Origin: a virus
IMG/VR virus record: IMGVR_UViG_3300022562_000747
Coordinates: 1 to 64,000 of that record
DNA length: 64,000 nt
Direction: 5' to 3' (one strand)
A model generated the notes under the pieces. It worked only from the letters and a program-made list of their open reading frames with translations, had not been told where the DNA came from and made no database searches. The position numbers and the translations under genes were made by a program. Positions 1 through 64,000 of the stretch are shown piece by piece; position 1 is the stretch's first letter, and each line of letters opens with the position of its first letter.

Positions 1-69
1 TTGGAAGAAAACTTGATCGATCAAAATTACCAAAAGAAGTTTTACATAGTAAAATGTGTATAAGTTAAT

Positions 70-144
70 ACACGCATGGCTTGATGGGGAAGCAATGGAC
101 TCTTAATCCATGAAATGCGAGTTCGAATCTCGCTGCGTGTACCA
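70..144 (+). tRNA. tRNA-Lys(CTT)
   Basis: A seven-base acceptor stem (ACACGCA with TGCGTGT) closes the gene. The anticodon loop is CTCTTAA, giving CTT, on an ATGGA/TCCAT stem. The T-arm is canonical (GCGAG, TTCGAAT loop) and CCA is encoded. It is the first clear gene of the array. Confidence 0.9.
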
Positions 145-152
145 TTTCAAAG

Positions 153-236
153 TTTCGGTGCATTGATGTGCGTATCTTGCAAGATCACATTTGATGAAAT
201 CGTGTAAGGGTAGTCGCGTAACCTCACCGAAAGCCA
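153..236 (+). tRNA. Degenerate tRNA-like element, isotype unresolved
   Basis: An eight-base closing stem (TTTCGGTG with CACCGAAA) is followed by G and an encoded CCA, exactly like its tRNA neighbours. The inside does not fold as a normal cloverleaf: the T-arm would have a nine-base loop, and the best internal hairpins are ATCTTGCAAGAT and CACATTT/AAATCGTG. It may be a decayed class II tRNA or a tRNA mimic. No anticodon is assigned. Confidence 0.35.
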
Positions 237-241
237 TTTAT

Positions 242-313
242 AGGGGAGTAGCTTAAGATAAAAGCGGGACTTCATGAATCCAGTTGGTAGTTCATATCTA
301 TCCTCCCCTGCCA
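242..313 (+). tRNA. Degenerate tRNA with CAT anticodon (Met or Ile2)
   Basis: The acceptor stem AGGGGAG/CTCCCCT is perfect, CCA is encoded and the T-arm GGTAG/CTATC has a seven-base loop (TTCATAT). The D-stem is GCTT/AAGC. The anticodon loop TTCATGA would give CAT, but its stem has two mismatches and the variable region is short, so it may be decaying. Confidence 0.5.
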
Positions 314-320
314 ACATTAT

Positions 321-394
321 ATCAGCGAGCGCATGGGCGTGGTCCGAACTCCAAATCCGGAAACCCGCAGGTTCGACTCCTGCCGCTGGTGCCA
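321..394 (+). tRNA. tRNA-Trp(CCA)
   Basis: Acceptor ATCAGCG/CGCTGGT, anticodon loop CTCCAAA (CCA), canonical T-arm GCAGG/CCTGC with loop TTCGACT, encoded CCA. The anticodon stem has one A-C mismatch. Confidence 0.8.
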
Positions 395-400
395 TTTCAA

Positions 401-475
401 GGTGCTTTGGTGAATCAGCTATCATTTCTGTCTGTCGAACAGATGTAACGGGGGCAGCACCCGTAAGCACCGCCA
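401..475 (+). tRNA. tRNA-Asp(GTC), atypical T-loop
   Basis: Acceptor GGTGCTT/AAGCACC, D-stem GTGA/TCAT, anticodon arm TCTGT-CTGTCGA-ACAGA (GTC), encoded CCA. The T-stem ACGGG/CCCGT encloses GGCAGCA, which lacks the usual TTC start of a T-loop. Confidence 0.75.
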
Positions 476-487
476 ATTCAAATTCAA

Positions 488-562
488 GGCTCATGACGCT
501 GCTGGTGTGGCGATCCGGTTGTCAACCGGCTGAGAGGGGTTCGAATCCCCTATGAGTCGCCA
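488..562 (+). tRNA. tRNA-Asp(GTC), second copy
   Basis: Acceptor GGCTCAT/ATGAGTC, anticodon loop TTGTCAA (GTC), canonical T-arm AGGGG/CCCCT with loop TTCGAAT, encoded CCA. It is better conserved than the Asp gene just upstream, which suggests the first copy is diverging. Confidence 0.8.
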
Positions 563-566
563 ATAA

Positions 567-643
567 CAGGGTATGGGAAAGTCTAGTAATCCGCTACTTT
601 CGGAAAGTAGAGAGCGTTGGAGCGAAGCCAACTGCCCTGACCA
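567..643 (+). tRNA. tRNA-Pro(CGG), atypical T-loop
   Basis: Acceptor CAGGGTA/TGCCCTG, anticodon arm CTACT-TTCGGAA-AGTAG (CGG), encoded CCA. The T-stem GTTGG/CCAAC encloses AGCGAAG. Confidence 0.75.
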
Positions 644-647
644 ATAC

Positions 648-735
648 GCGCCATGGTGTAAGACACGGGAGAGACTTATAAACTCTTTAGCATCAGATGG
701 GTGTTCTTGACTTGGGGCAGTACCAAGATGGCGCA
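648..735 (+). tRNA. Class II tRNA, probable TAT loop, no encoded CCA
   Basis: Acceptor GCGCCAT/ATGGCGC is perfect, and the T-stem CTTGG/CCAAG encloses GGCAGTA. A long variable arm (CATC/GGTG) fits Leu, Ser or Tyr, but the anticodon loop in best register is CTTATAA (TAT, Ile), so the isotype is unclear. Unlike its neighbours the 3' end is followed by CAT rather than CCA. Confidence 0.5.
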
Positions 736-740
736 CATAG

Positions 741-790
741 ACTCCAAATTATGATAAATAGATGTAATAATCTGTCCTCTAACTTGGAGT
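741..790 (+). promoter_or_regulatory. RBS-sequestering long-range hairpin
   Basis: ACTCCAA (741-747) pairs perfectly with TTGGAGT (784-790), which contains the GGAG Shine-Dalgarno of the endonuclease starting at 798. Transcripts started at the motif at 753-760 would lack the 5' arm, leaving the site open. Confidence 0.55.
753..760 (+). promoter_or_regulatory. Late-type promoter motif GATAAATA
   Basis: Matches the T4 late -10 box (TATAAATA) at seven of eight positions. It lies inside the loop of the hairpin that covers the downstream endonuclease ribosome-binding site. Confidence 0.5.
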
Positions 791-797
791 ATAAATA

Positions 798-1388
798 ATG
801 TATTACACCATTTACAAAATAACCAATAAAACCAACAACAAATATTATATAGGCAAACATCAAACCAATAACATTGATGATGGTTATATGGGTTCCGGTA
901 AATTATTACGCCGCGCTATCAATAAACATGGAATAAACAATTTTGTTAAGGAAATTCTCCATATATTTGATAATGAACAGGATATGAATAATAAGGAAAA
1001 AGAACTTGTTGTTATTGGAGAACAATCATACAACTTATGTGATGGTGGTAAAGGTGGGTTTGGATATATAAACAAACTTCCAAATCAATCTTGGCGTATT
1101 AAAACTGGAAAAATTACTTCGCAAAAATTAAAAAATAAATCGGGGAATGATCATTGGAAAAATATATCCAGATTATCTCATGAAAAATATTCGAATTTAG
1201 GATTTCGTAGTTATTCAAAAAAACAACAAAATAAATGGAAATTATTAGGCAGTAAAAACGCACAAACACCAGAAGCTAAAGAAAAAAGAGCAAATACATG
1301 GAAAATAAAAATACAGAATGGTTGGAAACCCCACAATTGGAAGATGAAGAATGTGAAGTCTGTCGTTATACAGGTCAGAAACCCATAA
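798..1388 (+). CDS. GIY-YIG homing endonuclease
   Basis: The N-terminus holds the GIY-YIG signature: YTIYKITN (residues 3-10) then YYIGK (16-20), followed by the YMGSGK segment typical of phage freestanding intron-type endonucleases. The remaining C-terminus is Lys/Asn-rich, as in DNA-binding NUMOD regions (inferred). Such enzymes nick or cut DNA to spread their own gene. It sits directly after a tRNA and before a resolvase gene. The GGAG Shine-Dalgarno is eight bases before ATG and is covered by a hairpin. The reading frame overlaps a small cysteine-containing frame at 1298. Confidence 0.85.
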   Translation: MYYTIYKITNKTNNKYYIGKHQTNNIDDGYMGSGKLLRRAINKHGINNFVKEILHIFDNEQDMNNKEKELVVIGEQSYNLCDGGKGGFGYINKLPNQSWRIKTGKITSQKLKNKSGNDHWKNISRLSHEKYSNLGFRSYSKKQQNKWKLLGSKNAQTPEAKEKRANTWKIKIQNGWKPHNWKMKNVKSVVIQVRNP

Positions 1389-1480
1389 AACTGAAAAGAC
1401 AATGGGTCCATTACTTTCCCTTAAAGGGAAGGATTGTGGTATGTAGATCAAAAAGGTATAATCATGAAAGCAATCTTTAG
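1298..1480 (+). CDS. Small cysteine-containing protein (uncertain)
   Basis: A 60-residue frame overlaps the end of the endonuclease and reaches the start of the resolvase gene. It contains a CEVC pair and one further cysteine near its end, so it could be a small metal-binding protein left in place when the endonuclease gene inserted upstream. It lacks a second complete CxxC pair and a strong ribosome-binding site, so it may also be fortuitous. Confidence 0.3.
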   Translation: MENKNTEWLETPQLEDEECEVCRYTGQKPIKLKRQWVHYFPLKGRIVVCRSKRYNHESNL

Positions 1481-1829
1481 GTATGATGAATTTTCACACC
1501 CACCGCGAATGATGATCAACATTCATGGTGCGCCTCATGAAAGGCAGCATCGTGAAGTTCTTCAAAAGTATCGCGATGATTTGACTGATGCTTTCAAAAG
1601 ACAGTTGCCGAATGTTACAATTCCTATTGACCATCCGGTTGACTTGGAAGTGTTTTTCACTAATCCGGCAAGTCCTGATTTGAACCATGTATTGACGGCA
1701 TTGTTCGCCGCAATGGATGCAAAGTCATTGAAGGGTCCGTCTATTTTGACTGATGATCGCCATATTCAAAAGGTGGTTATGTCGAAATATTATATCGGTA
1801 AGCCAACAAAAAGGGATAGTGTCCGATGA
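1464..1829 (+). CDS. RusA-like Holliday junction resolvase
   Basis: The middle of the protein reads PDLNHVLTALFAAMDA, then about ten residues later TDDRHIQ followed by KYYIGK. This matches the RusA family layout, where acidic residues in DxDN and DDR motifs bind magnesium at four-way junctions. Length (about 121 residues) also fits. RusA proteins resolve branched replication and recombination intermediates, useful before packaging. I chose the ATG at 1464, preceded by AAAAGG, over an upstream ATG at 1434. The stop overlaps the next start. Confidence 0.65.
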   Translation: MKAIFRYDEFSHPPRMMINIHGAPHERQHREVLQKYRDDLTDAFKRQLPNVTIPIDHPVDLEVFFTNPASPDLNHVLTALFAAMDAKSLKGPSILTDDRHIQKVVMSKYYIGKPTKRDSVR

Positions 1830-2092
1830 CGATTTGCCGAGTATGTACGGGTAGCGGTTCATTTTTTGCCGTTCAACCTCATAATATGACGAAGAAAAAG
1901 GTTTACAAGTGGTTTCCCTGTCCGTCCTGTAATGGACTTGGAACCATTGATGTGGATAGTCCTGCCAAGATTGTAATGCATCCTTTTCCCAAGGGCATTT
2001 CTAATAGGCTAAAAAGAAATCTACAAAAATTAAGGGAAGGTAGCGGGGAAGGTCCCCAAGCGGTCTTGAAAACCGCGCCACCGCAAGGTTGA
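1826..2092 (+). CDS. DnaJ-type zinc-finger small protein
   Basis: Two CxxCxGxG motifs (CRVCTGSG and CPSCNGLG, near residues 4-11 and 32-39) resemble one zinc-binding module of the DnaJ cysteine-rich domain. No J domain is present. Role unknown; such modules in phages usually bind zinc and partner proteins. Its start overlaps the resolvase stop. Its last 58 bases lie inside the tRNA-Ser gene at 2035, an unusual protein/tRNA overlap on the same strand. Confidence 0.6.
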   Translation: MTICRVCTGSGSFFAVQPHNMTKKKVYKWFPCPSCNGLGTIDVDSPAKIVMHPFPKGISNRLKRNLQKLREGSGEGPQAVLKTAPPQG

Positions 2093-2118
2093 TAGTTCAA
2101 TTCTATTGCCTTCCGCCA
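2035..2118 (+). tRNA. tRNA-Ser(TGA)
   Basis: Acceptor GGAAGGT/GCCTTCC, class II length, anticodon arm GCGGT-CTTGAAA-ACCGC (TGA), T-arm GATAG/CTATT with loop TTCAATT, encoded CCA. A second GGAAGGT at 2047 gives a false start without a D-arm; the upstream copy restores normal geometry. Confidence 0.85.
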
Positions 2119-2122
2119 ATAT

Positions 2123-2209
2123 GGAAAATTAAATAGCCGGGGAGCTATCCACGCTTGGAAAGCGTGAGGCACTTAAATGTGTGTGGATCAAGACCACAGT
2201 TTTCCGCCA
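2123..2209 (+). tRNA. tRNA-Ser(GGA), T-loop ATCAAGA
   Basis: Acceptor GGAAAAT/GTTTTCC, anticodon arm CACGC-TTGGAAA-GCGTG (GGA), long variable arm, T-stem TGTGG/CCACA, encoded CCA. The T-loop starts with A instead of T. Confidence 0.85.
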
Positions 2210-2211
2210 AT

Positions 2212-2285
2212 AACATATCACGCATACCCCAGTCGGGTCGTGTCCGTCAAGGTATTCGCTCACAACGTCAAGGCGGTGATATGTT
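2212..2285 (+). ncRNA. Folded non-tRNA element in tRNA array
   Basis: A perfect ten-base closing stem (AACATATCAC with GTGATATGTT) surrounds an ACCC/GGGT hairpin and further GC-rich sequence. There is no CCA, anticodon arm or T-arm. It occupies the slot between two tRNA-Ser genes, so it is probably co-transcribed and released as a separate small RNA. Function unknown. Confidence 0.4.
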
Positions 2286-2293
2286 TCATTTAT

Positions 2294-2381
2294 GGAAAGA
2301 TAACCCATAAGGATATGGGGTGCGCCTCGAAAGCGTAACGATGATTCAGTCATTGGGGATCAAGACCTCATCTTTCCGCCA
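2294..2381 (+). tRNA. tRNA-Ser(CGA), T-loop ATCAAGA
   Basis: Acceptor GGAAAGA/TCTTTCC, anticodon loop CTCGAAA (CGA), class II variable arm, T-stem TGGGG/CCTCA around ATCAAGA, encoded CCA. Confidence 0.85.
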
Positions 2382-2386
2382 TTAGT

Positions 2387-2474
2387 CTATTGGGATTTCG
2401 CGCAAAAAAACCTGATAGGTGCGACACCTGCCTTGCGAGTGGTGTGACTTTGGGGAGAGTCCTGAGCCAATAGG
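2387..2474 (+). tRNA. tRNA-like element, possible TGC anticodon
   Basis: Closing stem CTATTGG/CCAATAG is perfect. A CTTGCGA loop on a short stem could be an Ala(TGC) anticodon, and TTTGG/CCTGA around GGAGAGT resembles the odd T-arms of this array. The total length and the following GTCCA do not fit a functional tRNA well; possibly a decayed copy. Confidence 0.25.
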
Positions 2475-2487
2475 TCCAGTTCGATAT

Positions 2488-2522
2488 AGAACATACACAA
2501 TATGTTTCTAATTCTATGTTCT
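2488..2522 (+). ncRNA. Small hairpin element between tRNAs
   Basis: AGAACATA (2488-2495) pairs perfectly with TATGTTCT (2515-2522) around an AT-rich loop. The surrounding 2480-2618 has no gene I can support; it also holds a TGTTT/AAACA hairpin (2530-2542). Confidence 0.3.
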
Positions 2523-2618
2523 GGCGAAAGTGTTTTGCAAACAGCCTAAATAAAATATCAGCACAAACACGGATGTAATGGAGTGCTAGTCGAGAGTTAG
2601 TAGCTTGACAAAGTTTAT

Positions 2619-2695
2619 AGCAGGTAGGACAAGGTAGATAAGTCGCCACTCTCATAAAGTGGAGAAAGTCGGGGCAGAGCCGACACCTGCAACCA
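2619..2695 (+). tRNA. tRNA-Met(CAT) with mismatched first pair
   Basis: Anticodon arm CCACT-CTCATAA-AGTGG gives CAT, T-stem GTCGG/CCGAC encloses GGCAGAG, encoded CCA. The acceptor is AGCAGGT/ACCTGCA, so position 1-72 is an A-A mismatch. An unpaired 1-72 is the hallmark of bacterial initiator tRNA, but the three G-C pairs of the initiator anticodon stem are missing, so elongator Met or Ile2 remains possible. Confidence 0.75.
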
Positions 2696-2782
2696 ATAAT
2701 CTGGTACTGATCATACGTCACCTAAAGACATAGGACCGATCAGCTAAGAGAAAGTATGCGATACTGCCGGATTTTTAATAAT

Positions 2783-2871
2783 GAGTAGGTATCAAGCTCG
2801 ACGGCAAGGAGCAAGCGGTCTGTAAAACCGATCCCATATGGGCGGGGGTTCGACTCCTCACCTACTCACCA
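2783..2871 (+). tRNA. tRNA-Tyr(GTA)
   Basis: Acceptor GAGTAGG/CCTACTC, anticodon loop CTGTAAA (GTA), long variable arm as expected for bacterial Tyr, canonical T-loop, encoded CCA. Confidence 0.9.
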
Positions 2872-2875
2872 TTAC

Positions 2876-2949
2876 GCGGGCGAAGGATTACGGCAGTCTT
2901 AGGCGTTGCCAACGCTTCGGCGTGGGTTCGACTCCCACCGTCCGCACCA
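2876..2949 (+). tRNA. tRNA-Gly(GCC)
   Basis: Acceptor GCGGGCG/CGTCCGC, anticodon loop TTGCCAA (GCC), canonical T-arm, encoded CCA. Confidence 0.9.
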
Positions 2950-2954
2950 ATAAA

Positions 2955-3030
2955 GCCTTTTGAGCAAGTATGGTTATTGCACCTGTCTGAAGAACAGTGG
3001 AACTCCGTTCGATTCGGGGAAAAGGCACCA
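2955..3030 (+). tRNA. tRNA-Phe(GAA)
   Basis: Acceptor GCCTTTT/AAAAGGC, anticodon loop CTGAAGA (GAA), encoded CCA. The following 3031-3105 has a perfect 16-base palindrome (3035-3050) and small hairpins but no tRNA that I can fold. Confidence 0.85.
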
Positions 3031-3105
3031 TTAGATAGGATACCGGTATCCTCCATGTAGATATGGTGGCAGTTAAGGCTGTCGAGTAAAGCCGGGGCTA
3101 TAATT

Positions 3106-3183
3106 GGGGTGCGGGATTGCATAGGGTGATCGCCTGCCTTGCAAGCAGGAATCAGCGGGGGGCAGTACCCCGGCACTCCACCA
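3106..3183 (+). tRNA. tRNA-Ala(TGC), T-loop GGCAGTA
   Basis: Acceptor GGGGTGC/GCACTCC, anticodon arm CCTGC-CTTGCAA-GCAGG (TGC), T-stem CGGGG/CCCCG around GGCAGTA, encoded CCA. Confidence 0.85.
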
Positions 3184-3190
3184 ATTTTAT

Positions 3191-3265
3191 TCTATCGTAC
3201 TCAACTGGTAAGAGAAGTGGCTGTTAACCACCGATATGTAGGTTCGAATCCTACCGATAGAGCCA
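3191..3265 (+). tRNA. tRNA-Asn(GTT)
   Basis: Acceptor TCTATCG/CGATAGA, anticodon loop CTGTTAA (GTT), canonical T-arm, encoded CCA. Confidence 0.9.
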
Positions 3266-3269
3266 ATAT

Positions 3270-3344
3270 GCTGCTTTCGTCTAACGATCAGGACACCGCC
3301 CTCTCAAGGCGGAAACGTGGGGTGAGTACCCGCAAGCAGCGCCA
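3270..3344 (+). tRNA. tRNA-Glu(CTC), T-loop GTGAGTA
   Basis: Acceptor GCTGCTT/AAGCAGC, anticodon arm CCGCC-CTCTCAA-GGCGG (CTC), T-stem GTGGG/CCCGC around GTGAGTA, encoded CCA. Confidence 0.85.
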
Positions 3345-3347
3345 ATT

Positions 3348-3675
3348 TCGGAAGCGTAGATGATCGCGCTACGGTGAGGAAAGTCGGGTCTGCTAATACA
3401 ACCGTAATGGGTAACGCCCATCCACAGTAATGTGAGGATTAGAGCTACAGGGACGATCCTATTAAGTTAGGGATGAAACGAGCAATCTCTACGGGCAGCA
3501 ATCTCAAGTTCTCCGAAGGGTATGTATTCCCATCACTTAAATGTGTGTTAGGTAATGGTAGAGAGCAAAGACCTAAATGGAAACGTTTGGGCAAGTCAAA
3601 TGATCGTCATATATTGATTATAATACGACCATTTCTATAATCAATATGAACAGAAACCCGCTTATTCGCTTCCGA
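3348..3675 (+). ncRNA. rnpB: RNase P RNA (bacterial type A-like)
   Basis: RNase P RNA is the catalytic RNA that trims 5' leaders from tRNA precursors. The conserved landmarks appear in the right order: helix P1 ends TCGGAAGCG (3348-3356) and CGCTTCCGA (3667-3675) are perfect complements; GAGGAAAGTC (3376-3385, the P4 5' strand region); GGGTAACGCCC (about 3410-3420); GGATGAAACGAG (about 3471-3482); GAGCAAAGACCTAAATGG (about 3563-3580); and ACAGAAACCCGCTTAT (about 3650-3665), the P4 3' strand region. A 12-base hairpin near 3612-3648 is an AT-rich peripheral helix. Length about 328 bases is close to host RNAs. It lies inside the tRNA array, four bases after tRNA-Glu, and probably processes that array with a host protein subunit. 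Confidence 0.93.
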
Positions 3676-3685
3676 GAAATACTTA

Positions 3686-3735
3686 CCGGGATAAATACCA
3701 TGTATATCCCGGCATGGCTCGTCCGGGATTTTTTA
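3686..3735 (+). terminator. Terminator with competing upstream hairpin
   Basis: ATCCCGG (3706-3712) pairs with CCGGGAT (3723-3729), followed by a T-rich run: an intrinsic terminator for RNase P RNA. The same ATCCCGG can instead pair with CCGGGATA at 3686-3693, giving two mutually exclusive hairpins. An ATAAATA late-type motif (3691-3697) lies in the first one. Confidence 0.7.
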
Positions 3736-3768
3736 TTTTAGAGCCATAATAATAAAGAGGTAAAATAC

Positions 3769-4071
3769 ATGGTTCTTCCTATTGTAGTAGCTGCTGTTGT
3801 TGCTGGTTCGCTAGTAACAAGTGGAATTGTTGTTCATGAAAGGAATCCTGTTGTTGGAAATGTTCTAATTGGAGCCGGGGTTGGAACTATTATCGGCGGT
3901 GGTCTTGGAACTGCTGCTGGTGCTGGTTTCAGTGTCGCTACTGGAGCAACAACCGGAGGAGTTATTGGAGGTATTGGCGGCGTTGTCGTTGGTCCTCATG
4001 TTTCTTATGCAAAGACAAGATATGTGGTATCACATTATCCTGATCCGGCGAAAAATATAAGTGGTTACTAA
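3769..4071 (+). CDS. Glycine-zipper membrane protein
   Basis: A 100-residue protein with a hydrophobic start (MVLPIVVAAVVAGSLV) and a long Gly/Ala-rich segment with repeated GxxxG spacing (about residues 33-75), as in glycine-zipper proteins that pack in membranes. The C-terminus is polar. An AAAGAGG Shine-Dalgarno precedes the ATG. Function unknown; in phages such proteins are found in virions or in the host envelope. It is a lone gene between RNase P RNA and tRNA-Arg. Confidence 0.7.
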   Translation: MVLPIVVAAVVAGSLVTSGIVVHERNPVVGNVLIGAGVGTIIGGGLGTAAGAGFSVATGATTGGVIGGIGGVVVGPHVSYAKTRYVVSHYPDPAKNISGY

Positions 4072-4101
4072 TTTTATCACGTAAAAATTTACTAATACCG
4101 G

Positions 4102-4125
4102 TTGGGGGGACCACAATCCCCCCAA
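4102..4125 (+). terminator. Strong hairpin after glycine-zipper gene
   Basis: TTGGGGGG (4102-4109) pairs with CCCCCCAA (4118-4125). There is no T-run, so it may be a processing signal rather than a true terminator. Confidence 0.5.
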
Positions 4126-4131
4126 TCATTT

Positions 4132-4207
4132 GGTTCCATAGTTTAACTGGATAAATCACAACCCTGCGAAGGTTGAGTTCCGTGTTCGAGTCACGGTGGA
4201 ACCTCCA
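4132..4207 (+). tRNA. tRNA-Arg(GCG)
   Basis: Acceptor GGTTCCA/TGGAACC, normal D-arm with AACTGGATAA loop, anticodon arm CAACC-CTGCGAA-GGTTG (GCG), canonical T-arm, encoded CCA. Confidence 0.9.
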
Positions 4208-4211
4208 TTTC

Positions 4212-4293
4212 GCGCATATATCCCCTCACGCTTCGAACGTGAACAAAGGTAACTGGAAGGAAGATACGGGTTCGAATCCTGTTATGCGCTCCA
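4212..4293 (+). tRNA. tRNA-Arg(TCG) lacking a normal D-arm
   Basis: Acceptor GCGCATA/TATGCGC, T-arm ACGGG/CCTGT with TTCGAAT, and encoded CCA are normal. The anticodon arm TCACG-CTTCGAA-CGTGA starts only seven bases after the acceptor, leaving no room for a D-arm. The 23-base region after it contains AACTGGAAGG, like the D-loop of the neighbouring Arg(GCG) gene. TATC (4219-4222) could pair with GATA (4263-4266). Its last bases overlap the 3' end of the opposite-strand HNH gene. Confidence 0.65.
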
Positions 4294-4626
4294 TTTAAAT
4301 CTGCCAGCATGGAATTTGCGATGGCAATTTGCACAAAAAACAATACACTTAGAAACTTCGTCTAATATACGTTCTTTAGTGCTACCATTAGCTAATAATC
4401 TTGATATGGTATTATCTTTTATTTTTGGGTTCATATGATGAAAATCTAAACAAGAAAAATCATCTTCACCACAACGAACACAATTATATTGAGGCATAAT
4501 TTCTTCTCGAAACCATTTCTTTTTAGCTTGTTTGTTTGTGAAGGAACGTTTATAAACTTTTTTTTTATTTCGTATGTAAGATTCATGAGCAGCTTGTTTC
4601 TGTTTTATAGGGTCTTTATAAGGCAT
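4282..4626 (-). CDS. HNH homing endonuclease
   Basis: CVRCG, then LDFHHMNPK, then CANCHRKFH form a compact zinc-bound HNH nuclease with the H-N-H residues and two CxxC knuckles. The N-terminus is Lys-rich, as in DNA-binding extensions. Freestanding HNH enzymes in T4-type phages cut DNA to promote their own inheritance. The ATG at 4626 (MPYKD) has an AGGAG site; an upstream ATG at 4641 is less likely. The start region lies in an eight-base-pair hairpin, and a CTAAATAG motif is just upstream. It is inserted against the orientation of the tRNA array. Confidence 0.85.
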   Translation of the reverse strand: MPYKDPIKQKQAAHESYIRNKKKVYKRSFTNKQAKKKWFREEIMPQYNCVRCGEDDFSCLDFHHMNPKIKDNTISRLLANGSTKERILDEVSKCIVFCANCHRKFHAGRFKWSA

Positions 4627-4651
4627 AGTATCTCCTATCAAATGATACTAT
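4625..4651 (-). promoter_or_regulatory. Start-codon-sequestering hairpin of HNH gene
   Basis: ATAGTATC and GATACTAT are perfect complements flanking an 11-base loop. On the coding strand the loop holds the AGGAG site and the 3' arm covers the first bases of the ATG. Confidence 0.6.
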
Positions 4652-4659
4652 CTATTTAG
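4652..4659 (-). promoter_or_regulatory. Late-type motif CTAAATAG
   Basis: TAAATA-core motif just upstream of the HNH gene hairpin, oriented toward the gene. Transcription from it would begin within or next to the 5' arm. Confidence 0.45.
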
Positions 4660-4697
4660 GGTTCAAATTTTCAAAATTTTTTGAACCATCAATTCAA

Positions 4698-4773
4698 CTG
4701 GGTGAATATCGTGCTAGAAGATTACTTGCCTTGGAAGCAAGTGGACGAGGGGCAGAGCCTCGCACCCAGACCA
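4698..4773 (+). tRNA. tRNA-Pro(TGG), T-loop GGCAGAG
   Basis: Acceptor CTGGGTG/CACCCAG, anticodon arm CTTGC-CTTGGAA-GCAAG (TGG), T-stem CGAGG/CCTCG around GGCAGAG, encoded CCA. Confidence 0.85.
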
Positions 4774-4860
4774 ATTCGTGTTATTAAATATGCCCGCTAG
4801 TTAGCGGCTCGTATCAGTCCATGGCTCTGATCGAAACGAGAAAACAACAATAACACGAAT
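4774..4860 (+). ncRNA. Three-stem structured RNA of unknown family
   Basis: ATTCGTGTTATT (4774-4785) and AATAACACGAAT (4849-4860) form a perfect 12-base-pair closing stem. Inside are a CCGCTA/TAGCGG hairpin and a long hairpin made of CTCGT/ACGAG and ATCAG/CTGAT separated by an unpaired CGAA. It begins immediately after the CCA of tRNA-Pro and ends seven bases before tRNA-Gln. No protein frame, anticodon or T-arm is present. It is likely released from the tRNA precursor as an 87-base RNA. Confidence 0.6.
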
Positions 4861-4867
4861 GCTATAA

Positions 4868-4942
4868 TGCCGTTTAGTTCAATGATAGAACGTCACGCTC
4901 TGAACGTGAATGTCGGTGGTTTGATTCCATCAACGGCAGCCA
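4868..4942 (+). tRNA. tRNA-Gln(CTG)
   Basis: Acceptor TGCCGTT/AACGGCA, anticodon arm TCACG-CTCTGAA-CGTGA (CTG), T-arm GGTGG/CCATC with TTTGATT, encoded CCA. Confidence 0.88.
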
Positions 4943-4943
4943 A

Positions 4944-5078
4944 TTAGGCGTTGAGAATAGCTTTTCCGCCTAGATATGCCAATGCTCCAATACCAACAAT
5001 CGGCAATGTAGCAATATATACTAAGCCGATGAATGGAGCCGCAAAGAATAAAGCAATATTTTTAATTTTGGTACGCAT
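4944..5078 (-). CDS. Small two-segment membrane protein
   Basis: About 44 residues from the ATG at 5078: a basic start (MRTKIK) then an almost continuous hydrophobic stretch containing FFAAPFIGLVYIATLPIVGI and a Gly/Ala-rich end. An AGGAAG site is well placed for this start; a longer frame from 5168 lacks one. Probably an inner-membrane protein; function unknown. It lies opposite to the tRNA array, ending two bases after tRNA-Gln. Confidence 0.55.
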   Translation of the reverse strand: MRTKIKNIALFFAAPFIGLVYIATLPIVGIGALAYLGGKAILNA

Positions 5079-5149
5079 AATTTTCTTCCTTTCTACTGGA
5101 CTCGTTGCATAATTTGTGCCAACGAATGTCCTCCAAAATATAGAAGGAA

Positions 5150-5178
5150 TTGACTTACCAAACAACATATGGTATAAT
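5150..5178 (+). promoter_or_regulatory. Sigma70-type promoter for tRNA block
   Basis: TTGACT, 17-base spacer, perfect TATAAT. It points toward the tRNA-Cys to Arg block starting at 5219 and overlaps the upstream part of the opposite-strand small gene. Confidence 0.8.
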
Positions 5179-5218
5179 AGCGTATAACAAAATTATTCGA
5201 AGTATGAAAAAGATATAT

Positions 5219-5293
5219 GAACTAGTGCCGGAATTGGCTACGGGGCGGTCTGCAAAATCGTTTATAGGGGTTCGAACCCCCTCTAGTTCTCCA
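5219..5293 (+). tRNA. tRNA-Cys(GCA)
   Basis: Acceptor GAACTAG/CTAGTTC, anticodon loop CTGCAAA (GCA), T-arm AGGGG/CCCCT with TTCGAAC, encoded CCA. Confidence 0.88.
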
Positions 5294-5298
5294 ATAGT

Positions 5299-5380
5299 AC
5301 CCATGTAACCGAGTCTGCCTTCTAAGCAGTTAATCGTAGTGGAGTTGAAAACGGGGGTTCAAATCCCTCCATGGGTTCCA
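5299..5380 (+). tRNA. tRNA-Arg(TCT) lacking a normal D-arm
   Basis: Acceptor ACCCATG/CATGGGT, T-arm GGGGG/CCCTC and CCA are normal. The anticodon arm (TCTGC-CTTCTAA-GCAGT, TCT) begins eight bases after the acceptor. A 22-base region follows it and includes GTAGTGGAG, similar to this phage's D-loops. Confidence 0.65.
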
Positions 5381-5452
5381 GTTAGAGGTTTTTTATGTAT
5401 CAAAATATCAATGAATATATGCAATATGGTTTTTATTCTGGAAGAACTATTT

Positions 5453-5528
5453 ACTCGCGTAGTTCAGTGGAAAGAACGACAATTTCCTAAATTGTTGGTC
5501 CCCGGTTCGATCCCGGGCGCGAGTTCCA
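5453..5528 (+). tRNA. tRNA-Arg(CCT)
   Basis: Acceptor ACTCGCG/CGCGAGT, normal D-arm, anticodon arm ACAAT-TTCCTAA-ATTGT (CCT), canonical T-arm, encoded CCA. Confidence 0.9.
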
Positions 5529-5532
5529 ATTC

Positions 5533-5617
5533 GCCTTAGTATCGGACCTGTTGTTCTAAACAGGCAAATAATAAACCGTAATGGACTATAGGGGTTCGAT
5601 TCCCCTCTAAGGCTCCA
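5533..5617 (+). tRNA. Arg-like tRNA (TCT) with eight-base anticodon loop, no normal D-arm
   Basis: Acceptor GCCTTAG/CTAAGGC, T-arm AGGGG/CCCCT with TTCGATT, and CCA are normal. The anticodon stem CCTGT/ACAGG encloses TGTTCTAA, eight bases instead of seven (or a six-pair stem with a six-base loop). Only seven bases separate acceptor and anticodon stem; a 25-base region with GTAATGGAC follows. Confidence 0.6.
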
Positions 5618-5632
5618 TTAGAAAGGTAAATC

Positions 5633-6247
5633 ATGGTTACGCTAATTGGTGACGTTCACGGCAAATATGGTGAATATAAACAAATTATAAAAAGGCATAA
5701 AAATTCTATTGCCTTGGGAGATATGGGACTTGGATTTTTCCGTTTTGATCATCATGAAGGGAAAATTCCAATGGCTAATCCTCCGTATGATTACATGGTG
5801 AAATATAATGCTCGATTTATTCGAGGCAACCATGATAATCCGGAAGTTTGTAAAAAACATACCCAATGGATACCGGATGGAACTATCGAAGGTGATATGT
5901 TCTTTCTTGGCGGGGCATTTTCAATAGATCATATGTATCGTCTTGAAGGGTATAGCTGGTGGAAAGATGAAGAATTGTCACATGAAGAATTTGACAAGAT
6001 CATCGATCCCTACCGGAAAGCTAAACCAAGAATTGTGATAACTCATGATTGTCCTTTGCGGATGGTTCCTTATGTTGGTTCACACCATATTAGGGACAAT
6101 TCGAGAACTCAACAATTCCTGCAATCATTGTTCGAGTTTCATCAACCCGAATATTGGTATTTTGGTCATCACCATAAGTCATGGAAGATGATTTCAGATA
6201 AAACAACATTCCGATGTTTAGCTGAACTTGAGACATTGGAAATCTAA
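5633..6247 (+). CDS. Calcineurin-like metallophosphoesterase
   Basis: All motifs of the family are visible in order: GDVHG (residues 6-10), GDMG (about 29-32), RGNHDN (about 64-69), THDCP (about 142) and GHHH (about 178). These bind two metal ions and hydrolyse phosphoester bonds. The substrate is unknown: phage members act on DNA ends, cyclic nucleotides or RNA. Length 204 residues is typical. It follows tRNA-Arg by 15 bases with a GAAAGG site, so it is part of the tRNA operon; a role in RNA end processing is possible but not shown. Confidence 0.85.
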   Translation: MVTLIGDVHGKYGEYKQIIKRHKNSIALGDMGLGFFRFDHHEGKIPMANPPYDYMVKYNARFIRGNHDNPEVCKKHTQWIPDGTIEGDMFFLGGAFSIDHMYRLEGYSWWKDEELSHEEFDKIIDPYRKAKPRIVITHDCPLRMVPYVGSHHIRDNSRTQQFLQSLFEFHQPEYWYFGHHHKSWKMISDKTTFRCLAELETLEI

Positions 6248-6393
6248 CCGTTGTCGGGGCAACGTAAATAATCCCCCCTCAATTGAGGTTCTACCCGAAT
6301 ACGAAGTGCATAGCCACCGTCGCACCAACCAAGGATATCGGGAGACATTCGGTTCAAAGGCGTGAGAACCAGCAATTAGAAATAGAGATAAAA
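6248..6393 (+). other. Gene-free segment with hairpins
   Basis: No tRNA or protein gene can be supported. Small hairpins are visible: CGTTG/CAACG, CCTC/GAGG and GGTTC/GAACC (about 6350-6370). It may hold another structured element of the array. Confidence 0.3.
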
Positions 6394-6480
6394 GGAATGA
6401 ACAAGCCGAGAGGATCGGCAACTGTTTGCTAAACAGATTGTTCCGAGAGGAATACGGTTCGAATCCGTGTCATTCCGCCA
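6394..6480 (+). tRNA. tRNA-Ser(GCT)
   Basis: Acceptor GGAATGA/TCATTCC, anticodon loop TTGCTAA (GCT), class II variable arm, canonical T-arm, encoded CCA. Confidence 0.88.
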
Positions 6481-6485
6481 ATAAT

Positions 6486-6560
6486 GCGCGCGTGGGTCAT
6501 TGGTTGATCGTCAGCCTTCCAAGCTGTTCCAAGCGGGTTCGATTCCCGCCGCCCGCTCCA
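6486..6560 (+). tRNA. tRNA-Gly(TCC)
   Basis: Acceptor GCGCGCG/CGCCCGC with one C-C mismatch, anticodon arm with loop CTTCCAA (TCC), canonical T-arm, encoded CCA. Confidence 0.85.
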
Positions 6561-6581
6561 ATTCAGATAATGGGGATAACA

Positions 6582-6794
6582 ATGTTCAAATGGATAAAGT
6601 CGTTCTTTGAACCAAAGAAAAAGGTGCCACATAATGGCATGAGAGCCTATGATAAAGGATTTGATATAAATGATAATCCTTTCTGGAAAAACACGGTTCA
6701 ATATGTAATTTGGCGCAAGGATTACATTTTTGCGTCACAATATCCAAAGGTGAAGAAAGATGTTAACATACAGTCAACTAAACCAAGAGTGTGA
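6582..6794 (+). CDS. Hypothetical 70-residue basic protein
   Basis: The frame continues upstream into tRNA-Gly, so I placed the start at the ATG at 6582 (MFKWIKSFF), which has GGGGATAAC in front. The start is amphipathic and Trp/Phe-rich, the rest is Lys-rich and polar. No family recognised. It overlaps the next gene by 35 bases. Confidence 0.55.
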   Translation: MFKWIKSFFEPKKKVPHNGMRAYDKGFDINDNPFWKNTVQYVIWRKDYIFASQYPKVKKDVNIQSTKPRV

Positions 6795-6954
6795 ACGATG
6801 GCGAAATCGCTATCTATCATCCGATGCTGGTAGTATAGTTGAAGTAAGCAAGGAACAAATTCGATTGATCTATCTTTCGCTTGCTGCTGCTAAGGCGCGG
6901 CATTACAATGATAAGGTTGATCCGGAATTTGTAGAGTTAGATAAGAGTTTATAG
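6760..6954 (+). CDS. Hypothetical 64-residue helical protein
   Basis: Mostly alpha-helical by composition (QLNQECERWRNRYLS, then IRLIYLSLAAAKARHY). A GAAGAAAG site precedes the ATG. The stop codon overlaps the first bases of tRNA-Gln at 6953. No family recognised. Confidence 0.5.
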   Translation: MLTYSQLNQECERWRNRYLSSDAGSIVEVSKEQIRLIYLSLAAAKARHYNDKVDPEFVELDKSL

Positions 6955-7026
6955 GGGATTCGTTCAATGGTAGGACGGCAGACTTTGAATCTGCCTACGT
7001 GGGTTCGATTCCTACATCCCCTTCCA
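6953..7026 (+). tRNA. tRNA-Gln(TTG)
   Basis: Acceptor AGGGGAT/ATCCCCT, D-loop with CAATGGTAGG, anticodon arm GCAGA-CTTTGAA-TCTGC (TTG), canonical T-arm, encoded CCA. Confidence 0.9.
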
Positions 7027-7030
7027 ATAT

Positions 7031-7104
7031 GGCGGTAGTTCGCTGGCGAACGGGCATTGCTCATAACGATGCACAGGTGGGATCGTCACCCACAACCGCT
7101 ACCA
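7031..7104 (+). tRNA. tRNA-Met(CAT) or Ile2
   Basis: Anticodon arm CATTG-CTCATAA-CGATG (CAT), T-stem GTGGG/CCCAC around ATCGTCA, encoded CCA. The acceptor GGCGGTA/AACCGCT has one mismatch. CAT could also be a lysidine-modified Ile2 anticodon. Confidence 0.78.
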
Positions 7105-7108
7105 ATAA

Positions 7109-7185
7109 GCTGGCTATGCTCGATGGCAATGAGCGGCGTGTCTGTGAAACACGAATATTCGGTTCGAATCCGATAGCCAGTACCA
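7109..7185 (+). tRNA. tRNA-His(GTG)
   Basis: Acceptor GCTGGCT/AGCCAGT, anticodon arm CGTGT-CTGTGAA-ACACG (GTG), canonical T-arm, encoded CCA. The next base pair inward also matches, giving eight pairs as is usual for His tRNA. Confidence 0.88.
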
Positions 7186-7188
7186 ATT

Positions 7189-7249
7189 AATGTAGCTTTA
7201 ACGCCATAGCTATCCGCTGCCGATGAACATGATCGTATCGGGCTACATT
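7189..7249 (+). ncRNA. Folded element after last tRNA
   Basis: AATGTAGC (7189-7196) and GCTACATT (7242-7249) form a perfect eight-base-pair stem enclosing CCGAT/ATCGG and AGC/GCT hairpins. No CCA or anticodon arm. It resembles, in layout only, the elements at 2212 and 4774. Confidence 0.4.
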
Positions 7250-7256
7250 TGCACAA

Positions 7257-7277
7257 AACAAAGGGATATCCTTTGTT
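7257..7277 (+). terminator. Hairpin ending the tRNA block
   Basis: AACAAAGG and CCTTTGTT pair perfectly around GATAT. It can terminate or process the tRNA transcript; the 3' arm ends in a T-rich stretch. Confidence 0.5.
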
Positions 7278-7297
7278 TCGATAATAGGAGTATCAAT

Positions 7298-7389
7298 ATG
7301 GAGCCTTTCTCATAGCTTGCCATCTTTCACTAGATGGTAAGCGGTTATAAGTAAAGATACCCATCTTTCCCGCTTACTAAGAGGGTAAG
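7298..7389 (+). promoter_or_regulatory. Switch-like mRNA leader with minimal peptide
   Basis: A five-codon frame MEPFS with a GGAG site (7298-7315) is followed by hairpin A (7316-7325 with 7332-7341), alternative hairpin B (GTAAGCGG 7337-7344 with CCGCTTAC 7370-7377) and hairpin C (CTTAC 7373-7377 with GTAAG 7385-7389). C puts the GAGG site of the gene at 7390 in its loop. A and B share GTAAG; B and C share CTTAC, so they exclude each other. Confidence 0.5.
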
Positions 7390-7626
7390 ATGCGAGACTA
7401 CAATAACTATAAACCGTATCGGACAAAGGCTCAAAAAGCCGTTGCCCGCGCTACGGCAAAAAAGGTAAACGGAACTTGGGTGTCGAATGCCCCAAGGTCC
7501 TTTCACGCAAGAAAGGAAAAAACATGTTCCACAATGAGGCTTTCCAATGAAGTAATGAGCCAATCCCGGCTCTTATTCATAGGAGAGCAAAATGCCCGTC
7601 AATCAGCCCATCAAACAGAAGGCTAA
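7390..7626 (+). CDS. Hypothetical basic protein under leader control
   Basis: A 78-residue Arg/Lys-rich frame (RTKAQKAVARATAKK) that starts right after the switch-like leader with a GAGG site. No family recognised; composition suggests nucleic-acid binding. It overlaps the next gene by 35 bases, and a tiny eight-codon frame (MFHNEAFQ, at about 7525) lies inside, so the true coding layout here is uncertain. Confidence 0.4.
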   Translation: MRDYNNYKPYRTKAQKAVARATAKKVNGTWVSNAPRSFHARKEKTCSTMRLSNEVMSQSRLLFIGEQNARQSAHQTEG

Positions 7627-7798
7627 GAAGGGTAAAAAACAACGTAAAGTTGGTCGCAACGCCAAGTATTGTCAATTCTATGCGTTGACCCATCGTCGGG
7701 AGAAAAATAAAGTGATTCGTCTTAAAAAACACTTGAAATATTTTCCCACTGATCATTGTGCCATTAATGCCATGGATCGTTACAAGAGCATGGTATGA
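7592..7798 (+). CDS. Small highly basic protein
   Basis: 68 residues, start ATAGGAGAGCAAAATG with a clear GGAG site. The first half is a Lys/Arg tract (KQKAKKGKKQRKVGR). The second half has histidines and ends RYKSMV. It looks like a nucleic-acid or ribosome-binding protein; no family recognised. A strong terminator follows. Confidence 0.65.
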   Translation: MPVNQPIKQKAKKGKKQRKVGRNAKYCQFYALTHRREKNKVIRLKKHLKYFPTDHCAINAMDRYKSMV

Positions 7799-7820
7799 GA
7801 GCTATTTGATATAACAACAA

Positions 7821-7850
7821 AGCCGTCCCTCCGGGGGCGGCTTTTTTTTT
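7821..7850 (+). terminator. Rho-independent terminator
   Basis: AGCCGTCCC pairs with GGGGGCGGCT around TCC and runs into nine or more T residues. It closes the small-gene operon before the methionine aminopeptidase promoter. Confidence 0.92.
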
Positions 7851-7862
7851 GCCTAATTTGCC

Positions 7863-7891
7863 TTGACTCCTCCCGATTTTTGTGCTATCAT
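7863..7891 (+). promoter_or_regulatory. Sigma70-type promoter, leaderless start
   Basis: TTGACT, 17-base spacer, TATCAT; the ATG of the next gene is five bases after the -10 box, at about +1. Confidence 0.75.
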
Positions 7892-7896
7892 AAGTC

Positions 7897-8661
7897 ATGA
7901 AAAATGATGACTATAATGAAAAATTTATAAAGATGCGGGCAATTGGGCTTCATGCCGCCCAATGTTTGGATGTAATTGAAGGTGAGATAGTCCCCGGAAT
8001 GTCCACTCAAGATATTGATGATATAGTTGTAAAGTATGCTAAAGAAAATAATTTGATATGTGCGCCTTTAAATTATAAAGGATTTCCAAAAAGTTGTTGT
8101 ACGAGTGTAAATCACACGATATGCCATGGCATTCCCAAATCCAATAAAATTCTAAAAGAGGGGGATATTGTAAAGGTCGATATTACCTTCAAGGATAAAG
8201 AGGGATGGCATGGTGATACCTGTAAGACATTTGCAATTGGGAACGTTTCGGTCAAGGCAAACAAGTTAATCAAGATAACTGAACATGCCTTGACCTTGGG
8301 TATCAAAGAGTCCCGCGCCGGGAACAGGATCGGAGATATTGGGCGAGTTATTCAGGATTATGTCGAAGGTGAAGGATTTTCGGTAGTCAAGGAATATGTC
8401 GGGCATGGTATCGGGCAGGGTTTCCATATGCTTCCCCATATCTATCATTACGCTCGCCCATGGAAAAATGATATGGATACGAAACTGGAACCCGGAATGA
8501 TCTTTACAATTGAGCCAATGGTTAATATCGGAACCGCTAAAACAAAGGTTTTAAGAGACAAATGGTCCGTTGTGACCCGGGATCGATTATATTCAGCCCA
8601 ATTCGAACATACTATTGGGATAACCGAAGGTGATCCTATTATATTTACGGAAAAAGCATGA
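7897..8661 (+). CDS. map: Methionine aminopeptidase, type I
   Basis: Removes the initiator methionine from new proteins. All five metal ligands of the pita-bread fold are present: D95 (KVDITF), D107 (GDTCKTF), H170 (GHGIG), E206 (FTIEPM) and E237 (QFEHT), plus the substrate-binding H77 (CHGIP). Length 254 matches bacterial MetAP-I without an extension. The mRNA appears leaderless. The stop overlaps the next ATG. A phage copy would keep N-terminal processing of abundant phage proteins going during host takeover (inference). Confidence 0.95.
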   Translation: MKNDDYNEKFIKMRAIGLHAAQCLDVIEGEIVPGMSTQDIDDIVVKYAKENNLICAPLNYKGFPKSCCTSVNHTICHGIPKSNKILKEGDIVKVDITFKDKEGWHGDTCKTFAIGNVSVKANKLIKITEHALTLGIKESRAGNRIGDIGRVIQDYVEGEGFSVVKEYVGHGIGQGFHMLPHIYHYARPWKNDMDTKLEPGMIFTIEPMVNIGTAKTKVLRDKWSVVTRDRLYSAQFEHTIGITEGDPIIFTEKA

Positions 8662-8861
8662 TATATGATTATGGTTTAGAGAAACTACGTAAAGAATATC
8701 GAACAAAAGATGGTCAATTTGAAGTAATTCAATCAGATGGAGAAGGATATAAAGTTTATTGGTCTTTATTGAAATATAACCCCACCGAATTAATTTGTGA
8801 AACTCCAAATTTGGATTTCGCTATAAAGATTACCGATGCTTTGAATAGAGAGAGAAAATAA
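8658..8861 (+). CDS. Hypothetical 67-residue protein
   Basis: Overlaps map by four bases (ATGA), so it is translationally coupled. Alternating strand-like segments (GQFEVIQSDGEGYKVYW) and a helical end. No family recognised. Confidence 0.6.
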   Translation: MIYDYGLEKLRKEYRTKDGQFEVIQSDGEGYKVYWSLLKYNPTELICETPNLDFAIKITDALNRERK

Positions 8862-8862
8862 A

Positions 8863-9201
8863 ATGGAAATTATAATCACATTAGTAGTATGGTATGTAAT
8901 GGGATTTATTTCATGTGTGTTAATACTTATTTTAGCACAAAATGAAAAAATCAGATTCAATAAAGAAATGAGAGTAAAATATATAGATTATTTTGCTCCA
9001 GAATATTTTCCTCTTACAAAAGAATTTACTGTTGGAGATTTAATATTTTGTTTGATTTTCGGATTAGCAGGAATATTTCTTACTGTTATCTTGATAATCT
9101 CATTAATTGTTTATTTTTTCACCAGTGGAATCGGTAAAAAAATTGGAAAGAAGATAAAAAAGTTTTTTGATTATAAATTATGGGAAAGCCATGAAGAATA
9201 A
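8863..9201 (+). CDS. Membrane protein with two or three segments
   Basis: Hydrophobic segments at about residues 2-26 and 60-90 (LIFCLIFGLAGIFLTVILII) are followed by a Lys-rich tail (KKIGKKIKKFF), which should stay in the cytoplasm. No family recognised. Part of the map operon, one base after the previous stop. Confidence 0.65.
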   Translation: MEIIITLVVWYVMGFISCVLILILAQNEKIRFNKEMRVKYIDYFAPEYFPLTKEFTVGDLIFCLIFGLAGIFLTVILIISLIVYFFTSGIGKKIGKKIKKFFDYKLWESHEE

Positions 9202-9406
9202 ACTAAACGACGATATTACAAAACAAACCCGCAATCTTCTCAATCTTATAATGCTAATCCAACGTAAATGTCGTGAAAACAATCTATGGTTGGGAGCCGG
9301 ATGTGATCCTTATAAAGAAATGACCGATGAAGATCAGCAAGGTCCCTTGGTAACAAAGATGTATGCCATGGTAAAAGAGCTTCGAAAAAACCTAAATAAA
9401 CGATAA
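9191..9406 (+). CDS. Hypothetical helical protein
   Basis: About 71 residues from the ATG at 9191 (MKNKLNDDITKQTRNL), overlapping the previous gene's end by 11 bases. Mostly helical and charged, with a GAGCDPYKEMTDED turn in the middle. No family recognised. Confidence 0.55.
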   Translation: MKNKLNDDITKQTRNLLNLIMLIQRKCRENNLWLGAGCDPYKEMTDEDQQGPLVTKMYAMVKELRKNLNKR

Positions 9407-9454
9407 TTCCTTCCTTCTTAATCCCCACATTTTAACTAAACATGGAGAAAAACT

Positions 9455-9922
9455 ATGAAGAAATTTCTATTATCCTTGATGTTGTTAGCCAGCTTTAGTA
9501 TGGTAGCCGAAGCTCGCCCACACCACCGAAAACATGTGCGACATACTGTCTCTCAAGTGCAACAGTCTGAACAAAAATCTTTTTTTATATGGAATGGTAG
9601 TGATCTTGTTAGTAAAGCACGATCTTATATGGGAGCTACTGCCTCTACATTGGGTTTACGCCGTAATAAATGGTGTGCTGCCTTTCTGAATAAACTTACT
9701 GGATCGGGTAATGATGAACGAGCTATTTCATATGCTAGGCGTGGACAACCCGCTAATAAAGGTTGTGTCGGTTGTGTAGCTGTAATGCGTCATCATGTTG
9801 GGGTTGTATCAGGTTATGATAATAGAGGCAATCCAACAATCATTTCCGGCAACCATAACCGTCGAGTAGGAGAAGGAACCTATCCGGCTGGTAGAATTTA
9901 TGCCTACCGTTGGGTCAACTAA
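9455..9922 (+). CDS. Secreted CHAP/NlpC-type endolysin
   Basis: An N-terminal signal peptide (MKKFLLSLMLLASFSMVAEA) precedes a small papain-like domain with catalytic Cys74 in KWCAAF, His114 in RHHVGVVSG and a polar residue at about 133 in ISGNHN, the layout of the TIGR02594/CHAP-like cell-wall peptidases. It would cut peptide bonds in peptidoglycan after Sec export to the periplasm. GGAG site before the ATG. The holin candidate is far away at 39502, and export via a signal peptide may reduce the need for it. Confidence 0.75.
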   Translation: MKKFLLSLMLLASFSMVAEARPHHRKHVRHTVSQVQQSEQKSFFIWNGSDLVSKARSYMGATASTLGLRRNKWCAAFLNKLTGSGNDERAISYARRGQPANKGCVGCVAVMRHHVGVVSGYDNRGNPTIISGNHNRRVGEGTYPAGRIYAYRWVN

Positions 9923-9929
9923 ATAATAC

Positions 9930-10490
9930 ATGGAATATACCGCTCAACAAAAACAAGTGATGTTGTTTCATCCGGCGATAAAACGCCAGATAAAAATACA
10001 TTACAAATATAATTTTGCCTATGATATTCCGGGGCTTGTTGGTTTGTCCACCGATAGACGGACGATCTATATTGATCGGCGGTGTTTCCCTCGCAGTAAA
10101 AAAATAGTCAACGCTTTAAAATCTTATATATTAACTCGCAAAGGTTTATTTGATATTTATCACATATCACCTAATGATGCTCGTGACCTTGCTTTATCTG
10201 TTATTTCGTCCGATGTAGCTGCTTCCTTAAAAGGCTATAAGGCAATAAATCTCAAAAAGAAAGTCAATATCCCTCTCAATCTGGATACATCATTCTTTCA
10301 TCCTTATAATGCTAAAATTATAAAGAAAAAGATTAAACAAGCTAGAAAACGAAAAGATTTACTTGACACAACCCGTAAAATACGCTATGATAAACAATTA
10401 GCGGAGTATAAAGAATTTGTTAGTAGAAATCTACATAAATCCAAAGATATTATAACGGATGATTTATTTTCTATACACCAAAATTCATAA
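9930..10490 (+). CDS. Hypothetical basic protein
   Basis: 186 residues; the first 90 look globular with GLVGLSTDRRTIYIDRRCF, the C-terminal half is Lys/Arg-rich and coiled (KIIKKKIKQARKRKD). No family recognised. A CTAAATAA late-type motif (9919-9926) overlaps the preceding stop, so late expression is possible. Confidence 0.6.
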   Translation: MEYTAQQKQVMLFHPAIKRQIKIHYKYNFAYDIPGLVGLSTDRRTIYIDRRCFPRSKKIVNALKSYILTRKGLFDIYHISPNDARDLALSVISSDVAASLKGYKAINLKKKVNIPLNLDTSFFHPYNAKIIKKKIKQARKRKDLLDTTRKIRYDKQLAEYKEFVSRNLHKSKDIITDDLFSIHQNS

Positions 10491-10650
10491 TAAAACCAAG
10501 AAAAAATCAAATAGTATATCCCGTTTCTGAAGAAACTAGACAAAAATTAAGTAAAAGTAAATTTGGCGAAAAAAATCCAATGTATGGAAAAATACCAGCT
10601 AATGCCTTTCGAAAAGGTAATATACCATGGAACAAACATGTTAATTGAAA
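10488..10650 (+). pseudogene. C-terminal remnant of a homing endonuclease
   Basis: In one open frame without a usable start I read EETRQKLSKSKFGEKNPMYG followed by K and ending in GNIPWNKHVN. SEETRQKLS...G..NPMYGK is the NUMOD3 DNA-binding repeat of GIY-YIG and HNH homing endonucleases. No nuclease domain is present, so this is a decayed insertion. Its stop overlaps the glutaredoxin start. Confidence 0.65.
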
Positions 10651-10865
10651 TATATACAAAAAAAGACTGTCCAGCTTGCCAGAAAGTGAAGCAAATACTG
10701 ACGACTTTTGGGTATAATTACACTGAATATGAATTGGGTCGGAATATAACCCGGGAAGAATTGCGTCGTCAATTCCCCGAGGCTAAATTAGTTCCAATTA
10801 TAATAGTGGATAATGAACGAGTCGATTGCTGGAACGATTTACAATTGTTATTGGAACAAAAATAA
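10638..10865 (+). CDS. Glutaredoxin
   Basis: 75 residues with the CPAC redox pair (C11, C14) after IYTKKD, the cis-Pro motif LVPIII (about residue 53) and VDNERV near the end. It reduces disulphides, probably for the phage ribonucleotide reductase or host thiols (inferred). I chose ATG 10638 (MLIEIYTKKD); an in-frame extension from 10563 encodes only endonuclease remnant. No strong Shine-Dalgarno, possibly because the remnant displaced it. Confidence 0.85.
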   Translation: MLIEIYTKKDCPACQKVKQILTTFGYNYTEYELGRNITREELRRQFPEAKLVPIIIVDNERVDCWNDLQLLLEQK

Positions 10866-11029
10866 TGGCTACTGAAATAATCACCCCATATCCGCTTCCT
10901 CCATGGTATGATCCATATCTTTATTACGGATGGGGTGGTTCCGTATCAATCGAAAAACGGTTAGGACAAATTGAGGAAAGATTATCGCGTATTGAAGAAC
11001 AATTATCTAAAAATGCACCAACTGAATAA
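10865..11029 (+). CDS. Small protein with proline-rich start and coiled coil
   Basis: 54 residues: a Pro/Tyr-rich first half (PYPLPPWYDPYLYYGWGG) and a heptad-patterned end (IEKRLGQIEERLSRIEEQL) that should form a short coiled coil. ATG overlaps the glutaredoxin stop. No family recognised. Confidence 0.6.
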   Translation: MATEIITPYPLPPWYDPYLYYGWGGSVSIEKRLGQIEERLSRIEEQLSKNAPTE

Positions 11030-11038
11030 GGATGAAAA

Positions 11039-11671
11039 ATGCCAACACGTAAAGTAGTATATGAAGTTATTGATAGCGAAAGAGATTATCAAGATAAAAA
11101 ATGGGGGATTCATCCAGCCTCTACAGGTTCATATTTGGTTTTTATGCAAGATTATTTGACCGAAGCAATGCATCAATTTACCCGTCAATCAGGTGAAATT
11201 GCAGGTTGGCAGGCTCTTGATACAATCCGCAAGGTAACAGCTTTGGGGGTTGCTTGCATGGAGCAAAATGGGGCATATTACCGCGAAAATGAACCCAATT
11301 GGAATATAAACAAATATAATGAATTTAAAACTAAAAACCCAAAATATAAATTATTCGATTTCAAACAATATCATACACATTGGGAGAATCCTAAAATGAG
11401 TTATCTATCAGTCAACCGTCAAACCCTGATCAACGATCTAAAGCAATGCGTTGCTGAAATTCGTTTCCAGAAAAAAGATGGCAGCACCCGAGTTATGAAG
11501 GCAACGTTACAAAAAAACTACTTGCCGGAAGAATATCGGGACGATCCAGAAAAGCATAGCAATAAGCATTATAACCCCGATGTATTATCGGTATGGGATA
11601 TTGATGCTAATGAATGGCGATCTTTCCGCTTGGATTGGATATATTCAGTTCAGCAATTGCAAGGATACTAA
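11039..11671 (+). CDS. Two-domain protein: helical N-domain plus DUF2693-like C-domain
   Basis: Residues 1-85 (VIDSERDYQDKKWG...LVFMQDYLTEAMHQF) match a common phage all-helical domain with acidic residues. From residue 120 the sequence SYLSVNRQTLINDLKQCVAE and the later NPDVLSVWDIDANEWRSFRL resemble the SH3-like DUF2693 protein usually encoded alone, with an internal ATG at 11396. I read it as a fusion, or a gene with an internal start. Function unknown. Confidence 0.6.
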   Translation: MPTRKVVYEVIDSERDYQDKKWGIHPASTGSYLVFMQDYLTEAMHQFTRQSGEIAGWQALDTIRKVTALGVACMEQNGAYYRENEPNWNINKYNEFKTKNPKYKLFDFKQYHTHWENPKMSYLSVNRQTLINDLKQCVAEIRFQKKDGSTRVMKATLQKNYLPEEYRDDPEKHSNKHYNPDVLSVWDIDANEWRSFRLDWIYSVQQLQGY

Positions 11672-11913
11672 TGTTCAAATTGACTAATCCGCTTTGGTTT
11701 TATCCAAACTGGTTTATAAAACCACAAAATTCTTTTCCAAAACCATTGGAAAGCTTTTTTGAGACAAATGAATGTCCAGATTGTGGTTCCAAAGATTTTT
11801 CAGGATGGGAGGATGGTGGACACGATATAGCTTTAGAATGTAATAAATGTCATTCAAAATTTGGTGTTCAGCTTCCCCCTTTTAATTTAATTGAAAGAAT
11901 AGGAAAAATATAA
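11671..11913 (+). CDS. Zinc-ribbon protein
   Basis: About 80 residues from the ATG overlapping the previous stop. CPDCGSKDF (about residue 35) and CNKCHSKFG (about 57) form a four-cysteine zinc ribbon. Role unknown; such ribbons often contact nucleic acid or transcription machinery. Confidence 0.6.
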   Translation: MFKLTNPLWFYPNWFIKPQNSFPKPLESFFETNECPDCGSKDFSGWEDGGHDIALECNKCHSKFGVQLPPFNLIERIGKI

Positions 11914-12227
11914 TGGCACTTTATTGGGTTGAAGCCCGTTCTTACCATAAAATGTATTATGTGGTGGAATCGGAAGGCATTCCGGATGCTGACGAATTGA
12001 CCAAACGTATCAATGAAGGAACTCTTTCGGAAGTCGCCCAAACATGGGAAGGGGAGCAGCTTGAATCTGTTACCGAAGTCTCTCCCGAGCGTTATAAGGA
12101 ATTATGGGAACAGCTTTATCCGACTGATCACCCATATCATGAAATATTTTCGGAAAATCGAAAGGTTGCTATGGAAAATTCTGTTATCAATCTGGAGGAT
12201 GAAGTTCGATTCGAAGAAAAAAGTTGA
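11913..12227 (+). CDS. Hypothetical acidic protein
   Basis: 104 residues, strongly acidic, with a strand-rich start (ALYWVEARSYHKMYYVVES) and long helices. ATG overlaps the previous stop (TAATG). No family recognised. Confidence 0.6.
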   Translation: MALYWVEARSYHKMYYVVESEGIPDADELTKRINEGTLSEVAQTWEGEQLESVTEVSPERYKELWEQLYPTDHPYHEIFSENRKVAMENSVINLEDEVRFEEKS

Positions 12228-12281
12228 AAATTTTTGACATAAATAAGTTATCTTTAACAACGTTATTGGGGGTTTCATGAA

Positions 12282-12650
12282 ATGGACGAACAAAAAGTTT
12301 GGGGGAAACACTATCTAGTTGATTGTGCAGGATGTAATATTCCTCAAATAACAGATGAAAAAAATATTAGAAAATTTCTTCAAGAATTAGTAAAACGTAT
12401 TGATATGAAAGCGTATGGTCAGCCTGTTTTAGCGCATTTTGCAACACATGACCCCTCAAAGGGAGGATGGACAGCTTGCCAAATGATCGAAACAAGTCTA
12501 ATTGATGGACATTTTGTTGATGAAACAGGCGAAGCTTATATATCAGTTCATTCTTGTAAAGATTTTTCGAATGAAATTGTAAAAAATACAATTCAAGAAT
12601 TTTTTACACCGTTTTCAATAAAAGATCATACTGTTTTACGGGCGGCATAA
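12282..12650 (+). CDS. S-adenosylmethionine decarboxylase-like protein
   Basis: KHYLVDCAGCN at the start, IDMKAYGQP in the middle, and ETSLIDGHFVDETGEAYISV followed by HSCKDF match the SpeD/AdoMet decarboxylase fold, including the TS(L/H)I.GHF..E segment and a SCK motif near the active site. The family self-cleaves at a serine to make a pyruvoyl cofactor and supplies aminopropyl groups for spermidine. Length 122 is close to class 1B enzymes. Cyanophages and pelagiphages carry relatives. Activity is not proven: the exact cleavage serine is uncertain. Confidence 0.65.
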   Translation: MDEQKVWGKHYLVDCAGCNIPQITDEKNIRKFLQELVKRIDMKAYGQPVLAHFATHDPSKGGWTACQMIETSLIDGHFVDETGEAYISVHSCKDFSNEIVKNTIQEFFTPFSIKDHTVLRAA

Positions 12651-12778
12651 TGTATCATCCTTATACTGTTTATCTTATTACAAATACATTGAATAATAAG
12701 AAATATGTAGGATATACAAAACGAAGCTTAAAAGAAAATGATAGTGAAGCAAGACTACAAGCCGTTGAATGTGTTTGA
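12650..12778 (+). pseudogene. N-terminal remnant of a GIY-YIG endonuclease
   Basis: From ATG 12650 the frame reads YTVYLITNTLNNKKYVGYTK, the GIY-YIG signature, then ends after about 42 residues, well short of an active domain. Its end overlaps the next gene start (12738) in another frame. A truncated insertion. Confidence 0.7.
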
Positions 12779-13322
12779 AACATACCTTCCCCCGGTCAGT
12801 AAAGCCATCTTTTTTGACCGGGATGGTGTTATAACTAAGCTTGTTCCAAAAAACGGTAAAATGCGCTCGCCATGGATTTGGAGTGAGGTTGAGTTTTATC
12901 CAGATATCAAAAATTTACTGACCCGAACCAAATCTATGGGGTATCGGAATTTGGTTGTGACCAATCAACCCGATATTGCTACCGGGGAAATGCTAAAGAC
13001 TGATCTTACGCTTATTCATGAACAAATGCAAGAAATCTTTCCTATTGATATGATTCTGTCTTGTTCTGATCGATCATCCAACGATTTCAAGCCTAATCCG
13101 GGTATGATTCTAACGCTACAAAGAGCATGGAATGTTGACTTGAAAAAGTCATGGATGATTGGGGATCGCTGGAAAGACGCCGTAGCCGCCTATCTTGCCG
13201 GGGTCCGTTATATTCATGTAGGAAATGAAGATGCAATAGCTCCCTGCCATTACAAGGTGGGAGAACTTAGAACTGCCATTGATCTAATTGAGGATGATTA
13301 TAAAAGAACATATCATGATTGA
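12738..13322 (+). CDS. gmhB: Heptose bisphosphate phosphatase (GmhB/HisB-type HAD)
   Basis: HAD hydrolase with FFDRDGVI (nucleophile D27, acid D29), VVTNQPDIA (motif II with T), FKPNPGM and IGDRWKDAVAAYLAG (motifs III and IV). This arrangement matches GmhB, which removes the phosphate of heptose-1,7-bisphosphate. Zinc-loop cysteines of classical GmhB are not all present. First gene of a four-gene heptose cassette; the start lies inside an endonuclease remnant. Confidence 0.75.
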   Translation: MIVKQDYKPLNVFETYLPPVSKAIFFDRDGVITKLVPKNGKMRSPWIWSEVEFYPDIKNLLTRTKSMGYRNLVVTNQPDIATGEMLKTDLTLIHEQMQEIFPIDMILSCSDRSSNDFKPNPGMILTLQRAWNVDLKKSWMIGDRWKDAVAAYLAGVRYIHVGNEDAIAPCHYKVGELRTAIDLIEDDYKRTYHD

Positions 13323-13911
13323 ATTATATGAAGATTATATGAAAATTATAACAAATGCCATCAAGGATTTGAATAATCCTGATGATCAAGAAAAATTCGA
13401 ACGGATAGTAAAAATCCTTCGAAGTTGCCGGGAAAGGCGGGGTCGAGTATTCATTGCTGGTATGGGAGGATCGGCAGCAAACGGTCAGCATATGGCTAAT
13501 GATCTTCGAAAAATGGCTAATATCGATGCAATCAATCTAAGCGATAATATTGCCGAACTTACTGCTCGCGCCAACGATGATGGTTTCGAAACTATCTATG
13601 TAAACAGTCTCCGAGTAAGCAATTTTGAATGGAAGGATGTTTTATTCATCCTATCAGTATCCGGAGGAAGTTATGAAAAGAATGCTTCCATGGGTTTAGT
13701 TCACGCTATCGATTATGCTGTTGAAAAAGAGGGAACGGTTGTTGGTATTGTGGGGATGGAAGATAGTGTAACGGCTCGAAATGCTGATATTGCTATTATT
13801 ACCCCATTTACGTCCGTATTTACAACCCAAGTTTCCGAAGCCTTACAAGCCGTCATTTGGCATGGCTTGGTATCCGATGAACGTCTAATGGTCAACAAAG
13901 CGAAATGGTGA
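13315..13911 (+). CDS. gmhA: Sedoheptulose-7-phosphate isomerase (GmhA-type SIS)
   Basis: SIS-domain protein with GMGGSAANGQHMANDLRKM (about residues 50-68) and SVSGGSYEKN, the sugar-phosphate pocket of GmhA isomerases, then the closing GIVG and ADIAIITP segments. It converts sedoheptulose-7-phosphate to D-glycero-manno-heptose-7-phosphate. ATG 13315 overlaps gmhB by eight bases, so the genes are coupled. Confidence 0.8.
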   Translation: MIELYEDYMKIITNAIKDLNNPDDQEKFERIVKILRSCRERRGRVFIAGMGGSAANGQHMANDLRKMANIDAINLSDNIAELTARANDDGFETIYVNSLRVSNFEWKDVLFILSVSGGSYEKNASMGLVHAIDYAVEKEGTVVGIVGMEDSVTARNADIAIITPFTSVFTTQVSEALQAVIWHGLVSDERLMVNKAKW

Positions 13912-13914
13912 TTT

Positions 13915-14112
13915 ATGCCTGATACTATGAATACTAAAACTGCCCAATTGTGGGAAGTATGTCGAAATTTTATTGAAGAACAACAAATATCTTGTGCGGA
14001 AGCTGTTTGTCAATCTGATCGTGTAATTCTAAATGCTTATGAATTTATAGAAAAAATTTGTGATATTGTCGGATATTACCAATATCCAGAAATGGATGAA
14101 GATGAAATTTGA
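13915..14112 (+). CDS. Hypothetical acidic small protein
   Basis: 65 residues, helical, with two cysteines and an acidic end (PEMDEDEI). Overlaps the glycosyltransferase start by 11 bases. No family recognised; carried within the heptose cassette. Confidence 0.5.
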   Translation: MPDTMNTKTAQLWEVCRNFIEEQQISCAEAVCQSDRVILNAYEFIEKICDIVGYYQYPEMDEDEI

Positions 14113-15127
14113 TCATACAGGATTTGAAGAAAACGAAATATCAATCAAAGCGTTTGGGGGAACTGAACTAACCAAGCGAGGATTGGCAAAATATATCGAT
14201 CCTGATTTACTTTCTAATTTCCAGATTATATGCTCGCGTGTGAGGGAACTCGATCCCGAAAAAATTCGGATTTATTATATTCATGATTTACCGGAAGACC
14301 CGGAATGTCGAAAGATTATTGATCCTAATTTTCGTAACCAATTTCATTTGATAGCATTTACTAGTGAATGGCAATATCAACGGTTTCAACATATTTTGAA
14401 TCTTCCTTATGAGGAAGATTTTGTTGTTTTGGATTCAGGCGTTGAACCAATCGAAGATCATGAAAAACCAACCGATAAAATAAATCTGATTTATAGTTCA
14501 ACCCCTCAAAGGGGTTTAGCTCTTTTACTACCAGTAGTTGATAGGCTATCGGCGGTTTATCCTGAAATTCATTTGCATGTTTTTTCCTCATTCAAGATGT
14601 ATGGATGGGATGAATATGATAAAAAATTTGATGAATTATATAATTTTGTTCGTAATCATTCCCATATGACTTATCATGAATTTAGCGGTGAATCATCCAA
14701 CGATGAAGTCCGTGCCCAATTGAAACAATCCCATATTTTTGCTTATCCATGTATATGGCAGGAAACATTTTGCCGGTCAGTAGTTGAAGCTATGTCGGCT
14801 AAATTGCTATGTGTGCATCCTAATTATTGCGCCCTTCCTTTTACAACCGGAGGATTGAATATTATGTATCCCGGTGATAAAGACCCCCAAAAACATATCA
14901 ATAAATTTGCTCAATATCTGGAAACTGCAATTCGCATGATAAAAACAGAAAAAGATTTGATAACTAATAGATTGATGTTCAACAAAGCTTTTGTTGATAC
15001 TCGTTTTTCAATGAATATGGTTGCTCGTAATTGGTCATTGATATTAGATCAATTATCGAAAAAATATTCAACCATTGAATCTCGCAAAATCCCCGAGCAA
15101 ATGTTTCATTATAATACGGGGGGATAA
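14102..15127 (+). CDS. GT4-type glycosyltransferase
   Basis: KAFGGTELTKRGLA at the N-terminus and a C-terminal donor domain with INLIYSSTPQRGLALLL, IFAYPCIWQETFCRSVVEAM and SAKLLCV match retaining GT4 glycosyltransferases: the E of QETFC..VVEAM sits where GT4 enzymes bind nucleotide-sugar. 341 residues. Lying between GmhA and a heptose kinase, it is the candidate heptosyltransferase of the cassette (inference). ATG 14102 was chosen (MKFDHTGFEE). Confidence 0.75.
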   Translation: MKFDHTGFEENEISIKAFGGTELTKRGLAKYIDPDLLSNFQIICSRVRELDPEKIRIYYIHDLPEDPECRKIIDPNFRNQFHLIAFTSEWQYQRFQHILNLPYEEDFVVLDSGVEPIEDHEKPTDKINLIYSSTPQRGLALLLPVVDRLSAVYPEIHLHVFSSFKMYGWDEYDKKFDELYNFVRNHSHMTYHEFSGESSNDEVRAQLKQSHIFAYPCIWQETFCRSVVEAMSAKLLCVHPNYCALPFTTGGLNIMYPGDKDPQKHINKFAQYLETAIRMIKTEKDLITNRLMFNKAFVDTRFSMNMVARNWSLILDQLSKKYSTIESRKIPEQMFHYNTGG

Positions 15128-16116
15128 TGCGTATATCCAAAACACCCCTACGAATAAGCTTTTTTGGAGGTGGTTCCGATTTGCCAGCATTTACGGAAAA
15201 GGAAAATGGAGCCGCCCTATCGGCTACTATCAATAAGTTTGTCTATGTTATTACCAATGAAACCCAACGTCCCTTGCGATTTATCCACGAAGATATCCAA
15301 TATGGATTATCCAACATGCGTAATAATATCCTCAAGGAAACTATAGAGGAATTTGGTATAACCAAAAATCTGGATATTGTATCAATGTCGGATATTGATG
15401 CGGTGGGAGCCGGTTTAGGCGGATCATCAGCATTTACGGTTGGATTACTAAATGTTTTAGAACATGGTAATATGTTTCCAACCCATCATGCTTTAGCTAC
15501 AAAAGCGTGTGAAATTGAAATTGATAAATGTGGTTATCCTATCGGTATTCAAGATCAATATGCGGTAACTTGGGGTGGATTCCATTTATGGGAATTTCAT
15601 CATAATCCCCGATATGCTGACCCAATTGATAATCTTATTTATGATAAATCTATTATAGATACAATATTAGAACAAAGGTTGGTTTTGATTTTTTCAGGTA
15701 TGGCTCGAAGTGAAAATGCTGGAACTATCCTTCAATCACAACAAAAGTCATTGAAGGATGATCCCCAAAAATTTGAATTGATGAAAAGAATTAGGGATCG
15801 TGCCTATATTGGAACTGAATTATTACATAATGATAAATTTGACGAATTTGGCGAATTATTACATGAAAATTGGATGGATAAAAAATCTCTCTCTATTGAA
15901 CTTTCCAATCCTAATTTTGATTATATGTATGAATTTGGATTGAAAAATGGAGCTATTGGAGGAAAATTACTTGGCGCTGGCGGCGGCGGGTTCTTTCTAT
16001 TTTATTTACCTAAATCTGTAAATACAGAGAATTTTATTAGCGATTTTCTTAGAGAATTTCCCTATAGTAAATATTATCCTTTCCAATTCTATCCCAACGG
16101 ATCAAGGATCGTATGA
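15127..16116 (+). CDS. hddA: GHMP-family heptose-7-phosphate kinase (HddA-like)
   Basis: Starts RISKTPLRISFFGGGSDLPA, has the ATP-binding GAGLGGSSAFTVG (about residues 96-108) and the C-terminal LLGAGGGGFFLFY motif: the three GHMP signatures in HddA-like spacing, length 329. HddA phosphorylates C1 of heptose-7-phosphate. The gene's ATG overlaps the glycosyltransferase stop. A nucleotidyltransferase (HddC or HldE) is not seen in the window. Confidence 0.85.
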   Translation: MRISKTPLRISFFGGGSDLPAFTEKENGAALSATINKFVYVITNETQRPLRFIHEDIQYGLSNMRNNILKETIEEFGITKNLDIVSMSDIDAVGAGLGGSSAFTVGLLNVLEHGNMFPTHHALATKACEIEIDKCGYPIGIQDQYAVTWGGFHLWEFHHNPRYADPIDNLIYDKSIIDTILEQRLVLIFSGMARSENAGTILQSQQKSLKDDPQKFELMKRIRDRAYIGTELLHNDKFDEFGELLHENWMDKKSLSIELSNPNFDYMYEFGLKNGAIGGKLLGAGGGGFFLFYLPKSVNTENFISDFLREFPYSKYYPFQFYPNGSRIV

Positions 16117-16117
16117 C

Positions 16118-16125
16118 CTAAATAG
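16118..16125 (+). promoter_or_regulatory. Late-type motif CTAAATAG
   Basis: TAAATA-core motif 23 bases before the gene at 16148. Confidence 0.4.
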
Positions 16126-16147
16126 ATGGACAACAGAGATGGATTAG

Positions 16148-16546
16148 ATGAATAATGCTATAGGATCGTCTAATAACATAATCGAATTTCCACTCGAAAT
16201 TTCACGGAATATTCGAAATATCCCTCAACTTAATAAAGAGCAAGTAGATGAACATGTTCTTTATCTAAAGAATTATGTTGTAGATGAAGTTCTAACAGTA
16301 ATAGTCCAAAGTGTTTATAATCAGTTGGCAATATCCGGTCATGAAATCAATGAATATACCATGAAAGACGGTGCTTTGATTGTTGAAGCTATTCGATCTA
16401 TTATACAGAAAAATCATGGTATTTCTCATGAATTTCAAAATCTAGCCGAAGAAATGTTTACAAAAGATGAAAATAATTCCTTGACTTTGAGCGCCGATTT
16501 GAGTATAATAACAAATAGCGCAATGAAAGCTGTTGGAAATAATTAA
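16148..16546 (+). CDS. Hypothetical 132-residue protein
   Basis: Helical, acidic; starts after a late-type motif. Segments NKEQVDEHVLYLKNYVVDEV and TMKDGALIVEAIRSII suggest a conserved T4-type phage helical protein of unknown function. Stop overlaps the next ATG. Confidence 0.6.
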   Translation: MNNAIGSSNNIIEFPLEISRNIRNIPQLNKEQVDEHVLYLKNYVVDEVLTVIVQSVYNQLAISGHEINEYTMKDGALIVEAIRSIIQKNHGISHEFQNLAEEMFTKDENNSLTLSADLSIITNSAMKAVGNN

Positions 16547-16719
16547 TGTCTAATGTTATAAATTTAGCCACAAAACTCAAGACTGTTGATGAACCAACAA
16601 ACGATTTACGTTGGATAATTAGACATACCGAAAAAGTATTACAACAATACTGGAAGGTAACAAAAATGAATCGAGTAACTTTTGAATGGCGTGATGTGCC
16701 TATTGAAATGGAGAAATGA
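16546..16719 (+). CDS. Hypothetical 57-residue protein
   Basis: Short frame MSNVINLATKLKTVDEPTND followed by LRWIIRHTEKVLQQYWKV, overlapping the previous stop. No family recognised. Its 3' end runs into an endonuclease remnant. Confidence 0.55.
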   Translation: MSNVINLATKLKTVDEPTNDLRWIIRHTEKVLQQYWKVTKMNRVTFEWRDVPIEMEK

Positions 16720-16909
16720 GGTGTATCATCTTTATAAAAAGACCCATAATATAACTGGGCTAAAATATCTTGGTCAAACAACTAAAAACCCTTACAAATA
16801 TAGAGGCTCTGGAACTTATTGGAAACGACATATCAAAATTCATACATTAGAAACAAAACAAAAAATGAAAAATAGTTGGAAAAAACGAAAGGAAATATTA
16901 TGCGCTTAG
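16709..16909 (+). pseudogene. Internally deleted GIY-YIG endonuclease
   Basis: The frame reads NEVYHLYKKTHNITGLKYLG then QTTKNPYKYRGSGTYWKRHI, a GIY-YIG domain start, and jumps directly to a NUMOD3-like tail (TLETKQKMKNSWKKRKE). Normal enzymes have about 100 residues between, so the centre is deleted. Confidence 0.6.
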
Positions 16910-17337
16910 GAATAGCAGAAATATTGAAGGAAGTTGCAAGTAAACCTAACAAGCAAGAAAAGATCAATGAATTACGAAAACACGCAAATAACAATGTATT
17001 GACCTTGCTTCTAAAAATGTCCATGGACCCGGGATTGCAATGGCGAATACCTCCGGGAACTCCTGAGTATAAGCCTGCTGTAAATGCGGATCAACAAGGT
17101 ATGTTGTATAGTTCTATCAAATTGATTCTTCGTCTTTTTATCATAAATCCTATGCTTCCCCCTCCCCCAACTAATAAAAGACAACAAGCTAAAATAGAAA
17201 TGAAATTTATCGAAGTTTTGGAAACCCTGCATCCTGACGATGCTAAACTATTGGTTGCCGTCAAGGATAAAAAGCCTTTGGCTCCGGGTATTACCAAAAA
17301 ACTGGTAGATGAAGCTCTACCCGGATTATTGCAATGA
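16900..17337 (+). CDS. DUF6433-like conserved phage protein
   Basis: 145 residues beginning RLGIAEILKEVASKPNKQEK, with NVLTLLLKMSMDPGLQWRIP, a PPPP stretch, FIEVLETLHPDDAKLLVAVK and the end ITKKLVDEALPGLL. This matches a small helical family conserved in T4-type phages (DUF6433 by memory). Function unknown. The ATG at 16900 has an AAAGGA site. Confidence 0.65.
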   Translation: MRLGIAEILKEVASKPNKQEKINELRKHANNNVLTLLLKMSMDPGLQWRIPPGTPEYKPAVNADQQGMLYSSIKLILRLFIINPMLPPPPTNKRQQAKIEMKFIEVLETLHPDDAKLLVAVKDKKPLAPGITKKLVDEALPGLLQ

Positions 17338-17496
17338 GTTATGTTTATTGGATACATCATAAGGATCATACGGACATAAACACTCAGAAGAAACAAAAAA
17401 GAAAATAAGTTTAGCTAATAAAGGTAAAAAAAGACCTGATCTAAGTAAATATAATAAAACGCGAAAAAGGAGAAGCGATTTTGTCCAGAAGTAGAA
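17334..17496 (+). pseudogene. Frameshifted homing endonuclease remnant
   Basis: ATG 17334 begins MSYVYWIHHKDHTD, typical of a GIY-YIG N-terminus, then the frame breaks; a second frame continues HSEETKKKISLANKGKKRPD, a NUMOD3 repeat, to a stop at about 17496. The nuclease core is gone. Confidence 0.65.
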
Positions 17497-17672
17497 ACAG
17501 AAAATATTATGATGATTATGGTTATGAAGAAGAATATTTCGAAATTTTTGATCGAAATAAAAAAAGACGACAAGATCGACAAAAAAAAGCAAACAGTCGT
17601 GAGTCATTCGATAATGATATAGAAGAAAACGATTATGCCAACATACACAATTCGCAATTGCAAAACCGGTAA
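17481..17672 (+). CDS. Charged small protein with TTG start
   Basis: 63 residues starting at TTG after an AAAGGAG site: LSRSRNRKYYDDYGYEEEYF then a Lys/Arg-rich stretch. No family recognised. Upstream sequence is endonuclease remnant. Overlaps the next gene by 38 bases. Confidence 0.45.
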   Translation: MSRSRNRKYYDDYGYEEEYFEIFDRNKKRRQDRQKKANSRESFDNDIEENDYANIHNSQLQNR

Positions 17673-17862
17673 AGAATTTCAAAAAACCATGACTATAAGT
17701 GAAATGGAGGTTTATCAAAAAAAGCATCCAAACCACGAAGTTTTATGTGGATTACCAATTATCGGATACAGGATGCATCGTGCAAAACCGGCTGAATGGT
17801 TCCGGGACAGATTACGAGAAATCAAGAAAAAATTTCCCAAAAATACTATAAACGTGCCTTAA
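17635..17862 (+). CDS. FmdB-like regulatory fold protein without cysteines
   Basis: 75 residues: MPTYTIRNCKTGKEFQKTMT, the start of FmdB-type proteins, but the usual CxxC zinc pairs are missing. Related cysteine-free versions occur in T4-type phages. Function unknown. Confidence 0.55.
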   Translation: MPTYTIRNCKTGKEFQKTMTISEMEVYQKKHPNHEVLCGLPIIGYRMHRAKPAEWFRDRLREIKKKFPKNTINVP

Positions 17863-18545
17863 TGATATTTCCTCATAAATTTTTACCGCGCCAAGAATTG
17901 GTAGCGATTACCGATGAAAACGGACGGCGTTATAAGACTCCAATTGGGGATTTGCCATCCGTAACTACTGTTATTGGTCAATCCATGGATAAAACAGGAT
18001 TGGATCGATGGCGAGAATCCATTGGAGACGAGGAAGCCGATGGAATTGTAAATCAAGCCCGAGTTCGAGGGCGAGAATTACACGATCTAGCCGAAAATTA
18101 TGTCCGAAATAATCCAAATTATGCTGATGAAGCAATGCCAATAAATCTGGATACTTTTCGCCAAGTAAAAGCTTTATTGGATAAAAATCTGGAAACGGTA
18201 TATGGGATCGAATTGCCCTTGTGGTCTAAAGTCCTTCGAACGGCAGGACAAGCTGATATGATAGGGAAATGGCAAGGAAAAAATGCCATTATCGACTATA
18301 AAACATCATTGAAACCCAAGACTGAAGAAAGATGCCTTGGTTATCTATTACAGGGAACCACCTATGCCTGTATGATGTATGAACGTTATAAAATGATTAT
18401 TCCTTTAGTAGTTATTATTCTTACTATTGACCACGAATTAAGACCTGTTGTCTATTCTGTGTCATCTGATAAATACTACGATCAGGTTTATGATATTTTC
18501 GTAGAAAGGCGGCAACATGAAATCATTCAAAAGGCATTTGCTTGA
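17862..18545 (+). CDS. PD-(D/E)XK exonuclease (RecB/Cas4-like)
   Basis: All RecB-type motifs are present: H74 in RGRELHDLAE, D132 in AGQADMIG, D145 and K147 in AIIDYKTS, and QxxxY (Q164-Y168). Such nucleases degrade DNA ends and act in phage recombination or host DNA breakdown. 227 residues. ATG 17862 overlaps the previous stop. Confidence 0.85.
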   Translation: MIFPHKFLPRQELVAITDENGRRYKTPIGDLPSVTTVIGQSMDKTGLDRWRESIGDEEADGIVNQARVRGRELHDLAENYVRNNPNYADEAMPINLDTFRQVKALLDKNLETVYGIELPLWSKVLRTAGQADMIGKWQGKNAIIDYKTSLKPKTEERCLGYLLQGTTYACMMYERYKMIIPLVVIILTIDHELRPVVYSVSSDKYYDQVYDIFVERRQHEIIQKAFA

Positions 18546-19059
18546 TGAATCGGCAAGGCGTAGCCTTTCACGTATTATGTCTCACCTTGAAGGGGGTAAT
18601 GTTGGAATTATATCCGCTTCCTTGAAGGATCGATCCGCCGCCGAAAATAATAAACATACAAACGAAATGGAGAAGGCAATCAAGTCAAGCGGCTTGGCAT
18701 ATTTCCGTCGCCATGGTCAATATGAGGGTCCAAAAGGTCTGGAAAAGGAACGGTCATTTGTTGTTCTAGGAAAAAAAGGTAATGATCAGGGTCAATTGCT
18801 CAATCTTCTAAAAACCCAAGGTAAGCTACACGGTCAACATTCGATCCTGCATAAATCTTATGATAAAAACGATGCTGAATTACACTTTTTACAAAATGAT
18901 GGAACCAATAAGGAAGGGGATACAATGTCTGTGGGAAAATTCCACCCCAACCATGTAAATCCTTATGGACATACCGTCTTATCCAAAGGGGGAGGCAAAG
19001 CGGGAAAAACACCCGCCGCCTTTAAAACTTTTGCATTTGAGGAAATAACCAATGAGTAA
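18517..19059 (+). CDS. DUF3293-like protein with capsid-targeting-type N-terminus
   Basis: The body (IISASLKDRSAAENNKHTNE, then YFRRHGQYEG and ERSFVVLGK) fits a widespread phage family of small proteins (DUF3293-like, by memory). The start MKSFKRHLLDESA resembles the T4 capsid-targeting peptide with an L-x-E site after which prohead protease cuts. If so, it is packaged in the head. Overlaps the exonuclease gene by 29 bases. Confidence 0.6.
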   Translation: MKSFKRHLLDESARRSLSRIMSHLEGGNVGIISASLKDRSAAENNKHTNEMEKAIKSSGLAYFRRHGQYEGPKGLEKERSFVVLGKKGNDQGQLLNLLKTQGKLHGQHSILHKSYDKNDAELHFLQNDGTNKEGDTMSVGKFHPNHVNPYGHTVLSKGGGKAGKTPAAFKTFAFEEITNE

Positions 19060-19354
19060 ATTTGAGTCTTTTGCCCGAGCAACCATTATAGCCCGTAATA
19101 AAATTCGAAGCCGAAGTGGATTGCCCCTGTTGAATTTTGAAAGTGATTTGGATGAAGAAATAGCAAGTTTAAGACAGGAAGATTATCATAATTTTTATAA
19201 TGATCATCGAAAACAAGCGGAAGCTGTTATTTTATATCGTTATTTTCCTACAGAAAATGTATCAGATAGTTTTATGAAATCGGTTAAATTTGGAGCGGAA
19301 GTTTCGCAAATAGTCAAGCAATGGTGGGAGGAAAAAAATGGAGAGAAATTATAA
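19052..19354 (+). CDS. Hypothetical 100-residue protein
   Basis: Helical protein (KFESFARATIIARNKIRSRS...WWEEKNGEKL) overlapping both neighbours. No family recognised. Confidence 0.55.
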   Translation: MSKFESFARATIIARNKIRSRSGLPLLNFESDLDEEIASLRQEDYHNFYNDHRKQAEAVILYRYFPTENVSDSFMKSVKFGAEVSQIVKQWWEEKNGEKL

Positions 19355-19565
19355 TTTTCCAGTCCCTTATCATTTTTCAGCATTTGAGGTTAGTTTTGCT
19401 CCGGGAAGATTGCAATCAATGGGTATATGGGATTTATTGCCCCGTTACATGCGAACAGAAATAATGGAAGCTTATAATAGAAGGGCTGGTTATACCCTAA
19501 CTCGTGAAGATTTAGACAACATAAACGATGAAGCATGGGAGAAAATTTCCCTATTATTTTCTTGA
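19338..19565 (+). CDS. Hypothetical 75-residue protein
   Basis: Overlaps the previous gene by 17 bases and has a GGGAGG site. MGIWDLLPRYMRTEIMEAYN and REDLDNINDEAWEKIS look helical. No family recognised. Confidence 0.55.
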   Translation: MERNYNFPVPYHFSAFEVSFAPGRLQSMGIWDLLPRYMRTEIMEAYNRRAGYTLTREDLDNINDEAWEKISLLFS

Positions 19566-19590
19566 CATATCCTGTTGAACGTGATATGAT
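19562..19590 (+). promoter_or_regulatory. Sigma70-type promoter
   Basis: TTGACA, 17-base spacer, TATGAT, overlapping the end of the previous gene. Drives the 19624-20556 operon. Confidence 0.75.
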
Positions 19591-19623
19591 AATATACTAA
19601 TCATGGAGAATTTATAACGAACT

Positions 19624-19770
19624 ATGTTGTTGGTTTTTAGCAGCGAAATTGGGGAAAAAATATTACATTCAGAACAAGCCAAAGGTGTAATCAATCCATC
19701 CGTTGAATTATTGAAAAACTGGATGGTCTTAGAGAACAAAAAACTTCTCAAAGAATTGAAAAAAGATGAC
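19624..19770 (+). CDS. Hypothetical 48-residue protein
   Basis: MLLVFSSEIGEKILHSEQAK to a Lys-rich end (LLKELKKDD). Shine-Dalgarno is weak; a four-codon frame (MENL) lies between promoter and start. No family recognised. Confidence 0.45.
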
Positions 19771-19996
19771 TAACAATCAGATTGTTGTTAGTGATCTATT
19801 TCAAGGTCCTTACGAACATAATAAACGATTAGCCGAGCAAGAAATTCTAATTAGTCGTCTGGATTCTCATAAAGACGATCCGGTTATCGAAAATATTATT
19901 GCGACCTTGCAAGATTTGACTGAAAATAAAATAGCTTCGGTTGTTCATTTTGAATCGGTTGTTGATCGATTGAAAAATCATGTGGAAATTATATGA
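19766..19996 (+). CDS. Hypothetical helical protein
   Basis: 76 residues overlapping neighbours at both ends (five and four bases). Acidic helices, no recognised family. Immediately upstream of a DNA methyltransferase and coupled to it. Confidence 0.55.
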   Translation: MTNNQIVVSDLFQGPYEHNKRLAEQEILISRLDSHKDDPVIENIIATLQDLTENKIASVVHFESVVDRLKNHVEII

Positions 19997-20556
19997 GCCA
20001 ACGCAATAGTGGTTATAAGCGTAAAAAGAATGATGAATATTTTACCCCGGAATGGGTAACAAAGGCGCTTATTCCTTATATTCCTTCTCATGTTAAACAT
20101 ATATGGGAACCTGCTGCGGGAAATGGAAAAATTGTAAACGAATTAAGAAAAAATCTTTATGATGTTACTCCAACTGATATTACAAATGGAAAAGAATGGG
20201 ATTTTTTAAAAGCAAAAATTGAATATCCTTTTTGGCATGTACCACCTGATGCTATTATAACGAATCCGCCTTTTAATCAAGCACAAGAATTTATTGAACA
20301 CGCATTAAACTTGATAAGAGTATATAACGGAATGGTCGCAATGTTATTGCGAACTGATTATGATAGTGCAAAAACTCGTCGGCATTTATTTGGAGATAAC
20401 AAAGTATTTACAAGGAAAATAATCCTAACGCGACGAATCATATGGTTTCCAAAAAAGGGTGCTGCACCATCCTACAACCATGCGTGGTATATATGGGATT
20501 ATAATCATATGCCTCAAGGTGCTGCCCCTGTTATGTCTTATTATTATGATCCCTAA
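19993..20556 (+). CDS. N6-adenine DNA methyltransferase
   Basis: Contains the SAM-binding IWEPAAGNGK (about residues 37-46) and catalytic NPPF at 91-94 in the alpha-type amino-methyltransferase order. 187 residues with no separate recognition domain. Likely methylates adenine in phage DNA to resist host nucleases; target site unknown. Confidence 0.8.
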   Translation: MSQRNSGYKRKKNDEYFTPEWVTKALIPYIPSHVKHIWEPAAGNGKIVNELRKNLYDVTPTDITNGKEWDFLKAKIEYPFWHVPPDAIITNPPFNQAQEFIEHALNLIRVYNGMVAMLLRTDYDSAKTRRHLFGDNKVFTRKIILTRRIIWFPKKGAAPSYNHAWYIWDYNHMPQGAAPVMSYYYDP

Positions 20557-20584
20557 CCCATTGATTTTCCATGTTTCTTAGTTC

Positions 20585-20613
20585 TTGACATAGCCCTTGG
20601 GGTGTGTTATTCT
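20585..20613 (+). promoter_or_regulatory. Sigma70-type promoter, leaderless start
   Basis: TTGACA, 17-base spacer, TATTCT; the ATG at 20620 lies exactly at the expected +1. Confidence 0.75.
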
Positions 20614-20619
20614 CTTATC

Positions 20620-21498
20620 ATGAGAAAAAGAACCGACATTCATCGCCCAAGTGCGATCCGTCCGCTTGAATATGAATATATCGCCATGGACTATATTGGT
20701 CCATCTGCTAACAATGATTGGCGATTCCTAGCGTCGGAAAGACAGGTTTTCCGCGCCCATCAAGCCGATACCAAAGGAAAATTTTCCCACCACGATCATG
20801 GCGGATCATGCCATATCTGTGGTGCGAATGCGTTTTATATTGCCAAGTTTTACCACAAGAAAACCAATTCCTATATCGTTACCGGCACCGATTGTGCCGA
20901 AAAGATGTCAATGGGTGACCCCACCGCTTTCAAGGCTTTCCGTAAGCGGGTGCTGGAACATGCCCGCGCCGAAAAAGGCAAAAAGAAAGCTATCGAATAT
21001 CTTTGCGAGCGTGGCTTGTCGAAAGCTTGGGACATTTATATGAGTCCCGAATATAAAACTGGCTCTGTCCCGCGTGATGTAAATATCCTTAGCGATATTC
21101 TTGCCCGCCTTGTAAAATGGGGCAATTTGTCGGAAGGTCAGGTCAATTTTCTGAAAACGTTGGTCAATCGCATTGAGAATCGCGACAAGATCGAAGCCGA
21201 ACGTGCTGCCAAATATGCTACCGCGAAAGAGGTTCCGGTTAGCGACAAGCGCATAAAGGTTACCGGTGTCGTGCTGGCTGTGAAGCCCCCAAGCGAATGG
21301 GATCGTTTCGGCATGTGGAAAATGCTGGTCGAGTCCACCGATGGCTGGAAAGTATGGGGTTCGCGCCCGCTTGCGTTGAGCGATGTTGAACGGGGTTCCT
21401 TGGTCAGTTTTGAGGCGAAGGTGACTCGCAGCGATAAAGACCCTAAATTCGGTTTCTTCAACCGTCCGTCTAAACCGGAAATAATTCAATCTGTATAA
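20620..21498 (+). CDS. Zinc-binding phage protein with OB-like C-domain
   Basis: 292 residues from the leaderless ATG. HHDHGGSCHICGANAFY with a later TDCAEK supplies His/Cys zinc ligands (about residues 60-95). The C-terminal VPVSDKRIKVTGVVLAVKPP and GSLVSFEAKVTRSD are strand-rich like an OB fold. A common early phage family of unknown function. Its codons are visibly GC-richer than those of its neighbours. Confidence 0.6.
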   Translation: MRKRTDIHRPSAIRPLEYEYIAMDYIGPSANNDWRFLASERQVFRAHQADTKGKFSHHDHGGSCHICGANAFYIAKFYHKKTNSYIVTGTDCAEKMSMGDPTAFKAFRKRVLEHARAEKGKKKAIEYLCERGLSKAWDIYMSPEYKTGSVPRDVNILSDILARLVKWGNLSEGQVNFLKTLVNRIENRDKIEAERAAKYATAKEVPVSDKRIKVTGVVLAVKPPSEWDRFGMWKMLVESTDGWKVWGSRPLALSDVERGSLVSFEAKVTRSDKDPKFGFFNRPSKPEIIQSV

Positions 21499-21514
21499 AC
21501 AAAAGGAAAATATC

Positions 21515-21826
21515 ATGCTTCAATTTTTGGCTTTGCATCCTGATGTAACCCCCGATCATGTTGGTCTGATTCCTACATTCCTTGATGTGAATGATCCGGA
21601 ACCGGCTGCAAAACAGATCGATAAAAATTATCAACATGGCGGTGGTTGGCATCCTTCGAAGGGTTTTAAATTGACAAAGAAATTTGCGTTGGTTTATCCG
21701 GGTGATCCCCCACTTGTGCCTTTGGCAATGTCTCAACTCCGGGATGAAACTATTCTTATCTACCCATACGGGTATGTTGCTATTGTGCAACCTAACCACG
21801 ATTTTGAAGCTTCCCGGGTGGACTAA
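21515..21826 (+). CDS. Hypothetical 103-residue protein
   Basis: Starts after AAAGGAAA. Central GGGWHPSKGFKL and strand-rich end. No family recognised; co-transcribed with the zinc protein. Confidence 0.6.
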   Translation: MLQFLALHPDVTPDHVGLIPTFLDVNDPEPAAKQIDKNYQHGGGWHPSKGFKLTKKFALVYPGDPPLVPLAMSQLRDETILIYPYGYVAIVQPNHDFEASRVD

Positions 21827-21835
21827 AAATAGTTC

Positions 21836-21864
21836 TTGACTCCAATCTCCAATCATGGTATGAT
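21836..21864 (+). promoter_or_regulatory. Sigma70-type promoter, leaderless start
   Basis: TTGACT, 17-base spacer, TATGAT; ATG 21871 is at the expected +1. Confidence 0.8.
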
Positions 21865-21870
21865 CTTATT

Positions 21871-22071
21871 ATGATGACAAAATTGAGCTATGAGGAAAAG
21901 GCTAAGTCCCTATGGGAAGCCTTTGATGAAAATGCCAAATGTGGCATTCGTTTCGGTTTATTTCCCGCTGATGTAATGAGGGAAGCTGAAAAAACCGGAT
22001 ATACCGATTCTAAAAAGCTATGTGTAGCTTTGATGGATTGTGCTTCTAACGATGGTGGAATGAGAGCTTAA
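21871..22071 (+). CDS. Hypothetical 66-residue protein
   Basis: Leaderless first gene of a small-gene operon running to 24833. Helical (LSYEEKAKSLWEAFDENAKC). No family recognised. Confidence 0.55.
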   Translation: MMTKLSYEEKAKSLWEAFDENAKCGIRFGLFPADVMREAEKTGYTDSKKLCVALMDCASNDGGMRA

Positions 22072-22073
22072 TA

Positions 22074-22244
22074 ATGAAATGCGATTTTTGCCAAGACACC
22101 AAAATGCTCATTCTCGATGCATTGCAAGTTGATGCAGCTAGAAAGCGATGGCAATGGGCGAGGCTTGGTCCGGGAGCCAATGATTGCCCGTATTGCGTAC
22201 AAATACCACTAAATGAGAAAATGGAAAAGGAATATAGGCAATGA
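22074..22244 (+). CDS. Small zinc-finger protein
   Basis: 56 residues with KCDFCQD near the start and DCPYCVQ near residue 40, a two-CxxC zinc module separated by a helix. Overlaps the next start by four bases (ATGA). Role unknown. Confidence 0.6.
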   Translation: MKCDFCQDTKMLILDALQVDAARKRWQWARLGPGANDCPYCVQIPLNEKMEKEYRQ

Positions 22245-22438
22245 CTGATGTAGTTTACACATTCGAAGATCGTGCCGTAAAAAATGAGCGCAAGGCGCAA
22301 GAATTAATCAAGACGCAAGCCGTTCATCGTGCCAATGCCGAAGCATGGGAGACCATGGCGGTTTATGGTCCGGAAGAATACCGGGATGCTCGCCTCAAAA
22401 TGGCGGTATATGAATTGAAAAAAGCGGGGATTATGTAA
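22241..22438 (+). CDS. Hypothetical helical protein
   Basis: 65 residues, charged helices (RAVKNERKAQELIKTQAVHR). Coupled to both neighbours by start-stop overlaps. Confidence 0.55.
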   Translation: MTDVVYTFEDRAVKNERKAQELIKTQAVHRANAEAWETMAVYGPEEYRDARLKMAVYELKKAGIM

Positions 22439-22749
22439 TGGCTAAGAAAATTTCCCATATGGATTTGTTGATGGCGATTTCGTCATTAACCGATGAAAAT
22501 CAGCTAAATCAGATAAGCGCAGCGGTCAAGAATCGCAAGGATTCTTTATCACAGATTAGGCTTACAACAATCAAGGTGGGCGATACTGTTAAATTTGCCA
22601 ATATTCGCCCGACATATTTGGCAGGATTAACTGCTAAGGTAGTCGATGTAAAACGGAAAACGGTGGTAGTATCAATGCCGCAAAATCCGCAATATGGGCG
22701 GTTTGCAGGATTGCCGCGAGTCCGGGTTCCTATATCTCTTATTGCGTGA
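22438..22749 (+). CDS. Hypothetical protein with SH3/KOW-like half
   Basis: 103 residues: a helical first half and a strand-rich second half (TIKVGDTVKFANIRPTYLAG, then TAKVVDVKRKTVVVSM) resembling a KOW or SH3-type barrel that can bind RNA. Weak assignment. Confidence 0.5.
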   Translation: MAKKISHMDLLMAISSLTDENQLNQISAAVKNRKDSLSQIRLTTIKVGDTVKFANIRPTYLAGLTAKVVDVKRKTVVVSMPQNPQYGRFAGLPRVRVPISLIA

Positions 22750-22755
22750 GGAAAC

Positions 22756-23013
22756 ATGCCGAATAAAGACAAAGCTGATAAGGTCAATGCTATCATTGCT
22801 GATTTAGCAAATGATCTGCGTCCCCTAGTGGATCGGATTGAAAAAAGACCGCTTCCGACAACCAAAAACAATTATGGCGAATATCTCGCCCTAATTGGCA
22901 AGCTTTCACGCGGCGATCATAATATGGGTAAAATAGTTACCGCCGCTTTGCTTGATGCCGGGGCAAACCATGCCGGGGTTGCTTCCGCTTACAAAATCTC
23001 GTTTGGGGGTTGA
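22756..23013 (+). CDS. Hypothetical 85-residue protein
   Basis: Helical; MPNKDKADKVNAIIADLAND at the start. No family recognised. Confidence 0.5.
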   Translation: MPNKDKADKVNAIIADLANDLRPLVDRIEKRPLPTTKNNYGEYLALIGKLSRGDHNMGKIVTAALLDAGANHAGVASAYKISFGG

Positions 23014-23014
23014 T

Positions 23015-23329
23015 ATGCGAAGCAAATCATATCTATTTACGCTTGATTTGAATCCTATAGTTCAACCATGGGACGAATATTTTGATAAACTTGGTTGTTA
23101 TAGCAAATTGAAACGACTTGCCAAGCTTCATAATATTGTTCGTCGCGTTGTTGAACCTGATAAACCCGAGAACGATATCCGGGTCAGGGTTTATGGGCGA
23201 CTTGGTAAAAATAGCCCTTATCGGCGTTTATATAGTCGAACACGCGGAAATGTTAGGCTCCGAGATGCTTCCAGATTTGACGTGTATATTCAAGGTGGAT
23301 GGAAATGGTTTCGCGTAAACCAAAAATAA
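23015..23329 (+). CDS. Hypothetical basic protein
   Basis: 104 residues from ATG 23015. Strands at both ends and an Arg-rich middle (RVYGRLGKNSPYRRLYSRTR) suggest nucleic-acid contact. No family recognised. Confidence 0.5.
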   Translation: MRSKSYLFTLDLNPIVQPWDEYFDKLGCYSKLKRLAKLHNIVRRVVEPDKPENDIRVRVYGRLGKNSPYRRLYSRTRGNVRLRDASRFDVYIQGGWKWFRVNQK

Positions 23330-23475
23330 CTTATCAGCAATCATTGGCGCTTAATAGTCTTGAATGGCAAAGACAGCAATTAATACGATTGGGACATATT
23401 GAGGCGGCTAAAATTATTACTGAGGTTTATGAAAAAGTTTTGGATGAAATGGTGGAACAAAATGCCAAAAAATGA
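23305..23475 (+). CDS. Hypothetical 56-residue protein
   Basis: Overlaps the end of the previous gene by 25 bases in another frame and the next start by 14 bases. MVSRKPKITYQQSLALNSLE then a long helix. No family recognised. Confidence 0.45.
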   Translation: MVSRKPKITYQQSLALNSLEWQRQQLIRLGHIEAAKIITEVYEKVLDEMVEQNAKK

Positions 23476-23674
23476 ACAATTAGAACCGGACCTTTACATT
23501 AGTAATGAAGGTTCAATTTTTCTTGTCAATCCTATCTCCGATAAAGGCAGACAATGGTTACAAGAAAATATCGATCCCGAAGCATTAATGTTTCATGATG
23601 CTATCGTGGTTGAACATCGCTTTATCGGCGCTATTGTCGATGGTGCCCAAAATGATGGATTGATGGTCGAATGA
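23462..23674 (+). CDS. Hypothetical 70-residue protein
   Basis: Start at ATG 23462 (MPKNEQLEPDLYISNEG). Mixed strand/helix (FLVNPISDKGRQWLQENIDP). No family recognised. Confidence 0.5.
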   Translation: MPKNEQLEPDLYISNEGSIFLVNPISDKGRQWLQENIDPEALMFHDAIVVEHRFIGAIVDGAQNDGLMVE

Positions 23675-23964
23675 AAGAATACCATACTACTGGGGGTCGT
23701 CTTGCGGTTCCGTTTGTTCATATAAATGGAACTAGCAAGGCAAGCTTGCTTGAAGGTTATACAAAGGCTTATGAAAGCCTATTGGATGCTGAAAAAGCTT
23801 TGTGTGCAATGGCACCCCATATGCGGGATTATTACCCATATCCATTAAAAGATGGTCAATGGGAACTAGCCGATGATCAACATGCGGCTCGCTTGAGAAA
23901 AATATCTGAAATTATGTCCGATTTGATCGTGCTTTCGACGGCGGTTATGGAGCAAGGAAAATGA
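23671..23964 (+). CDS. Hypothetical 97-residue protein
   Basis: Overlaps neighbours by four bases each side. Helical with a conserved-looking YPYPLKDGQWELADDQHAAR. No family recognised. Confidence 0.5.
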   Translation: MKEYHTTGGRLAVPFVHINGTSKASLLEGYTKAYESLLDAEKALCAMAPHMRDYYPYPLKDGQWELADDQHAARLRKISEIMSDLIVLSTAVMEQGK

Positions 23965-24221
23965 AAAGTAGAGGTGAATTTGTGAATGAAGCGGTAAATC
24001 TGTTAACTAATATAGGGGCTACAGATGTATCACTCAAAAATGTTACCAAATTAGCCGACACATTACAAGCAAATTATAATGCCGGTGTTATGAATAGTAT
24101 GCAAACAATAAGATCAAATGAAGAATTTTACAGTCACCAAATGAGATTGGCAAAATCAAGTCTTTCGAGTGTTTTGCGAATTGTTCTTGATGATATTCAC
24201 AAACTGATGGTGAAGTCATGA
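23961..24221 (+). CDS. Hypothetical helical protein
   Basis: 86 residues, almost wholly helical. Coupled to neighbours by short overlaps. No family recognised. Confidence 0.5.
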   Translation: MKSRGEFVNEAVNLLTNIGATDVSLKNVTKLADTLQANYNAGVMNSMQTIRSNEEFYSHQMRLAKSSLSSVLRIVLDDIHKLMVKS

Positions 24222-24337
24222 ACCTATACGAAAAATGTCTAGTGTTTTTCTTTTCGGAAGTCCTGAATGGACTATTCGTTTTGTTGGTTTTAACACCGAT
24301 AATAGCGGCATGGCTGTATTATTGGGGATGGTTATAA
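24218..24337 (+). CDS. Small single-pass membrane protein
   Basis: 39 residues: a short polar start (MNLYEK) then a continuous hydrophobic stretch ending AAWLYYWGWL. Start and stop overlap both neighbouring genes. Role unknown. Confidence 0.55.
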   Translation: MNLYEKCLVFFFSEVLNGLFVLLVLTPIIAAWLYYWGWL

Positions 24338-24579
24338 TGACTGAAACAGTATCGCTACTTGAATTTTGGGGAATGCTTGCTCGCGCCGATTGGTATTATG
24401 AGGCTTCGGACGATCATAGTGTTTGGCAAGCAGGTGTAGAATCTTTTCGAAAACTGGAAGAAATAGCTAAACAATCGTCTAAACATACCAAACTTTATCA
24501 AAGATTTGGTGACCATTATTTCAGTGGAAAACCTTGGGGAACTAAACAGGCTCCCTTACCAAGAAAGCCAAAATCATGA
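24337..24579 (+). CDS. Hypothetical 80-residue protein
   Basis: ATG overlaps the previous stop. LEFWGMLARADWYYEASDDH and a Lys/Pro-rich end. No family recognised. Confidence 0.5.
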   Translation: MTETVSLLEFWGMLARADWYYEASDDHSVWQAGVESFRKLEEIAKQSSKHTKLYQRFGDHYFSGKPWGTKQAPLPRKPKS

Positions 24580-24833
24580 AGAAACACGGAAAAATATATG
24601 AAGCCATTGCCGAAGATTTGACTAATCTAGGCGGTCCTATGGGCACTGAGGAAGTTTATGAAAAATGGCGACGATTATTTTATCAACCATCAGCCGCTAA
24701 AGAATATTGTGAGCAGGATTATAAAAAATACCATAGAAGCTCATTTAAATGGAAAAAAGATGGGCAAGGATGGTCATCAGGTGATTTATTATTCATTATG
24801 TATTCGGTGCGTCCGGTGAAAATTTATACTTGA
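24576..24833 (+). CDS. Hypothetical basic protein
   Basis: 85 residues, Lys/Tyr-rich (YCEQDYKKYHRSSFKWKKDG). Last gene of the operon begun at 21871; its stop overlaps the next promoter. No family recognised. Confidence 0.5.
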   Translation: MKKHGKIYEAIAEDLTNLGGPMGTEEVYEKWRRLFYQPSAAKEYCEQDYKKYHRSSFKWKKDGQGWSSGDLLFIMYSVRPVKIYT

Positions 24834-24858
24834 CACCGCCCCCTAAATATGTTATGAT
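24830..24858 (+). promoter_or_regulatory. Composite early/late promoter
   Basis: TTGACA, 17-base spacer, TATGAT. The spacer itself contains CTAAATAT (24843-24850), the late-type motif. Confidence 0.7.
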
Positions 24859-24898
24859 AATAAAATAAGATTTGCACTTTTAAAATGGAGAAAATAAA

Positions 24899-25873
24899 AT
24901 GTCGCATGATTTAGAATTTATTGGCGGTAAAGCCGCTATGGTATATACCAAGTCCGGGGGTGTTCCTTGGCATGGTTTCGGGTTTCCTATTAAAGATGAT
25001 ATGGCACCCAAGGAAATGCTCAAGGTAGCCAAATTGAATTGGACCGTTGAAAAGGTCCCGGCATATGCCACAATCAACGGTAAAAGAATTAATCTTGATA
25101 CCATGGCACTGGTTCGTTCGTCAGACCACAAAATTCTTGATGAAGTTTCGGGCGATTGGAATCCCCTGCAAAATGAGGAAGCTTTTGACTTTTTCCGCGA
25201 ATATTGCGATGCAGGCAATATGAGCATGGAAACTGCCGGTTCCTTGAAGGGTGGTCGCCTTGTATGGGTTATGGCAAAGATTAAGGGCGACAAATTTGCT
25301 CTATTCAAGGGCAAAGACGTAGTTGAGTCTTATGTCCTACTAACGAATCCATTCATATACGGTATGAGTATTTCGGCAAGCCTTAGCATGATTCGCGTGG
25401 TTTGTGCCAATACCCTAGCCGCTTCGCTAAGTGCTTCTAAGGGTGATAAGATCGTCAGAGTAACACACCGCAAGGAGTTTATCGCTGATGATGTAAAACA
25501 GACCCTTGGCTTGGCGCATGAACGCATGGTGAAATATAAGGAAGCCGCTAATTTCCTTTCCAACAAAAAGGCAACCCCGGAACAGATTTCGGAATATTTG
25601 AAACAAGTGTTCCCGGTAATTACCCAAAAGTCCAAATCCAAAAAGGAATTGAGCAAGAATGCCAAGTCCGTTTTGGCGGTCATGGATACCCAACCCGGAG
25701 TTGAATTTGGGCGTGGAACTTGGTGGCAGGCATTGAATGCGGTAACCTACCATCTTGACCATAGTGCTGGTCGTAATGCCGATACCCGCTTGACTAGTGC
25801 CTACTATGGTCTTGGCAAGAAAACCAAGCTAAAGGCTTTGGAACTTGCTGTCCAGATGGCAGACGCTTCCTAA
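24899..25873 (+). CDS. DUF932 phage/plasmid protein
   Basis: 324 residues. VPWHGFGFPI near residue 22, VRSSDHKILDEVSGDWNPLQ, RVVCANTLAASL (about residue 165) and a Trp/His-rich C-terminus match the DUF932 family (TIGR03299-like), widespread in phages and plasmids with no established biochemical role. GGAG site before the ATG; unlike nearby operons the mRNA has a leader of about 35 bases. Confidence 0.85.
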   Translation: MSHDLEFIGGKAAMVYTKSGGVPWHGFGFPIKDDMAPKEMLKVAKLNWTVEKVPAYATINGKRINLDTMALVRSSDHKILDEVSGDWNPLQNEEAFDFFREYCDAGNMSMETAGSLKGGRLVWVMAKIKGDKFALFKGKDVVESYVLLTNPFIYGMSISASLSMIRVVCANTLAASLSASKGDKIVRVTHRKEFIADDVKQTLGLAHERMVKYKEAANFLSNKKATPEQISEYLKQVFPVITQKSKSKKELSKNAKSVLAVMDTQPGVEFGRGTWWQALNAVTYHLDHSAGRNADTRLTSAYYGLGKKTKLKALELAVQMADAS

Positions 25874-26046
25874 TGCTTTTGACTGCTGAAGAATGGCTAA
25901 ACCGTCCGGAATATCAGGATTATACAATTCTTGACCCGGACGGTTGGGATAGGGAAAATTTTGACGTTAGTTGGAATGAAAAGATAAGTCGCGAAGAATT
26001 TATCAAACGTCTTTATGAATCCACCGTTATGATTAGAAGGAAATAA
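25873..26046 (+). CDS. Hypothetical 57-residue acidic protein
   Basis: ATG overlaps the DUF932 stop. LTAEEWLNRPEYQDYTILDP then DGWDRENFDVSWNEKISREE: acidic and Trp-rich. It immediately precedes the restriction-modification pair. No family recognised. Confidence 0.5.
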   Translation: MLLTAEEWLNRPEYQDYTILDPDGWDRENFDVSWNEKISREEFIKRLYESTVMIRRK

Positions 26047-26048
26047 AA

Positions 26049-26573
26049 ATGGGTGACCGAGCGCAAAATGTAAAAGCACTTTTGCCTTTAGAATATATTA
26101 CCCTCAAGGCACTCAATCCTGCTTGGAAAAATAGTTGGGCTAAAGATTTGGTTCGAAATCCTATCAAAGTAAAGGGAAAGCAATATGAATTAATTACTGA
26201 GCATTTTTTGACGTATAAAGGATATGATGTTCGTCCCCGCATTCATTCATCACATGATAGAATCATTGATGGGAAAACTGCTGAAATAAAGGGAGCATCA
26301 AGTTCAAATGGGATTTTTTCCTTTATGCAGATTAGACCCAAACAAGGATATCAAAAATTAATTTTTATGGCTGTTCATCCAGATAAGGTTGAATTTTATG
26401 AATTTGACCATAAAAAGGTCAAAAGATTTATCACCAATGGAACTTTCAAACCACAACATGGTGGTAAAGAAAATAATGGAAAATTGAAAGATACATATAT
26501 GTTTATCGGAACATTAGATCGATTTTCACAACAAAAAATGTTTGAAATGCATTCTTCCGAATTTATGCAATGA
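26049..26573 (+). CDS. Probable type II restriction endonuclease
   Basis: 174 residues with SSHDRIIDGKTAEIKGASSS: D74, E79 and K81 give the PD-(D/E)XK core, followed by a SFMQIRPKQGYQKLIFMAVH strand pair typical of restriction-enzyme folds. Its stop overlaps the start of an adenine methyltransferase (ATGA), the classic layout of a type II restriction-modification system. Recognition site unknown. Alternative: a DNA-repair nuclease. Confidence 0.65.
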   Translation: MGDRAQNVKALLPLEYITLKALNPAWKNSWAKDLVRNPIKVKGKQYELITEHFLTYKGYDVRPRIHSSHDRIIDGKTAEIKGASSSNGIFSFMQIRPKQGYQKLIFMAVHPDKVEFYEFDHKKVKRFITNGTFKPQHGGKENNGKLKDTYMFIGTLDRFSQQKMFEMHSSEFMQ

Positions 26574-27640
26574 AACGACACACCAAACAATCAACCAAAC
26601 AAAAATACGGAGCGTTTCATACAGAAAACGTTGATCAACTTTTTTCTGGATTTGAAAGCCTTGTAAAAAATAAACTCATTATCGACCCATTCGTAGGGGG
26701 CGGCGATTTGATTGATTGGGCATTACAACATGGAGCTAAGGATTACGAAGTTTACGATTTATTTCCGGCATTTCCAAAAACATTGCAAAACGATTCCTTA
26801 TTCAATCCCCCGGATTATACCGGTAAATTCTTAGTAACCAATCCCCCTTATCTATCCCGGAATAAATCAAAAAAAGAAAACGTCAAGACGTTTGATAAAT
26901 GGGAACAAGATGATTTATATAAGTGTCATCTGGCGTCCTTGTATCCTACTTGTGATGCTGGTTTGATTATTTTACCGACAAATTTTTTATCAGAATCTCG
27001 ACCAAATGCACGTTATATGTTTTTCAAAAATTATACAATTGGGAAAGCCAAATACTACATGTATCAAGCCTTTCCTAACGTTACTACCGGAATAATGGTA
27101 TTTAATTTTTATAAAAACAATGATCAAATAAAAAAATTTGATATTGAAATTCATCGATCTGCGACGGATATCCAAACCGTAAAAGTGAAATTATCTCCAC
27201 AATATAATTATTTGTGGGGGGATGAATTTTTTGATTATATTGAAGATACCGACCCGATAAAAATCATCAAATATGATACCGCAAGCAAAAAGAAACCTAA
27301 TACAAAAATTGTAATTGGCTTGCTTACTAAAGGAAGCTATGGTTTAGGAGCACACATAAATACAGGAAACCCTTTGTTAGTTAGAAAAACGACATTTACA
27401 ACATATCAGATTTCTATCGATGGATATAACCTATCTAATCAACAACAAACCAAAATTGTTGATTTGTATAATAAAAAACTGAATTACTATATCAAAAAAT
27501 ATCATGGTTTATTTTTGGCAAATTACATGGGAGCCGAACAAAAGATAAAAAGCCGAAAATTCTCGAATCTTTTGTTATCTCGCGTGATAAAAGAAATATT
27601 GAACGAAAAACCATCATCTTTGGAACAATTTTTCAAATAA
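26570..27640 (+). CDS. N6-adenine methyltransferase of RM pair
   Basis: 356 residues: SAM-binding IDPFVGGGDLIDWAL (about residues 38-52), catalytic NPPY at 91-94, and a long C-terminal target-recognition part. The N-terminus KYGAFHTE is typical of type II adenine methyltransferases. It would protect DNA against the coupled endonuclease. Confidence 0.8.
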   Translation: MKRHTKQSTKQKYGAFHTENVDQLFSGFESLVKNKLIIDPFVGGGDLIDWALQHGAKDYEVYDLFPAFPKTLQNDSLFNPPDYTGKFLVTNPPYLSRNKSKKENVKTFDKWEQDDLYKCHLASLYPTCDAGLIILPTNFLSESRPNARYMFFKNYTIGKAKYYMYQAFPNVTTGIMVFNFYKNNDQIKKFDIEIHRSATDIQTVKVKLSPQYNYLWGDEFFDYIEDTDPIKIIKYDTASKKKPNTKIVIGLLTKGSYGLGAHINTGNPLLVRKTTFTTYQISIDGYNLSNQQQTKIVDLYNKKLNYYIKKYHGLFLANYMGAEQKIKSRKFSNLLLSRVIKEILNEKPSSLEQFFK

Positions 27641-27655
27641 TTAGATACTAAAATG

Positions 27656-27663
27656 GATAAATA
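27656..27663 (+). promoter_or_regulatory. Late-type motif GATAAATA
   Basis: Thirty bases before the start of the gene at 27693. Confidence 0.45.
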
Positions 27664-27692
27664 AACCGTATAAATCCGGGAGATTATCCATA

Positions 27693-29453
27693 ATGCATCG
27701 ATTCGTAGAATTTTTGGTTGAAAGAGCCTATAAAAAAGGTCCGGATGAACCGACCTTGCCGATGAATCTTCCGCAAGTTCCTAATCCGAAGGCAAAAGCA
27801 TCCAATACGCTCAATAAAAAAGTGGGCGAAATGAATGCTCAAGAAAAAGAACGATATGCGGCTCGCCAAGAAAAGGGTCGCAAATGGATTGCATCCCACC
27901 CTATTTCCGCCAATAATGTCCTTCATACATTCGATACAGCCACAAAAGAGGAACGCCGCAAGGGCATGGGCTGGTATAAACATGCTTCCCAATTCAGTGG
28001 CATTGTAGCTCATGATACCCATCTTCCAAAAAGAACTGTGGCTGGCCTAGTGGGAAATTACAGTCCCCAAAGCGATTGGTTTACTAATATGATAAACGCA
28101 GCGCGAGTTGCCCGAGAAAAAAAGGGAATCGGTGGAAAAGATCAGGAATCATTCCAAGGTCGCAAGATCATGGCATCAACATCCCAAAAGAAAAACGCCG
28201 ATGCTATGCTTGCTGGAAAACACTACTATGATATTCTTCGTGGTTATAAAGTTAGAGATTTTACATCATTGGTGCATCATGGTAAAGACACAAATCCAAC
28301 AAGACCCAAACTGGCAGTTGACCGTCATGCTTATTCAGTCGAAGCCGGGGGACGTATTCCGGATGAAGCATTTGGACAGATTGGATTGCAAAGCCTAAAG
28401 AATTACCGGAAATATTCCGAACCTTATTTACAGGCAACATCAGAAATAAACAAGAGAGGAAAGCGCAAGGTCAATCCTTTCCAAGTCCAAGCTGTTACAT
28501 GGCTGGCTCGCCAACGTAAAAACACTGAACTAGATCGTCGGACAGCATTGCATAACATGGTCAAAAAAGGTGGTTCATGGTTGCCGGGATTGCAACCTAC
28601 CGCAAAAGACTTGCCAAAAGAAATGACTTGGGGTAAGAATAGAAGCGGAACCAAAGAAAGATGGAACGAATATATGAAAAAATATCATCCCAAGGCTTTA
28701 GGCTTGTTTGATGAATATCAATTCTCATCTTTTGCAGATTTCATTATTGAGAAATTTGTTCAACTACGTCCTTCAAAACACGGTGAACACGCTGTTGGAG
28801 CCGGGGGACGACGAAAAGAACATGAATTTGTAAAATCATTACAAACCGACAAAATTGTTGATCGAAGTTTTCATCCGGCTGGTTCATCAAATAAAGCAGA
28901 TGTTATGACTAGTCGTCATTACAATATGGAATATAAAGCTGATAAGGGAGCCAATGCCGGTCAGCTTGAATTGCAATATAACAAAAATCGGTGGGACCTA
29001 TCTCCCCGAACTGTCCGAGAACAACCTGCAACATCTAAATGGTTGCGTGGAACTGGATTTATTCGTCAAATTAATCGTCAATGGGGAAAGCCAAGCACTA
29101 GTTTGAGAAAAAATTATGCAATGGGAAATGTTTATAAAGAAATTCCGGGAACAAAAGGAATTGAAGCCCATTATGGACAAGATCGCAACACCCCCTATAT
29201 GCATATTGGCGGAAAAGGAACCTATCGTGTCGGTAAATCCGATCCGGACCTTTGGGGTGTTCCGCAGCTTTCGGGTAATACACAAATTCGAGCAAGATTT
29301 AAAAATCGGGGACATAAAGCAAAAGCCGGGGCATTGGTCAATATAAGCTTCAAAGGAAATATGAAACCTTCGAATTTAGACCTAGAAAATAAAAAATCCC
29401 GAAAACAATTCTCAATGCGTCGATTTGGGGTTGATTATCCATACGAGTCTTGA
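27693..29453 (+). CDS. Two-module protein with capsid-targeting-type peptides
   Basis: 586 residues. It begins MHRFVEFLVERAYKK, like the T4 capsid-targeting peptide ending in L-x-E. Module 1 (about 60-330) contains GLVGNYSPQSDWFTNMINAA, PKLAVDRHAYSVEAGGR and QVQAVTWLARQRK, a conserved phage family of unknown role. At about 340-355 a second peptide FSSFADFIIEKFVQL has the same pattern (I-x-E). Module 2 (about 355-586) holds SNKADVMTS...YNMEYKADKG, which may be a PD-(D/E)XK nuclease core, then a basic tail. If cut after both peptides it would release two packaged proteins (inference). Confidence 0.6.
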   Translation: MHRFVEFLVERAYKKGPDEPTLPMNLPQVPNPKAKASNTLNKKVGEMNAQEKERYAARQEKGRKWIASHPISANNVLHTFDTATKEERRKGMGWYKHASQFSGIVAHDTHLPKRTVAGLVGNYSPQSDWFTNMINAARVAREKKGIGGKDQESFQGRKIMASTSQKKNADAMLAGKHYYDILRGYKVRDFTSLVHHGKDTNPTRPKLAVDRHAYSVEAGGRIPDEAFGQIGLQSLKNYRKYSEPYLQATSEINKRGKRKVNPFQVQAVTWLARQRKNTELDRRTALHNMVKKGGSWLPGLQPTAKDLPKEMTWGKNRSGTKERWNEYMKKYHPKALGLFDEYQFSSFADFIIEKFVQLRPSKHGEHAVGAGGRRKEHEFVKSLQTDKIVDRSFHPAGSSNKADVMTSRHYNMEYKADKGANAGQLELQYNKNRWDLSPRTVREQPATSKWLRGTGFIRQINRQWGKPSTSLRKNYAMGNVYKEIPGTKGIEAHYGQDRNTPYMHIGGKGTYRVGKSDPDLWGVPQLSGNTQIRARFKNRGHKAKAGALVNISFKGNMKPSNLDLENKKSRKQFSMRRFGVDYPYES

Positions 29454-29478
29454 CTTCATCCCTATATTATGATACTAT
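29450..29478 (+). promoter_or_regulatory. Sigma70-type promoter, leaderless start
   Basis: TTGACT, 17-base spacer, TACTAT; ATG 29484 follows five bases after the -10 box. Confidence 0.7.
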
Positions 29479-29483
29479 AAAGC

Positions 29484-30344
29484 ATGAGTGGACATTATCC
29501 GTTTGAATTATTAAAAATGAAATTATCATCTCCTTTGAGATATCCCGGAGGAAAATCCAAAACCATTAAAAAGATGGTTCCATATTTTCCATCCAATTTT
29601 TCGGAATACCGCGAACCATTCCTTGGCGGTGGTTCCGTAGCTCTTTATATTACTCAAAAATATCATCCCACATATATATGGGTTAATGATTTATATGAAC
29701 CATTGATTAATTTCTGGACTCAATTGCAATGTAATGAGCCGGAATTAACTGATATTATAATAAGAGCCAAGTTTTCGGGTGCTAATATGCAGCCGCTTTT
29801 TGCTCTATGTAAAGCTATCATTCATGATGATGAAGTTGCCGATGTTCAAAGAGCCGCATGTTTTTATATAGTGAATCGATGCTCGTTTTCAGGTAGCACC
29901 GAATCAGGGGGTTTTTCCAAGGAAGCCGCCGAAGGGCGATTTACATTGCGGGGCATTCAAAAGCTTGCTGAATATTCCAAGCTGATTCAATCATGGAAAA
30001 TAACTAACCTGCCGTATGAAGAAACATTACTCAATGACAAATCCGCTTTTGTTTATTGCGATCCTCCCTATGAAATTAATCAGTCGCTTTATGGGAAGAA
30101 TGGAAATATGCAGCATGGGTTCGATCATGTGGAATTTGCCAAACGGATGGTAAAGACAAAAAACAAGGTCATGATATCCTATAATTCGGATGATTTTATA
30201 AAAGACCGGTTTATTAATTGGGAAGCCATTACCTTCGATCATTCCTATAGCATGGTATCCAAAGGCACCTATCGCAAGGATCAGAAAAAGCGGCGAGAAA
30301 TGCTATTATTGAACTATAAGCCATTGAAAATGTTTGATTCATAG
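29484..30344 (+). CDS. Dam-family adenine methyltransferase
   Basis: SPLRYPGGKSK near the start (SAM binding), EPFLGGGSVALY, and VYCDPPYEIN with the catalytic DPPY, in the Dam/D12 order, about 286 residues. Dam enzymes methylate adenine in GATC, though the target here is unproven. The leaderless ATG at 29484 is preferred over the internal ATG at 29517. Confidence 0.9.
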   Translation: MSGHYPFELLKMKLSSPLRYPGGKSKTIKKMVPYFPSNFSEYREPFLGGGSVALYITQKYHPTYIWVNDLYEPLINFWTQLQCNEPELTDIIIRAKFSGANMQPLFALCKAIIHDDEVADVQRAACFYIVNRCSFSGSTESGGFSKEAAEGRFTLRGIQKLAEYSKLIQSWKITNLPYEETLLNDKSAFVYCDPPYEINQSLYGKNGNMQHGFDHVEFAKRMVKTKNKVMISYNSDDFIKDRFINWEAITFDHSYSMVSKGTYRKDQKKRREMLLLNYKPLKMFDS

Positions 30345-30347
30345 TCC

Positions 30348-30376
30348 TTGACTTTCCCTAATGGGTATGATATTAT
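30348..30376 (+). promoter_or_regulatory. Sigma70-type promoter, leaderless start
   Basis: TTGACT, 17-base spacer, TATTAT; ATG 30383 at the expected +1. Confidence 0.75.
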
Positions 30377-30382
30377 TATATC

Positions 30383-31297
30383 ATGACAAAATCGACAGGT
30401 TTAGAAATCCCCGCTGATTTATCAATTCCGGCATTCTTGAAACGCGGCAAGAATTATAAACGTCCGGAGAATAAAAAAGTAGTCACGGTTCATGAGGATA
30501 GAAATCCTATTGACCGTTTTGTTCCCATTGTTCTGCCGGATAAGAAAAAGAAAAGAAAGGTCACCGTCAAAAGACAGGTATCGGTCCAAGATCATATTCG
30601 CCAAAAAGGTAATTTTGTAATTGGCGAATTGGAAGGTATGATTGACGATGGTATTATAACCCCGGAATGGTCATTATATGACCATCTACGAAAAAAGGAA
30701 ATTTCTAACGTCATTGCCAAGCGAGTTGCCGAACATTTCGAACCAATTGCCAATGAAATATTAGAAGCAATTACCTTGGAAGATGATGAAGATTTGCAAT
30801 ATGCATATCGTCGTTATAGTCCCGAAGAATTGACCAATATGGGCATCATGTATCAGGGTTTGGTTGATGAAGCCAATCGCTATGCCGTGAACATGAAGAA
30901 GGTGCGTAAAATTCGTAAGCGCAAGCTTCCGTCAATGGAAAAGGTGTTGAAGAATTTCGTCTATGCCAAGACAGATAATACCTATAAGCTGGCATCTATC
31001 GATCCGTCTAAGATCATTGGCGCGGCGGCTTTGTGGGTATTTCATCCTAAGTCAAAGGTGTTGACTGTTTATCGCGCATTGGATCGGGGTGGTCTTGGTA
31101 TCAAGCGCACCACTATTACCAATGTGGACGAAAAGGAATCGGTGTCGAAGCGCATGGGTCGAAAAACACAAGAACGTCTGGATACCGTTCTGAATGGTGG
31201 TAAAATTACGTTGCGTAAGCTAATGGATACATTTATTGGGGAAAAGCTGAAACTTACCCGTATCACCAAGAACCATGTTCTATTGAGGGTGGAATAA
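30383..31297 (+). CDS. Hypothetical basic protein
   Basis: 304 residues. A Lys-rich disordered N-terminus (about 1-70), a helical middle (VAEHFEPIANEILEAITLED) and a C-terminus with ALWVFHPKSKVLTVYRALDR. No family recognised. Leaderless first gene of an operon. Confidence 0.65.
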   Translation: MTKSTGLEIPADLSIPAFLKRGKNYKRPENKKVVTVHEDRNPIDRFVPIVLPDKKKKRKVTVKRQVSVQDHIRQKGNFVIGELEGMIDDGIITPEWSLYDHLRKKEISNVIAKRVAEHFEPIANEILEAITLEDDEDLQYAYRRYSPEELTNMGIMYQGLVDEANRYAVNMKKVRKIRKRKLPSMEKVLKNFVYAKTDNTYKLASIDPSKIIGAAALWVFHPKSKVLTVYRALDRGGLGIKRTTITNVDEKESVSKRMGRKTQERLDTVLNGGKITLRKLMDTFIGEKLKLTRITKNHVLLRVE

Positions 31298-31995
31298 TGA
31301 CCAAAAAGCTTGACGAACTATTGAAATTCGACGCTACGCTGGAAGCCGAAAAAATTACCGGCGTCGAATATAAACCGGGAAAAGGATTTGACAAGGAAAC
31401 CTTGGCAACAGCTATTGCTTTATTGCAGGATAACATTGCATCCCGAAATGAAATTCTAATGGATTTGAATGATACTCTTTTAGAGAATGAATTGAGTCGG
31501 TATCTCTTTATCATCGAGAAATATGGATTTGAAAAGGTTCTTGAGGAAGATTTCGGAACGAAGCATTTTATGTCGGATGAAACTACCTATGAAAAGTATT
31601 ACATTTATGTTCACAGAAAGAAAGGATTATTGCTTTCGTTTGATACCTATACATGGACGAAGAAACCCCCGCGCCTGAATGGCGGTAATGTTTATTATCA
31701 ATGGAAACCGTTTGTTGATAATTGGGCTGAATGTATCAGTTCCGGAGGATTTATCCGGGGTGATATTTGGTCAGGTCACCATGATTGCCGTGAGGCTTTA
31801 ATTCATAACCTGACTAAGCTGGATAACCGGGGAGAGTTTGTTGTTCCTTGGGTGGAACGTCCCGCCTTGTGGTTGATCAATTACGGCGATGAAGAAAAAA
31901 AAGACCCGAAATATGATCACAAAAAGCTTGTCAATGAACGTATTGCGCGGCTCCCGGAATGGGTGCAGACAATGATAGGACCGGAAAGGGAATAA
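31297..31995 (+). CDS. Hypothetical 232-residue protein
   Basis: ATG overlaps the previous stop. Aromatic-rich second half (YYQWKPFVDNWAECISSGGF then GDIWSGHHDCREAL). No family recognised. Confidence 0.6.
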   Translation: MTKKLDELLKFDATLEAEKITGVEYKPGKGFDKETLATAIALLQDNIASRNEILMDLNDTLLENELSRYLFIIEKYGFEKVLEEDFGTKHFMSDETTYEKYYIYVHRKKGLLLSFDTYTWTKKPPRLNGGNVYYQWKPFVDNWAECISSGGFIRGDIWSGHHDCREALIHNLTKLDNRGEFVVPWVERPALWLINYGDEEKKDPKYDHKKLVNERIARLPEWVQTMIGPERE

Positions 31996-32002
31996 TATTG
32001 AA

Positions 32003-32149
32003 ATGGACGAATTAGATTGTATTTTTCCGGATTGCCAAGTCAAGACCAAATATAGTAAGGCTTGTGAACATTCTTGTCCATACGAAGAAAAACAAAAACT
32101 TTGGCAAGCGCAACATGAACTTTATAAAGAAACAATGGAAACACCTTAA
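32003..32149 (+). CDS. Four-cysteine small protein
   Basis: 48 residues with four cysteines in DCIFPDCQ and ACEHSCPYEE, a likely zinc knuckle, then a charged helix. No family recognised. Confidence 0.5.
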   Translation: MDELDCIFPDCQVKTKYSKACEHSCPYEEKQKLWQAQHELYKETMETP

Positions 32150-32163
32150 AATAGGAGTATATA

Positions 32164-33102
32164 ATGACTGAAAATGAAGTGAAACGACGCGGATTCAAAC
32201 GCAAGACAATTGAAAAGACAATTCGGGCTAAAATCAATTCGTGGATAAAGACCCTACCCGAAGAAATCCGGGATAAGGTCCGGGATGATTATATTGTAAC
32301 CGGGGGAGCTATTGCATCCATGCTAATGGGCGAGCTACCCAACGATTATGACGTGTATTTCCAGACCCCGGACGTTGCCTTGCTGGTTGCCAGCCATTAT
32401 GTAAGTCAATTGACGACTACCGATAAGGTCAGTAGGATTGAAGCTAAGATTGTGGACAACAATCGTGTATCCATCCTGATCAAAAGCGCAGGCATCTATG
32501 AAGATGGAGTGGATATTGACGATTATCGATATTTCGAGCAATTGTCACCAGAAGAAATGGAGAAATATTTTACCAAGGAACCGGAAGAAGGGGAAGAAAA
32601 GGTAAAGAAAGAGCCTTATCGTCCCGCTCTTATTTCCACCAATGCAATCTCTCTGCACAATGACGTGCAGTTAGTTACAAGGTTCATTGGCACCCCGGAA
32701 TGGATTCATACCAATTATGATTATGTTCATTGCACCAATTGGTTCACCAATAAAGGGGGATTAGTTCTAAGACAAGAGGCGCTTGAAGCAATTCTTACCA
32801 AAGAACTGAAATATGTTGGGTCTTTGTATCCGCTATGTTCCATGTTCCGCCTGAAAAAGTTTATCAAGCGCGGCTGGACAATTACAGCGGGAGAAATGTT
32901 GAAAATCGGATGGGATATCGCCCATCTTGATTTGGACAATCCAACTGTATTGCGTGAACAGCTAGTCGGGGTCGATGCGGCTTATTTCTTCCAATTGTTA
33001 TCAATGTTGAAGGGTAAAGAAAACATTGACCGCACTTACCTATTCGAATGTGTCAATCGAGTTTTTGATGCGGACGAGTTCAATTATGGAGATAGGGAAT
33101 AA
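32164..33102 (+). CDS. Nucleotidyltransferase-fold protein
   Basis: 312 residues. VTGGAIASMLMGELPNDYDV at about 45-64 holds the GG motif and the D-x-D pair of the pol-beta nucleotidyltransferase superfamily (which includes CCA-adding enzymes). A related family is common in T4-type phages. Substrate unknown; given the tRNA array, an RNA role is possible but unproven, since most phage tRNAs already encode CCA. Confidence 0.65.
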   Translation: MTENEVKRRGFKRKTIEKTIRAKINSWIKTLPEEIRDKVRDDYIVTGGAIASMLMGELPNDYDVYFQTPDVALLVASHYVSQLTTTDKVSRIEAKIVDNNRVSILIKSAGIYEDGVDIDDYRYFEQLSPEEMEKYFTKEPEEGEEKVKKEPYRPALISTNAISLHNDVQLVTRFIGTPEWIHTNYDYVHCTNWFTNKGGLVLRQEALEAILTKELKYVGSLYPLCSMFRLKKFIKRGWTITAGEMLKIGWDIAHLDLDNPTVLREQLVGVDAAYFFQLLSMLKGKENIDRTYLFECVNRVFDADEFNYGDRE

Positions 33103-33104
33103 AT

Positions 33105-33230
33105 ATGTTTGGATTTTGGTTGGCTTTGTTTCTTGCTGTAGTAGGATTATTTCAGGAACGAGTTCTTCATGTATCCTCAAACTATATGTATGTATTAGCC
33201 ATTATTACAGCTATTTCATTCAAGGATTAG
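33105..33230 (+). CDS. Small membrane protein
   Basis: 41 residues: two hydrophobic segments (FGFWLALFLAVVGLF and YMYVLAIITAISF) around a short polar loop. Role unknown. Confidence 0.5.
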   Translation: MFGFWLALFLAVVGLFQERVLHVSSNYMYVLAIITAISFKD

Positions 33231-33235
33231 GAACT

Positions 33236-33388
33236 ATGATATACGGTTTAGTAGATATAGACGAAGCGATGAACCAACATCTTGGTCCCAAAACGGGTGA
33301 GTATGATATGGCAGGAGCCGTTCGACGTAAACCCAAGTTTTGGGAAAGGATTTATTATTTTTGGTTTGGAAAGTGGAGAAATGGCTGA
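33236..33388 (+). CDS. Hypothetical 50-residue protein
   Basis: MIYGLVDIDEAMNQHLGPKT then a Trp/Arg-rich end. Overlaps the next start by eight bases. No family recognised. Confidence 0.5.
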   Translation: MIYGLVDIDEAMNQHLGPKTGEYDMAGAVRRKPKFWERIYYFWFGKWRNG

Positions 33389-33932
33389 ATACCCTCTAGC
33401 CGATAAGGCACAACAATTTGCAATTCAAGCGCATGGTGAACAAAAGCGCAAATATACAGGACATCCGTATGTTGTTCATACCCAAGCTGTAGCCAATACC
33501 TTGCGGGGTCTTGGTTATCGGGATGAAGTGGTTGCGGCTGCACACTTGCATGACGTATTGGAAGATACGCCGGTTAAGAAGCATGAAATCGAAAAGCATT
33601 TCGGTGCCGATGTTGCGCGTCTTGTCGATGAAGTTACGGATCGTCACCAAAAGGAATTGACCCGCACCCCCAAGGGAACATGGGTCGATAAAGAGGGCAA
33701 GATGGTCAATCGTGAAGCTCGCAAGGCTATGGATCGCGAACATCTTACCAAATCTTCTCCGGAAGGGGCGAGTATCAAGCTTGCTGACTTGTTGGATAAC
33801 CATAAGGATATCAATCAACACGATCCGGATTTTGCCAAGGTTTATAATAGTGAAGCAAAAATGACTTTGCCGTTGTTGAAGCATGGTCATACTGGCTTAT
33901 TCTTGAAATTGAAAAACAGATTGGGTAATTGA
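33381..33932 (+). CDS. Small alarmone (ppGpp) hydrolase-like HD protein
   Basis: H33 in YVVHTQAVA, H57-D58 with E61-D62 in AAAHLHDVLEDTP, and D136 in KLADLLDN are the manganese-binding residues of SpoT/Mesh1-type ppGpp hydrolases. 183 residues is the size of a stand-alone hydrolase without a synthetase domain. It would remove (p)ppGpp and blunt the host stringent response (inference). GTGGAG site; codons are GC-richer than those of neighbours. Confidence 0.8.
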   Translation: MAEYPLADKAQQFAIQAHGEQKRKYTGHPYVVHTQAVANTLRGLGYRDEVVAAAHLHDVLEDTPVKKHEIEKHFGADVARLVDEVTDRHQKELTRTPKGTWVDKEGKMVNREARKAMDREHLTKSSPEGASIKLADLLDNHKDINQHDPDFAKVYNSEAKMTLPLLKHGHTGLFLKLKNRLGN

Positions 33933-34096
33933 TGATGTTGGTAATTGATGCGCCGTATTATTATGCCGCCATTATATTCAAAAATGGCAAAGTTATAAAA
34001 TATCCGGATATTTTGAAATGGACTAAGGGTAAAACAGCCGAAGAACTCATACCATATTTCAAAAGAAAAGGATTTAAGTTAACAGTTATGCCTTAA
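33932..34096 (+). CDS. Hypothetical 54-residue protein
   Basis: Coupled to the hydrolase (TGATG). MMLVIDAPYYYAAIIFKNGK then a basic end. The stop overlaps that of the opposite-strand HNH gene. Confidence 0.5.
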   Translation: MMLVIDAPYYYAAIIFKNGKVIKYPDILKWTKGKTAEELIPYFKRKGFKLTVMP

Positions 34097-34626
34097 GAAA
34101 TTTTAATCTGATTTATAAGTTCTATTAATTCTTCATCTGAATGATTATTTTTAGCAAGATTAACACCATAGGCAACAAATTGGACATTTCCTTTTACATA
34201 ACCAATTTTAGAATTTTTTCGATCTAATGAAGCTGATAATAATGTAGAATGTTGATAGGTCTTTCGTAAATTAATTGGAATATTAGAAAGCGCACATAAA
34301 CCATTTTGTTTGTTCCATAAGGATTTTAAATATGCTTCATCAATGTTTGAGGTTCCATACTGTCTTTCTCTATCTCTGATTTTTTTAATATAATAATAAA
34401 AATTTACATCAAATTGGCGATTAGCCTTTCCATATGTATTTCCTTTAGATCGTTCACGTAACTTATTTCTTTGATCTTGAGACATATTTTTATTTTTATA
34501 TGTAGCGGTGCAAGATAATGAACAGAAAAAATAATTTCTACCATTTTTTATTTGACGATTATATTCATTGAATGGTTTATAAAAATCTTTTTTACATTCA
34601 GTACAATTTAGCTTGACTTCGGACAT
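34093..34626 (-). CDS. HNH homing endonuclease
   Basis: 177 residues. An N-terminal zinc module (LNCTECKKDF...FFCSLSC) precedes the HNH region NGLCALSNIPINL, SASLDRKNSKIGYVKGNVQF and VNLAKNNH, matching the SLDR..S..GY..GNVQ type of HNH homing enzymes. AGGAG site upstream. It sits between the hydrolase operon and the tmRNA gene, on the opposite strand. Confidence 0.85.
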   Translation of the reverse strand: MSEVKLNCTECKKDFYKPFNEYNRQIKNGRNYFFCSLSCTATYKNKNMSQDQRNKLRERSKGNTYGKANRQFDVNFYYYIKKIRDRERQYGTSNIDEAYLKSLWNKQNGLCALSNIPINLRKTYQHSTLLSASLDRKNSKIGYVKGNVQFVAYGVNLAKNNHSDEELIELINQIKIS

Positions 34627-34639
34627 AATATCTCCTATA

Positions 34640-34647
34640 CTAAATAG
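34640..34647 (+). promoter_or_regulatory. Late-type motif CTAAATAG before tmRNA
   Basis: TAAATA-core motif immediately upstream of the tmRNA acceptor piece. Confidence 0.4.
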
Positions 34648-34649
34648 AG

Positions 34650-34970
34650 TTGCAGATGATGACTTCTGGATGAAATACTTGCGGAACAGGGGGTGCGACT
34701 CCCCCTCACCTCCACCATAAATCCATTAGCTCCATATTTATATATTTTGTGGATTTATGAAGGGGGTGCGTAGGATCGCCCGGGGTAAAGTAAAAAGGAA
34801 CGAGTTTGTCGGTAAGGTCTAAGCCGTAATAGAGACACAAAGTAAAGGACAACGATTATGTTGCTCCATTGTGGGATTTTGCATCCCTTCGTGAACCGGC
34901 GCTTGTCGCCTAATTAGCGGGGATAAATCCTACGGGGTTAGGGGGGAACCTGTCACAAAAATCCCCCCAT
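34650..34970 (+). ncRNA. ssrA: Circularly permuted tmRNA
   Basis: tmRNA rescues stalled ribosomes by acting as tRNA and mRNA. The acceptor piece comes first: T-arm GGGGG-TGCGACT-CCCCC (34689-34705), acceptor strand CACCTCC (34707-34713), A, CCA (34715-34717). A linker with a TAAATCCA/TGGATTTA hairpin follows. The coding piece then starts GGGGGTGCGTAGGATCG; GGGGGTG (34762-34768) pairs with CACCTCC, restoring the acceptor stem. The tag frame (34842-34913) reads KDNDYVAPLWDFASLREPAL then VA and stop; ALVA endings are recognised by ClpXP-type proteases. This order (CCA end before the coding part) is the two-piece type known from alphaproteobacteria. No SmpB gene is seen here. Confidence 0.88.
34941..34970 (+). 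terminator. Terminator of tmRNA gene
   Basis: GGGGGG (34941-34946) pairs with CCCCCC (34963-34968) and is followed by ATTTATTATT. Confidence 0.65.
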
Positions 34971-34987
34971 TTATTATTGAGGAAATA

Positions 34988-35203
34988 ATGCCTGACGATC
35001 TAACAAAAAAAGAAAAATGGAATAATCTAGTTGTTGATCTTGCTCGACATCTTTGTGAAGAAAAAGGTGAACAATATCCTTCCGATGTAAAAATATTGAA
35101 CAAATATATAGAAAAAGCCGAACAATATTTGGAACAAAGAACTCTCAACAAATATTTTTGGGAAAATCTTTGTGGATGTATGAATGATGAAGGAAATCAG
35201 TAA
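34988..35203 (+). CDS. Hypothetical 71-residue protein
   Basis: Helical, charged; TTGAGGAAATA site. DDLTKKEKWNNLVVDLARHL at the start. No family recognised. Overlaps the next gene. Confidence 0.55.
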   Translation: MPDDLTKKEKWNNLVVDLARHLCEEKGEQYPSDVKILNKYIEKAEQYLEQRTLNKYFWENLCGCMNDEGNQ

Positions 35204-35495
35204 ACCTTTTATATCTCTATTTGCAACAATAGTATTTTTTGTTGGAGTTGTTCCATTCTTTACAATTGTCCTAATGAAAACAATGGTCGCGATTTTCCGC
35301 TCCGAACCAATACATTTTTATATAACACAATCGGAAATGGGAACTTGGGTATATTCTACTCTGATGGAAACAAGTAACTTTTATATGTCTCTTGGTTTTT
35401 CTGATTATGCCAAATATGTTCTTTTTCCCACCGTTATTATTATAGCATTATGGGCATACTATAAAGATAGAAAAGAAAAAAATGAACGTAAATAA
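35184..35495 (+). CDS. Membrane protein, two segments
   Basis: 103 residues with hydrophobic segments at about 9-32 and 77-95 and a charged KDRKEKNERK tail. Role unknown. Confidence 0.55.
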   Translation: MMKEISKPFISLFATIVFFVGVVPFFTIVLMKTMVAIFRSEPIHFYITQSEMGTWVYSTLMETSNFYMSLGFSDYAKYVLFPTVIIIALWAYYKDRKEKNERK

Positions 35496-35730
35496 AAAAA
35501 TAAAATTGCCCGGGGAAGAAGAAACAACATTTTTTGTTGATATCGAAAATCATATCAAATCGTCTAATATTAGTGTAATAGATGCTATCATTGAATGGTG
35601 TTCAAAACGAAACGTTGAAATTGAATATGTTGCTTCACTAGTTGCTAATAATGCCAGCTTGAAAGCAAGGCTACAAATCGAAGCCGAGCAATTAAACTTT
35701 CTCAAAAAGACAATTCGGATACCAATATGA
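35482..35730 (+). CDS. Hypothetical 82-residue protein
   Basis: Contains HIKSSNISVIDAIIEWCSKR and EYVASLVANNASLKARLQIE, resembling the small clamp-loader-associated late-transcription proteins of T4-type phages in layout (gp33-like size), but I cannot assign it firmly. Confidence 0.45.
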   Translation: MNVNKKIKLPGEEETTFFVDIENHIKSSNISVIDAIIEWCSKRNVEIEYVASLVANNASLKARLQIEAEQLNFLKKTIRIPI

Positions 35731-35876
35731 AACTAGAAGACCTAACCTTATACACCCTTACCGATGTTGCCATGTTTGTGCTGGCAACGACAATCGTTCT
35801 GGCTCCATGGATACCGTTTTTCGTCCAAACTTATTATTACAACAAAAAGTTAGAAAATAACGATAAAACGGACTAA
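35727..35876 (+). CDS. Small single-pass membrane protein
   Basis: 49 residues; hydrophobic segment AMFVLATTIVLAPWIPFFV, polar ends. Overlaps the previous stop (ATGA). Confidence 0.5.
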   Translation: MKLEDLTLYTLTDVAMFVLATTIVLAPWIPFFVQTYYYNKKLENNDKTD

Positions 35877-35927
35877 TTTTTGAAGATTTCTTCCCCAAAA
35901 TAAATATTGAATGGGGAGGGTTAAATT

Positions 35928-36410
35928 ATGGATATAACTCTATCAGGCAATCCGCTTCATACAACAAAAAAGGAAGTTGTTCAGTGTCTCAATTTTTGCG
36001 CTCAAGAATTGATGCATTACAATCTCATACCCAATTTATCAATTGATGTTAAGATTTATAAATTTCCCCCGGAATTGAAAGGTTATTGTGGATTTTGTGA
36101 TTATGAGTTCCCGGAATGGGGTAATCCTCGCGAATTTTCACTTGAAATAGAAAGAGGCATTTCTCGCCGCAATACCCTTCGAACAATCGCCCATGAAATG
36201 AAACACGTCGAACAATATGCAACCGGAAAATTGAAAGATTATGTAAAATATCCCGGAACTATTCGGTGGATGGGTAAAAAGATCAAGATCAATGAATATC
36301 GTTATATGTATGTGGACAAGGATGAAAAATATCAGTTTGAAATGGAAGCAATAAGAGCCGAAGAAAAATTATACCGAGCATATCTGGAATATCAAAGAAA
36401 GACAAAATGA
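35928..36410 (+). CDS. SprT-like zinc metallopeptidase
   Basis: 160 residues with the metalloprotease motif TIAHEMKHVEQ (H89, E90, H93) and a downstream acidic helix (FEMEAIRAEEKLYR) that can supply the third ligand, plus a CGFC pair. Similar to phage SprT-type proteins; substrate unknown. GGGGAGGG site. Stop overlaps the next start. Confidence 0.7.
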   Translation: MDITLSGNPLHTTKKEVVQCLNFCAQELMHYNLIPNLSIDVKIYKFPPELKGYCGFCDYEFPEWGNPREFSLEIERGISRRNTLRTIAHEMKHVEQYATGKLKDYVKYPGTIRWMGKKIKINEYRYMYVDKDEKYQFEMEAIRAEEKLYRAYLEYQRKTK

Positions 36411-36868
36411 ACCGAGTAGTATTTTTAGACATTGACGGACCAATCATCCCGTTCAGTATGTATTTGGTTAATCGTATGGCATCCCACCACCGGATCATCC
36501 CCAAAATTCCGATTGCGGTAGTAAATGAACTTTGCAAACGGGGAAATGCTAAAGTAGTATTCAATACCACGCACAATAATAATTGGGATGGGGTTCCCGA
36601 TATTGATGTAGCGTGTGTTCGCGCAGGATTGTCTCCTGAAAATATTCATCATGATACAAAAACTAGATACCCTCAGATCAGTCGGGATCAAGCAGTAATA
36701 GATTGGTTAAAAAAACATCCGGAAACTACTGATTGGGTCGCTTTTGATGATGCTAAATTTATCGAAGATGAAAGATTGGTTTGGGTTGACCCGGACGCTG
36801 GATTGCATCTTGGTCATTTGAACCAAGTTCTGGATCGTTGGAATATTCCACAATTTTTGGTGTTGTAA
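36407..36868 (+). CDS. HAD-like phosphatase domain protein
   Basis: VVFLDIDGPIIPF (D8 and D10, HAD motif I), VVFNTTHNNN (motif II with T) and DWVAFDDAKF (motif IV). 153 residues without a cap domain. Substrate unknown; T4-type phages often carry HAD nucleotidases. Confidence 0.7.
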   Translation: MNRVVFLDIDGPIIPFSMYLVNRMASHHRIIPKIPIAVVNELCKRGNAKVVFNTTHNNNWDGVPDIDVACVRAGLSPENIHHDTKTRYPQISRDQAVIDWLKKHPETTDWVAFDDAKFIEDERLVWVDPDAGLHLGHLNQVLDRWNIPQFLVL

Positions 36869-37047
36869 TGATTCGATTTCCAATATTACCTTTAGCACAA
36901 TATAATCCACCCCTTCGTCTTACCAAGTATGGAGAACAAGATGAAAATGGTGTAATTTATATTCCATCCAAGGTTAGAAAATATTGGACTTGGGTTTGTC
37001 CTATTACCGATAAAATGACAAGAGAAATAATCAATATAGGAGAATAA
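36868..37047 (+). CDS. Hypothetical 59-residue protein
   Basis: ATG overlaps the HAD stop. MIRFPILPLAQYNPPLRLTK. No family recognised. Confidence 0.45.
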   Translation: MIRFPILPLAQYNPPLRLTKYGEQDENGVIYIPSKVRKYWTWVCPITDKMTREIINIGE

Positions 37048-37048
37048 A

Positions 37049-37165
37049 ATGCATTGGCAATTTATTATTGGAATAATTGTTGGTTTATCTATAGGTTTAC
37101 CATTTTTTACTTGGCTTTTTAATTGGCTTTTCAAGAATGGATTTATTCGTTTTTTACCTTGGTAA
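37049..37165 (+). CDS. Small membrane protein
   Basis: 38 residues, almost all hydrophobic (FIIGIIVGLSIGLPFFTWLF). TAGGAG site. Role unknown. Confidence 0.5.
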   Translation: MHWQFIIGIIVGLSIGLPFFTWLFNWLFKNGFIRFLPW

Positions 37166-37180
37166 AATAAGAGGAAAATA

Positions 37181-37252
37181 ATGTGTCTTAAATGTAAAGA
37201 TTACGCTGGTAAATGTCCATACTGTGGATCGCCCCGCCCAAAGCCAAAATAG
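37181..37252 (+). CDS. 23-residue zinc microprotein
   Basis: MCLKCKDYAGKCPYCGSPRP followed by KPK: two CxxC pairs eight residues apart, enough to bind one zinc ion. GAGGAAAATA site. One of the smallest genes I can support here. Confidence 0.5.
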   Translation: MCLKCKDYAGKCPYCGSPRPKPK

Positions 37253-37262
37253 GAGGAAAATA

Positions 37263-37448
37263 ATGCGTTCAATAAGAAAAACACCCCCCGAAAGAAATAT
37301 TCGAGAACTTTATTATGATATCGCTGAAATTTATGATAGTGTGCAGGGTGATGATGTATGGGATGATGGGTTAGTTGCAGAACAAAGTAATCGTCTTTAT
37401 AAACGTCTCAACCAATTTTTCCTGAAAACTATTGATAAGAGTTTATAA
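37263..37448 (+). CDS. Hypothetical 61-residue protein
   Basis: AGGAGG site directly after the microprotein stop. MRSIRKTPPERNIRELYYDI, helical. No family recognised. Confidence 0.5.
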   Translation: MRSIRKTPPERNIRELYYDIAEIYDSVQGDDVWDDGLVAEQSNRLYKRLNQFFLKTIDKSL

Positions 37449-37708
37449 TGCCCCGGGTATATAACGCTAATAAAGACTTTTATCCAGCCGAAGCTGTCTA
37501 TATCGGGCGACCATCAAAATGGGGCAATCCTTATATTATTGGAAAAGAGGGGGATCGCAAAACAGTTATTGACTTATACGAGAAATGGTTATATACTAGT
37601 GGAAGGATCAACGATATTGAAGAATTACGCGGCAAGGATTTGGTCTGCCATTGTGCGCCGCAAGCCTGCCATGGTGATGTTTTGATCAAACTGGCAAATA
37701 AAATATAA
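37448..37708 (+). CDS. DUF4326 protein
   Basis: 86 residues: VYIGRPSKWGNPYIIGKEGD and DLVCHCAPQACHGDVLIKLA are the two conserved parts of DUF4326, with Cys/His residues likely binding metal. Widespread in phages, function unknown. ATG overlaps the previous stop. Confidence 0.85.
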   Translation: MPRVYNANKDFYPAEAVYIGRPSKWGNPYIIGKEGDRKTVIDLYEKWLYTSGRINDIEELRGKDLVCHCAPQACHGDVLIKLANKI

Positions 37709-37755
37709 TGTGTTATATATATTGGCTTAATTTACCCTATCATACTGACACAAAA
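37708..37755 (+). pseudogene. Remnant of endonuclease N-terminus
   Basis: MCYIYWLNLPYHTDTKF resembles the remnant start at 17334 (MSYVYWIHHKDHTD). It is fused in frame to gp59, whose own start follows at 37765. Confidence 0.45.
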
Positions 37756-37764
37756 TTTACAAAA

Positions 37765-38382
37765 ATGATTACTCCAAACGACACATTACAATTATACACC
37801 GCTCTTAAATTGCATTTCTCAACCGAGCAATACGATTACAATACATATCATGGAGGTTTGAAAAATCCCCCGAAATTTCACAAACGAAAGGATAAACATT
37901 TCTTTTCGTGGCTCTCTCGTAAGCCTGACCCCAAGGGGATTTTAATTGCCAATTTATCAAAAAATCCGAATATGTGGATCGGGGAAATCTTTTCGGACAA
38001 AGGAACCGAAATATATTTGGAATGGAAGAAACGGCAAGAAAGCCTGACCTACATATTCGAGGAAGAATATAATAAAATAGCCGATAAAATTCCCGGAGGA
38101 TTGATTGTGCAAAAAGGACAACATCCTTCGGTATTGAAGGCTTATTTACAAGGTAAAATATCCTTGGATACCCTGACTATTCTGGATATTATATTGGGTT
38201 TTATGAAAAAATGGGATTATCATTTGAATCATGATCCAGTTTGGCATTCAATTCGTGTTCCTTTGTTGAAATATCGTTCATTCATGCAGATTGATGTCAA
38301 GAAATTTACCAAATTATTTTTAAAATTGAGTCGAAAACATCATGATAAAGAATTACAAGAATTTTTCGAAAAAAAGACTTGA
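37765..38382 (+). CDS. 59: gp59-like helicase loader
   Basis: In T4, gp59 loads the gp41 helicase onto gp32-covered forks. This protein matches it along its length: TLQLYTALKLHFSTEQYDYN, KRKDKHFFSWLSRK, ILIANLSKNPNMWIGEIFSD, an all-helical C-half with DPVWHSIRVPLLKYRSFMQI. About 205 residues (T4: 217). I start it at ATG 37765; the in-frame ATG at 37708 adds only an endonuclease-like fragment. The gene precedes gp32, as expected for the functional pair. Confidence 0.8.
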   Translation: MITPNDTLQLYTALKLHFSTEQYDYNTYHGGLKNPPKFHKRKDKHFFSWLSRKPDPKGILIANLSKNPNMWIGEIFSDKGTEIYLEWKKRQESLTYIFEEEYNKIADKIPGGLIVQKGQHPSVLKAYLQGKISLDTLTILDIILGFMKKWDYHLNHDPVWHSIRVPLLKYRSFMQIDVKKFTKLFLKLSRKHHDKELQEFFEKKT

Positions 38383-38413
38383 CATTGATTGAGCCTTATG
38401 ATACACTAAATAT
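38379..38413 (+). promoter_or_regulatory. Composite early/late promoter of gene 32
   Basis: TTGACA (38379-38384), 17-base spacer, TACACT (38402-38407); CTAAATAT (38406-38413) overlaps the -10 box. This would allow expression at all stages. Confidence 0.65.
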
Positions 38414-38484
38414 TCAATCATAAATTATGTGTTTTTGAGAAGAAATATTGCGTATATTGCACACATAGAAAAAAGGAGAATACA

Positions 38485-39417
38485 ATGTCTTTCGCAGAAC
38501 TAAAAAAAGCATCCAAATCCGGCTCTTATTTCGAGTCTCTCAACCAAAAAATTAATGCTCTAATGAACCCCTCTCGTCAGAACGATGAAAGGGAATGGCA
38601 ACCAACCGCCGACAAGGCAGGTAATGGTTATGCTGTTATTCGTTTTCTTCCGACCCCGGAAAAAGATGAAATTCCGTTTGTTCGAGTATGGGATCATGGT
38701 TTCAAGGGACCGGGAGGTTGGTATATTGAAAAATCGCGGACTTCGCTTGGTCCTGATGAAGCCGATCCGGTAACGGAATATAATGCTATGCTGTGGAATA
38801 CTGGTAACAAAGAAGATCGTGAATTTGTTCAGGGTATTCCCGGTAATAAAGAACGTCCGGGTTCAAAACGCCGTTTGCATTTTTATTCTAACATTCTAGT
38901 TATCAATGATCCGGCAGTTCCGGCAAATAACGGTAAGGTCTTTATTTACCGTTATGGTAAAAAGATTTGGAATAAACTCAATAACATGATGAACCCCAAA
39001 GTTCCGGGATTGGATAAGGTTAATCCGTTCAATCTTTGGACCGGAGCAAACTTCAATCTTGTTATTGAACGAGTTGAAGGTCAACGTAGTTATGATCAAT
39101 CGAACTTTGACAAGCCTTCACCGGTTGCTGATACCGATGCCAAGATCGAAGCAATCTGGAAACAGACTTATTCCCTAAAGGAATTTGTTGATCCGGCAAG
39201 CTTCAAATCATATGATGAACTAAAGCGTAAGCTTGATCGTGTTCTTCGTCTTGGAACAAGAACGACAACAACTGTTGAGGCTGATTCTATTGCTCCGCAA
39301 TCATTCCCGAAAGAGGATGCTCCTACTCAAAAGGAAACAACTCCCCCATGGGATACATCCGATGATGATGACGATGAAAGCGAGTTGGCTAAATTTCGGC
39401 AGCTTGTAAATAAATAA
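38485..39417 (+). CDS. 32: gp32-like single-stranded DNA-binding protein without zinc site
   Basis: 310 residues. N-terminal SFAELKKASKSGSYFESLNQ is the cooperativity (B) domain; the core follows with AVIRFLPTPEKDEIPFVRVW, KRRLHFYSNILVINDPAVPA and GKVFIYRYGKKIWNKLNNMM; the tail is acidic (DTSDDDDDESE) for protein contacts. T4 gp32 binds zinc with one His and three Cys in the core; this protein has no cysteine at all, and the corresponding loop is HGFKGPGGWYIEKSRTSLGP. It coats replication and recombination intermediates. AAAGGAG site, strong terminator after it. Confidence 0.9.
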   Translation: MSFAELKKASKSGSYFESLNQKINALMNPSRQNDEREWQPTADKAGNGYAVIRFLPTPEKDEIPFVRVWDHGFKGPGGWYIEKSRTSLGPDEADPVTEYNAMLWNTGNKEDREFVQGIPGNKERPGSKRRLHFYSNILVINDPAVPANNGKVFIYRYGKKIWNKLNNMMNPKVPGLDKVNPFNLWTGANFNLVIERVEGQRSYDQSNFDKPSPVADTDAKIEAIWKQTYSLKEFVDPASFKSYDELKRKLDRVLRLGTRTTTTVEADSIAPQSFPKEDAPTQKETTPPWDTSDDDDDESELAKFRQLVNK

Positions 39418-39470
39418 ATAGTAAGACATATAGAAATGTCATTCCCGGCATGGTAAATATGTCGCGGATC

Positions 39471-39503
39471 AGGGGCGGGGTCGAAATCCCCGCCCCTATT
39501 TTT
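39471..39503. terminator. Bidirectional terminator after gene 32
   Basis: AGGGGCGGGG (39471-39480) and CCCCGCCCCT (39488-39497) form a perfect ten-pair stem followed by TATTTTT; on the other strand it closes the minus-strand holin operon. Confidence 0.93.
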
Positions 39504-39966
39504 AATATCGTCTATTATTGTAAGTTGAAAGATTAGCCAGCTTTTCCCTTGTCCGGGACCACGTATAAACTCCAATGATAGCTCCAAGGCTAACATGAAT
39601 TATTCCGCCCCCTTCTAAACTAATTGGGTGCCATTGCACATAAGGGGTATGAGTCAAAAAAGCAAACCAAAAAGTGAATATGGGAGCCGCTATGAAATCG
39701 AAACCGACTATACAGAAGTATAACCATGCCATAGCCGGACGCCAATGGTTAGTAAACCAATGCTCTGTTTGAACTGATGTTTCAGGATTAGAAACAGTTT
39801 CTACATCTGATAAAACAGATTCATATTGTGAACCATAATTGCTTCGTGGATAAGAACGATAATAATCTCCTCCTTCTCGCATATCATTATAACGCCCCGA
39901 AGAAGGGGAATAACGCGAAGAAATAGGACTAACTGATGGGTTTTCTATATCATCAATGCGACCCAT
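39502..39966 (-). CDS. Three-segment (GTA-type) holin
   Basis: 154 residues. A polar, Ser/Tyr-rich N-terminus (1-70), then HWFTNHWRPAMAWLYFCIVG, DFIAAPIFTFWFAFL and GGIIHVSLGAIIGVYTWSRT: the WRPA..W motif and membrane segments of the GTA-holin/3TM family. It would open the inner membrane at lysis. The long polar extension is unusual. Last gene of the minus-strand tail operon; a CTAAATAC motif lies upstream (39989-39996). Confidence 0.75.
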   Translation of the reverse strand: MGRIDDIENPSVSPISSRYSPSSGRYNDMREGGDYYRSYPRSNYGSQYESVLSDVETVSNPETSVQTEHWFTNHWRPAMAWLYFCIVGFDFIAAPIFTFWFAFLTHTPYVQWHPISLEGGGIIHVSLGAIIGVYTWSRTREKLANLSTYNNRRY

Positions 39967-39988
39967 AATTATACCTCATGTTTATATG

Positions 39989-39996
39989 GTATTTAG
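39989..39996 (-). promoter_or_regulatory. Late-type motif CTAAATAC
   Basis: TAAATA-core motif 23 bases before the holin start, inside the end of the upstream gene. Confidence 0.45.
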
Positions 39997-42900
39997 ATCG
40001 CGCAAATTCCGCCGCCTCCATCCGGATTGCTTTTTTGATCCCCATAACCATCCGAACCCGGGGAAGGTCCCGCTGCTTCGGGATGATTGGTAGGCATTCC
40101 TGATATTGAACCATATCTTTCTGCCAACGATTGAGCATTACGGTCAATATCCTTGAATGGAACCGGATTGGTAACTTGTTTTCCCTGCATAGGAAAACTA
40201 CCATCTGCATTTCTTTGTTGATCAGTTCTTTTCCAAACGTCTTCAGTTTCGGCTTTTTGTTCCGGAGTTGGTTCAAGTTTTTTCCAATCACCTTTTACAT
40301 TTTCTTGTAATATAGCTTGTTCTTCAGGTTTTAAACTTGTTGCAGGTTGAGATGGACTTGGTTGTTGCATTGCATCGAAAACAGAAGCTACCCGTTCATT
40401 TGGAGATGTGAACAATTTAGCAAATGGTGACGGTTTCTGTTCCAATGCTCCAAATGCAGAATCTATACGTTCATTACGAACTGCTGTTGGTTGTTGTATT
40501 TGTTGATATGATGCCCGAGAAAATTCTGCATATGCTACTTGTGGTCTATCTCTCAAACCAAACCATTGAGGTGCCATTTTTCGTCTAGCAATTTCAAATG
40601 CTCTTGGATCACCTGATTTTAGGGCGGCATATTCAGCCGGATATTTTCTACTCAAGTATTCATGCATTGCTAAAGTTTGTTGTTCATACGTAGAAGTTCC
40701 GCCGCGCCCTCCACCGTTTAAATGTTTAGCAATTTCAGGATCAACACCCAATCTAATAGCATCATCAACATCCATAGCATTGGTTTGATAAAAACCATAA
40801 TCTGCCCCTCGTTGTCCATAAGCAGCAACGTTTTTATTATTGTAGGATTGATTCATACGGTCAGAATATGCTTCCCTTCTATTGAAGCTAGATTCTGTTG
40901 CTCCAATACCCCGAACAAAAGCTAATTGATTTGGATTTATATCGGATAATTTTTCAGATTGTTGTCTTGGTTGTGAAGGAGTATAATCTGTTCCTTGTAT
41001 TAAATGTCCCCGAGATTGTTGTTCTCTCCTAATTTCTAAACGTTCTTCCGGACTCATTCTACCTGTTCCGGGTGGAAGACCCAAAATAGATGCTCCTTGA
41101 GCATTTAAACCAGTATTATAATTACCAAATCCTGCTTGACCGGTTGGGTCTTTCCAACTACCCCAATCAGTATGCATCCAATCAAAAGCAACTCCCCCCC
41201 TAAAAAATCCTCCTGATCGAACATTCAAATTAGGATATAATGCTTCTTGAGCAACTTTATTATAATTCTGATATTCCATATACAACTTGGCAATTTCAGG
41301 TGGAATCTTTCCTTTATTGGGTAAAGATTTGCCTGTTTTCTTATCATATATTTGAATATCAACTGCCCCGCCAACCCCCGGTTCTAAACCCATTTTTCTT
41401 CCACTATGTAATTCATAACCCCCGGCTCGATAACCTGAAATAGTTCGAATACCATATTCAGGATGTTTTTCCATAAACATCCGGGAACCTTCAGAAACAA
41501 TTCGTTGAAGTCGAGGATCAACTCGTCCTCCCCCGCTTTTATCCAAATTAATTCCGGGTAATTTTCCTTCGGGTGATTGTTCACCAGTTGGACCTATCCC
41601 GCCCCCTCCTGTTCCCGGTCCTGTATAACCACCAGTTGAGGGTTCACCCATTCTTTCTAAGGGACTAATAGGACGTTTTCCTGATTCATCAAATTGAGGT
41701 AATGGGGCATTCGATGAACCAAATCCAAAATATCCTTTCAATTTTTCCAATAAAGATGGAGATGTTTCAGGTTCACCGCTAGGACGTTGTGTTTGTCGTA
41801 TAGCATCAAAAGTCATTCCGGTAAAGCTAAGAGTTTTAACATCCAAATCAAGTTCATCAGCCGTAATTTTCAAAAATCTTCCTTCCAAAGAAATATTATT
41901 TGTAGCTTTTAATTCTATAGATTCTTGGGATGTTAAATTGATATTACGTTTTTCAATATCAATATCAGGTTGTGATGTCAAGATTGAATCAGGTAGAGCA
42001 TTCTCAGCCGTTGGGGGTTTTGATTGAGCATTCTCCAGATCAAGAATTTTGACCGGCGAATACATAACTGGTTTAGCATGTTGCGGAATAGCATCTTCTT
42101 CTTGTTGTTCCAGACTACCTTTATAAAATGGATTGAGATATTGATACCATGGCTTTTTCTTTTTTTCAGGCGGGGGAGGTTCTGTAACAGGAACAGCATT
42201 AAAACCCTTGCTCCAATCTTCAAGTGATCCAGAGTCCTTTTCTCCCGAAAGGGGTTGTATAACCGGTTTCTCAATAGGTAATGGAATATTCGGTTTCTGA
42301 ATAGAAATTTGTGGTTCAATTGTCTTGGTTTTCGGAGTAATAGGAACAGCATCAGGAATTTTTTCATTATCCATTATCTCTCGTAACTGTTTGGGAGATT
42401 TAGTTAACAAATCCCAATACCCAAAACGTTTTCTCATATCTTCGGGTAATGAAAACATTGTCCCATATTTTTTTTCTTGTTCTTCTTTTTGTTCATTTTT
42501 TTTCTTAAAATTTTCATCATGAACATCATTTCCAGTAACAACATCCCACATTGAAGAAATCATCTTATTATAAGGAGATTTTTTTTCAAAAGCTTGAATT
42601 TCTTCATCAGACCATCCTCTTTTTTTCAAATCTAATGCAGTATCTTTATTTTGAAATTCTTCCCAAGCTTTCTTTCTTTGTTCAGGTGTCATTTTTAGCC
42701 ATTGATCATCCGTAATCTTTTGATCCGATCCAGTTCTAAAATGATAAGGATTTTGTTTTTTTAACCACATAAGAGCAGCAATACTTGCAACAGTAGCTCC
42801 ATTAAGAAGTGATGATGCAAATCCTGCTAATCCTAACCCTGCTCCTGCTAATGCCAATGGTGAAATTCCACCGCCGCTACTCCCCGACATGTTTCTTATT

Positions 42901-43478
42901 TGATCTTCAAGGTCAGCAAGTTTTTTTCTCAATTCAGCCTTATCAATATCATCCTGAAGTGTTTTTTTATCTCCTAATGTCGATTGAACTTCAAGAACTT
43001 TTAGACGATCCTGTAAATCTTCATATTCATGTAACATATGATGAAATTGATTAGTTACATTTTGAGCATGTTCATCAAACTTGATCGCAACTCGATCAAA
43101 TCCCATTTTTACATGGTCAGTCAAAGCAACAAATCCTTGATTTAGTATTTGAATAGCTTCATCTGGATGTTGATCCGGATCAAATCGACTTGACGTTGCT
43201 TGTCGAATAGCATCCTCTAATTGAGGATTGGCGGGAATTTGAAATTCTTCAACCCCGGATGCTTCTCCAAGATTTCCTTTGTTGGAAACTTGGGGTGTTT
43301 TGGGAGATTCGGCGGAAATTTGATGAGGAGATACACTAATATGGGAAGCATCAACTCCCAAGCCTCGCATAAAACCCCCAATGCCTTTGAACAAAACATC
43401 AGCAACCGCCCGGGTCTTCACAAACCGTTCTTTAGGTTCGTTGATTGGATTTCTTGGAGGATTTTTTGGATCAGCCAT
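39993..43478 (-). CDS. Tape-measure or hub protein with two peptidoglycan hydrolase domains
   Basis: 1161 residues. An N-terminal region with coiled coil (about 130-200), a Gly/Ala-rich membrane-like segment GISPLALAGAGLGLAGFASS (from about 205), and a long low-complexity Pro/Gln/Glu-rich linker. At about 675-775, ISGYRAGGYELHSGRK, GVGGAVDIQIYD and FDWMHTDWGSW give the H..D..H layout of M15 D,D-carboxypeptidases. At about 858-950, RGIGATESSFNRREAYSDRM, ADYGFYQTNA and YEQQTLAMHEYLSRK match lytic transglycosylases (catalytic E in ATES). It directly follows the gp26/gp51 chaperone frames, where tape-measure genes lie, so it probably forms the tail rod or hub and opens the wall at entry. Confidence 0.75.
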   Translation of the reverse strand: MADPKNPPRNPINEPKERFVKTRAVADVLFKGIGGFMRGLGVDASHISVSPHQISAESPKTPQVSNKGNLGEASGVEEFQIPANPQLEDAIRQATSSRFDPDQHPDEAIQILNQGFVALTDHVKMGFDRVAIKFDEHAQNVTNQFHHMLHEYEDLQDRLKVLEVQSTLGDKKTLQDDIDKAELRKKLADLEDQIRNMSGSSGGGISPLALAGAGLGLAGFASSLLNGATVASIAALMWLKKQNPYHFRTGSDQKITDDQWLKMTPEQRKKAWEEFQNKDTALDLKKRGWSDEEIQAFEKKSPYNKMISSMWDVVTGNDVHDENFKKKNEQKEEQEKKYGTMFSLPEDMRKRFGYWDLLTKSPKQLREIMDNEKIPDAVPITPKTKTIEPQISIQKPNIPLPIEKPVIQPLSGEKDSGSLEDWSKGFNAVPVTEPPPPEKKKKPWYQYLNPFYKGSLEQQEEDAIPQHAKPVMYSPVKILDLENAQSKPPTAENALPDSILTSQPDIDIEKRNINLTSQESIELKATNNISLEGRFLKITADELDLDVKTLSFTGMTFDAIRQTQRPSGEPETSPSLLEKLKGYFGFGSSNAPLPQFDESGKRPISPLERMGEPSTGGYTGPGTGGGGIGPTGEQSPEGKLPGINLDKSGGGRVDPRLQRIVSEGSRMFMEKHPEYGIRTISGYRAGGYELHSGRKMGLEPGVGGAVDIQIYDKKTGKSLPNKGKIPPEIAKLYMEYQNYNKVAQEALYPNLNVRSGGFFRGGVAFDWMHTDWGSWKDPTGQAGFGNYNTGLNAQGASILGLPPGTGRMSPEERLEIRREQQSRGHLIQGTDYTPSQPRQQSEKLSDINPNQLAFVRGIGATESSFNRREAYSDRMNQSYNNKNVAAYGQRGADYGFYQTNAMDVDDAIRLGVDPEIAKHLNGGGRGGTSTYEQQTLAMHEYLSRKYPAEYAALKSGDPRAFEIARRKMAPQWFGLRDRPQVAYAEFSRASYQQIQQPTAVRNERIDSAFGALEQKPSPFAKLFTSPNERVASVFDAMQQPSPSQPATSLKPEEQAILQENVKGDWKKLEPTPEQKAETEDVWKRTDQQRNADGSFPMQGKQVTNPVPFKDIDRNAQSLAERYGSISGMPTNHPEAAGPSPGSDGYGDQKSNPDGGGGICAI

Positions 43479-43655
43479 TATTCTTTCTCTTTTCTTCTTC
43501 TAATTCTGCCAAATATTGTTGCAACATATCGATGTATATTTCACGTTCAAAGGGAATCAAATTCTCCAAAGATTCAATATCCCATTTATGATGTTGTGCC
43601 AATGCAAAATTCCACCTATAATAAGTCTGTAGATTAGTATAGGTTACCGAAGCAT
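43471..43655 (-). CDS. 51: gp51-like frame, expressed by -1 frameshift
   Basis: An open frame with no own start encodes NLQTYYRWNFALAQHHKWDI, then ESLENLIPFEREIYIDMLQQ and YLAELEEE, the short helical pattern of gp51/tail-chaperone C-parts. It is entered from the gp26 frame by slipping back one base at seven T residues (43662-43656). Its stop overlaps the start of the tape-measure gene by eight bases. It would make a gp26-gp51 fusion about 300 residues long. Confidence 0.7.
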
Positions 43656-43662
43656 AAAAAAA
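43614..43662 (-). promoter_or_regulatory. Programmed -1 frameshift signal
   Basis: On the coding strand T_TTT_TTT (43662-43656) lies in the gp26 frame, followed after 11 bases by ACCTATA (43644-43638) that pairs perfectly with TATAGGT (43620-43614): a slippery heptamer plus a stem-loop. Confidence 0.7.
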
Positions 43663-44372
43663 TCATTTAGCGTCGAGAGTGTAATCTTCCTCTGATTTCC
43701 ATTGTCATTTACATAGTCAATTTCATATTTCATAATTGGAAGATGGATGAAAAAATCCCGTATCTGATTATATGCTTCAATTGGTAATTCATTCAACCAT
43801 TCGGCTCTTTTTTCATTAGGTAGAAACTTGGCATCGATTACCCCGGTTCCATTGTGAATTTTAGAAAGACAACGTATTGCCAATTCTTCCAAAGCCTTTT
43901 CACCCGACAAATTCAAGAATGCCTTATCGTCATATAGACTAATGTTAGGATATTTCAAAATCAAACTGATATTATCATCAACGATAATTTTCGAATAATC
44001 CTTATCAGGAAATACAACCTTTACATCATCAAGGTTTATTTCAAATTCCCGACTCTTTCCATCTTCAGTATCTTGGAATGTCAATTTGATCTTGTTTCCA
44101 ATTGATATTGAACGAATACGCAGGAACAGATATTCCAAGTCGAATAACGCCAAAGTATTGAACCGTTCACTATTCACATCAAGCAAACAATTATTGACTA
44201 TTTGTTTTATTGATAGAAGAATTTCTCCGGGATCGCCCCCTTCCTTGGCGATCAACAGTATCTTTTCTTCACGCGCCCGCATAGGACGGACCTTTATTTT
44301 TGTCTTACTTGATGGTATTTCTGCATCAAATATTGGAAGATTTACTTTAGGTAAATTTACTTGAACATTCAT
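43644..44372 (-). CDS. 26: gp26-like baseplate hub/tail chaperone
   Basis: 242 residues. TKIKVRPMRAREEKILLIAK, NNCLLDV, LFDLEYLFLRIRSISIGNKI and RKITLSTLNDFF match the T4 gp26 baseplate family (PF12322-type by memory). In T4 it is needed for hub assembly; the family serves as chaperone for the tape measure. Its last codons carry the frameshift signal. Preceded by a tube-like gene, followed by the tape-measure candidate. Confidence 0.8.
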   Translation of the reverse strand: MNVQVNLPKVNLPIFDAEIPSSKTKIKVRPMRAREEKILLIAKEGGDPGEILLSIKQIVNNCLLDVNSERFNTLALFDLEYLFLRIRSISIGNKIKLTFQDTEDGKSREFEINLDDVKVVFPDKDYSKIIVDDNISLILKYPNISLYDDKAFLNLSGEKALEELAIRCLSKIHNGTGVIDAKFLPNEKRAEWLNELPIEAYNQIRDFFIHLPIMKYEIDYVNDNGNQRKITLSTLNDFFMLR

Positions 44373-44389
44373 TTCATTACTCCATTAAG

Positions 44390-45094
44390 TTAGTCACCGA
44401 TATCTTGTCTCGCTCCCAAGCTTGCTTGCATTGGTAGATTGAATTGATACCAATCGGTAAATTGCATTATTACATTAAATCTAGCCGGTCCTCCTACATC
44501 AGCCCAATCATGACGTTGATCGGATACTGCAACCGGAAATGCTTGTCGCATAATAATTCGAAGAATTTCTTCGCCAGTATCAACAAAGGCACTGACTGTT
44601 GCTGTATCTACTGTATAATCATCCGGATAAGCAACTTCATAGGCTTGTTGATATCCTCCTCCCCCACTAATTCCAGATATTTGGTTTCCCGGAGAATCAA
44701 TACCATCTTTCAAATTGAATGGAATTATCAAATTTATCCATTGATTGAAAAAGGTGCGACTTGCTCCTAAACCATCAGCCGTAAAGGTTATTTGCAAGGG
44801 AGTGAAAGCCGGGGAATAAGGACGTTTGACCGCTACTCCATAACCATAACGCATTGTATCATGGGTAACCAGAATAGCTCCGGGAACAGCCGCCGCCGAA
44901 GCCCAAAATTGCAAGTTTCGAGCAGCATTAGTCGGAAAGGCTCCCCGATTTACCAATCCTTGCGGAACAGTTGTTGAAAACATCCATTTAGTCGGCTTGA
45001 GGATATCCGCTTCCCCAAGAATTGAGCGAAATCGCCCAATATCGAAGCCATATAATTCATCCCGGGATTGAGGGGGTTTGTGATATTCTGCCAT
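44390..45094 (-). CDS. Tail-tube-fold protein (gp19/gp54-like)
   Basis: 234 residues. RNLQFWASAAAVPGAILVTH at the start, AVKRPYSPAFTPLQITFTAD, NQWINLIIPF and a C-terminal FNVIMQFTDWYQFNLPM fit the gp19/gp54 tube fold shared by tail-tube and tube-initiator proteins. Next to hub genes it is more likely the initiator (gp54) than the main tube, but I cannot separate them. A CTAAATAT motif lies 20 bases upstream (45114-45121). Confidence 0.65.
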   Translation of the reverse strand: MAEYHKPPQSRDELYGFDIGRFRSILGEADILKPTKWMFSTTVPQGLVNRGAFPTNAARNLQFWASAAAVPGAILVTHDTMRYGYGVAVKRPYSPAFTPLQITFTADGLGASRTFFNQWINLIIPFNLKDGIDSPGNQISGISGGGGYQQAYEVAYPDDYTVDTATVSAFVDTGEEILRIIMRQAFPVAVSDQRHDWADVGGPARFNVIMQFTDWYQFNLPMQASLGARQDIGD

Positions 45095-45113
45095 TTAGGT
45101 TCCGTTGTTTATT

Positions 45114-45121
45114 ATATTTAG
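45114..45121 (-). promoter_or_regulatory. Late-type motif CTAAATAT
   Basis: TAAATA-core motif 20 bases before the tube-fold gene, at the end of the upstream gene. Confidence 0.5.
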
Positions 45122-45885
45122 GGTCGTTTTTTGATTCCCCGTATAATATCAAGGGAATCGTTCCAAACTCGAAGCTGGTCAGCCTTGACAAATCGAGCCA
45201 AAGGCAGGGTCAAAACCATATCCCATTGGCTTGGATGAACATTGATTTTGACGCTCCGAATATGGGAAGTTAGATATCGTTTGATGCAAGGTTTGAATGC
45301 CTTGAATTGAGCCGCCCCCTTGAGAATTTCATAGTTGATACGCAAACGAGTTGTGGCGTCCATGGCTTGATTATTCAATGTTGTATATAATTCATCCATC
45401 AACAATGCCCGATGATAAGGCGGAAGATAATGCAGATTGATCCCCAAAAATCCATCTTCCTTGAGAGATATGGGAAATACCAAGGGGAATGTATCATAAT
45501 AGGGAAGTTTTTCCTTGGTTTTTGGATCATAAATGAACATGACCATATCCCCGGCATGAACTGGAGCATTGATAACAGCCGAGGGTAATTTGGATTCGGC
45601 AAGTTCCTTGGTAGTCAAGGTTCGCGAACGAGTCTTGAGAGTTCCTTCGGTAGCTTCCCCAATTACATTGCGAGGTTCCACGGTTGAAATGCCCGATGAC
45701 TTGACCGCTTCGGCGGTTGCCTTTCGGGTTGCCCGAGCTTGTTGCAACAACCATGACATTGACCGAGCCGATGTTTCGAAAGGAATGCCCAAACCCTTGG
45801 CAAACCCCGAAACAGCTTCGGTAGCTATTTTGGCAATACCCCGGGTATTGATTGAATTGAGCAGATCGCGAAATGTTGTTGCCAT
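45118..45885 (-). CDS. gp2-like DNA end protector (putative)
   Basis: 255 residues. A helical, basic N-terminus, then VHAGDMVMFIYDPKTKEKLP, YYDTFPLVFPIS, GINLHYLPPYHRALLMDELY and FKPCIKRYLTSHIRSV. This sequence type is annotated as DNA end protector gp2 in T4-type phages of marine bacteria (from memory). It would bind DNA ends in the filled head. Its position back-to-back with gp4, another head-completion protein, fits. Assignment is by family resemblance only. Confidence 0.55.
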   Translation of the reverse strand: MATTFRDLLNSINTRGIAKIATEAVSGFAKGLGIPFETSARSMSWLLQQARATRKATAEAVKSSGISTVEPRNVIGEATEGTLKTRSRTLTTKELAESKLPSAVINAPVHAGDMVMFIYDPKTKEKLPYYDTFPLVFPISLKEDGFLGINLHYLPPYHRALLMDELYTTLNNQAMDATTRLRINYEILKGAAQFKAFKPCIKRYLTSHIRSVKINVHPSQWDMVLTLPLARFVKADQLRVWNDSLDIIRGIKKRP

Positions 45886-45895
45886 TGATTGTCCG

Positions 45896-45919
45896 AATAA
45901 ATAATGATATAATATTTAG
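45896..45919. promoter_or_regulatory. Divergent late promoter region
   Basis: Within the 46 bases between gp2-like and gp4 genes, AATAAATA (45896-45903) points right and CTAAATAT (45919-45912) points left. It would drive the two divergent structural blocks. Confidence 0.5.
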
Positions 45920-45931
45920 AACAGGATAAAA

Positions 45932-46375
45932 ATGCAAGGTTTTTTTCGTCCCAAAAATCCCGACAAATATAAAGGAAATCCAACCACCATAGTATTTCGT
46001 AGCAGTTGGGAGTTCATCGCTATGCGTAGTCTGGATATCAATCCCAAGATCAAAACATGGTCGTCAGAGGAAATAATCATTCCTTATCGATCCCCCTTGG
46101 ATAACCGTATCCATCGTTACTTTCCCGATCTTTATGTAGAAACCATTGATGGCAACAAATATTTGATTGAAATCAAGCCGAATAACCAGCAACAAGCTCC
46201 TGTTCTAACCGAAACCAAGCGGCATAAACCAACCAAGAAATATTTGAGGGAAAATATCGAATGGATAAAAAACAATGCCAAATGGGAAGCCGCCAAGGCT
46301 TATTGTGAAAACCGAGGCTGGAACTTCCGAATATACGGGGAAGACGAGCTAAATATTCAAAGAAAAAGGAAATAA
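45932..46375 (+). CDS. 4: gp4-like head completion protein
   Basis: 147 residues: TTIVFRSSWEFIAMRSLDIN, IKTWSSEEIIIPYRSPLDNR, HRYFPDLYVE and YLIEIKPNNQQQAP match T4 gp4 (gp50/65). The FPD, IEIKP order is a PD-(D/E)XK nuclease core. It joins filled heads and tails. First gene of the plus-strand block. Confidence 0.85.
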   Translation: MQGFFRPKNPDKYKGNPTTIVFRSSWEFIAMRSLDINPKIKTWSSEEIIIPYRSPLDNRIHRYFPDLYVETIDGNKYLIEIKPNNQQQAPVLTETKRHKPTKKYLRENIEWIKNNAKWEAAKAYCENRGWNFRIYGEDELNIQRKRK

Positions 46376-46376
46376 C

Positions 46377-47432
46377 ATGGTTGATCAATCCGCTGTTGAT
46401 ATCTCGTCGGCTCCAAGTCAGCCGGTTGTGAATCAAGCCCCAAGAGTAAGCTTCATCAATCCGGGACCAGCCCCGGCTGATAAAATTGAACGAGCAAAAA
46501 TCAATACAAGTCTAATTACTCAACTTCAATTTCCCGAAGAAAGAATCAAGTATTATATACAATTAGAAATCATGGATTATATTTCGGGTGGGGGAAATGC
46601 TGGTCGTTTCAATCAAGCCTTATCAATTACCGATACAATAGTTCTTCCCCTTCCGGATTCACTTCGGGATCATTTATCGGTTGATTGGTCTGAAGCTAAT
46701 ATTTTGCGTGATGTTTTTCAAGCGGCGGGAGCTATAGCGGGGGGAACCGCAATGATGTTGGCGGGAGGAGCCAAAGACGTTTCAACAGCCATGGCTGGAG
46801 CAACAACATTAGGGGGAGCAGCGGGAGTTGTTGGAGGTCTTACCTATGCGGGTGGTATTCTGGCTAGACTAAGCGGTATTGCTCCGAACCAGTTTCTTAC
46901 AATTCTATTGAACGGTCCCAAATACAAGCAACATGATTATCAATGGACCCTTGCTCCCAAAACACCATCCGAAGCTGAAAAATTGCGGCGCATTATCCAG
47001 ATATTGAATAATCGTATGTCGCCTGCTTTATCTAATATTCATCCATTAGGAGATACCATTGGGGGTCTATGGTGGAATTTTCCAAGTATTTTCAAAATAA
47101 CGTTCATGCCTAATGAGAAATATCTATTCGAACATAAACCCGCTGTATTGGCTAATTTTGCCATTGATTATGCGGGAGGTCATGTTCCGTCATTTTTGCG
47201 AGCCGATTCTCAAACCGAAAATTTGAACCCTCCCGAAGCTGTTCAATTGCATATGCAGTTTCTTGAAATCGAATATTGGAAAAACGGGGATTTTGGTTCC
47301 AAATTCGGAACAGCCGAAGGAACATCAACGGCTCCGGATGTAGGTCAACGAATCCTCAACGATTTGCAAATTTTCCGTGAAAGAAATGAACCAAACGGGA
47401 ACGTTCCTGGCCCAGCCCCAACCATAACGTAA
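46377..47432 (+). CDS. 48: gp48-like baseplate tail-tube cap
   Basis: 351 residues. APNQFLTILLNGPKYKQHDY, QWTLAPKTPSEAEKLRRIIQ and PSIFKITFMPNEKYLF are characteristic of T4 gp48. A Gly/Ala-rich segment (AGAIAGGTAMMLAGGAKDVS, about 117-136) lies inside, as in relatives. gp48 caps the hub and starts tube growth. Confidence 0.85.
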   Translation: MVDQSAVDISSAPSQPVVNQAPRVSFINPGPAPADKIERAKINTSLITQLQFPEERIKYYIQLEIMDYISGGGNAGRFNQALSITDTIVLPLPDSLRDHLSVDWSEANILRDVFQAAGAIAGGTAMMLAGGAKDVSTAMAGATTLGGAAGVVGGLTYAGGILARLSGIAPNQFLTILLNGPKYKQHDYQWTLAPKTPSEAEKLRRIIQILNNRMSPALSNIHPLGDTIGGLWWNFPSIFKITFMPNEKYLFEHKPAVLANFAIDYAGGHVPSFLRADSQTENLNPPEAVQLHMQFLEIEYWKNGDFGSKFGTAEGTSTAPDVGQRILNDLQIFRERNEPNGNVPGPAPTIT

Positions 47433-47438
47433 TAATCC

Positions 47439-47543
47439 ATGGAAACATATTCATTAGGTCCTCAACAATATAAAAGAACTAAAGAACATTCAGCCAAATT
47501 ATGGGAATCAAGACGAAGAAAAAAGGAGTTAATTAATGGGTGA
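47439..47543 (+). CDS. 34-residue frame, possibly an endonuclease remnant
   Basis: METYSLGPQQYKRTKEHSAK then LWESRRRKKE. The KRTKEHSAKLWESR part resembles a NUMOD3 repeat. It ends inside gp53 in another frame. It may be a small basic protein or a decayed insertion. Confidence 0.35.
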   Translation: METYSLGPQQYKRTKEHSAKLWESRRRKKELING

Positions 47544-48417
47544 ATTATACTTTACGAAATTTCCCACTATAACTTATGCCAACAACAATATGCGGGATTT
47601 ATCTCGTCGGGTAGTTTTGGCTAATAATCTGGCACAAATTCCTACGGCATTTTATCCTTACGATTTGACCGATGAAATGCGAAGCGATGTTGTGGCTCAT
47701 ACTTACTATAATGACTCCGATGCCGATTGGTTGATCTACATAATCAACGGTATTGTCGATCCTTATTATGGCTGGTATCTGAACGAAACCGAGTTCAATC
47801 GTTTCATTATACAAAAATACGGCGACTTGACCCTTCCGCAACAAAAAATTGCCTATTGGGTAACCAATTGGACCGAAACCGACATAAACGTAACGACAAC
47901 GTTTTATGAACGTCTTGCCTCGATCCAACAAAAGTATTGGATACCGGTATGGGGACCAAAGGCAAGTATCATTGCCTATAAACGCCGCCCCGAAGATTGG
48001 ATGATGAACGTCAATAAGATATTGCATGTCGAAGTCGCCAATACTTCCGTTTTTTCAGTTGGAGATTTGGTGCAATCAATCGACGTTGGCAACAATATTA
48101 TCGGAACAGGTGAAGTGTTGGGAGTCGAGAGTAATAATTCGATCCTGCAAATCGGCAATGTTCTGGATCATTGGGAAGATAATAATGCCGTTTCGGTTCA
48201 GGTTCGCAACGATGAAACGACAATAACTGCCATAACCGATACCATTGTTGAGGCGGTTGTGAACATCACGGTATTGGAAACTGATTATTGGACTCCGATC
48301 TATTATTACGATATGGAAAGGGAGTTGAACGAATCGCGTAAAACCATCATGTTGCTGGATGCTCAATATCTAGGCGAAGCTGCCCGGGGTATCATGAAGA
48401 AGCTCAAGGAAACATAA
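47536..48417 (+). CDS. 53: gp53-like baseplate wedge protein
   Basis: 293 residues. LYFTKFPTITYANNNMRDLS, HTYYNDSDADWLIYIINGIV, DPYYGWYLNETEFNRFI and the C-terminal YYYDMERELNESRKTIMLLD match T4 gp53, which holds wedges together. Length is larger than T4 (196) owing to an inserted strand-rich region at about 165-240 with repeated VQSIDVGNNI/VLGVESNNSI units. Confidence 0.85.
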   Translation: MGELYFTKFPTITYANNNMRDLSRRVVLANNLAQIPTAFYPYDLTDEMRSDVVAHTYYNDSDADWLIYIINGIVDPYYGWYLNETEFNRFIIQKYGDLTLPQQKIAYWVTNWTETDINVTTTFYERLASIQQKYWIPVWGPKASIIAYKRRPEDWMMNVNKILHVEVANTSVFSVGDLVQSIDVGNNIIGTGEVLGVESNNSILQIGNVLDHWEDNNAVSVQVRNDETTITAITDTIVEAVVNITVLETDYWTPIYYYDMERELNESRKTIMLLDAQYLGEAARGIMKKLKET

Positions 48418-49898
48418 TGAAAACATTTCGGGAACGATTGAACGAAACCCAAGATCAAGAACAATTTCTAAAGGATTTGAAATATCTGCGAAAAGAGCGG
48501 GAACATATTGTTCCGGCTTTGCTTGGGCGACATACCGGCAAAATGATTCTTGGAAATCCGGAAGATATTCATTGGAACATCGCCCAACGGAACGGCATCA
48601 AGATTTACGATGTTGACGACGAAATCTATCATAAGCCGATCATTACGGGATTTTGGCACAAGAAGGACAAAAAGTTCATTTCCACCGAAGTTTCCACGCT
48701 CGATTTGCTAACACCGCTACAGCGCATGAAAAAGTTTGGCAATGAGGAAACCATGCGGGAATATACTGACCGCAATCCGGAAATGTATGAACCATGGAAA
48801 TTGTCCCCGAAACGTCGCGAGTTCTTTGGACGAATTATTCCGGCTTTGCGTCATACAAAAACCGGTAAGATACTTATCGGCAAACGGGGCGATTGGCATC
48901 CGTTGATTGCAATGAAACATGATTTAGAACAATATCGCTATGGTGCGCCGGATTATCAACGGGGGTTTGTTGATCTGAAAACCAATCATTTTCATGATGC
49001 ATTACGATTGGAAATTGATGCGGCGTCGTTAGGCGATTTCGACAAACGCCTGCAAAAAAGAAATTTCCGGCAGGAATTGGATCATTATAGTCCAAGCGGG
49101 AAATTTACCGAAGCTCTTGATTATGATTCAATGATTTTGCGTTCCCGGATTGTTCCCGCCATAAGAATGCACAATACTGGCAAGGTTTTTATTGGCAAAC
49201 GGGGCGAAACCCATCCGGATGTTTGGAATCAAAAGGTCTTGAAATTGTCCCCGGGCAATTATTATCAATGGGGTGATCCGTCTTGGGCAAAAGCGAACAA
49301 TGTAACATATTATGACGATCCGCCTTATGACCGTCTTTATCATGATCCGGTCACCAAGAAAAACTATCATGATAAAGAAGTCAACATAGATTCCACCGAA
49401 TTGATGACTTCCCGGCAATGGTTGAAATGGCAACAAAGGAATGAAGATGTTGACTATAAGGACTTGGTTGCGGCAATCCGGATACCGGGAGGAAAAACCC
49501 ATATTGGAAAGAATTGGACAGAAGATCACCCATCGATTGCTCGCCGTGTCGGTTTGCCTGAAAAACATCCGGAAAGTCGATTTTATGATCAAACTTATGC
49601 ATACCAACGGGGATTTTACGATACCAAAAACAAGAAATACTATCGAGCAAAGGAAATTGGTATTGATGCATGGGATTTGCCGGATTATCATCCAAAGTTA
49701 CAAAAAAGCATTCGTCACCTAACATCCGAGAACTATCCGCAACAATCCGTCGCCGCCGATGCCAATCCCGAGGATATGGAAGGGGCGGAATTATTGCCTC
49801 CGGTTGACAAATTCCCGCCCGAATTTCGAAGAAAGAAGCGAAAAATTATAAAATTTAAGGAAGCAATCGATCCACGTCGCCTCAAAAAGTTTGCCTAA
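48417..49898 (+). CDS. Four-repeat protein with capsid-targeting-type start
   Basis: 493 residues. After MKTFRERLNETQDQ (capsid-targeting-like, L-N-E), four repeats of about 100 residues each carry a core (I/V)VPA(L/I)R...TGK..IGKRG(D/E).HP: beginning near residues 36, 138, 238 and 350 (the first with GNPED, the last with GKNWTEDHP). Each then has an aromatic YDxxxY...KxxY stretch. Function unknown; repeats suggest a fibre, DNA or ligand-binding array. ATG overlaps the gp53 stop. Confidence 0.6.
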   Translation: MKTFRERLNETQDQEQFLKDLKYLRKEREHIVPALLGRHTGKMILGNPEDIHWNIAQRNGIKIYDVDDEIYHKPIITGFWHKKDKKFISTEVSTLDLLTPLQRMKKFGNEETMREYTDRNPEMYEPWKLSPKRREFFGRIIPALRHTKTGKILIGKRGDWHPLIAMKHDLEQYRYGAPDYQRGFVDLKTNHFHDALRLEIDAASLGDFDKRLQKRNFRQELDHYSPSGKFTEALDYDSMILRSRIVPAIRMHNTGKVFIGKRGETHPDVWNQKVLKLSPGNYYQWGDPSWAKANNVTYYDDPPYDRLYHDPVTKKNYHDKEVNIDSTELMTSRQWLKWQQRNEDVDYKDLVAAIRIPGGKTHIGKNWTEDHPSIARRVGLPEKHPESRFYDQTYAYQRGFYDTKNKKYYRAKEIGIDAWDLPDYHPKLQKSIRHLTSENYPQQSVAADANPEDMEGAELLPPVDKFPPEFRRKKRKIIKFKEAIDPRRLKKFA

Positions 49899-49900
49899 AA

Positions 49901-49985
49901 CGGCTCAATATCATGTTGCTTCTATCCGTCCCCGTTTTATTCCATTTCGTTCAAATCTCTTGAACCACATTGAGCCGCTTTTTTC
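49901..49985 (+). terminator. Long-range stem with T-run
   Basis: CGGCTCAAT (49901-49909) pairs with ATTGAGCCG (49969-49977), followed by CTTTTTT. The loop is about 59 bases and lies inside the end of the convergent gene. Confidence 0.4.
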
Positions 49986-50786
49986 AACTTCTTTTTTCTT
50001 TAGACGTTTTGATCCCCACGCTTCGGAACCGTTCCATATATCATATATCAAGCCATTTTCGGTAGGTTGAACATAGCCTGCGTATTTTAAACCCGTTCTA
50101 TCATCAATGGATGCATGAGTATAAAAACCATTGCTGGCATGTAATTTATCATCATGATCGATCCCAAATCTTGTTATACCAAAGCCTTTTCGGATCGCAT
50201 TTTGGCCAAGTCTTTTCAATACGTCCAATGATGTGCGGCGATGCAGTTTTTCATGAAAACCTTCGAATGGTTCATATTTTTCCCAATCTTCTTTCAAATC
50301 ATGGTCAACCCGGATTTTCTCTATTTGCGACGGATGCCATTGACCCGTTACTTCCTCGCCGCCGTTCCAGTAGCGAATATCGGCATGGATCGCCGGGATT
50401 TTGTGGCGCAAAGCGTAAGCCAGCCGATGATTGCCTTCGCCAATAACCGCCCCGCCCCGATGGTTAACGTGCATCAATATCGGATACTTACTTGTATCGA
50501 AATTCTTGGGATCACCAATTTCCTTCTCCAATACTTCCGCCTTGGAATTACCGATCAGCGTATCGCGATATGATTCCTCGCCCATTTGACCGGGAACATG
50601 GCGCAATGCTTCGGGATTGACTATCAACGGTTTGGTATAGTAGCCGGTAATTGATCCGGATATTCCCTTACTGCGGGCATAGTTCTTTTCGGCATGTTTT
50701 TGCTCGCCTTTGAGCCAATCGCCCCCGGGATTATCGGTTCGAAATTTACCGCGATCTTCGGCTAGGAATTGCACAAATCGTTTCAT
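49911..50786 (-). CDS. ParB/sulfiredoxin-like protein with capsid-targeting-type start
   Basis: About 291 residues from ATG 50786. It begins MKRFVQFLAEDRGK, like the T4 capsid-targeting peptide with an L-A-E cut site. GGAVIGEGNHRLAYALRHKI (about residues 108-127) is the ParB/Srx-fold GxGNHR motif. The C-terminal half is basic. The ATG at 50786 has a strong GGAG site; an in-frame ATG at 50822 adds MKRFIDFINGEK, a second copy of the peptide. Possibly a packaged DNA-acting protein. Confidence 0.6.
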   Translation of the reverse strand: MKRFVQFLAEDRGKFRTDNPGGDWLKGEQKHAEKNYARSKGISGSITGYYTKPLIVNPEALRHVPGQMGEESYRDTLIGNSKAEVLEKEIGDPKNFDTSKYPILMHVNHRGGAVIGEGNHRLAYALRHKIPAIHADIRYWNGGEEVTGQWHPSQIEKIRVDHDLKEDWEKYEPFEGFHEKLHRRTSLDVLKRLGQNAIRKGFGITRFGIDHDDKLHASNGFYTHASIDDRTGLKYAGYVQPTENGLIYDIWNGSEAWGSKRLKKKEVEKSGSMWFKRFERNGIKRGRIEAT

Positions 50787-50823
50787 TTTTTCTCCATTTA
50801 TAAAGTCGATGAATCGTTTCATT

Positions 50824-50913
50824 CTATTCCCCGAATTTTATACCAGCCAAAAACATTATTATGATAAGAAAAATCAAGATGAAAGAATTGATGGTGTTAT
50901 AATCTTCGTTCAT
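50824..50913 (-). CDS. 29-residue membrane protein
   Basis: MNEDYNTINSFILIFLIIIM then FLAGIKFGE: one membrane segment. GGAGG site and a CTAAATAT motif (50935-50928) precede it. It leads the operon with the ParB-like gene, whose alternative start lies two bases after its stop. Confidence 0.55.
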   Translation of the reverse strand: MNEDYNTINSFILIFLIIIMFLAGIKFGE

Positions 50914-50927
50914 GGTTTTCCTCCGTA

Positions 50928-50942
50928 ATATTTAGATAAATA
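50928..50942. promoter_or_regulatory. Overlapping divergent late motifs
   Basis: CTAAATAT on the minus strand (50935-50928) and GATAAATA on the plus strand (50935-50942) touch back to back between the genes at 50913 and 50967. Confidence 0.5.
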
Positions 50943-50966
50943 ACTTATATAAATCGGAGAAAAAAA

Positions 50967-51614
50967 ATGGATTCAGGATTGATTGTAACTTTTATTGGTT
51001 TGCTAATTTTGGGAGGAGCCGCATTCTTTATTTTCCGGAAAAGACAAAAAGAAGTCGATACTTACTATGAGCGGGCTTTCAATGATGTATGGGATTTACA
51101 ATGGTCCAAGAACGTTCCGGCAACAATGGATAAAAATGCCGATGGGACGTTTTCTTTCGTGTTTCCCAACAAAGATGGCGTTCATTACATAACATCGCCC
51201 AATCCCCCGGTCAAAAAAGGCAAAACAATTACCATGCGATTTCGTATCGAAGGCGCGGGTATTTTTACGCCCGATCCAACTAATCCCGGCACTCCCGCCA
51301 TTCGATTGTTCATTCAGCGCAAAAAAGACAATATGGCAATGGACGGTTACCGATGGTGGAGCAAGTTTTTGATGGAAATTCCAAATGCTCCAACCGGCGA
51401 CCTAGTTTTATCCGCCAAGCTTGATTATGCAAATTGGTCCGGATTATATGGCGAAAGTGCCGATAAAGACGATAAAACCAAAAAATGGTTTGATGATTGC
51501 TTATCCGATATTTCATGTGCCGGATTTACATTTGGGGCAAGCTTTGCCGGTCATGGTGTTTGGGCAACAAGTGGATCGCCAAAATTTACCCTGCTTTCCT
51601 ATACCATCGAATAA
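50967..51614 (+). CDS. Membrane-anchored strand-rich protein
   Basis: 215 residues. An N-terminal anchor (LIVTFIGLLILGGAAFFIF) followed by a basic stop-transfer, then a beta-rich domain with KGKTITMRFRIEGAGIF and GFTFGASFAGHGVWATSGSP, resembling carbohydrate-binding or lectin-like sandwiches. Likely displayed on the outer face of the inner membrane, or a virion protein; unknown. CGGAGA site. Confidence 0.55.
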   Translation: MDSGLIVTFIGLLILGGAAFFIFRKRQKEVDTYYERAFNDVWDLQWSKNVPATMDKNADGTFSFVFPNKDGVHYITSPNPPVKKGKTITMRFRIEGAGIFTPDPTNPGTPAIRLFIQRKKDNMAMDGYRWWSKFLMEIPNAPTGDLVLSAKLDYANWSGLYGESADKDDKTKKWFDDCLSDISCAGFTFGASFAGHGVWATSGSPKFTLLSYTIE

Positions 51615-51745
51615 TGAAAAATGAGCTAATTCGAACTTTGATAGCGACAATAGTTTTGATAATGAGCTTTTTATTATTTTCTATATTTTTCACCGACAGT
51701 TCATTGTATCATGATCCGCCCGATCCATGCTGCATATCCCCCTGA
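51614..51745 (+). CDS. Small membrane protein with Cys-rich tail
   Basis: 43 residues: one membrane segment (IATIVLIMSFLLFSIFF) and a short outer tail ending DPPDPCCISP. ATG overlaps the previous stop (TAATG). Size would fit a small lysis accessory protein, but nothing proves it. The following 51746-51981 holds only an AACCC/GGGTT hairpin and a doubtful 17-codon frame at 51823. Confidence 0.5.
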   Translation: MKNELIRTLIATIVLIMSFLLFSIFFTDSSLYHDPPDPCCISP

Positions 51746-51950
51746 TTTGACCGATATATGATCCGACCTCGTAAAGTTTTTGAAAATAGCCCTCAAAAAC
51801 CCAATAGAATCAGGGGTTAAAAATGGCAAATTTTGCATTTATGGACATTTGGCTACACATGTACCGGCGAACATAATAAAACCTCCCGATTTTTCAATTT
51901 TCACAACTTATAAAAATGAAATGAATTATAAAAACGTTGCGCCCCGCCTC

Positions 51951-51958
51951 CTAAATAT
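51951..51958 (+). promoter_or_regulatory. Late-type motif CTAAATAT
   Basis: TAAATA-core motif 23 bases before the gp27-like gene. Confidence 0.55.
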
Positions 51959-51981
51959 ATTATCATGGAGAAAAAGCTTAA

Positions 51982-53226
51982 ATGTCATTAGATCAAGCGG
52001 GTAAAGGTGGAATTGCAACCTTTATGTTGAATAACCGGGAAATTGCGCCTTTTGTCAATCGTCTTCAAGTTTTCGAAACATTGTGCAAACCTTACCTAAC
52101 AGCCAAAGCAATTATTGTCGATGCCGATTTGATCATTGACGAGATGAAAATTGTCGGCGGCGAGCCGGTAACATTTACATTCCAAACCGAAGGCGGCGGC
52201 GAATATTCGGCAAATTTACAAGTTTTCTCAATAAAAAAAGATACTCCCAACAAAAACCATCGTGGCTTGTTGTTCGAAATGGATATGATTGGGAGCGAAT
52301 ATTTTGGTGACAGAACGCAATTGGTGCAGAAGGCTTTCAAGAATATAACCGGCACCGATGCAATAAAGAATCTGCATAGCGAATATATGAAAAGCAATTT
52401 GCAAATTTTGGTTGATAGTATGGGATTATTGTTTAACAAAAACAGTCATGTAATTAATTCTGTCAAACCTTTCAAAGCAATTGACGATCTGCGACGACAA
52501 TTGACGTTTGCCAAATATCCAACAGGTAGTACAGTTTATTATCGTGACAAGGATGGAGTCAAATTTGCCCCGGCTGAGTATTTGTTCGACTCATTGTCGG
52601 CAGTTGAACAATATATACAAAAAACAACGTGGGGTGCATCATGGCGTGATATTGCCGACAGTAAAAATGCAATCGTGGACTACACAACAAATATTCAAAA
52701 CAATAGCGCGGGGCGAACGAAAGTTGCGAACATAAGTGCGATGATGAAACAAGAGTATAAAGTGATCAATGTCCTGTCCAATAAATTGATTTTTAATAAT
52801 TTAGCATCATTAATACCCAATCCAATCGTTGCGGGAATGCCATTTGGGCAACTTGCCGGTCAAATAATGAACCAAATCAATGCCAGTGTGCATGGCGGTA
52901 GCCACAATTATCTCAAAATTGACACCCAAAAAATACCCGAAACCTCCGTTCGCCGTACTGAAAAAGAAAATTTGTTCAAAGCAATGCTGGCTGATGCTCC
53001 CCAAATATTCGTCAAAGTCCCAATTCAAGGGGGTCTAAAAGCAACAGTAGGAAAGGGTGTCAATATACAGATTATGCCTCCTATTGGCGAACGTGAAACA
53101 TCAAGCGAAGATACCAGTATGTTATCGGGGGATGCATTGGTAGCCGATTTGACCCATGATGTAATGAATAATAGCGGATTATCTAGCACTGTCATGAGAC
53201 TCGTGAAAGGAGGATTCAATGGCTAA
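51982..53226 (+). CDS. 27: gp27-like baseplate hub protein
   Basis: 414 residues (T4 gp27: 391). ATFMLNNREIAPFVNRLQVF, KIVGGEPVTFTFQTEGG, FEMDMIGSEYFGDRTQLVQK and LVDSMGLLFNKNS match gp27, whose trimer joins the tail tube to the gp5 spike. ATGGAG site. Overlaps gp5 by eight bases, as expected for partners. Confidence 0.75.
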   Translation: MSLDQAGKGGIATFMLNNREIAPFVNRLQVFETLCKPYLTAKAIIVDADLIIDEMKIVGGEPVTFTFQTEGGGEYSANLQVFSIKKDTPNKNHRGLLFEMDMIGSEYFGDRTQLVQKAFKNITGTDAIKNLHSEYMKSNLQILVDSMGLLFNKNSHVINSVKPFKAIDDLRRQLTFAKYPTGSTVYYRDKDGVKFAPAEYLFDSLSAVEQYIQKTTWGASWRDIADSKNAIVDYTTNIQNNSAGRTKVANISAMMKQEYKVINVLSNKLIFNNLASLIPNPIVAGMPFGQLAGQIMNQINASVHGGSHNYLKIDTQKIPETSVRRTEKENLFKAMLADAPQIFVKVPIQGGLKATVGKGVNIQIMPPIGERETSSEDTSMLSGDALVADLTHDVMNNSGLSSTVMRLVKGGFNG

Positions 53227-54847
53227 TCCATATCAAACTGGTCCATGGTCATCCAAATCATATGCTTTCATTGGCACCTATCATGGTCGCGTTGAAAGCA
53301 TAAAAGACCCGGATCGCCGTAATAGAGTACAAGTACGCATATTTGGTTATCAAGATGATCCAAGCTCTATTCCCAAGGATTTGCTTGAATGGGTCCATGT
53401 GAGAATAACTACTGATTCTCAAATGCCGGGAAATGAATCGACTCAACCATTTTATCCCGGGGCTGATGTAATGGTTGATGATTATGGCACCGAAAGATAT
53501 GTAACGGGAGCTATACCCGGATACGATAAAGAAAAATGGCTTAATCAAAATACCGGGGGATTGAACGTTGCCGATCAATATCCCGATGTTAATGCAACCC
53601 AAAGAACTGCCAAATATGGCGGCAAGGAAATGGGCGTTAATGTCCGTTCCTCTCCCGGTATCAATAAAGGTCAAGCCGACAAATATCTGCAACTTCAAAA
53701 TTATGCTTCAATGCTGCATAATTGGGTAAAAGTATCGTTTGGCGAAGAAGCTCCCGCTCCCTATGGACAAGGAACTCAAGCATTCCAGCGTGATCTTAAA
53801 TCCATTGGAGTCGATAAACTAATAACCAAATCCGATATATTGCAAATTATCAAAAAATTGGACAATAATCAATCCGGAGCCGTCATTCCCGGAGTCGATA
53901 TCATCATGCGCTTGCGTAATGGGGGATTTGGCACTGGACTCGAAGCAATTGGAGCCTCCCTGATCAATAACGAGAATGCCATATTCGATGGTATCTTTGG
54001 CGTTCTATTGGCTATATCCAAAAAGAACAAGGTCAATGATACGGCGGAACAAGCTAAAAAGAATAAGAAACTGAGCAAGGGAAAGAAAAACCACAAGACG
54101 AATATGGAAATATTGAATAACAGTATGGCAATGCTATCCGATCCAACCTTGGGTATTGATTTGAGTCTATTGGCTATGATCCAAGCCCTTATCGATAATC
54201 TCAACCTTGGCTATGACAATATGACCGAATCTCAATATGATGCCGCAATCGACAATATACAAGCTCAAATAGCCCCATTGTTCCAAGTAGCGGCAACCAA
54301 GCTATTCGATGATATCAATACCATTGCATCCATGGCTGATACCGATATCGATATTATCAATACATTTGGGGGAGTCGATGAATGTGTAAATTTGGCTAAT
54401 TCATGTATTGAATTGGCGGCGGCTGTCAATTTGCCTAGTTCAACCGTTGATAGTCTTGCCAATGGATTAATGGGATTGGCTCGAAAAGGTTTATTGAAAA
54501 ATACCGCCCAAAACAATAAAAAGAGCAATCAAAACCAAGGAGATACCAGCGTAAGTATATCCCTCAAGGGATCGTCAGGTTCATCTCAATTGATGACCAA
54601 TTTCTTTATTGGCAATCCAATTGCCCTGCAAGAGATAGCCAGTGGTCAATTGATCAAGACATTCCTTAGTGGCAATCCTATTAAATATGAAAGCAATGAT
54701 CGAAATGATGGAAAAGATATAGCATTGAAACGATTCCCCGATAAGAAAGAAGCCGGAAGTCAACCCCCCGCCAATACTCAACCTAAACCAATTGGTAATT
54801 ACTATGAAACGGGGGATACTACTCAATCAACGTCGAGAACTGTATAA
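53219..54847 (+). CDS. 5: gp5-like hub protein with OB fold
   Basis: 542 residues. The first 100 (FIGTYHGRVESIKDPDRRNR, VQVRIFGYQ, and a D-G-T-E-R-Y-V-T-G-A-I-P end) are the OB fold of gp5 that binds gp27. There is no lysozyme domain of the T4 type; instead a long helical, Ala/Asn/Asp-rich region (about 170-440) and a Gln/Asn-rich end. Wall-cutting may have moved to the 1161-residue protein. The spike is a separate gene downstream. Confidence 0.75.
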   Translation: MANPYQTGPWSSKSYAFIGTYHGRVESIKDPDRRNRVQVRIFGYQDDPSSIPKDLLEWVHVRITTDSQMPGNESTQPFYPGADVMVDDYGTERYVTGAIPGYDKEKWLNQNTGGLNVADQYPDVNATQRTAKYGGKEMGVNVRSSPGINKGQADKYLQLQNYASMLHNWVKVSFGEEAPAPYGQGTQAFQRDLKSIGVDKLITKSDILQIIKKLDNNQSGAVIPGVDIIMRLRNGGFGTGLEAIGASLINNENAIFDGIFGVLLAISKKNKVNDTAEQAKKNKKLSKGKKNHKTNMEILNNSMAMLSDPTLGIDLSLLAMIQALIDNLNLGYDNMTESQYDAAIDNIQAQIAPLFQVAATKLFDDINTIASMADTDIDIINTFGGVDECVNLANSCIELAAAVNLPSSTVDSLANGLMGLARKGLLKNTAQNNKKSNQNQGDTSVSISLKGSSGSSQLMTNFFIGNPIALQEIASGQLIKTFLSGNPIKYESNDRNDGKDIALKRFPDKKEAGSQPPANTQPKPIGNYYETGDTTQSTSRTV

Positions 54848-55638
54848 TGGCAACTGAAAACGAAAATACTGAAAAAGTAAAACTAGTCAAACCCAAAAAC
54901 GTATCATTCAATGAGGATGAAACCCAAAAGATATGGACTCATCCCGATGGCACCATGGAACGTATTATAACCAAGGAAGGGCATGAAACCCGGCAATACT
55001 GGCATTCGTCGGGTTCCTATGAGGAAAACCGGGCTGATGGCTCAACTATCAAATTCTATGCCAATAATATAACCGAATACGCCAAAGGCAGCGTTACCAT
55101 AACTATTGATAATAATGGCGATATCAAGATACATGGACATAATCGTATCAATGTCGATACCGATGCTCATATTGAGGTAGGTAAACACGCCTCAATCGTT
55201 GTAGCCGATATGGCTGATGTATATGCAGGAGGGCACGTAAAGGTAGCTGCCACCGATATAGCCTTGCAATCAACAAGTGGCAGTATTGTACTCAATGCTG
55301 AACGTGATATTGAGTTTAGAGCCAAGGGGGGACGTATAAGTGGTCATTCCAATGGGGTCACTACATTCACCACCGATAATGGGGACTTTCATGTGGCAAC
55401 AAAAGGCAAGATTGATATGAACTCAGCCCTCGATACCAAGATAGCGGCGGGAGGTCAAGCCAATGTCAGTTCGCAAGGCACAATGAAATTGGCATCATCC
55501 GGAACAGCAACATTAAATGGTAAAGGATCAACTGTTATTGCCGGGGGATCAATTAGAGTAGGAAGTGGACAGGTAGGACCGGCAACAGCCTCGTTTATTC
55601 CAACAAATGGACCATCTCCGGATAGTCCCAAGACATAA
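54847..55638 (+). CDS. Baseplate spike beta-helix protein
   Basis: 263 residues. Repeats such as GSVTITIDNNGDIKIHGHNR, VDTDAHIEVGKHASIVVADM and GKIDMNSALDTKIAAGGQAN give the regular beta-prism of gp5 C-terminal/gpV spikes. It would form the membrane-piercing needle as a trimer. ATG overlaps the gp5 stop. No PAAR tip gene follows. Confidence 0.8.
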   Translation: MATENENTEKVKLVKPKNVSFNEDETQKIWTHPDGTMERIITKEGHETRQYWHSSGSYEENRADGSTIKFYANNITEYAKGSVTITIDNNGDIKIHGHNRINVDTDAHIEVGKHASIVVADMADVYAGGHVKVAATDIALQSTSGSIVLNAERDIEFRAKGGRISGHSNGVTTFTTDNGDFHVATKGKIDMNSALDTKIAAGGQANVSSQGTMKLASSGTATLNGKGSTVIAGGSIRVGSGQVGPATASFIPTNGPSPDSPKT

Positions 55639-55649
55639 GGAATAGGAAT

Positions 55650-56069
55650 ATGGCACGATCAGATCGTTGGACGGCTCTAAAGAAAACACCGGAGTATTAC
55701 AGTGATTTTCTTAATAATTTCGATCTAAATCCCCAAACGGGCTATTTGGCAATGGCAAGCAATGGTCAAGCCGTTGCCAATTCAATACGCAATTTGGTAT
55801 TGACCAATAAATTCGAAAGATTCTATCAACCCCATGTAGGATCGAAAGTTCAATCCCTATTATTCGATATGAATGATATACCAACTCAACAACTATTGAT
55901 TGATACTATCCTTGAGACTATCAAATCATATGAACCAAGGGCCCAAAATCCTATTGTAAAGATAGCCCAAATAATAGATGCCGATCAGGTATTGATCACT
56001 GTAATATTCAGTATTGTCAATATCATTCAACCATTCAGTTTTAACTTAATATTAAAACGGGTGCGCTAA
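55650..56069 (+). CDS. 25: gp25-like baseplate wedge protein
   Basis: 139 residues. SDFLNNFDLNPQTGYLAMAS, NSIRNLVLTNKFERFYQPHV, TILETIKSYEPRAQNP (the conserved EPR) and IVNIIQPFSFNLILKRVR match gp25, the wedge core protein that nucleates sheath assembly. Confidence 0.93.
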   Translation: MARSDRWTALKKTPEYYSDFLNNFDLNPQTGYLAMASNGQAVANSIRNLVLTNKFERFYQPHVGSKVQSLLFDMNDIPTQQLLIDTILETIKSYEPRAQNPIVKIAQIIDADQVLITVIFSIVNIIQPFSFNLILKRVR

Positions 56070-56075
56070 ATAACA
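56068..56075 (+). promoter_or_regulatory. Late-type motif CTAAATAA
   Basis: Overlaps the gp25 stop codon, 22 bases before gp6. Confidence 0.4.
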
Positions 56076-56097
56076 AATATTGGAGAAATAAACCCCC

Positions 56098-57864
56098 ATG
56101 ATCACCAAATCATTAAATCTTGTCGATTTAGACTTTGCAGGTCAAAAGAATGACTTGATCGAGTTCCTCAAGGGTCAGACCTTATTCAAGGATTATGACT
56201 TCGAAGGCTCCAATCTCAATATATTGGTTGATCTATTAGCCTATAATGGCAATAAACACGCATTCTTGACCAATATGCTATTGAGTGAGGCTTTCCTTGA
56301 TTCGGCTCAATTGACTAGCTCGGTATTCTCCCATAGTAAGGATTTGAACTATTTGCCTCGTTCAGCCCGTAGCTCTAGGGCTAATATCACAGTTGATTTT
56401 GTGGCAACCGGGGAAAGTCAACCATACATAATACAAAAGGGTAGTTCATTTGCTACTTTGATCAAAAATACATCATATGTATTCTCTATTCCCGAAACTA
56501 TATCGGTATCATCGCCTAATACTCAATTCAGTTTCACTACCGATGTATATGAAGGGATATATGTCAAAGACTCATATGTATATAATAGTACCGATTTAGT
56601 ACCCTATCCAACATTTAGATTGACCAATAAGAATATCGATACTACATCATTGACCGTGGCAGTATATGAAGATAATTCAACTATTGCAACTCCATTCAAA
56701 TATGCATCATCATTACTTGGTTTGACTGAATTGGATAAGATATTCTTTCTACAGGCATCCGAAACCGGTTATTATGAAATTCAATTTGGAGATGGTATTA
56801 TTGGTTATACTCCTAAACAGAATAGCTTGATTGTATTGGATTATCGTATTACATCTGCTGATTTGGCTAATGGAGCTAAAAGTTTCAATATCAATTTTGA
56901 TCCAACCGGAGCATTCGCTGAATTGAATTTGAGTACCACTCCTAGTGTATTGACTAATGAAAGCGCAACAGGAGGAGCCAAGGCTGAAGCTATTGAATCA
57001 GTAAGATATTATGCGCCTCGACATTTCCAAACCCAAGAACGATGTGTAGTTCCGGCTGACTATATTACTCTAATGAAAATAAACTTTCCGGAGATAAATG
57101 CTATTACTGCATATGGGGGAGAGGAATTGGAACCAGCACGATTTGGTTATGTGGTCATATCAATTGATATACCGGGATTGGATACATTGCCTATATCTAA
57201 AGAGAATGATTATAATAAATTCCTATTACCCCGTATGCCAATGAGTATAATGCCACTATTCATTGATCCGGAAAGAACCTATGTGCAAGTCAATACATTG
57301 GTAAGATACAATATCAATATTACTACCAATACTCCCAATCGTATTGAGTCGTTGGTATCAACCGCTATTGCCAATTATAATATTGTTGAATTGAATGATT
57401 TTGATGTAACATTGCGATTCTCTCAACTAACATCCGATATAAATGAGGCTGATCCTTCGATTATATCAAATATAACAAGTATCAAATTATATAAGAAACT
57501 AAATCCAAATTGGGGAGTATCTAATAACTATACTATTGATTTCAAGACTAAGATTGTTCCGGGTTTATCATCAACAGGCTTTACTTATGAATATGAACAC
57601 GTTTATTTACAAGATAGCGGAACAGGCGATGTGCAAGTATTCAAGTATATCAATAATCAAACTGTTATCATTGATACAATTGGAACCATTGATTATGAAA
57701 AAGGTATTATAATAATGAATGATTTGATATTCGACAATTATGATGGTAATTATTTCAAAGTATATGTAACCCCGGCTGATCCTGACGTATCAACAATGCA
57801 GCATACTATTTTGGCGATAGAAGCTGATGAAGTAAACATGACTATTCAACAGATATCCGAATAA
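56098..57864 (+). CDS. 6: gp6-like baseplate wedge protein
   Basis: 588 residues (T4: 660). SLNLVDLDFAGQKNDLIEFL, NLNILVDLLAYNGNKHAFLT, NMLLSEAFLDSAQLTSSVFS and HSKDLNYLPRSARSSRANIT are diagnostic for gp6/baseplate J. With gp25 and gp7/gp53 it makes the wedge ring. GGAG site before the ATG. Confidence 0.95.
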   Translation: MITKSLNLVDLDFAGQKNDLIEFLKGQTLFKDYDFEGSNLNILVDLLAYNGNKHAFLTNMLLSEAFLDSAQLTSSVFSHSKDLNYLPRSARSSRANITVDFVATGESQPYIIQKGSSFATLIKNTSYVFSIPETISVSSPNTQFSFTTDVYEGIYVKDSYVYNSTDLVPYPTFRLTNKNIDTTSLTVAVYEDNSTIATPFKYASSLLGLTELDKIFFLQASETGYYEIQFGDGIIGYTPKQNSLIVLDYRITSADLANGAKSFNINFDPTGAFAELNLSTTPSVLTNESATGGAKAEAIESVRYYAPRHFQTQERCVVPADYITLMKINFPEINAITAYGGEELEPARFGYVVISIDIPGLDTLPISKENDYNKFLLPRMPMSIMPLFIDPERTYVQVNTLVRYNINITTNTPNRIESLVSTAIANYNIVELNDFDVTLRFSQLTSDINEADPSIISNITSIKLYKKLNPNWGVSNNYTIDFKTKIVPGLSSTGFTYEYEHVYLQDSGTGDVQVFKYINNQTVIIDTIGTIDYEKGIIIMNDLIFDNYDGNYFKVYVTPADPDVSTMQHTILAIEADEVNMTIQQISE

Positions 57865-57866
57865 CA

Positions 57867-60107
57867 ATGGCTATTATAGAATCCTCAATTCAACCATTTA
57901 TAGATAATCAGTTTCCGGCATTATATCGGGATGATGATCCTAATTATATTTCCTTTGTGAAAGCCTATTATCAATGGCTGGAGGAAACTGGTAAACCATT
58001 ATATTATGCTCGTAATTTCCTTGAATTGCAGGATGTGGATAAGACCACCGAAAATGTATTGGTATTCATCAAAGAGAAATATCTAAAGAACATTCGTTTC
58101 TCAACCGAAGCTAATATTCGAGCTATTATCAAGCATAGTTTAGATATATATCGATCAAAAGGAACTCAGCGTTGTATTGATCTATTGTTCCGATTGGTAT
58201 TCAATGAAGTTATTGAGATATATTATCCCAAGGTGGATATATTACGCTTATCGGATGGAACATGGCGTATTCCGCAATATCTTGAATTATCATTATCAGT
58301 AAGCAATGCCAATCTTAGACATAAGACAATAAGGGGAGCCGACTCTGGAGCTATTGCATTTGTTGATGATGTAATACGCCGTACTGTCAAAACACGATTT
58401 ATTGATTTGGCATACATATCAGCTATTGAAGGACAATTTATAACTGGAGAAATTATTCATCCAACCGATGGAGAAATGGAAATTGCTTTATGTCCACGAA
58501 TTATTGGTTCATTGAATGAGATTGTACTTCCTGCTATTGGAACTGGAACTGGTTATACTAATGGTGATATTGTTACAATTCATTCTGATTATGGCGAGCA
58601 AGCTCAAGCATTGGTTATCAATGCAAGCGAACAACCAAGTATTATTGCAGCTATTGTGAATAATGGAGGATATGGTTATACAACTAACGCAGAAATATTG
58701 GTATCAGAACGATCATTATCATTAGCTAATGTTGATATTACCAATACATATGCTCGATCTTATCTCAATTTCCTTGATACAGTAACTCAGGGAGGTAATA
58801 CAGCCCAAGCAATGGGTATTGATAATATTACAATTTATATTGATGCGGTTAATGGAACGTTTATTGTCGGAGAAACTATTATTCAACATAATAGAAATTA
58901 TGTCAATGACAAATCAATTATAGGACAAGCAACTTTAACTAAAATACCAACATCAACAATTTTATGGTTTGATGATGTGAAAGGGGTATTTTATCCTAAT
59001 ACCCAAATAATAGGACTAACATCCAAAGCTACCGCCAATGTAATATCGGTGAACATGACTCTTGCTATTATCAATAGCACTGGCACATTCTCCAATACAT
59101 CTCTAACCATGCCATCCTTGACGGCTGATGTAATATATGTGGGAGCTAATACACAACCAATATATTCTATTCCAAGTAGTACCACATATCAAGAGAATGT
59201 TTTGGTCAATACTGATTTATTGAGTGATTGGACAGTGCCTCTAAATTCGGCTACCTATCCTAATTTCCCGGCTAATACCAGCGCCAACTCCGGAACATCA
59301 TTTGATAATTTCCTATCCATGAATGCAATAACAATTGGAAAAATAACTGAATTGTTGCCTCAATCCAGTGTATATTTGACTGATTATTTGCCCATGGTTA
59401 CAATATCAGAGGCTCGCGTGAAAGATTTGAATATATGGGATAAGGTATTATTTTATACTGGAGCTAGTGCAACATTTAAGGTAGGAGAAATAGTTACTCA
59501 ATCAGCTACATCAGCCCGGGGTATTGTTCAAAAAAATGCTAATAATAAACTATATATCCAAGAATTACGGTTTAATTCGAATAATTGGTTTATTGTCACA
59601 TCCAATACTACCACAAAAATACTAGGAGCAACAACTGGGGCAACCGCTAATGTGACAATAATATCTGATCAAGGAGATATAAGACCAACAGGATTGAATG
59701 CTGTAATTGATACTGAGGCTCCGACAGCTATTGGTAGTGTCCTTGAGTTACAAATCATCAATTCTGGATTTGGTTATATTGATAATGAGCTAATTTGGTT
59801 CAATATTGGGGATACATTTGATGAAAACAATGGTTATGGATATACTAATTTGGTTACTCGGGGTATTGGACCCGGATTCTATGAACAAAAGGGTGGTTTC
59901 CTAAGCGATCAAAAGAAGCTATATGATGGATATTATTATCAAAACTTTTCCTATGAAATATCATCCTCAAAAACCGTTGATAAATATAGAGATATGATGA
60001 AAAAAATAGGTCATGTGGCTGGAACCAAGATGTTTAGCCGGTATGTTCATAAGAGAACACTCGACAGTTCTAGTCTTAGAAAAGAAATAGAGGTAACCCA
60101 AACATGA
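57867..60107 (+). CDS. Large wedge-region structural protein (gp7 position)
   Basis: 746 residues. N-terminus SIQPFIDNQFPALYRDDDPN, YISFVKAYYQWLEETGKPLY and YRSKGTQRCIDLLFRLVFNE is a conserved helical domain found next to gp6 in marine T4-type phages. The rest is strand-rich with repeated G-x-x-x-x-GE-x-(I/V)-x-Q units (for example GQFITGEIIHPTDGE and ATFKVGEIVTQSATS). By order it replaces gp7, but I see no direct gp7 motif. One base after gp6. Confidence 0.65.
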   Translation: MAIIESSIQPFIDNQFPALYRDDDPNYISFVKAYYQWLEETGKPLYYARNFLELQDVDKTTENVLVFIKEKYLKNIRFSTEANIRAIIKHSLDIYRSKGTQRCIDLLFRLVFNEVIEIYYPKVDILRLSDGTWRIPQYLELSLSVSNANLRHKTIRGADSGAIAFVDDVIRRTVKTRFIDLAYISAIEGQFITGEIIHPTDGEMEIALCPRIIGSLNEIVLPAIGTGTGYTNGDIVTIHSDYGEQAQALVINASEQPSIIAAIVNNGGYGYTTNAEILVSERSLSLANVDITNTYARSYLNFLDTVTQGGNTAQAMGIDNITIYIDAVNGTFIVGETIIQHNRNYVNDKSIIGQATLTKIPTSTILWFDDVKGVFYPNTQIIGLTSKATANVISVNMTLAIINSTGTFSNTSLTMPSLTADVIYVGANTQPIYSIPSSTTYQENVLVNTDLLSDWTVPLNSATYPNFPANTSANSGTSFDNFLSMNAITIGKITELLPQSSVYLTDYLPMVTISEARVKDLNIWDKVLFYTGASATFKVGEIVTQSATSARGIVQKNANNKLYIQELRFNSNNWFIVTSNTTTKILGATTGATANVTIISDQGDIRPTGLNAVIDTEAPTAIGSVLELQIINSGFGYIDNELIWFNIGDTFDENNGYGYTNLVTRGIGPGFYEQKGGFLSDQKKLYDGYYYQNFSYEISSSKTVDKYRDMMKKIGHVAGTKMFSRYVHKRTLDSSSLRKEIEVTQT

Positions 60108-62095
60108 CTTCAACTTATGCTTTTACTAATGATTATAGAATAGATAGGGCTGTGGATTTTATCAATTCATTAGTGGATAATAAAATGTATTTCTTTGTTG
60201 GAGATTATATCGATCATTCCAACACCGAAATCCAATTAGCCAATAATAACATAGATTCTTTATTTTATAATGTATTTGATAAAATGATAATGGGAAAGCT
60301 CATATCCACAACAGCAGCTATGCAAGGAATTAGAAATATTCCTTATCAAAGCGATATAGTTTATACTCAATATGATGATACTGTCGATTTAACTGATGAA
60401 AATTATTATTGTATAGTTAATGCTGGTTCATATTCTCATGTTTATAAATGTCTGTATAATAATCATGGAGCCAATTCAACAGTTGAACCTAATTTCATGC
60501 ATATTGAAGGGGCTAATACTATCGTTTATCAAACATCCGATGGTTATATTTGGAAATATCTATACAGCTTAGAAGATAGTACCATTGCTTCGTTTGGAAC
60601 TTCTCAATTTATTCCATATATTGCTAATAATACTGTAATAAATGAAGCTGTTATAGGATCAATCAATGTTATTGAAGTTGAAGGGGCTGGAAAGCTTTAT
60701 AATAATTATACAGCCGGAACATTATTGAGTGACGATATACGAGTTGAACCTAACATATATCAGATAACCAATTCTACTATTAGCACTACCACAAGCTATT
60801 ATACTGGTTGTATCATGTTTTTGACTGATGGAGATGGAGTTGGACAATATGCTACTGTTAGTCATTCTTATTCTAATTCAAGCGGTAACTATGTAGTAGT
60901 TGAAACTGATTTTGTTATTAGTCCATCCAACGGAACCAAATATGAAATAACCCCACAATGTATTGTCTATAATAATGGATTAACATCTGATCCATGTGTA
61001 GCCCGGGCTATTGTTAATGCTACTTCGTCCAATTCAATACATCATATTGAGATATTACATCCCGGAACTGATCAATTTATTGTTACAGCCAATGTTATTG
61101 CTAATGCAGCAGTTGGAGTAGCATTACAAAATCAAGCAGTAGTTCGTCCAATTCTACCTCCTCATGGCGGGCATGGTTCTGATCCAGCGTCCGAATTGAA
61201 CGCTTCATATGTCTTATTATCAATTACCTTAGCTAATAGTGAATCTAATACAATTCTGACCACTAATCAATTTCAACAGATTGGATTGATCAAAAATCCT
61301 ATATTTGCTAATGTTGAATTGAATATAACTGGAGCTACTAAGTTTTTTGACCTTGGAGAAACCGTATATAATGTAAATTTGGTTGCTTATTCGACTAATG
61401 GCATTATAAATACAACTAGCACTACTATAACTGATAATGATGCAACTTTTGATATAACTTTTAATGAAGGGGATGCAATTTGTGTTAGTAATGGTTCATT
61501 ATATCAAATGAGTAATGTTGTAAGTATAACTAATAGTACCGTCATTGATATTGCAGCTAATGGATTTTTTGATGTGTCCAACGCAGCAATATATGTTCCT
61601 ACTATCCATGAAACCCTTATTGTATTATCTATGTATGGTGATACCGTATTAAATGTCAGCAATACCACCGGAAATGTAACAGTAAGTACCGCAGTTATTG
61701 GAGCCAATTCGGGGGCTTATGCGACTATTTCCGAAATAGATCGAAATGATGTAATAAAGGACTTCCAAACCTTCATACAGCTATATAAATACATAATAGT
61801 TCCAATTCATGGGGAATTTATTGCAGGAGAGACTATAGTTCAAGGGAATGAAACGGCTGTTTTGCATTCGGTTGTTGCTAATACTACGATGTATTTGTCA
61901 GAATTAACAGGTCAATTTACTAATACTGGCTCAACAATATACGGAGAAACAAGTGGAGCCGAAGCTCAAATTACTCAAGCATATATTCCTGAATTGGAAA
62001 TAGGACGAGGCACTATTCAATATATAGATAATATTGAGCCAGTAACTCGACAAGCTGACGTAACTGAAACATTCAAAATTTGTTTGGAGTTTTAA
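60104..62095 (+). CDS. 8: gp8-like baseplate wedge protein
   Basis: 663 residues (T4 gp8: 334). TYAFTNDYRIDRAVDFINSL, KMYFFVGDYIDHSN and TSDGYIWKYLYSLEDSTIAS match gp8 (DGYVWKYLFEI in T4). The C-terminal half adds repeated strand units like those in the upstream protein (GEFIAGETIVQGNETAVLHS). Overlaps the previous stop (ATGA). Confidence 0.8.
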   Translation: MTSTYAFTNDYRIDRAVDFINSLVDNKMYFFVGDYIDHSNTEIQLANNNIDSLFYNVFDKMIMGKLISTTAAMQGIRNIPYQSDIVYTQYDDTVDLTDENYYCIVNAGSYSHVYKCLYNNHGANSTVEPNFMHIEGANTIVYQTSDGYIWKYLYSLEDSTIASFGTSQFIPYIANNTVINEAVIGSINVIEVEGAGKLYNNYTAGTLLSDDIRVEPNIYQITNSTISTTTSYYTGCIMFLTDGDGVGQYATVSHSYSNSSGNYVVVETDFVISPSNGTKYEITPQCIVYNNGLTSDPCVARAIVNATSSNSIHHIEILHPGTDQFIVTANVIANAAVGVALQNQAVVRPILPPHGGHGSDPASELNASYVLLSITLANSESNTILTTNQFQQIGLIKNPIFANVELNITGATKFFDLGETVYNVNLVAYSTNGIINTTSTTITDNDATFDITFNEGDAICVSNGSLYQMSNVVSITNSTVIDIAANGFFDVSNAAIYVPTIHETLIVLSMYGDTVLNVSNTTGNVTVSTAVIGANSGAYATISEIDRNDVIKDFQTFIQLYKYIIVPIHGEFIAGETIVQGNETAVLHSVVANTTMYLSELTGQFTNTGSTIYGETSGAEAQITQAYIPELEIGRGTIQYIDNIEPVTRQADVTETFKICLEF

Positions 62096-62109
62096 AGGAA
62101 TAAAAATAG

Positions 62110-64000
62110 ATGTCAATTGCAACTGATCTTAATGTTCATCCTTATTATGATGATTATGATTCTTCGAAGGATTATTATAAAATCTTATTTCAACCGGGTG
62201 TTGCTGTTCAAACCCGGGAATTGAATCAATTACAGACATTATTTCAGAACCAAATTGAAAAATTTGGAGATAATATATTTCAATCTGGAACCATTGTTTC
62301 GGGTTGTAACTTTTTATTCTTGGGTAAAGTTCCTTACATAAAGATTAAAGACCAAACAGTTGAGGGAGGAAGTGTATCTCCATCAGCATATGTATTTTAT
62401 CGAGTAACTAATGAAACAACTGGATTATCAGCCCAAGTAACTCAATCATATGATGGTTATGAAAGTGCTGATCCTGATCTAAAAACATTATATCTAAATT
62501 ACATTAATACTGGTTATGATGCTAATACATTTACCTTTGCATCAGGTGATGTTTTAACAGTTTATGATGGAACAACCGTAGGTATTGAAAAAGTAAGTAT
62601 AGCTAATAATGCAGGAGGTTCAGGATTTTCTAATACCGATCCAGTAATAATAATTCCGGAAATTGCTATTACAGTATTAACAGGTACATTTTCTAATGGT
62701 GAATATATTACTAATGGTAGTGGAGCTAATCTCCAAATTATAGCCGTTGATACTGTAACATTAGCTAATAGTAATCAAACAATTCTTAAATTAAAACCAC
62801 GCACTGTGGATTTGGCTAATGCTTCGGCAACTGCTAATTCATGGACTATATCAATGAACGAGAGTATTCTTGATATTGATTCATCTGCAACAGCAACAGT
62901 CACCAAAATATTTGGTTCGGGTTTTTATGCAACAGCATTAACCGATCCTAATGGAACTATCATCAATATTGATGTTTCTAATAAAGGATTTGGTTTTGAT
63001 GAATTACCATTTATTACAATACAGTCAGCCGATAATGGTTCGGGAATTGATGCTCTTGATTTGGTTCCACAAAATTATGTGACACAAATTTCAGTAGCAA
63101 CAGTAGCTAATACAACAGGACATGGTTGTTTGTTTGGAATAAACGAAGGTGTAATTTATCAAAAAGGATATTTCCTTCGAGTTCTTTCTCAAAGTATTGT
63201 TGTGGACAAATATTCAACAGTTCCCGATGGTGTAGCAGTTGGATTTACTACCCAAGAAAGTATTATCAATTCCAATCTTGATACATCATTAAATGATCCA
63301 GCATATACTAAAAATCAAAATGCTCCGGGTGCCAATCGATTGAAATTGGTTCCTAAACTAACTCTTACAACTATTGATAATGCATTATCTAATACTAATA
63401 TCCTGCCACTTGTCGAATATAGTGAAGGTAAACCCTATATTCAGCGACAAAAAACAGTATATAGCAAAATTGGTGATAAAATTGCCGAAGGAATTGATGA
63501 CACGTCCGGTAATTTCTTTATTAATCCGTTTTTGATCACTACTCAATCCGATACAGCTAATGATACAGCCGCATCATTTGATACAATTATTGATCCGGGA
63601 ACTGCATATATAAGTGGTTATAAAGTTTCAACACAAAAGAATTATACATCTATATATCCAGTATCATTCTTAGAAGCAGTTCAAAATAATTTCTCCTATA
63701 ACTTGAATTATGGAAAGTATATTCGTCTTAATAATGTTGGAGGTTCATTCGAATTTAATACTGGTGATATTGTAACACTATATGATACAGCCAAACAATT
63801 TGGCGCTAATTCGACTCTTGTATATGATCAAAACACTAATCCAGTAGGAGTATCTATTGGAACGGCTCGAATGAGATATTTTGGCATTGAAACATTGACA
63901 CCGGGAAACCCAATCTATGATCTATATATTTTCGATATACAAATGGCTAATGGAAAAAGCTTTTCATCCACTCGTTCAATTCATTATAATGGTACAGCAA
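62110..64000 (+). CDS. DUF4815-like baseplate/fibre protein (3' end outside window)
   Basis: Open from ATG 62110 to the window end, at least 630 residues. DLNVHPYYDDYDSSKDYYKI, LFQPGVAVQTRELNQLQTLF and QNQIEKFGDNIF are the DUF4815 start found in baseplate-peripheral proteins of T4-type phages. Beyond it are strand-rich repeats (Asn/Thr-rich) and GVAVGFTTQESIINSNLDTS, as in fibre-attachment proteins. RBS AAAGGAA. Confidence 0.75.
   Translation, partial: MSIATDLNVHPYYDDYDSSKDYYKILFQPGVAVQTRELNQLQTLFQNQIEKFGDNIFQSGTIVSGCNFLFLGKVPYIKIKDQTVEGGSVSPSAYVFYRVTNETTGLSAQVTQSYDGYESADPDLKTLYLNYINTGYDANTFTFASGDVLTVYDGTTVGIEKVSIANNAGGSGFSNTDPVIIIPEIAITVLTGTFSNGEYITNGSGANLQIIAVDTVTLANSNQTILKLKPRTVDLANASATANSWTISMNESILDIDSSATATVTKIFGSGFYATALTDPNGTIINIDVSNKGFGFDELPFITIQSADNGSGIDALDLVPQNYVTQISVATVANTTGHGCLFGINEGVIYQKGYFLRVLSQSIVVDKYSTVPDGVAVGFTTQESIINSNLDTSLNDPAYTKNQNAPGANRLKLVPKLTLTTIDNALSNTNILPLVEYSEGKPYIQRQKTVYSKIGDKIAEGIDDTSGNFFINPFLITTQSDTANDTAASFDTIIDPGTAYISGYKVSTQKNYTSIYPVSFLEAVQNNFSYNLNYGKYIRLNNVGGSFEFNTGDIVTLYDTAKQFGANSTLVYDQNTNPVGVSIGTARMRYFGIETLTPGNPIYDLYIFDIQMANGKSFSSTRSIHYNGTA

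Follow-up and report, generated by a model that had tools for sequence, protein, structure and literature searches.

A class A RNase P RNA gene within the tRNA array of a large phage

RNase P RNA is the RNA enzyme by which cells trim tRNAs, and belongs to the very small set of trans-acting ribozymes that have been retained across life. Why would a virus carry its own? The question is raised by IMG/VR virus record IMGVR_UViG_3300022562_000747, of 181,157 bases, the first 64,000 nucleotides of which form the whole stretch of DNA analysed here (the window; coordinates refer to it unless another record is named). An earlier note, made from the letters alone, had read an RNase P RNA inside a phage tRNA array at this locus, and had proposed that the phage supplies its own ribozyme for use with a host protein. 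To our knowledge no virus has been reported with its own RNase P RNA.

The gene is genuine: it belongs to a phage and encodes a class A RNase P RNA. Checking with Infernal (cmscan) bore out the identification, giving a match to RF00010, the bacterial class A RNase P RNA, at 3348–3679 on the plus strand (139.1 bits, E 1.2e-42, against a gathering score of 100), with an alignment that covers the full model, positions 1–367. As had been claimed, the ends are joined by a perfect P1 helix, all nine of its pairs forming between the 5′ strand UCGGAAGCG (3348–3356, +) and the 3′ strand CGCUUCCGA (3667–3675, +), so that 3348 and 3675 are exact for the P1 ends. Standard pairs occupy 67 of the 72 Rfam consensus base pairs that this RNA has (93%), a count taken from an alignment fitted to the Rfam model; when the partners were slid by 1–3 positions as a control, only 37–44% were standard.

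The universal landmark segments are all present and in order. Conserved region I, GAGGAAAGUCGGG (3376–3388, +), comprises J3/4 and the start of the P4 5′ strand, with the bulged U at 3384. Conserved region V, AACAGAAACCCGCUUAU (3649–3665, +), was placed by the RF00010 alignment and the P4 check, and holds the P4 3′ strand ACCCGCUU (3656–3663, +). Checked by hand, apart from the Rfam model, P4 has eight of eight pairs and retains its bulged U. Defining conserved columns as those with at least 95% conservation in 34 other RNase P RNAs, we find 49 of 51 columns of the near-universal core retained; the two altered are A to G at 3451 and A to U at 3596, the latter in J18/2. Further changes are AUGAAA in place of GUGAAA in J11/12 and an altered 5′ side of L15 (AAAUAGG). 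The P4 bulge and the J-region bases had been singled out beforehand as the places where a false RNase P RNA would betray itself: the bulge stands, while the J regions carry the changes in J18/2 and J11/12.

The P6 pseudoknot, with P16–P17, is a hallmark of class A. It is absent from the Rfam model and was examined separately: AAUACA in J5/7 (3395–3400, +) forms six pairs with UGUAUU in the P17 loop (3523–3528, +), a pairing found at a frequency of 0.007 in shuffles. The GGU motif of L15, which reads the 3′ CCA of precursor tRNA, lies at 3557–3559 (+) within the sequence UAAUGGUAGAGAGC, aligned to the CGGGU segment of the Rfam model. P13 and P14, helices that are common in class A RNase P RNA but do not define it, are absent, with 43 model positions deleted in the alignment; they are also missing from the bacterial RNase P RNA of Polaromonas, so their absence does not exclude class A membership. 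Folded on its own, the stretch has a minimum free energy that beats shuffles by only a moderate margin (z −2.06), and we therefore place the weight on the covariance score and on covariation, treating plain MAFFT alignment and folding of the RNA alone as weak evidence.

The first 144 bases of the record equal its last 144, so the genome closes into a circle and the record is probably complete. From its genes for terminase, tail sheath, baseplate and a major head protein of the gp23 type, the phage is a T4-like myophage. Among isolates, the best matches to its terminase, about 51–52% identical, are those of Sinorhizobium phages phiN3/phiM12, Rhizobium phage RHph_I1_18 and Methylophilales phage Melnitz. 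The RNase P RNA does lie inside the phage tRNA array, which spans the circular junction and holds at least 24 tRNA genes. Its right part (70–7185, +) has 16 ARAGORN tRNAs; the remainder, across the junction at record positions 178188–181013, has eight more at record 178371–180758 (a ninth there is the end repeat), and additional array tRNAs were detected by Rfam. Directly upstream of the RNase P RNA is a tRNA gene at 3270–3344 (+; RF00005, 45.3 bits at 3270–3341), whose encoded CCA is separated from P1 by a spacer of 3 nt (GCGCCA-AUU-UCGG), from which we infer that the RNase P RNA is probably part of a tRNA transcript. CCA is encoded at the end of 24 of the 25 ARAGORN tRNAs.

The array has other residents. 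A protein with a GIY-YIG endonuclease domain (798–1388, +; Pfam, 25 bits) is a possible means of spreading the tRNA cluster, and a calcineurin-like phosphoesterase (5633–6247, +; Pfam, 37.9 bits) also lies among the tRNA genes. A GOLLD RNA (RF02032, 180 bits, threshold 150) was found at record 179787–180277 (L042:15787–16277), with a tRNA within it (L042:15857–15929). Shortly after the array is an M24 metallopeptidase gene (7897–8661, +), methionine aminopeptidase-like and possibly translation-related. Outside the array, at 34609–34971 (+), is a permuted two-piece tmRNA (RF01849, alpha_tmRNA, 70 bits; RF04321, tmRNA_permuted, 69 bits), another likely RNase P substrate.

Whether the RNA is maintained can be judged from relatives. 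G001, a record of 113 kb whose major capsid protein is the nearest to ours (79% identity), has an orthologous RNase P RNA (167.8 bits) in a similar place and a similar tRNA gene order; the tRNAs that follow it and resemble ours are Arg-gcg, Gln-ctg, Cys-gca, Arg-cct and Gly-tcc. A phosphatase-like ORF, read from the sequence, lies just 5′ of that gene (L081, about 640–1333). A record from another metagenome, G042, has a copy that looks identical to the one in G001. Comparing our RNA with that of G001, 31 pairs are unchanged, four have changed on one side, 27 have changed on both sides and seven have a non-standard member; seven of the P1 pairs are altered on both sides. P6 in G001 is CACGAA/UUCGUG, again six pairs, in a sequence unrelated to ours; cross-pairing the P6 strands of the two RNAs gives only two or three pairs, against six within each RNA. 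In a third record, G052 (109 kb), P6 is GAGCA/UGCUC, with five pairs. The 27 compensated pairs, together with a P6 re-formed with new sequence, are strong evidence that the RNA has been under selection for its folded structure. RF00010 had no match in five isolated T4-like relatives (phiN3, phiM12, RHph_I1_18, Melnitz and S-CREM1).

The origin of the gene looks Burkholderiales-like. A search with the core UGAAACGNGCAAUCUCUACGNGNAGCAAU against one genome per GTDB species returned, among the matches listed, almost all Burkholderiales, mostly Comamonadaceae, and nucleotides 29–162 of the RNA are 77–80% identical to Comamonadaceae, again among the matches listed. RNase P RNAs of 90 evenly drawn Pseudomonadota nearly all score 248–356 bits, with Polaromonas and two others at 163–209. 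A tree places the RNAs of our record, G001 and G052 with those of Burkholderiales (support 0.73). An alphaproteobacterial source, to which the earlier note had pointed, finds no support in the core search, the identities, the scores or the tree, all of which give the Burkholderiales/Comamonadaceae type. The tmRNA of the same phage, by contrast, scores best with the alphaproteobacterial model. The other phage RNAs are scattered over several parts of the tree, with modest supports, and phages have likely acquired RNase P RNA several times independently.

The protein subunit of RNase P, RnpA (PF00825), was found in none of the 33 virus records with RNase P RNA (ours and 32 others), while the same search found it in ten control bacteria; use of the host protein subunit, as the earlier note proposed, is the natural inference for a phage genome in which no RnpA gene was found. 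We regard it as probable that this is a working phage RNase P RNA, of Burkholderiales-type rnpB origin and kept by selection, which cuts phage pre-tRNAs with host RnpA. An rnpB gene would have been captured from a Burkholderiales-type bacterium and then retained by selection. Its RNA would be transcribed together with the phage tRNA array, fold as a class A ribozyme lacking P13/P14, and bind the RnpA of the host; the hybrid would cut the 5′ leaders of phage pre-tRNAs, and probably the two-piece tmRNA precursor too. Maturation of at least 24 phage tRNAs would thereby be made independent of the host supply of RNase P RNA. The idea that the ribozyme is tuned to odd tRNA precursors gains nothing from the present data: an encoded CCA in nearly all the tRNAs, together with a retained GGU loop that reads CCA, suggests ordinary substrate recognition.

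The benefit to the phage is not obvious, since the nearest isolated T4-like phages do without the gene and host rnpB stays abundant in two published infections by other phages. It remains stable in T4 infection, where the authors suggest possible processing of phage tRNAs (PMC9697503), and it is conspicuous among host RNAs in phiKZ infection (PMC8545117). One might suppose that the phage RNA acts on the host, binding host RnpA or host pre-tRNAs and so lowering or redirecting host tRNA processing, a role for which it need not be a ribozyme. An RNA without a protein of its own would indeed compete for host RnpA, and a few catalytic-domain positions deviate. But a sponge would not need the catalytic core, the bulged U of P4, the GGU of L15 and P6, all of which are retained, and the position within the tRNA array points to tRNA processing; we consider this explanation unlikely.

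The RNA might be an active RNase P whose main substrate is something other than tRNAs, such as the two-piece tmRNA precursor, the GOLLD RNA or phage mRNAs. The same phage does encode a permuted tmRNA, as well as a GOLLD RNA into which a tRNA-like element is inserted. Any active RNase P would, however, have the surrounding tRNA genes, at least 24, as substrates, and tRNA arrays are found in most of the virus records that bear RNase P RNA, so that we hold a different main substrate to be quite improbable.

We give slightly less credence to the idea that the gene is a passenger, an rnpB copy that a mobile tRNA cluster picked up and that serves no use. The endonuclease gene and the other structured RNAs in the array would suit such a history, tRNA clusters are exchanged among phages, and RNase P RNA is missing from some relatives. 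Yet 27 pairs compensated on both sides and a re-formed P6 are not expected without selection on structure, and the gene has likely been acquired repeatedly across many phages; the passenger is strongly disfavoured. That the locus is an artefact of assembly, or that contaminating host DNA was joined to a phage sequence, is exceedingly improbable: although some 'phage' records with rnpB in IMG/VR and GenBank are host flanks of prophages or look contaminated, our record is circular, the gene sits between tRNA genes, among the matches listed no bacterial rnpB is close to it over its full length (the best is about 80% over 134 nt), and synteny refutes the artefact, with the orthologue beside similar tRNA genes in G001 and G042, from two other metagenomes.

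A phage-encoded ribozyme working with host RnpA remains our reading, and it may extend well beyond this phage. Records were found in IMG/VR with two DNA patterns that describe the RNase P core, and were then scored whole with Infernal; RF00010 was above threshold in 25 records of 75–463 kb, some of them near-copies of each other. The large ones include G035 (463 kb), G049 (369 kb), G050 (363 kb), G021 (317 kb), G046 (279 kb), G044 (268 kb), G048 (252 kb) and G011 (202 kb). Most RNase P RNAs in large records lie within or beside tRNA arrays, and several of the records also have tmRNA. Loci in large IMG/VR records include L090, L092, L098, L105, L107, L110, L111, L113, L116, L118 and L119, and at most of the loci the RNA lies within an array, of up to 36 tRNAs. 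Phage hallmarks were found as a major capsid protein and DNA polymerase in G001, terminase in G022, G036, G044 and G049, tail sheath in G035 and G036, portal in G046 and a tail protein in G011; for the remaining records viral status is that of the IMG/VR classification. Only some records were positive for PF03237, PF04984 and phrog_2 because the proteins of jumbo phages diverge.

Some of these RNAs are shortened. Those of G011 (L080), G012 (L082) and G036 (L145) are 236–298 nt long and appear to have no P15–P17 or GGU loop. Across phages, presence of the L15 GGU loop showed no association with a CCA encoded in the tRNAs: those of G012 and G036 encode it where the loop is apparently missing. 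About 3 kb from the G011 gene is a group I intron (RF00028, 68 bits; L013:3325–3528, −). We think it somewhat better than an even bet that large phages rich in tRNAs, in several lineages, have captured RNase P RNA repeatedly and independently, and that it forms a hybrid enzyme of virus RNA and host protein, with some copies reduced by dropping P15–P17.

No isolated phage with RNase P RNA was found, either among the five T4-like relatives by RF00010 or among 50,697 phage records by blastn, where our RNA had no match in a search that would miss divergent RNAs. Six more RNase P RNAs, taken from other virus records and used as blastn queries, hit host DNA flanking prophages, faecal contigs without annotation, one Salmonella contig and Microcystis phage MaAM05 (MW495066.1, L043), and nothing else. 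The last was rejected: its RNase P-like match is flanked by fliM, fabI, mtgA, glyS and gatD, and the record looks bacterial or contaminated.

The RNA itself is of a known kind; what is new is its presence in a virus, and its recurrence among large phages. Phage RNase P RNA had been called very rarely reported, a description that we could not confirm: searches of open-access PMC full texts turned up no paper in which a phage or other virus encodes this RNA, while the sequences occur commonly among large phages in IMG/VR. As that search covered open-access texts, novelty is not proven. A survey of huge phages does not mention RNase P (PMC7162821), and a study of megaphages reports tRNAs and tmRNA in them, not RNase P RNA, which it uses as a completeness check for cellular genomes (PMC8172020). 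Annotators who use rnpB as such a marker should be warned that large phages can carry it. If active, the phage RNAs would form ribonucleoproteins that are part virus and part host, would offer structure–function work a set of RNase P RNAs reduced by nature, and would mean a phage tRNA supply that depends on a deletable phage gene, which would allow a direct test of why large phages take over parts of translation.

Among the closest known systems is the class A RNase P RNA of Comamonadaceae/Burkholderiales, which shares with ours the full model match, the absence of P13/P14 and the core. Ours differs in being virus-borne, inside a tRNA array and in a genome without RnpA; it scores 139 bits against about 207 for Polaromonas, and has its own P1, P6 and P16–P17 sequences and some J-region changes. 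For phages T4 and phiKZ, unlike this one, no RNase P RNA gene has been reported (PMC9697503, PMC8545117). One parallel is phage tmRNA, a known phage gene, counted in 402 phages in the study that describes the ssrA of Melnitz, which is likewise a host-type translation RNA in a T4-like phage, presumably working with host proteins (PMC9004378). Our phage has a tmRNA as well; its RNase P RNA differs as a ribozyme that acts in trans to process tRNAs. A second parallel is offered by theta (HDV-like) ribozymes, which phages encode beside their tRNAs and which have been proposed to mature those tRNAs (PMC10879173). These are small and self-cleaving and act in cis on the 3′ side of the tRNA, and the same paper leaves the 5′ side, on which RNase P RNA acts in trans, to the usual cellular enzyme.
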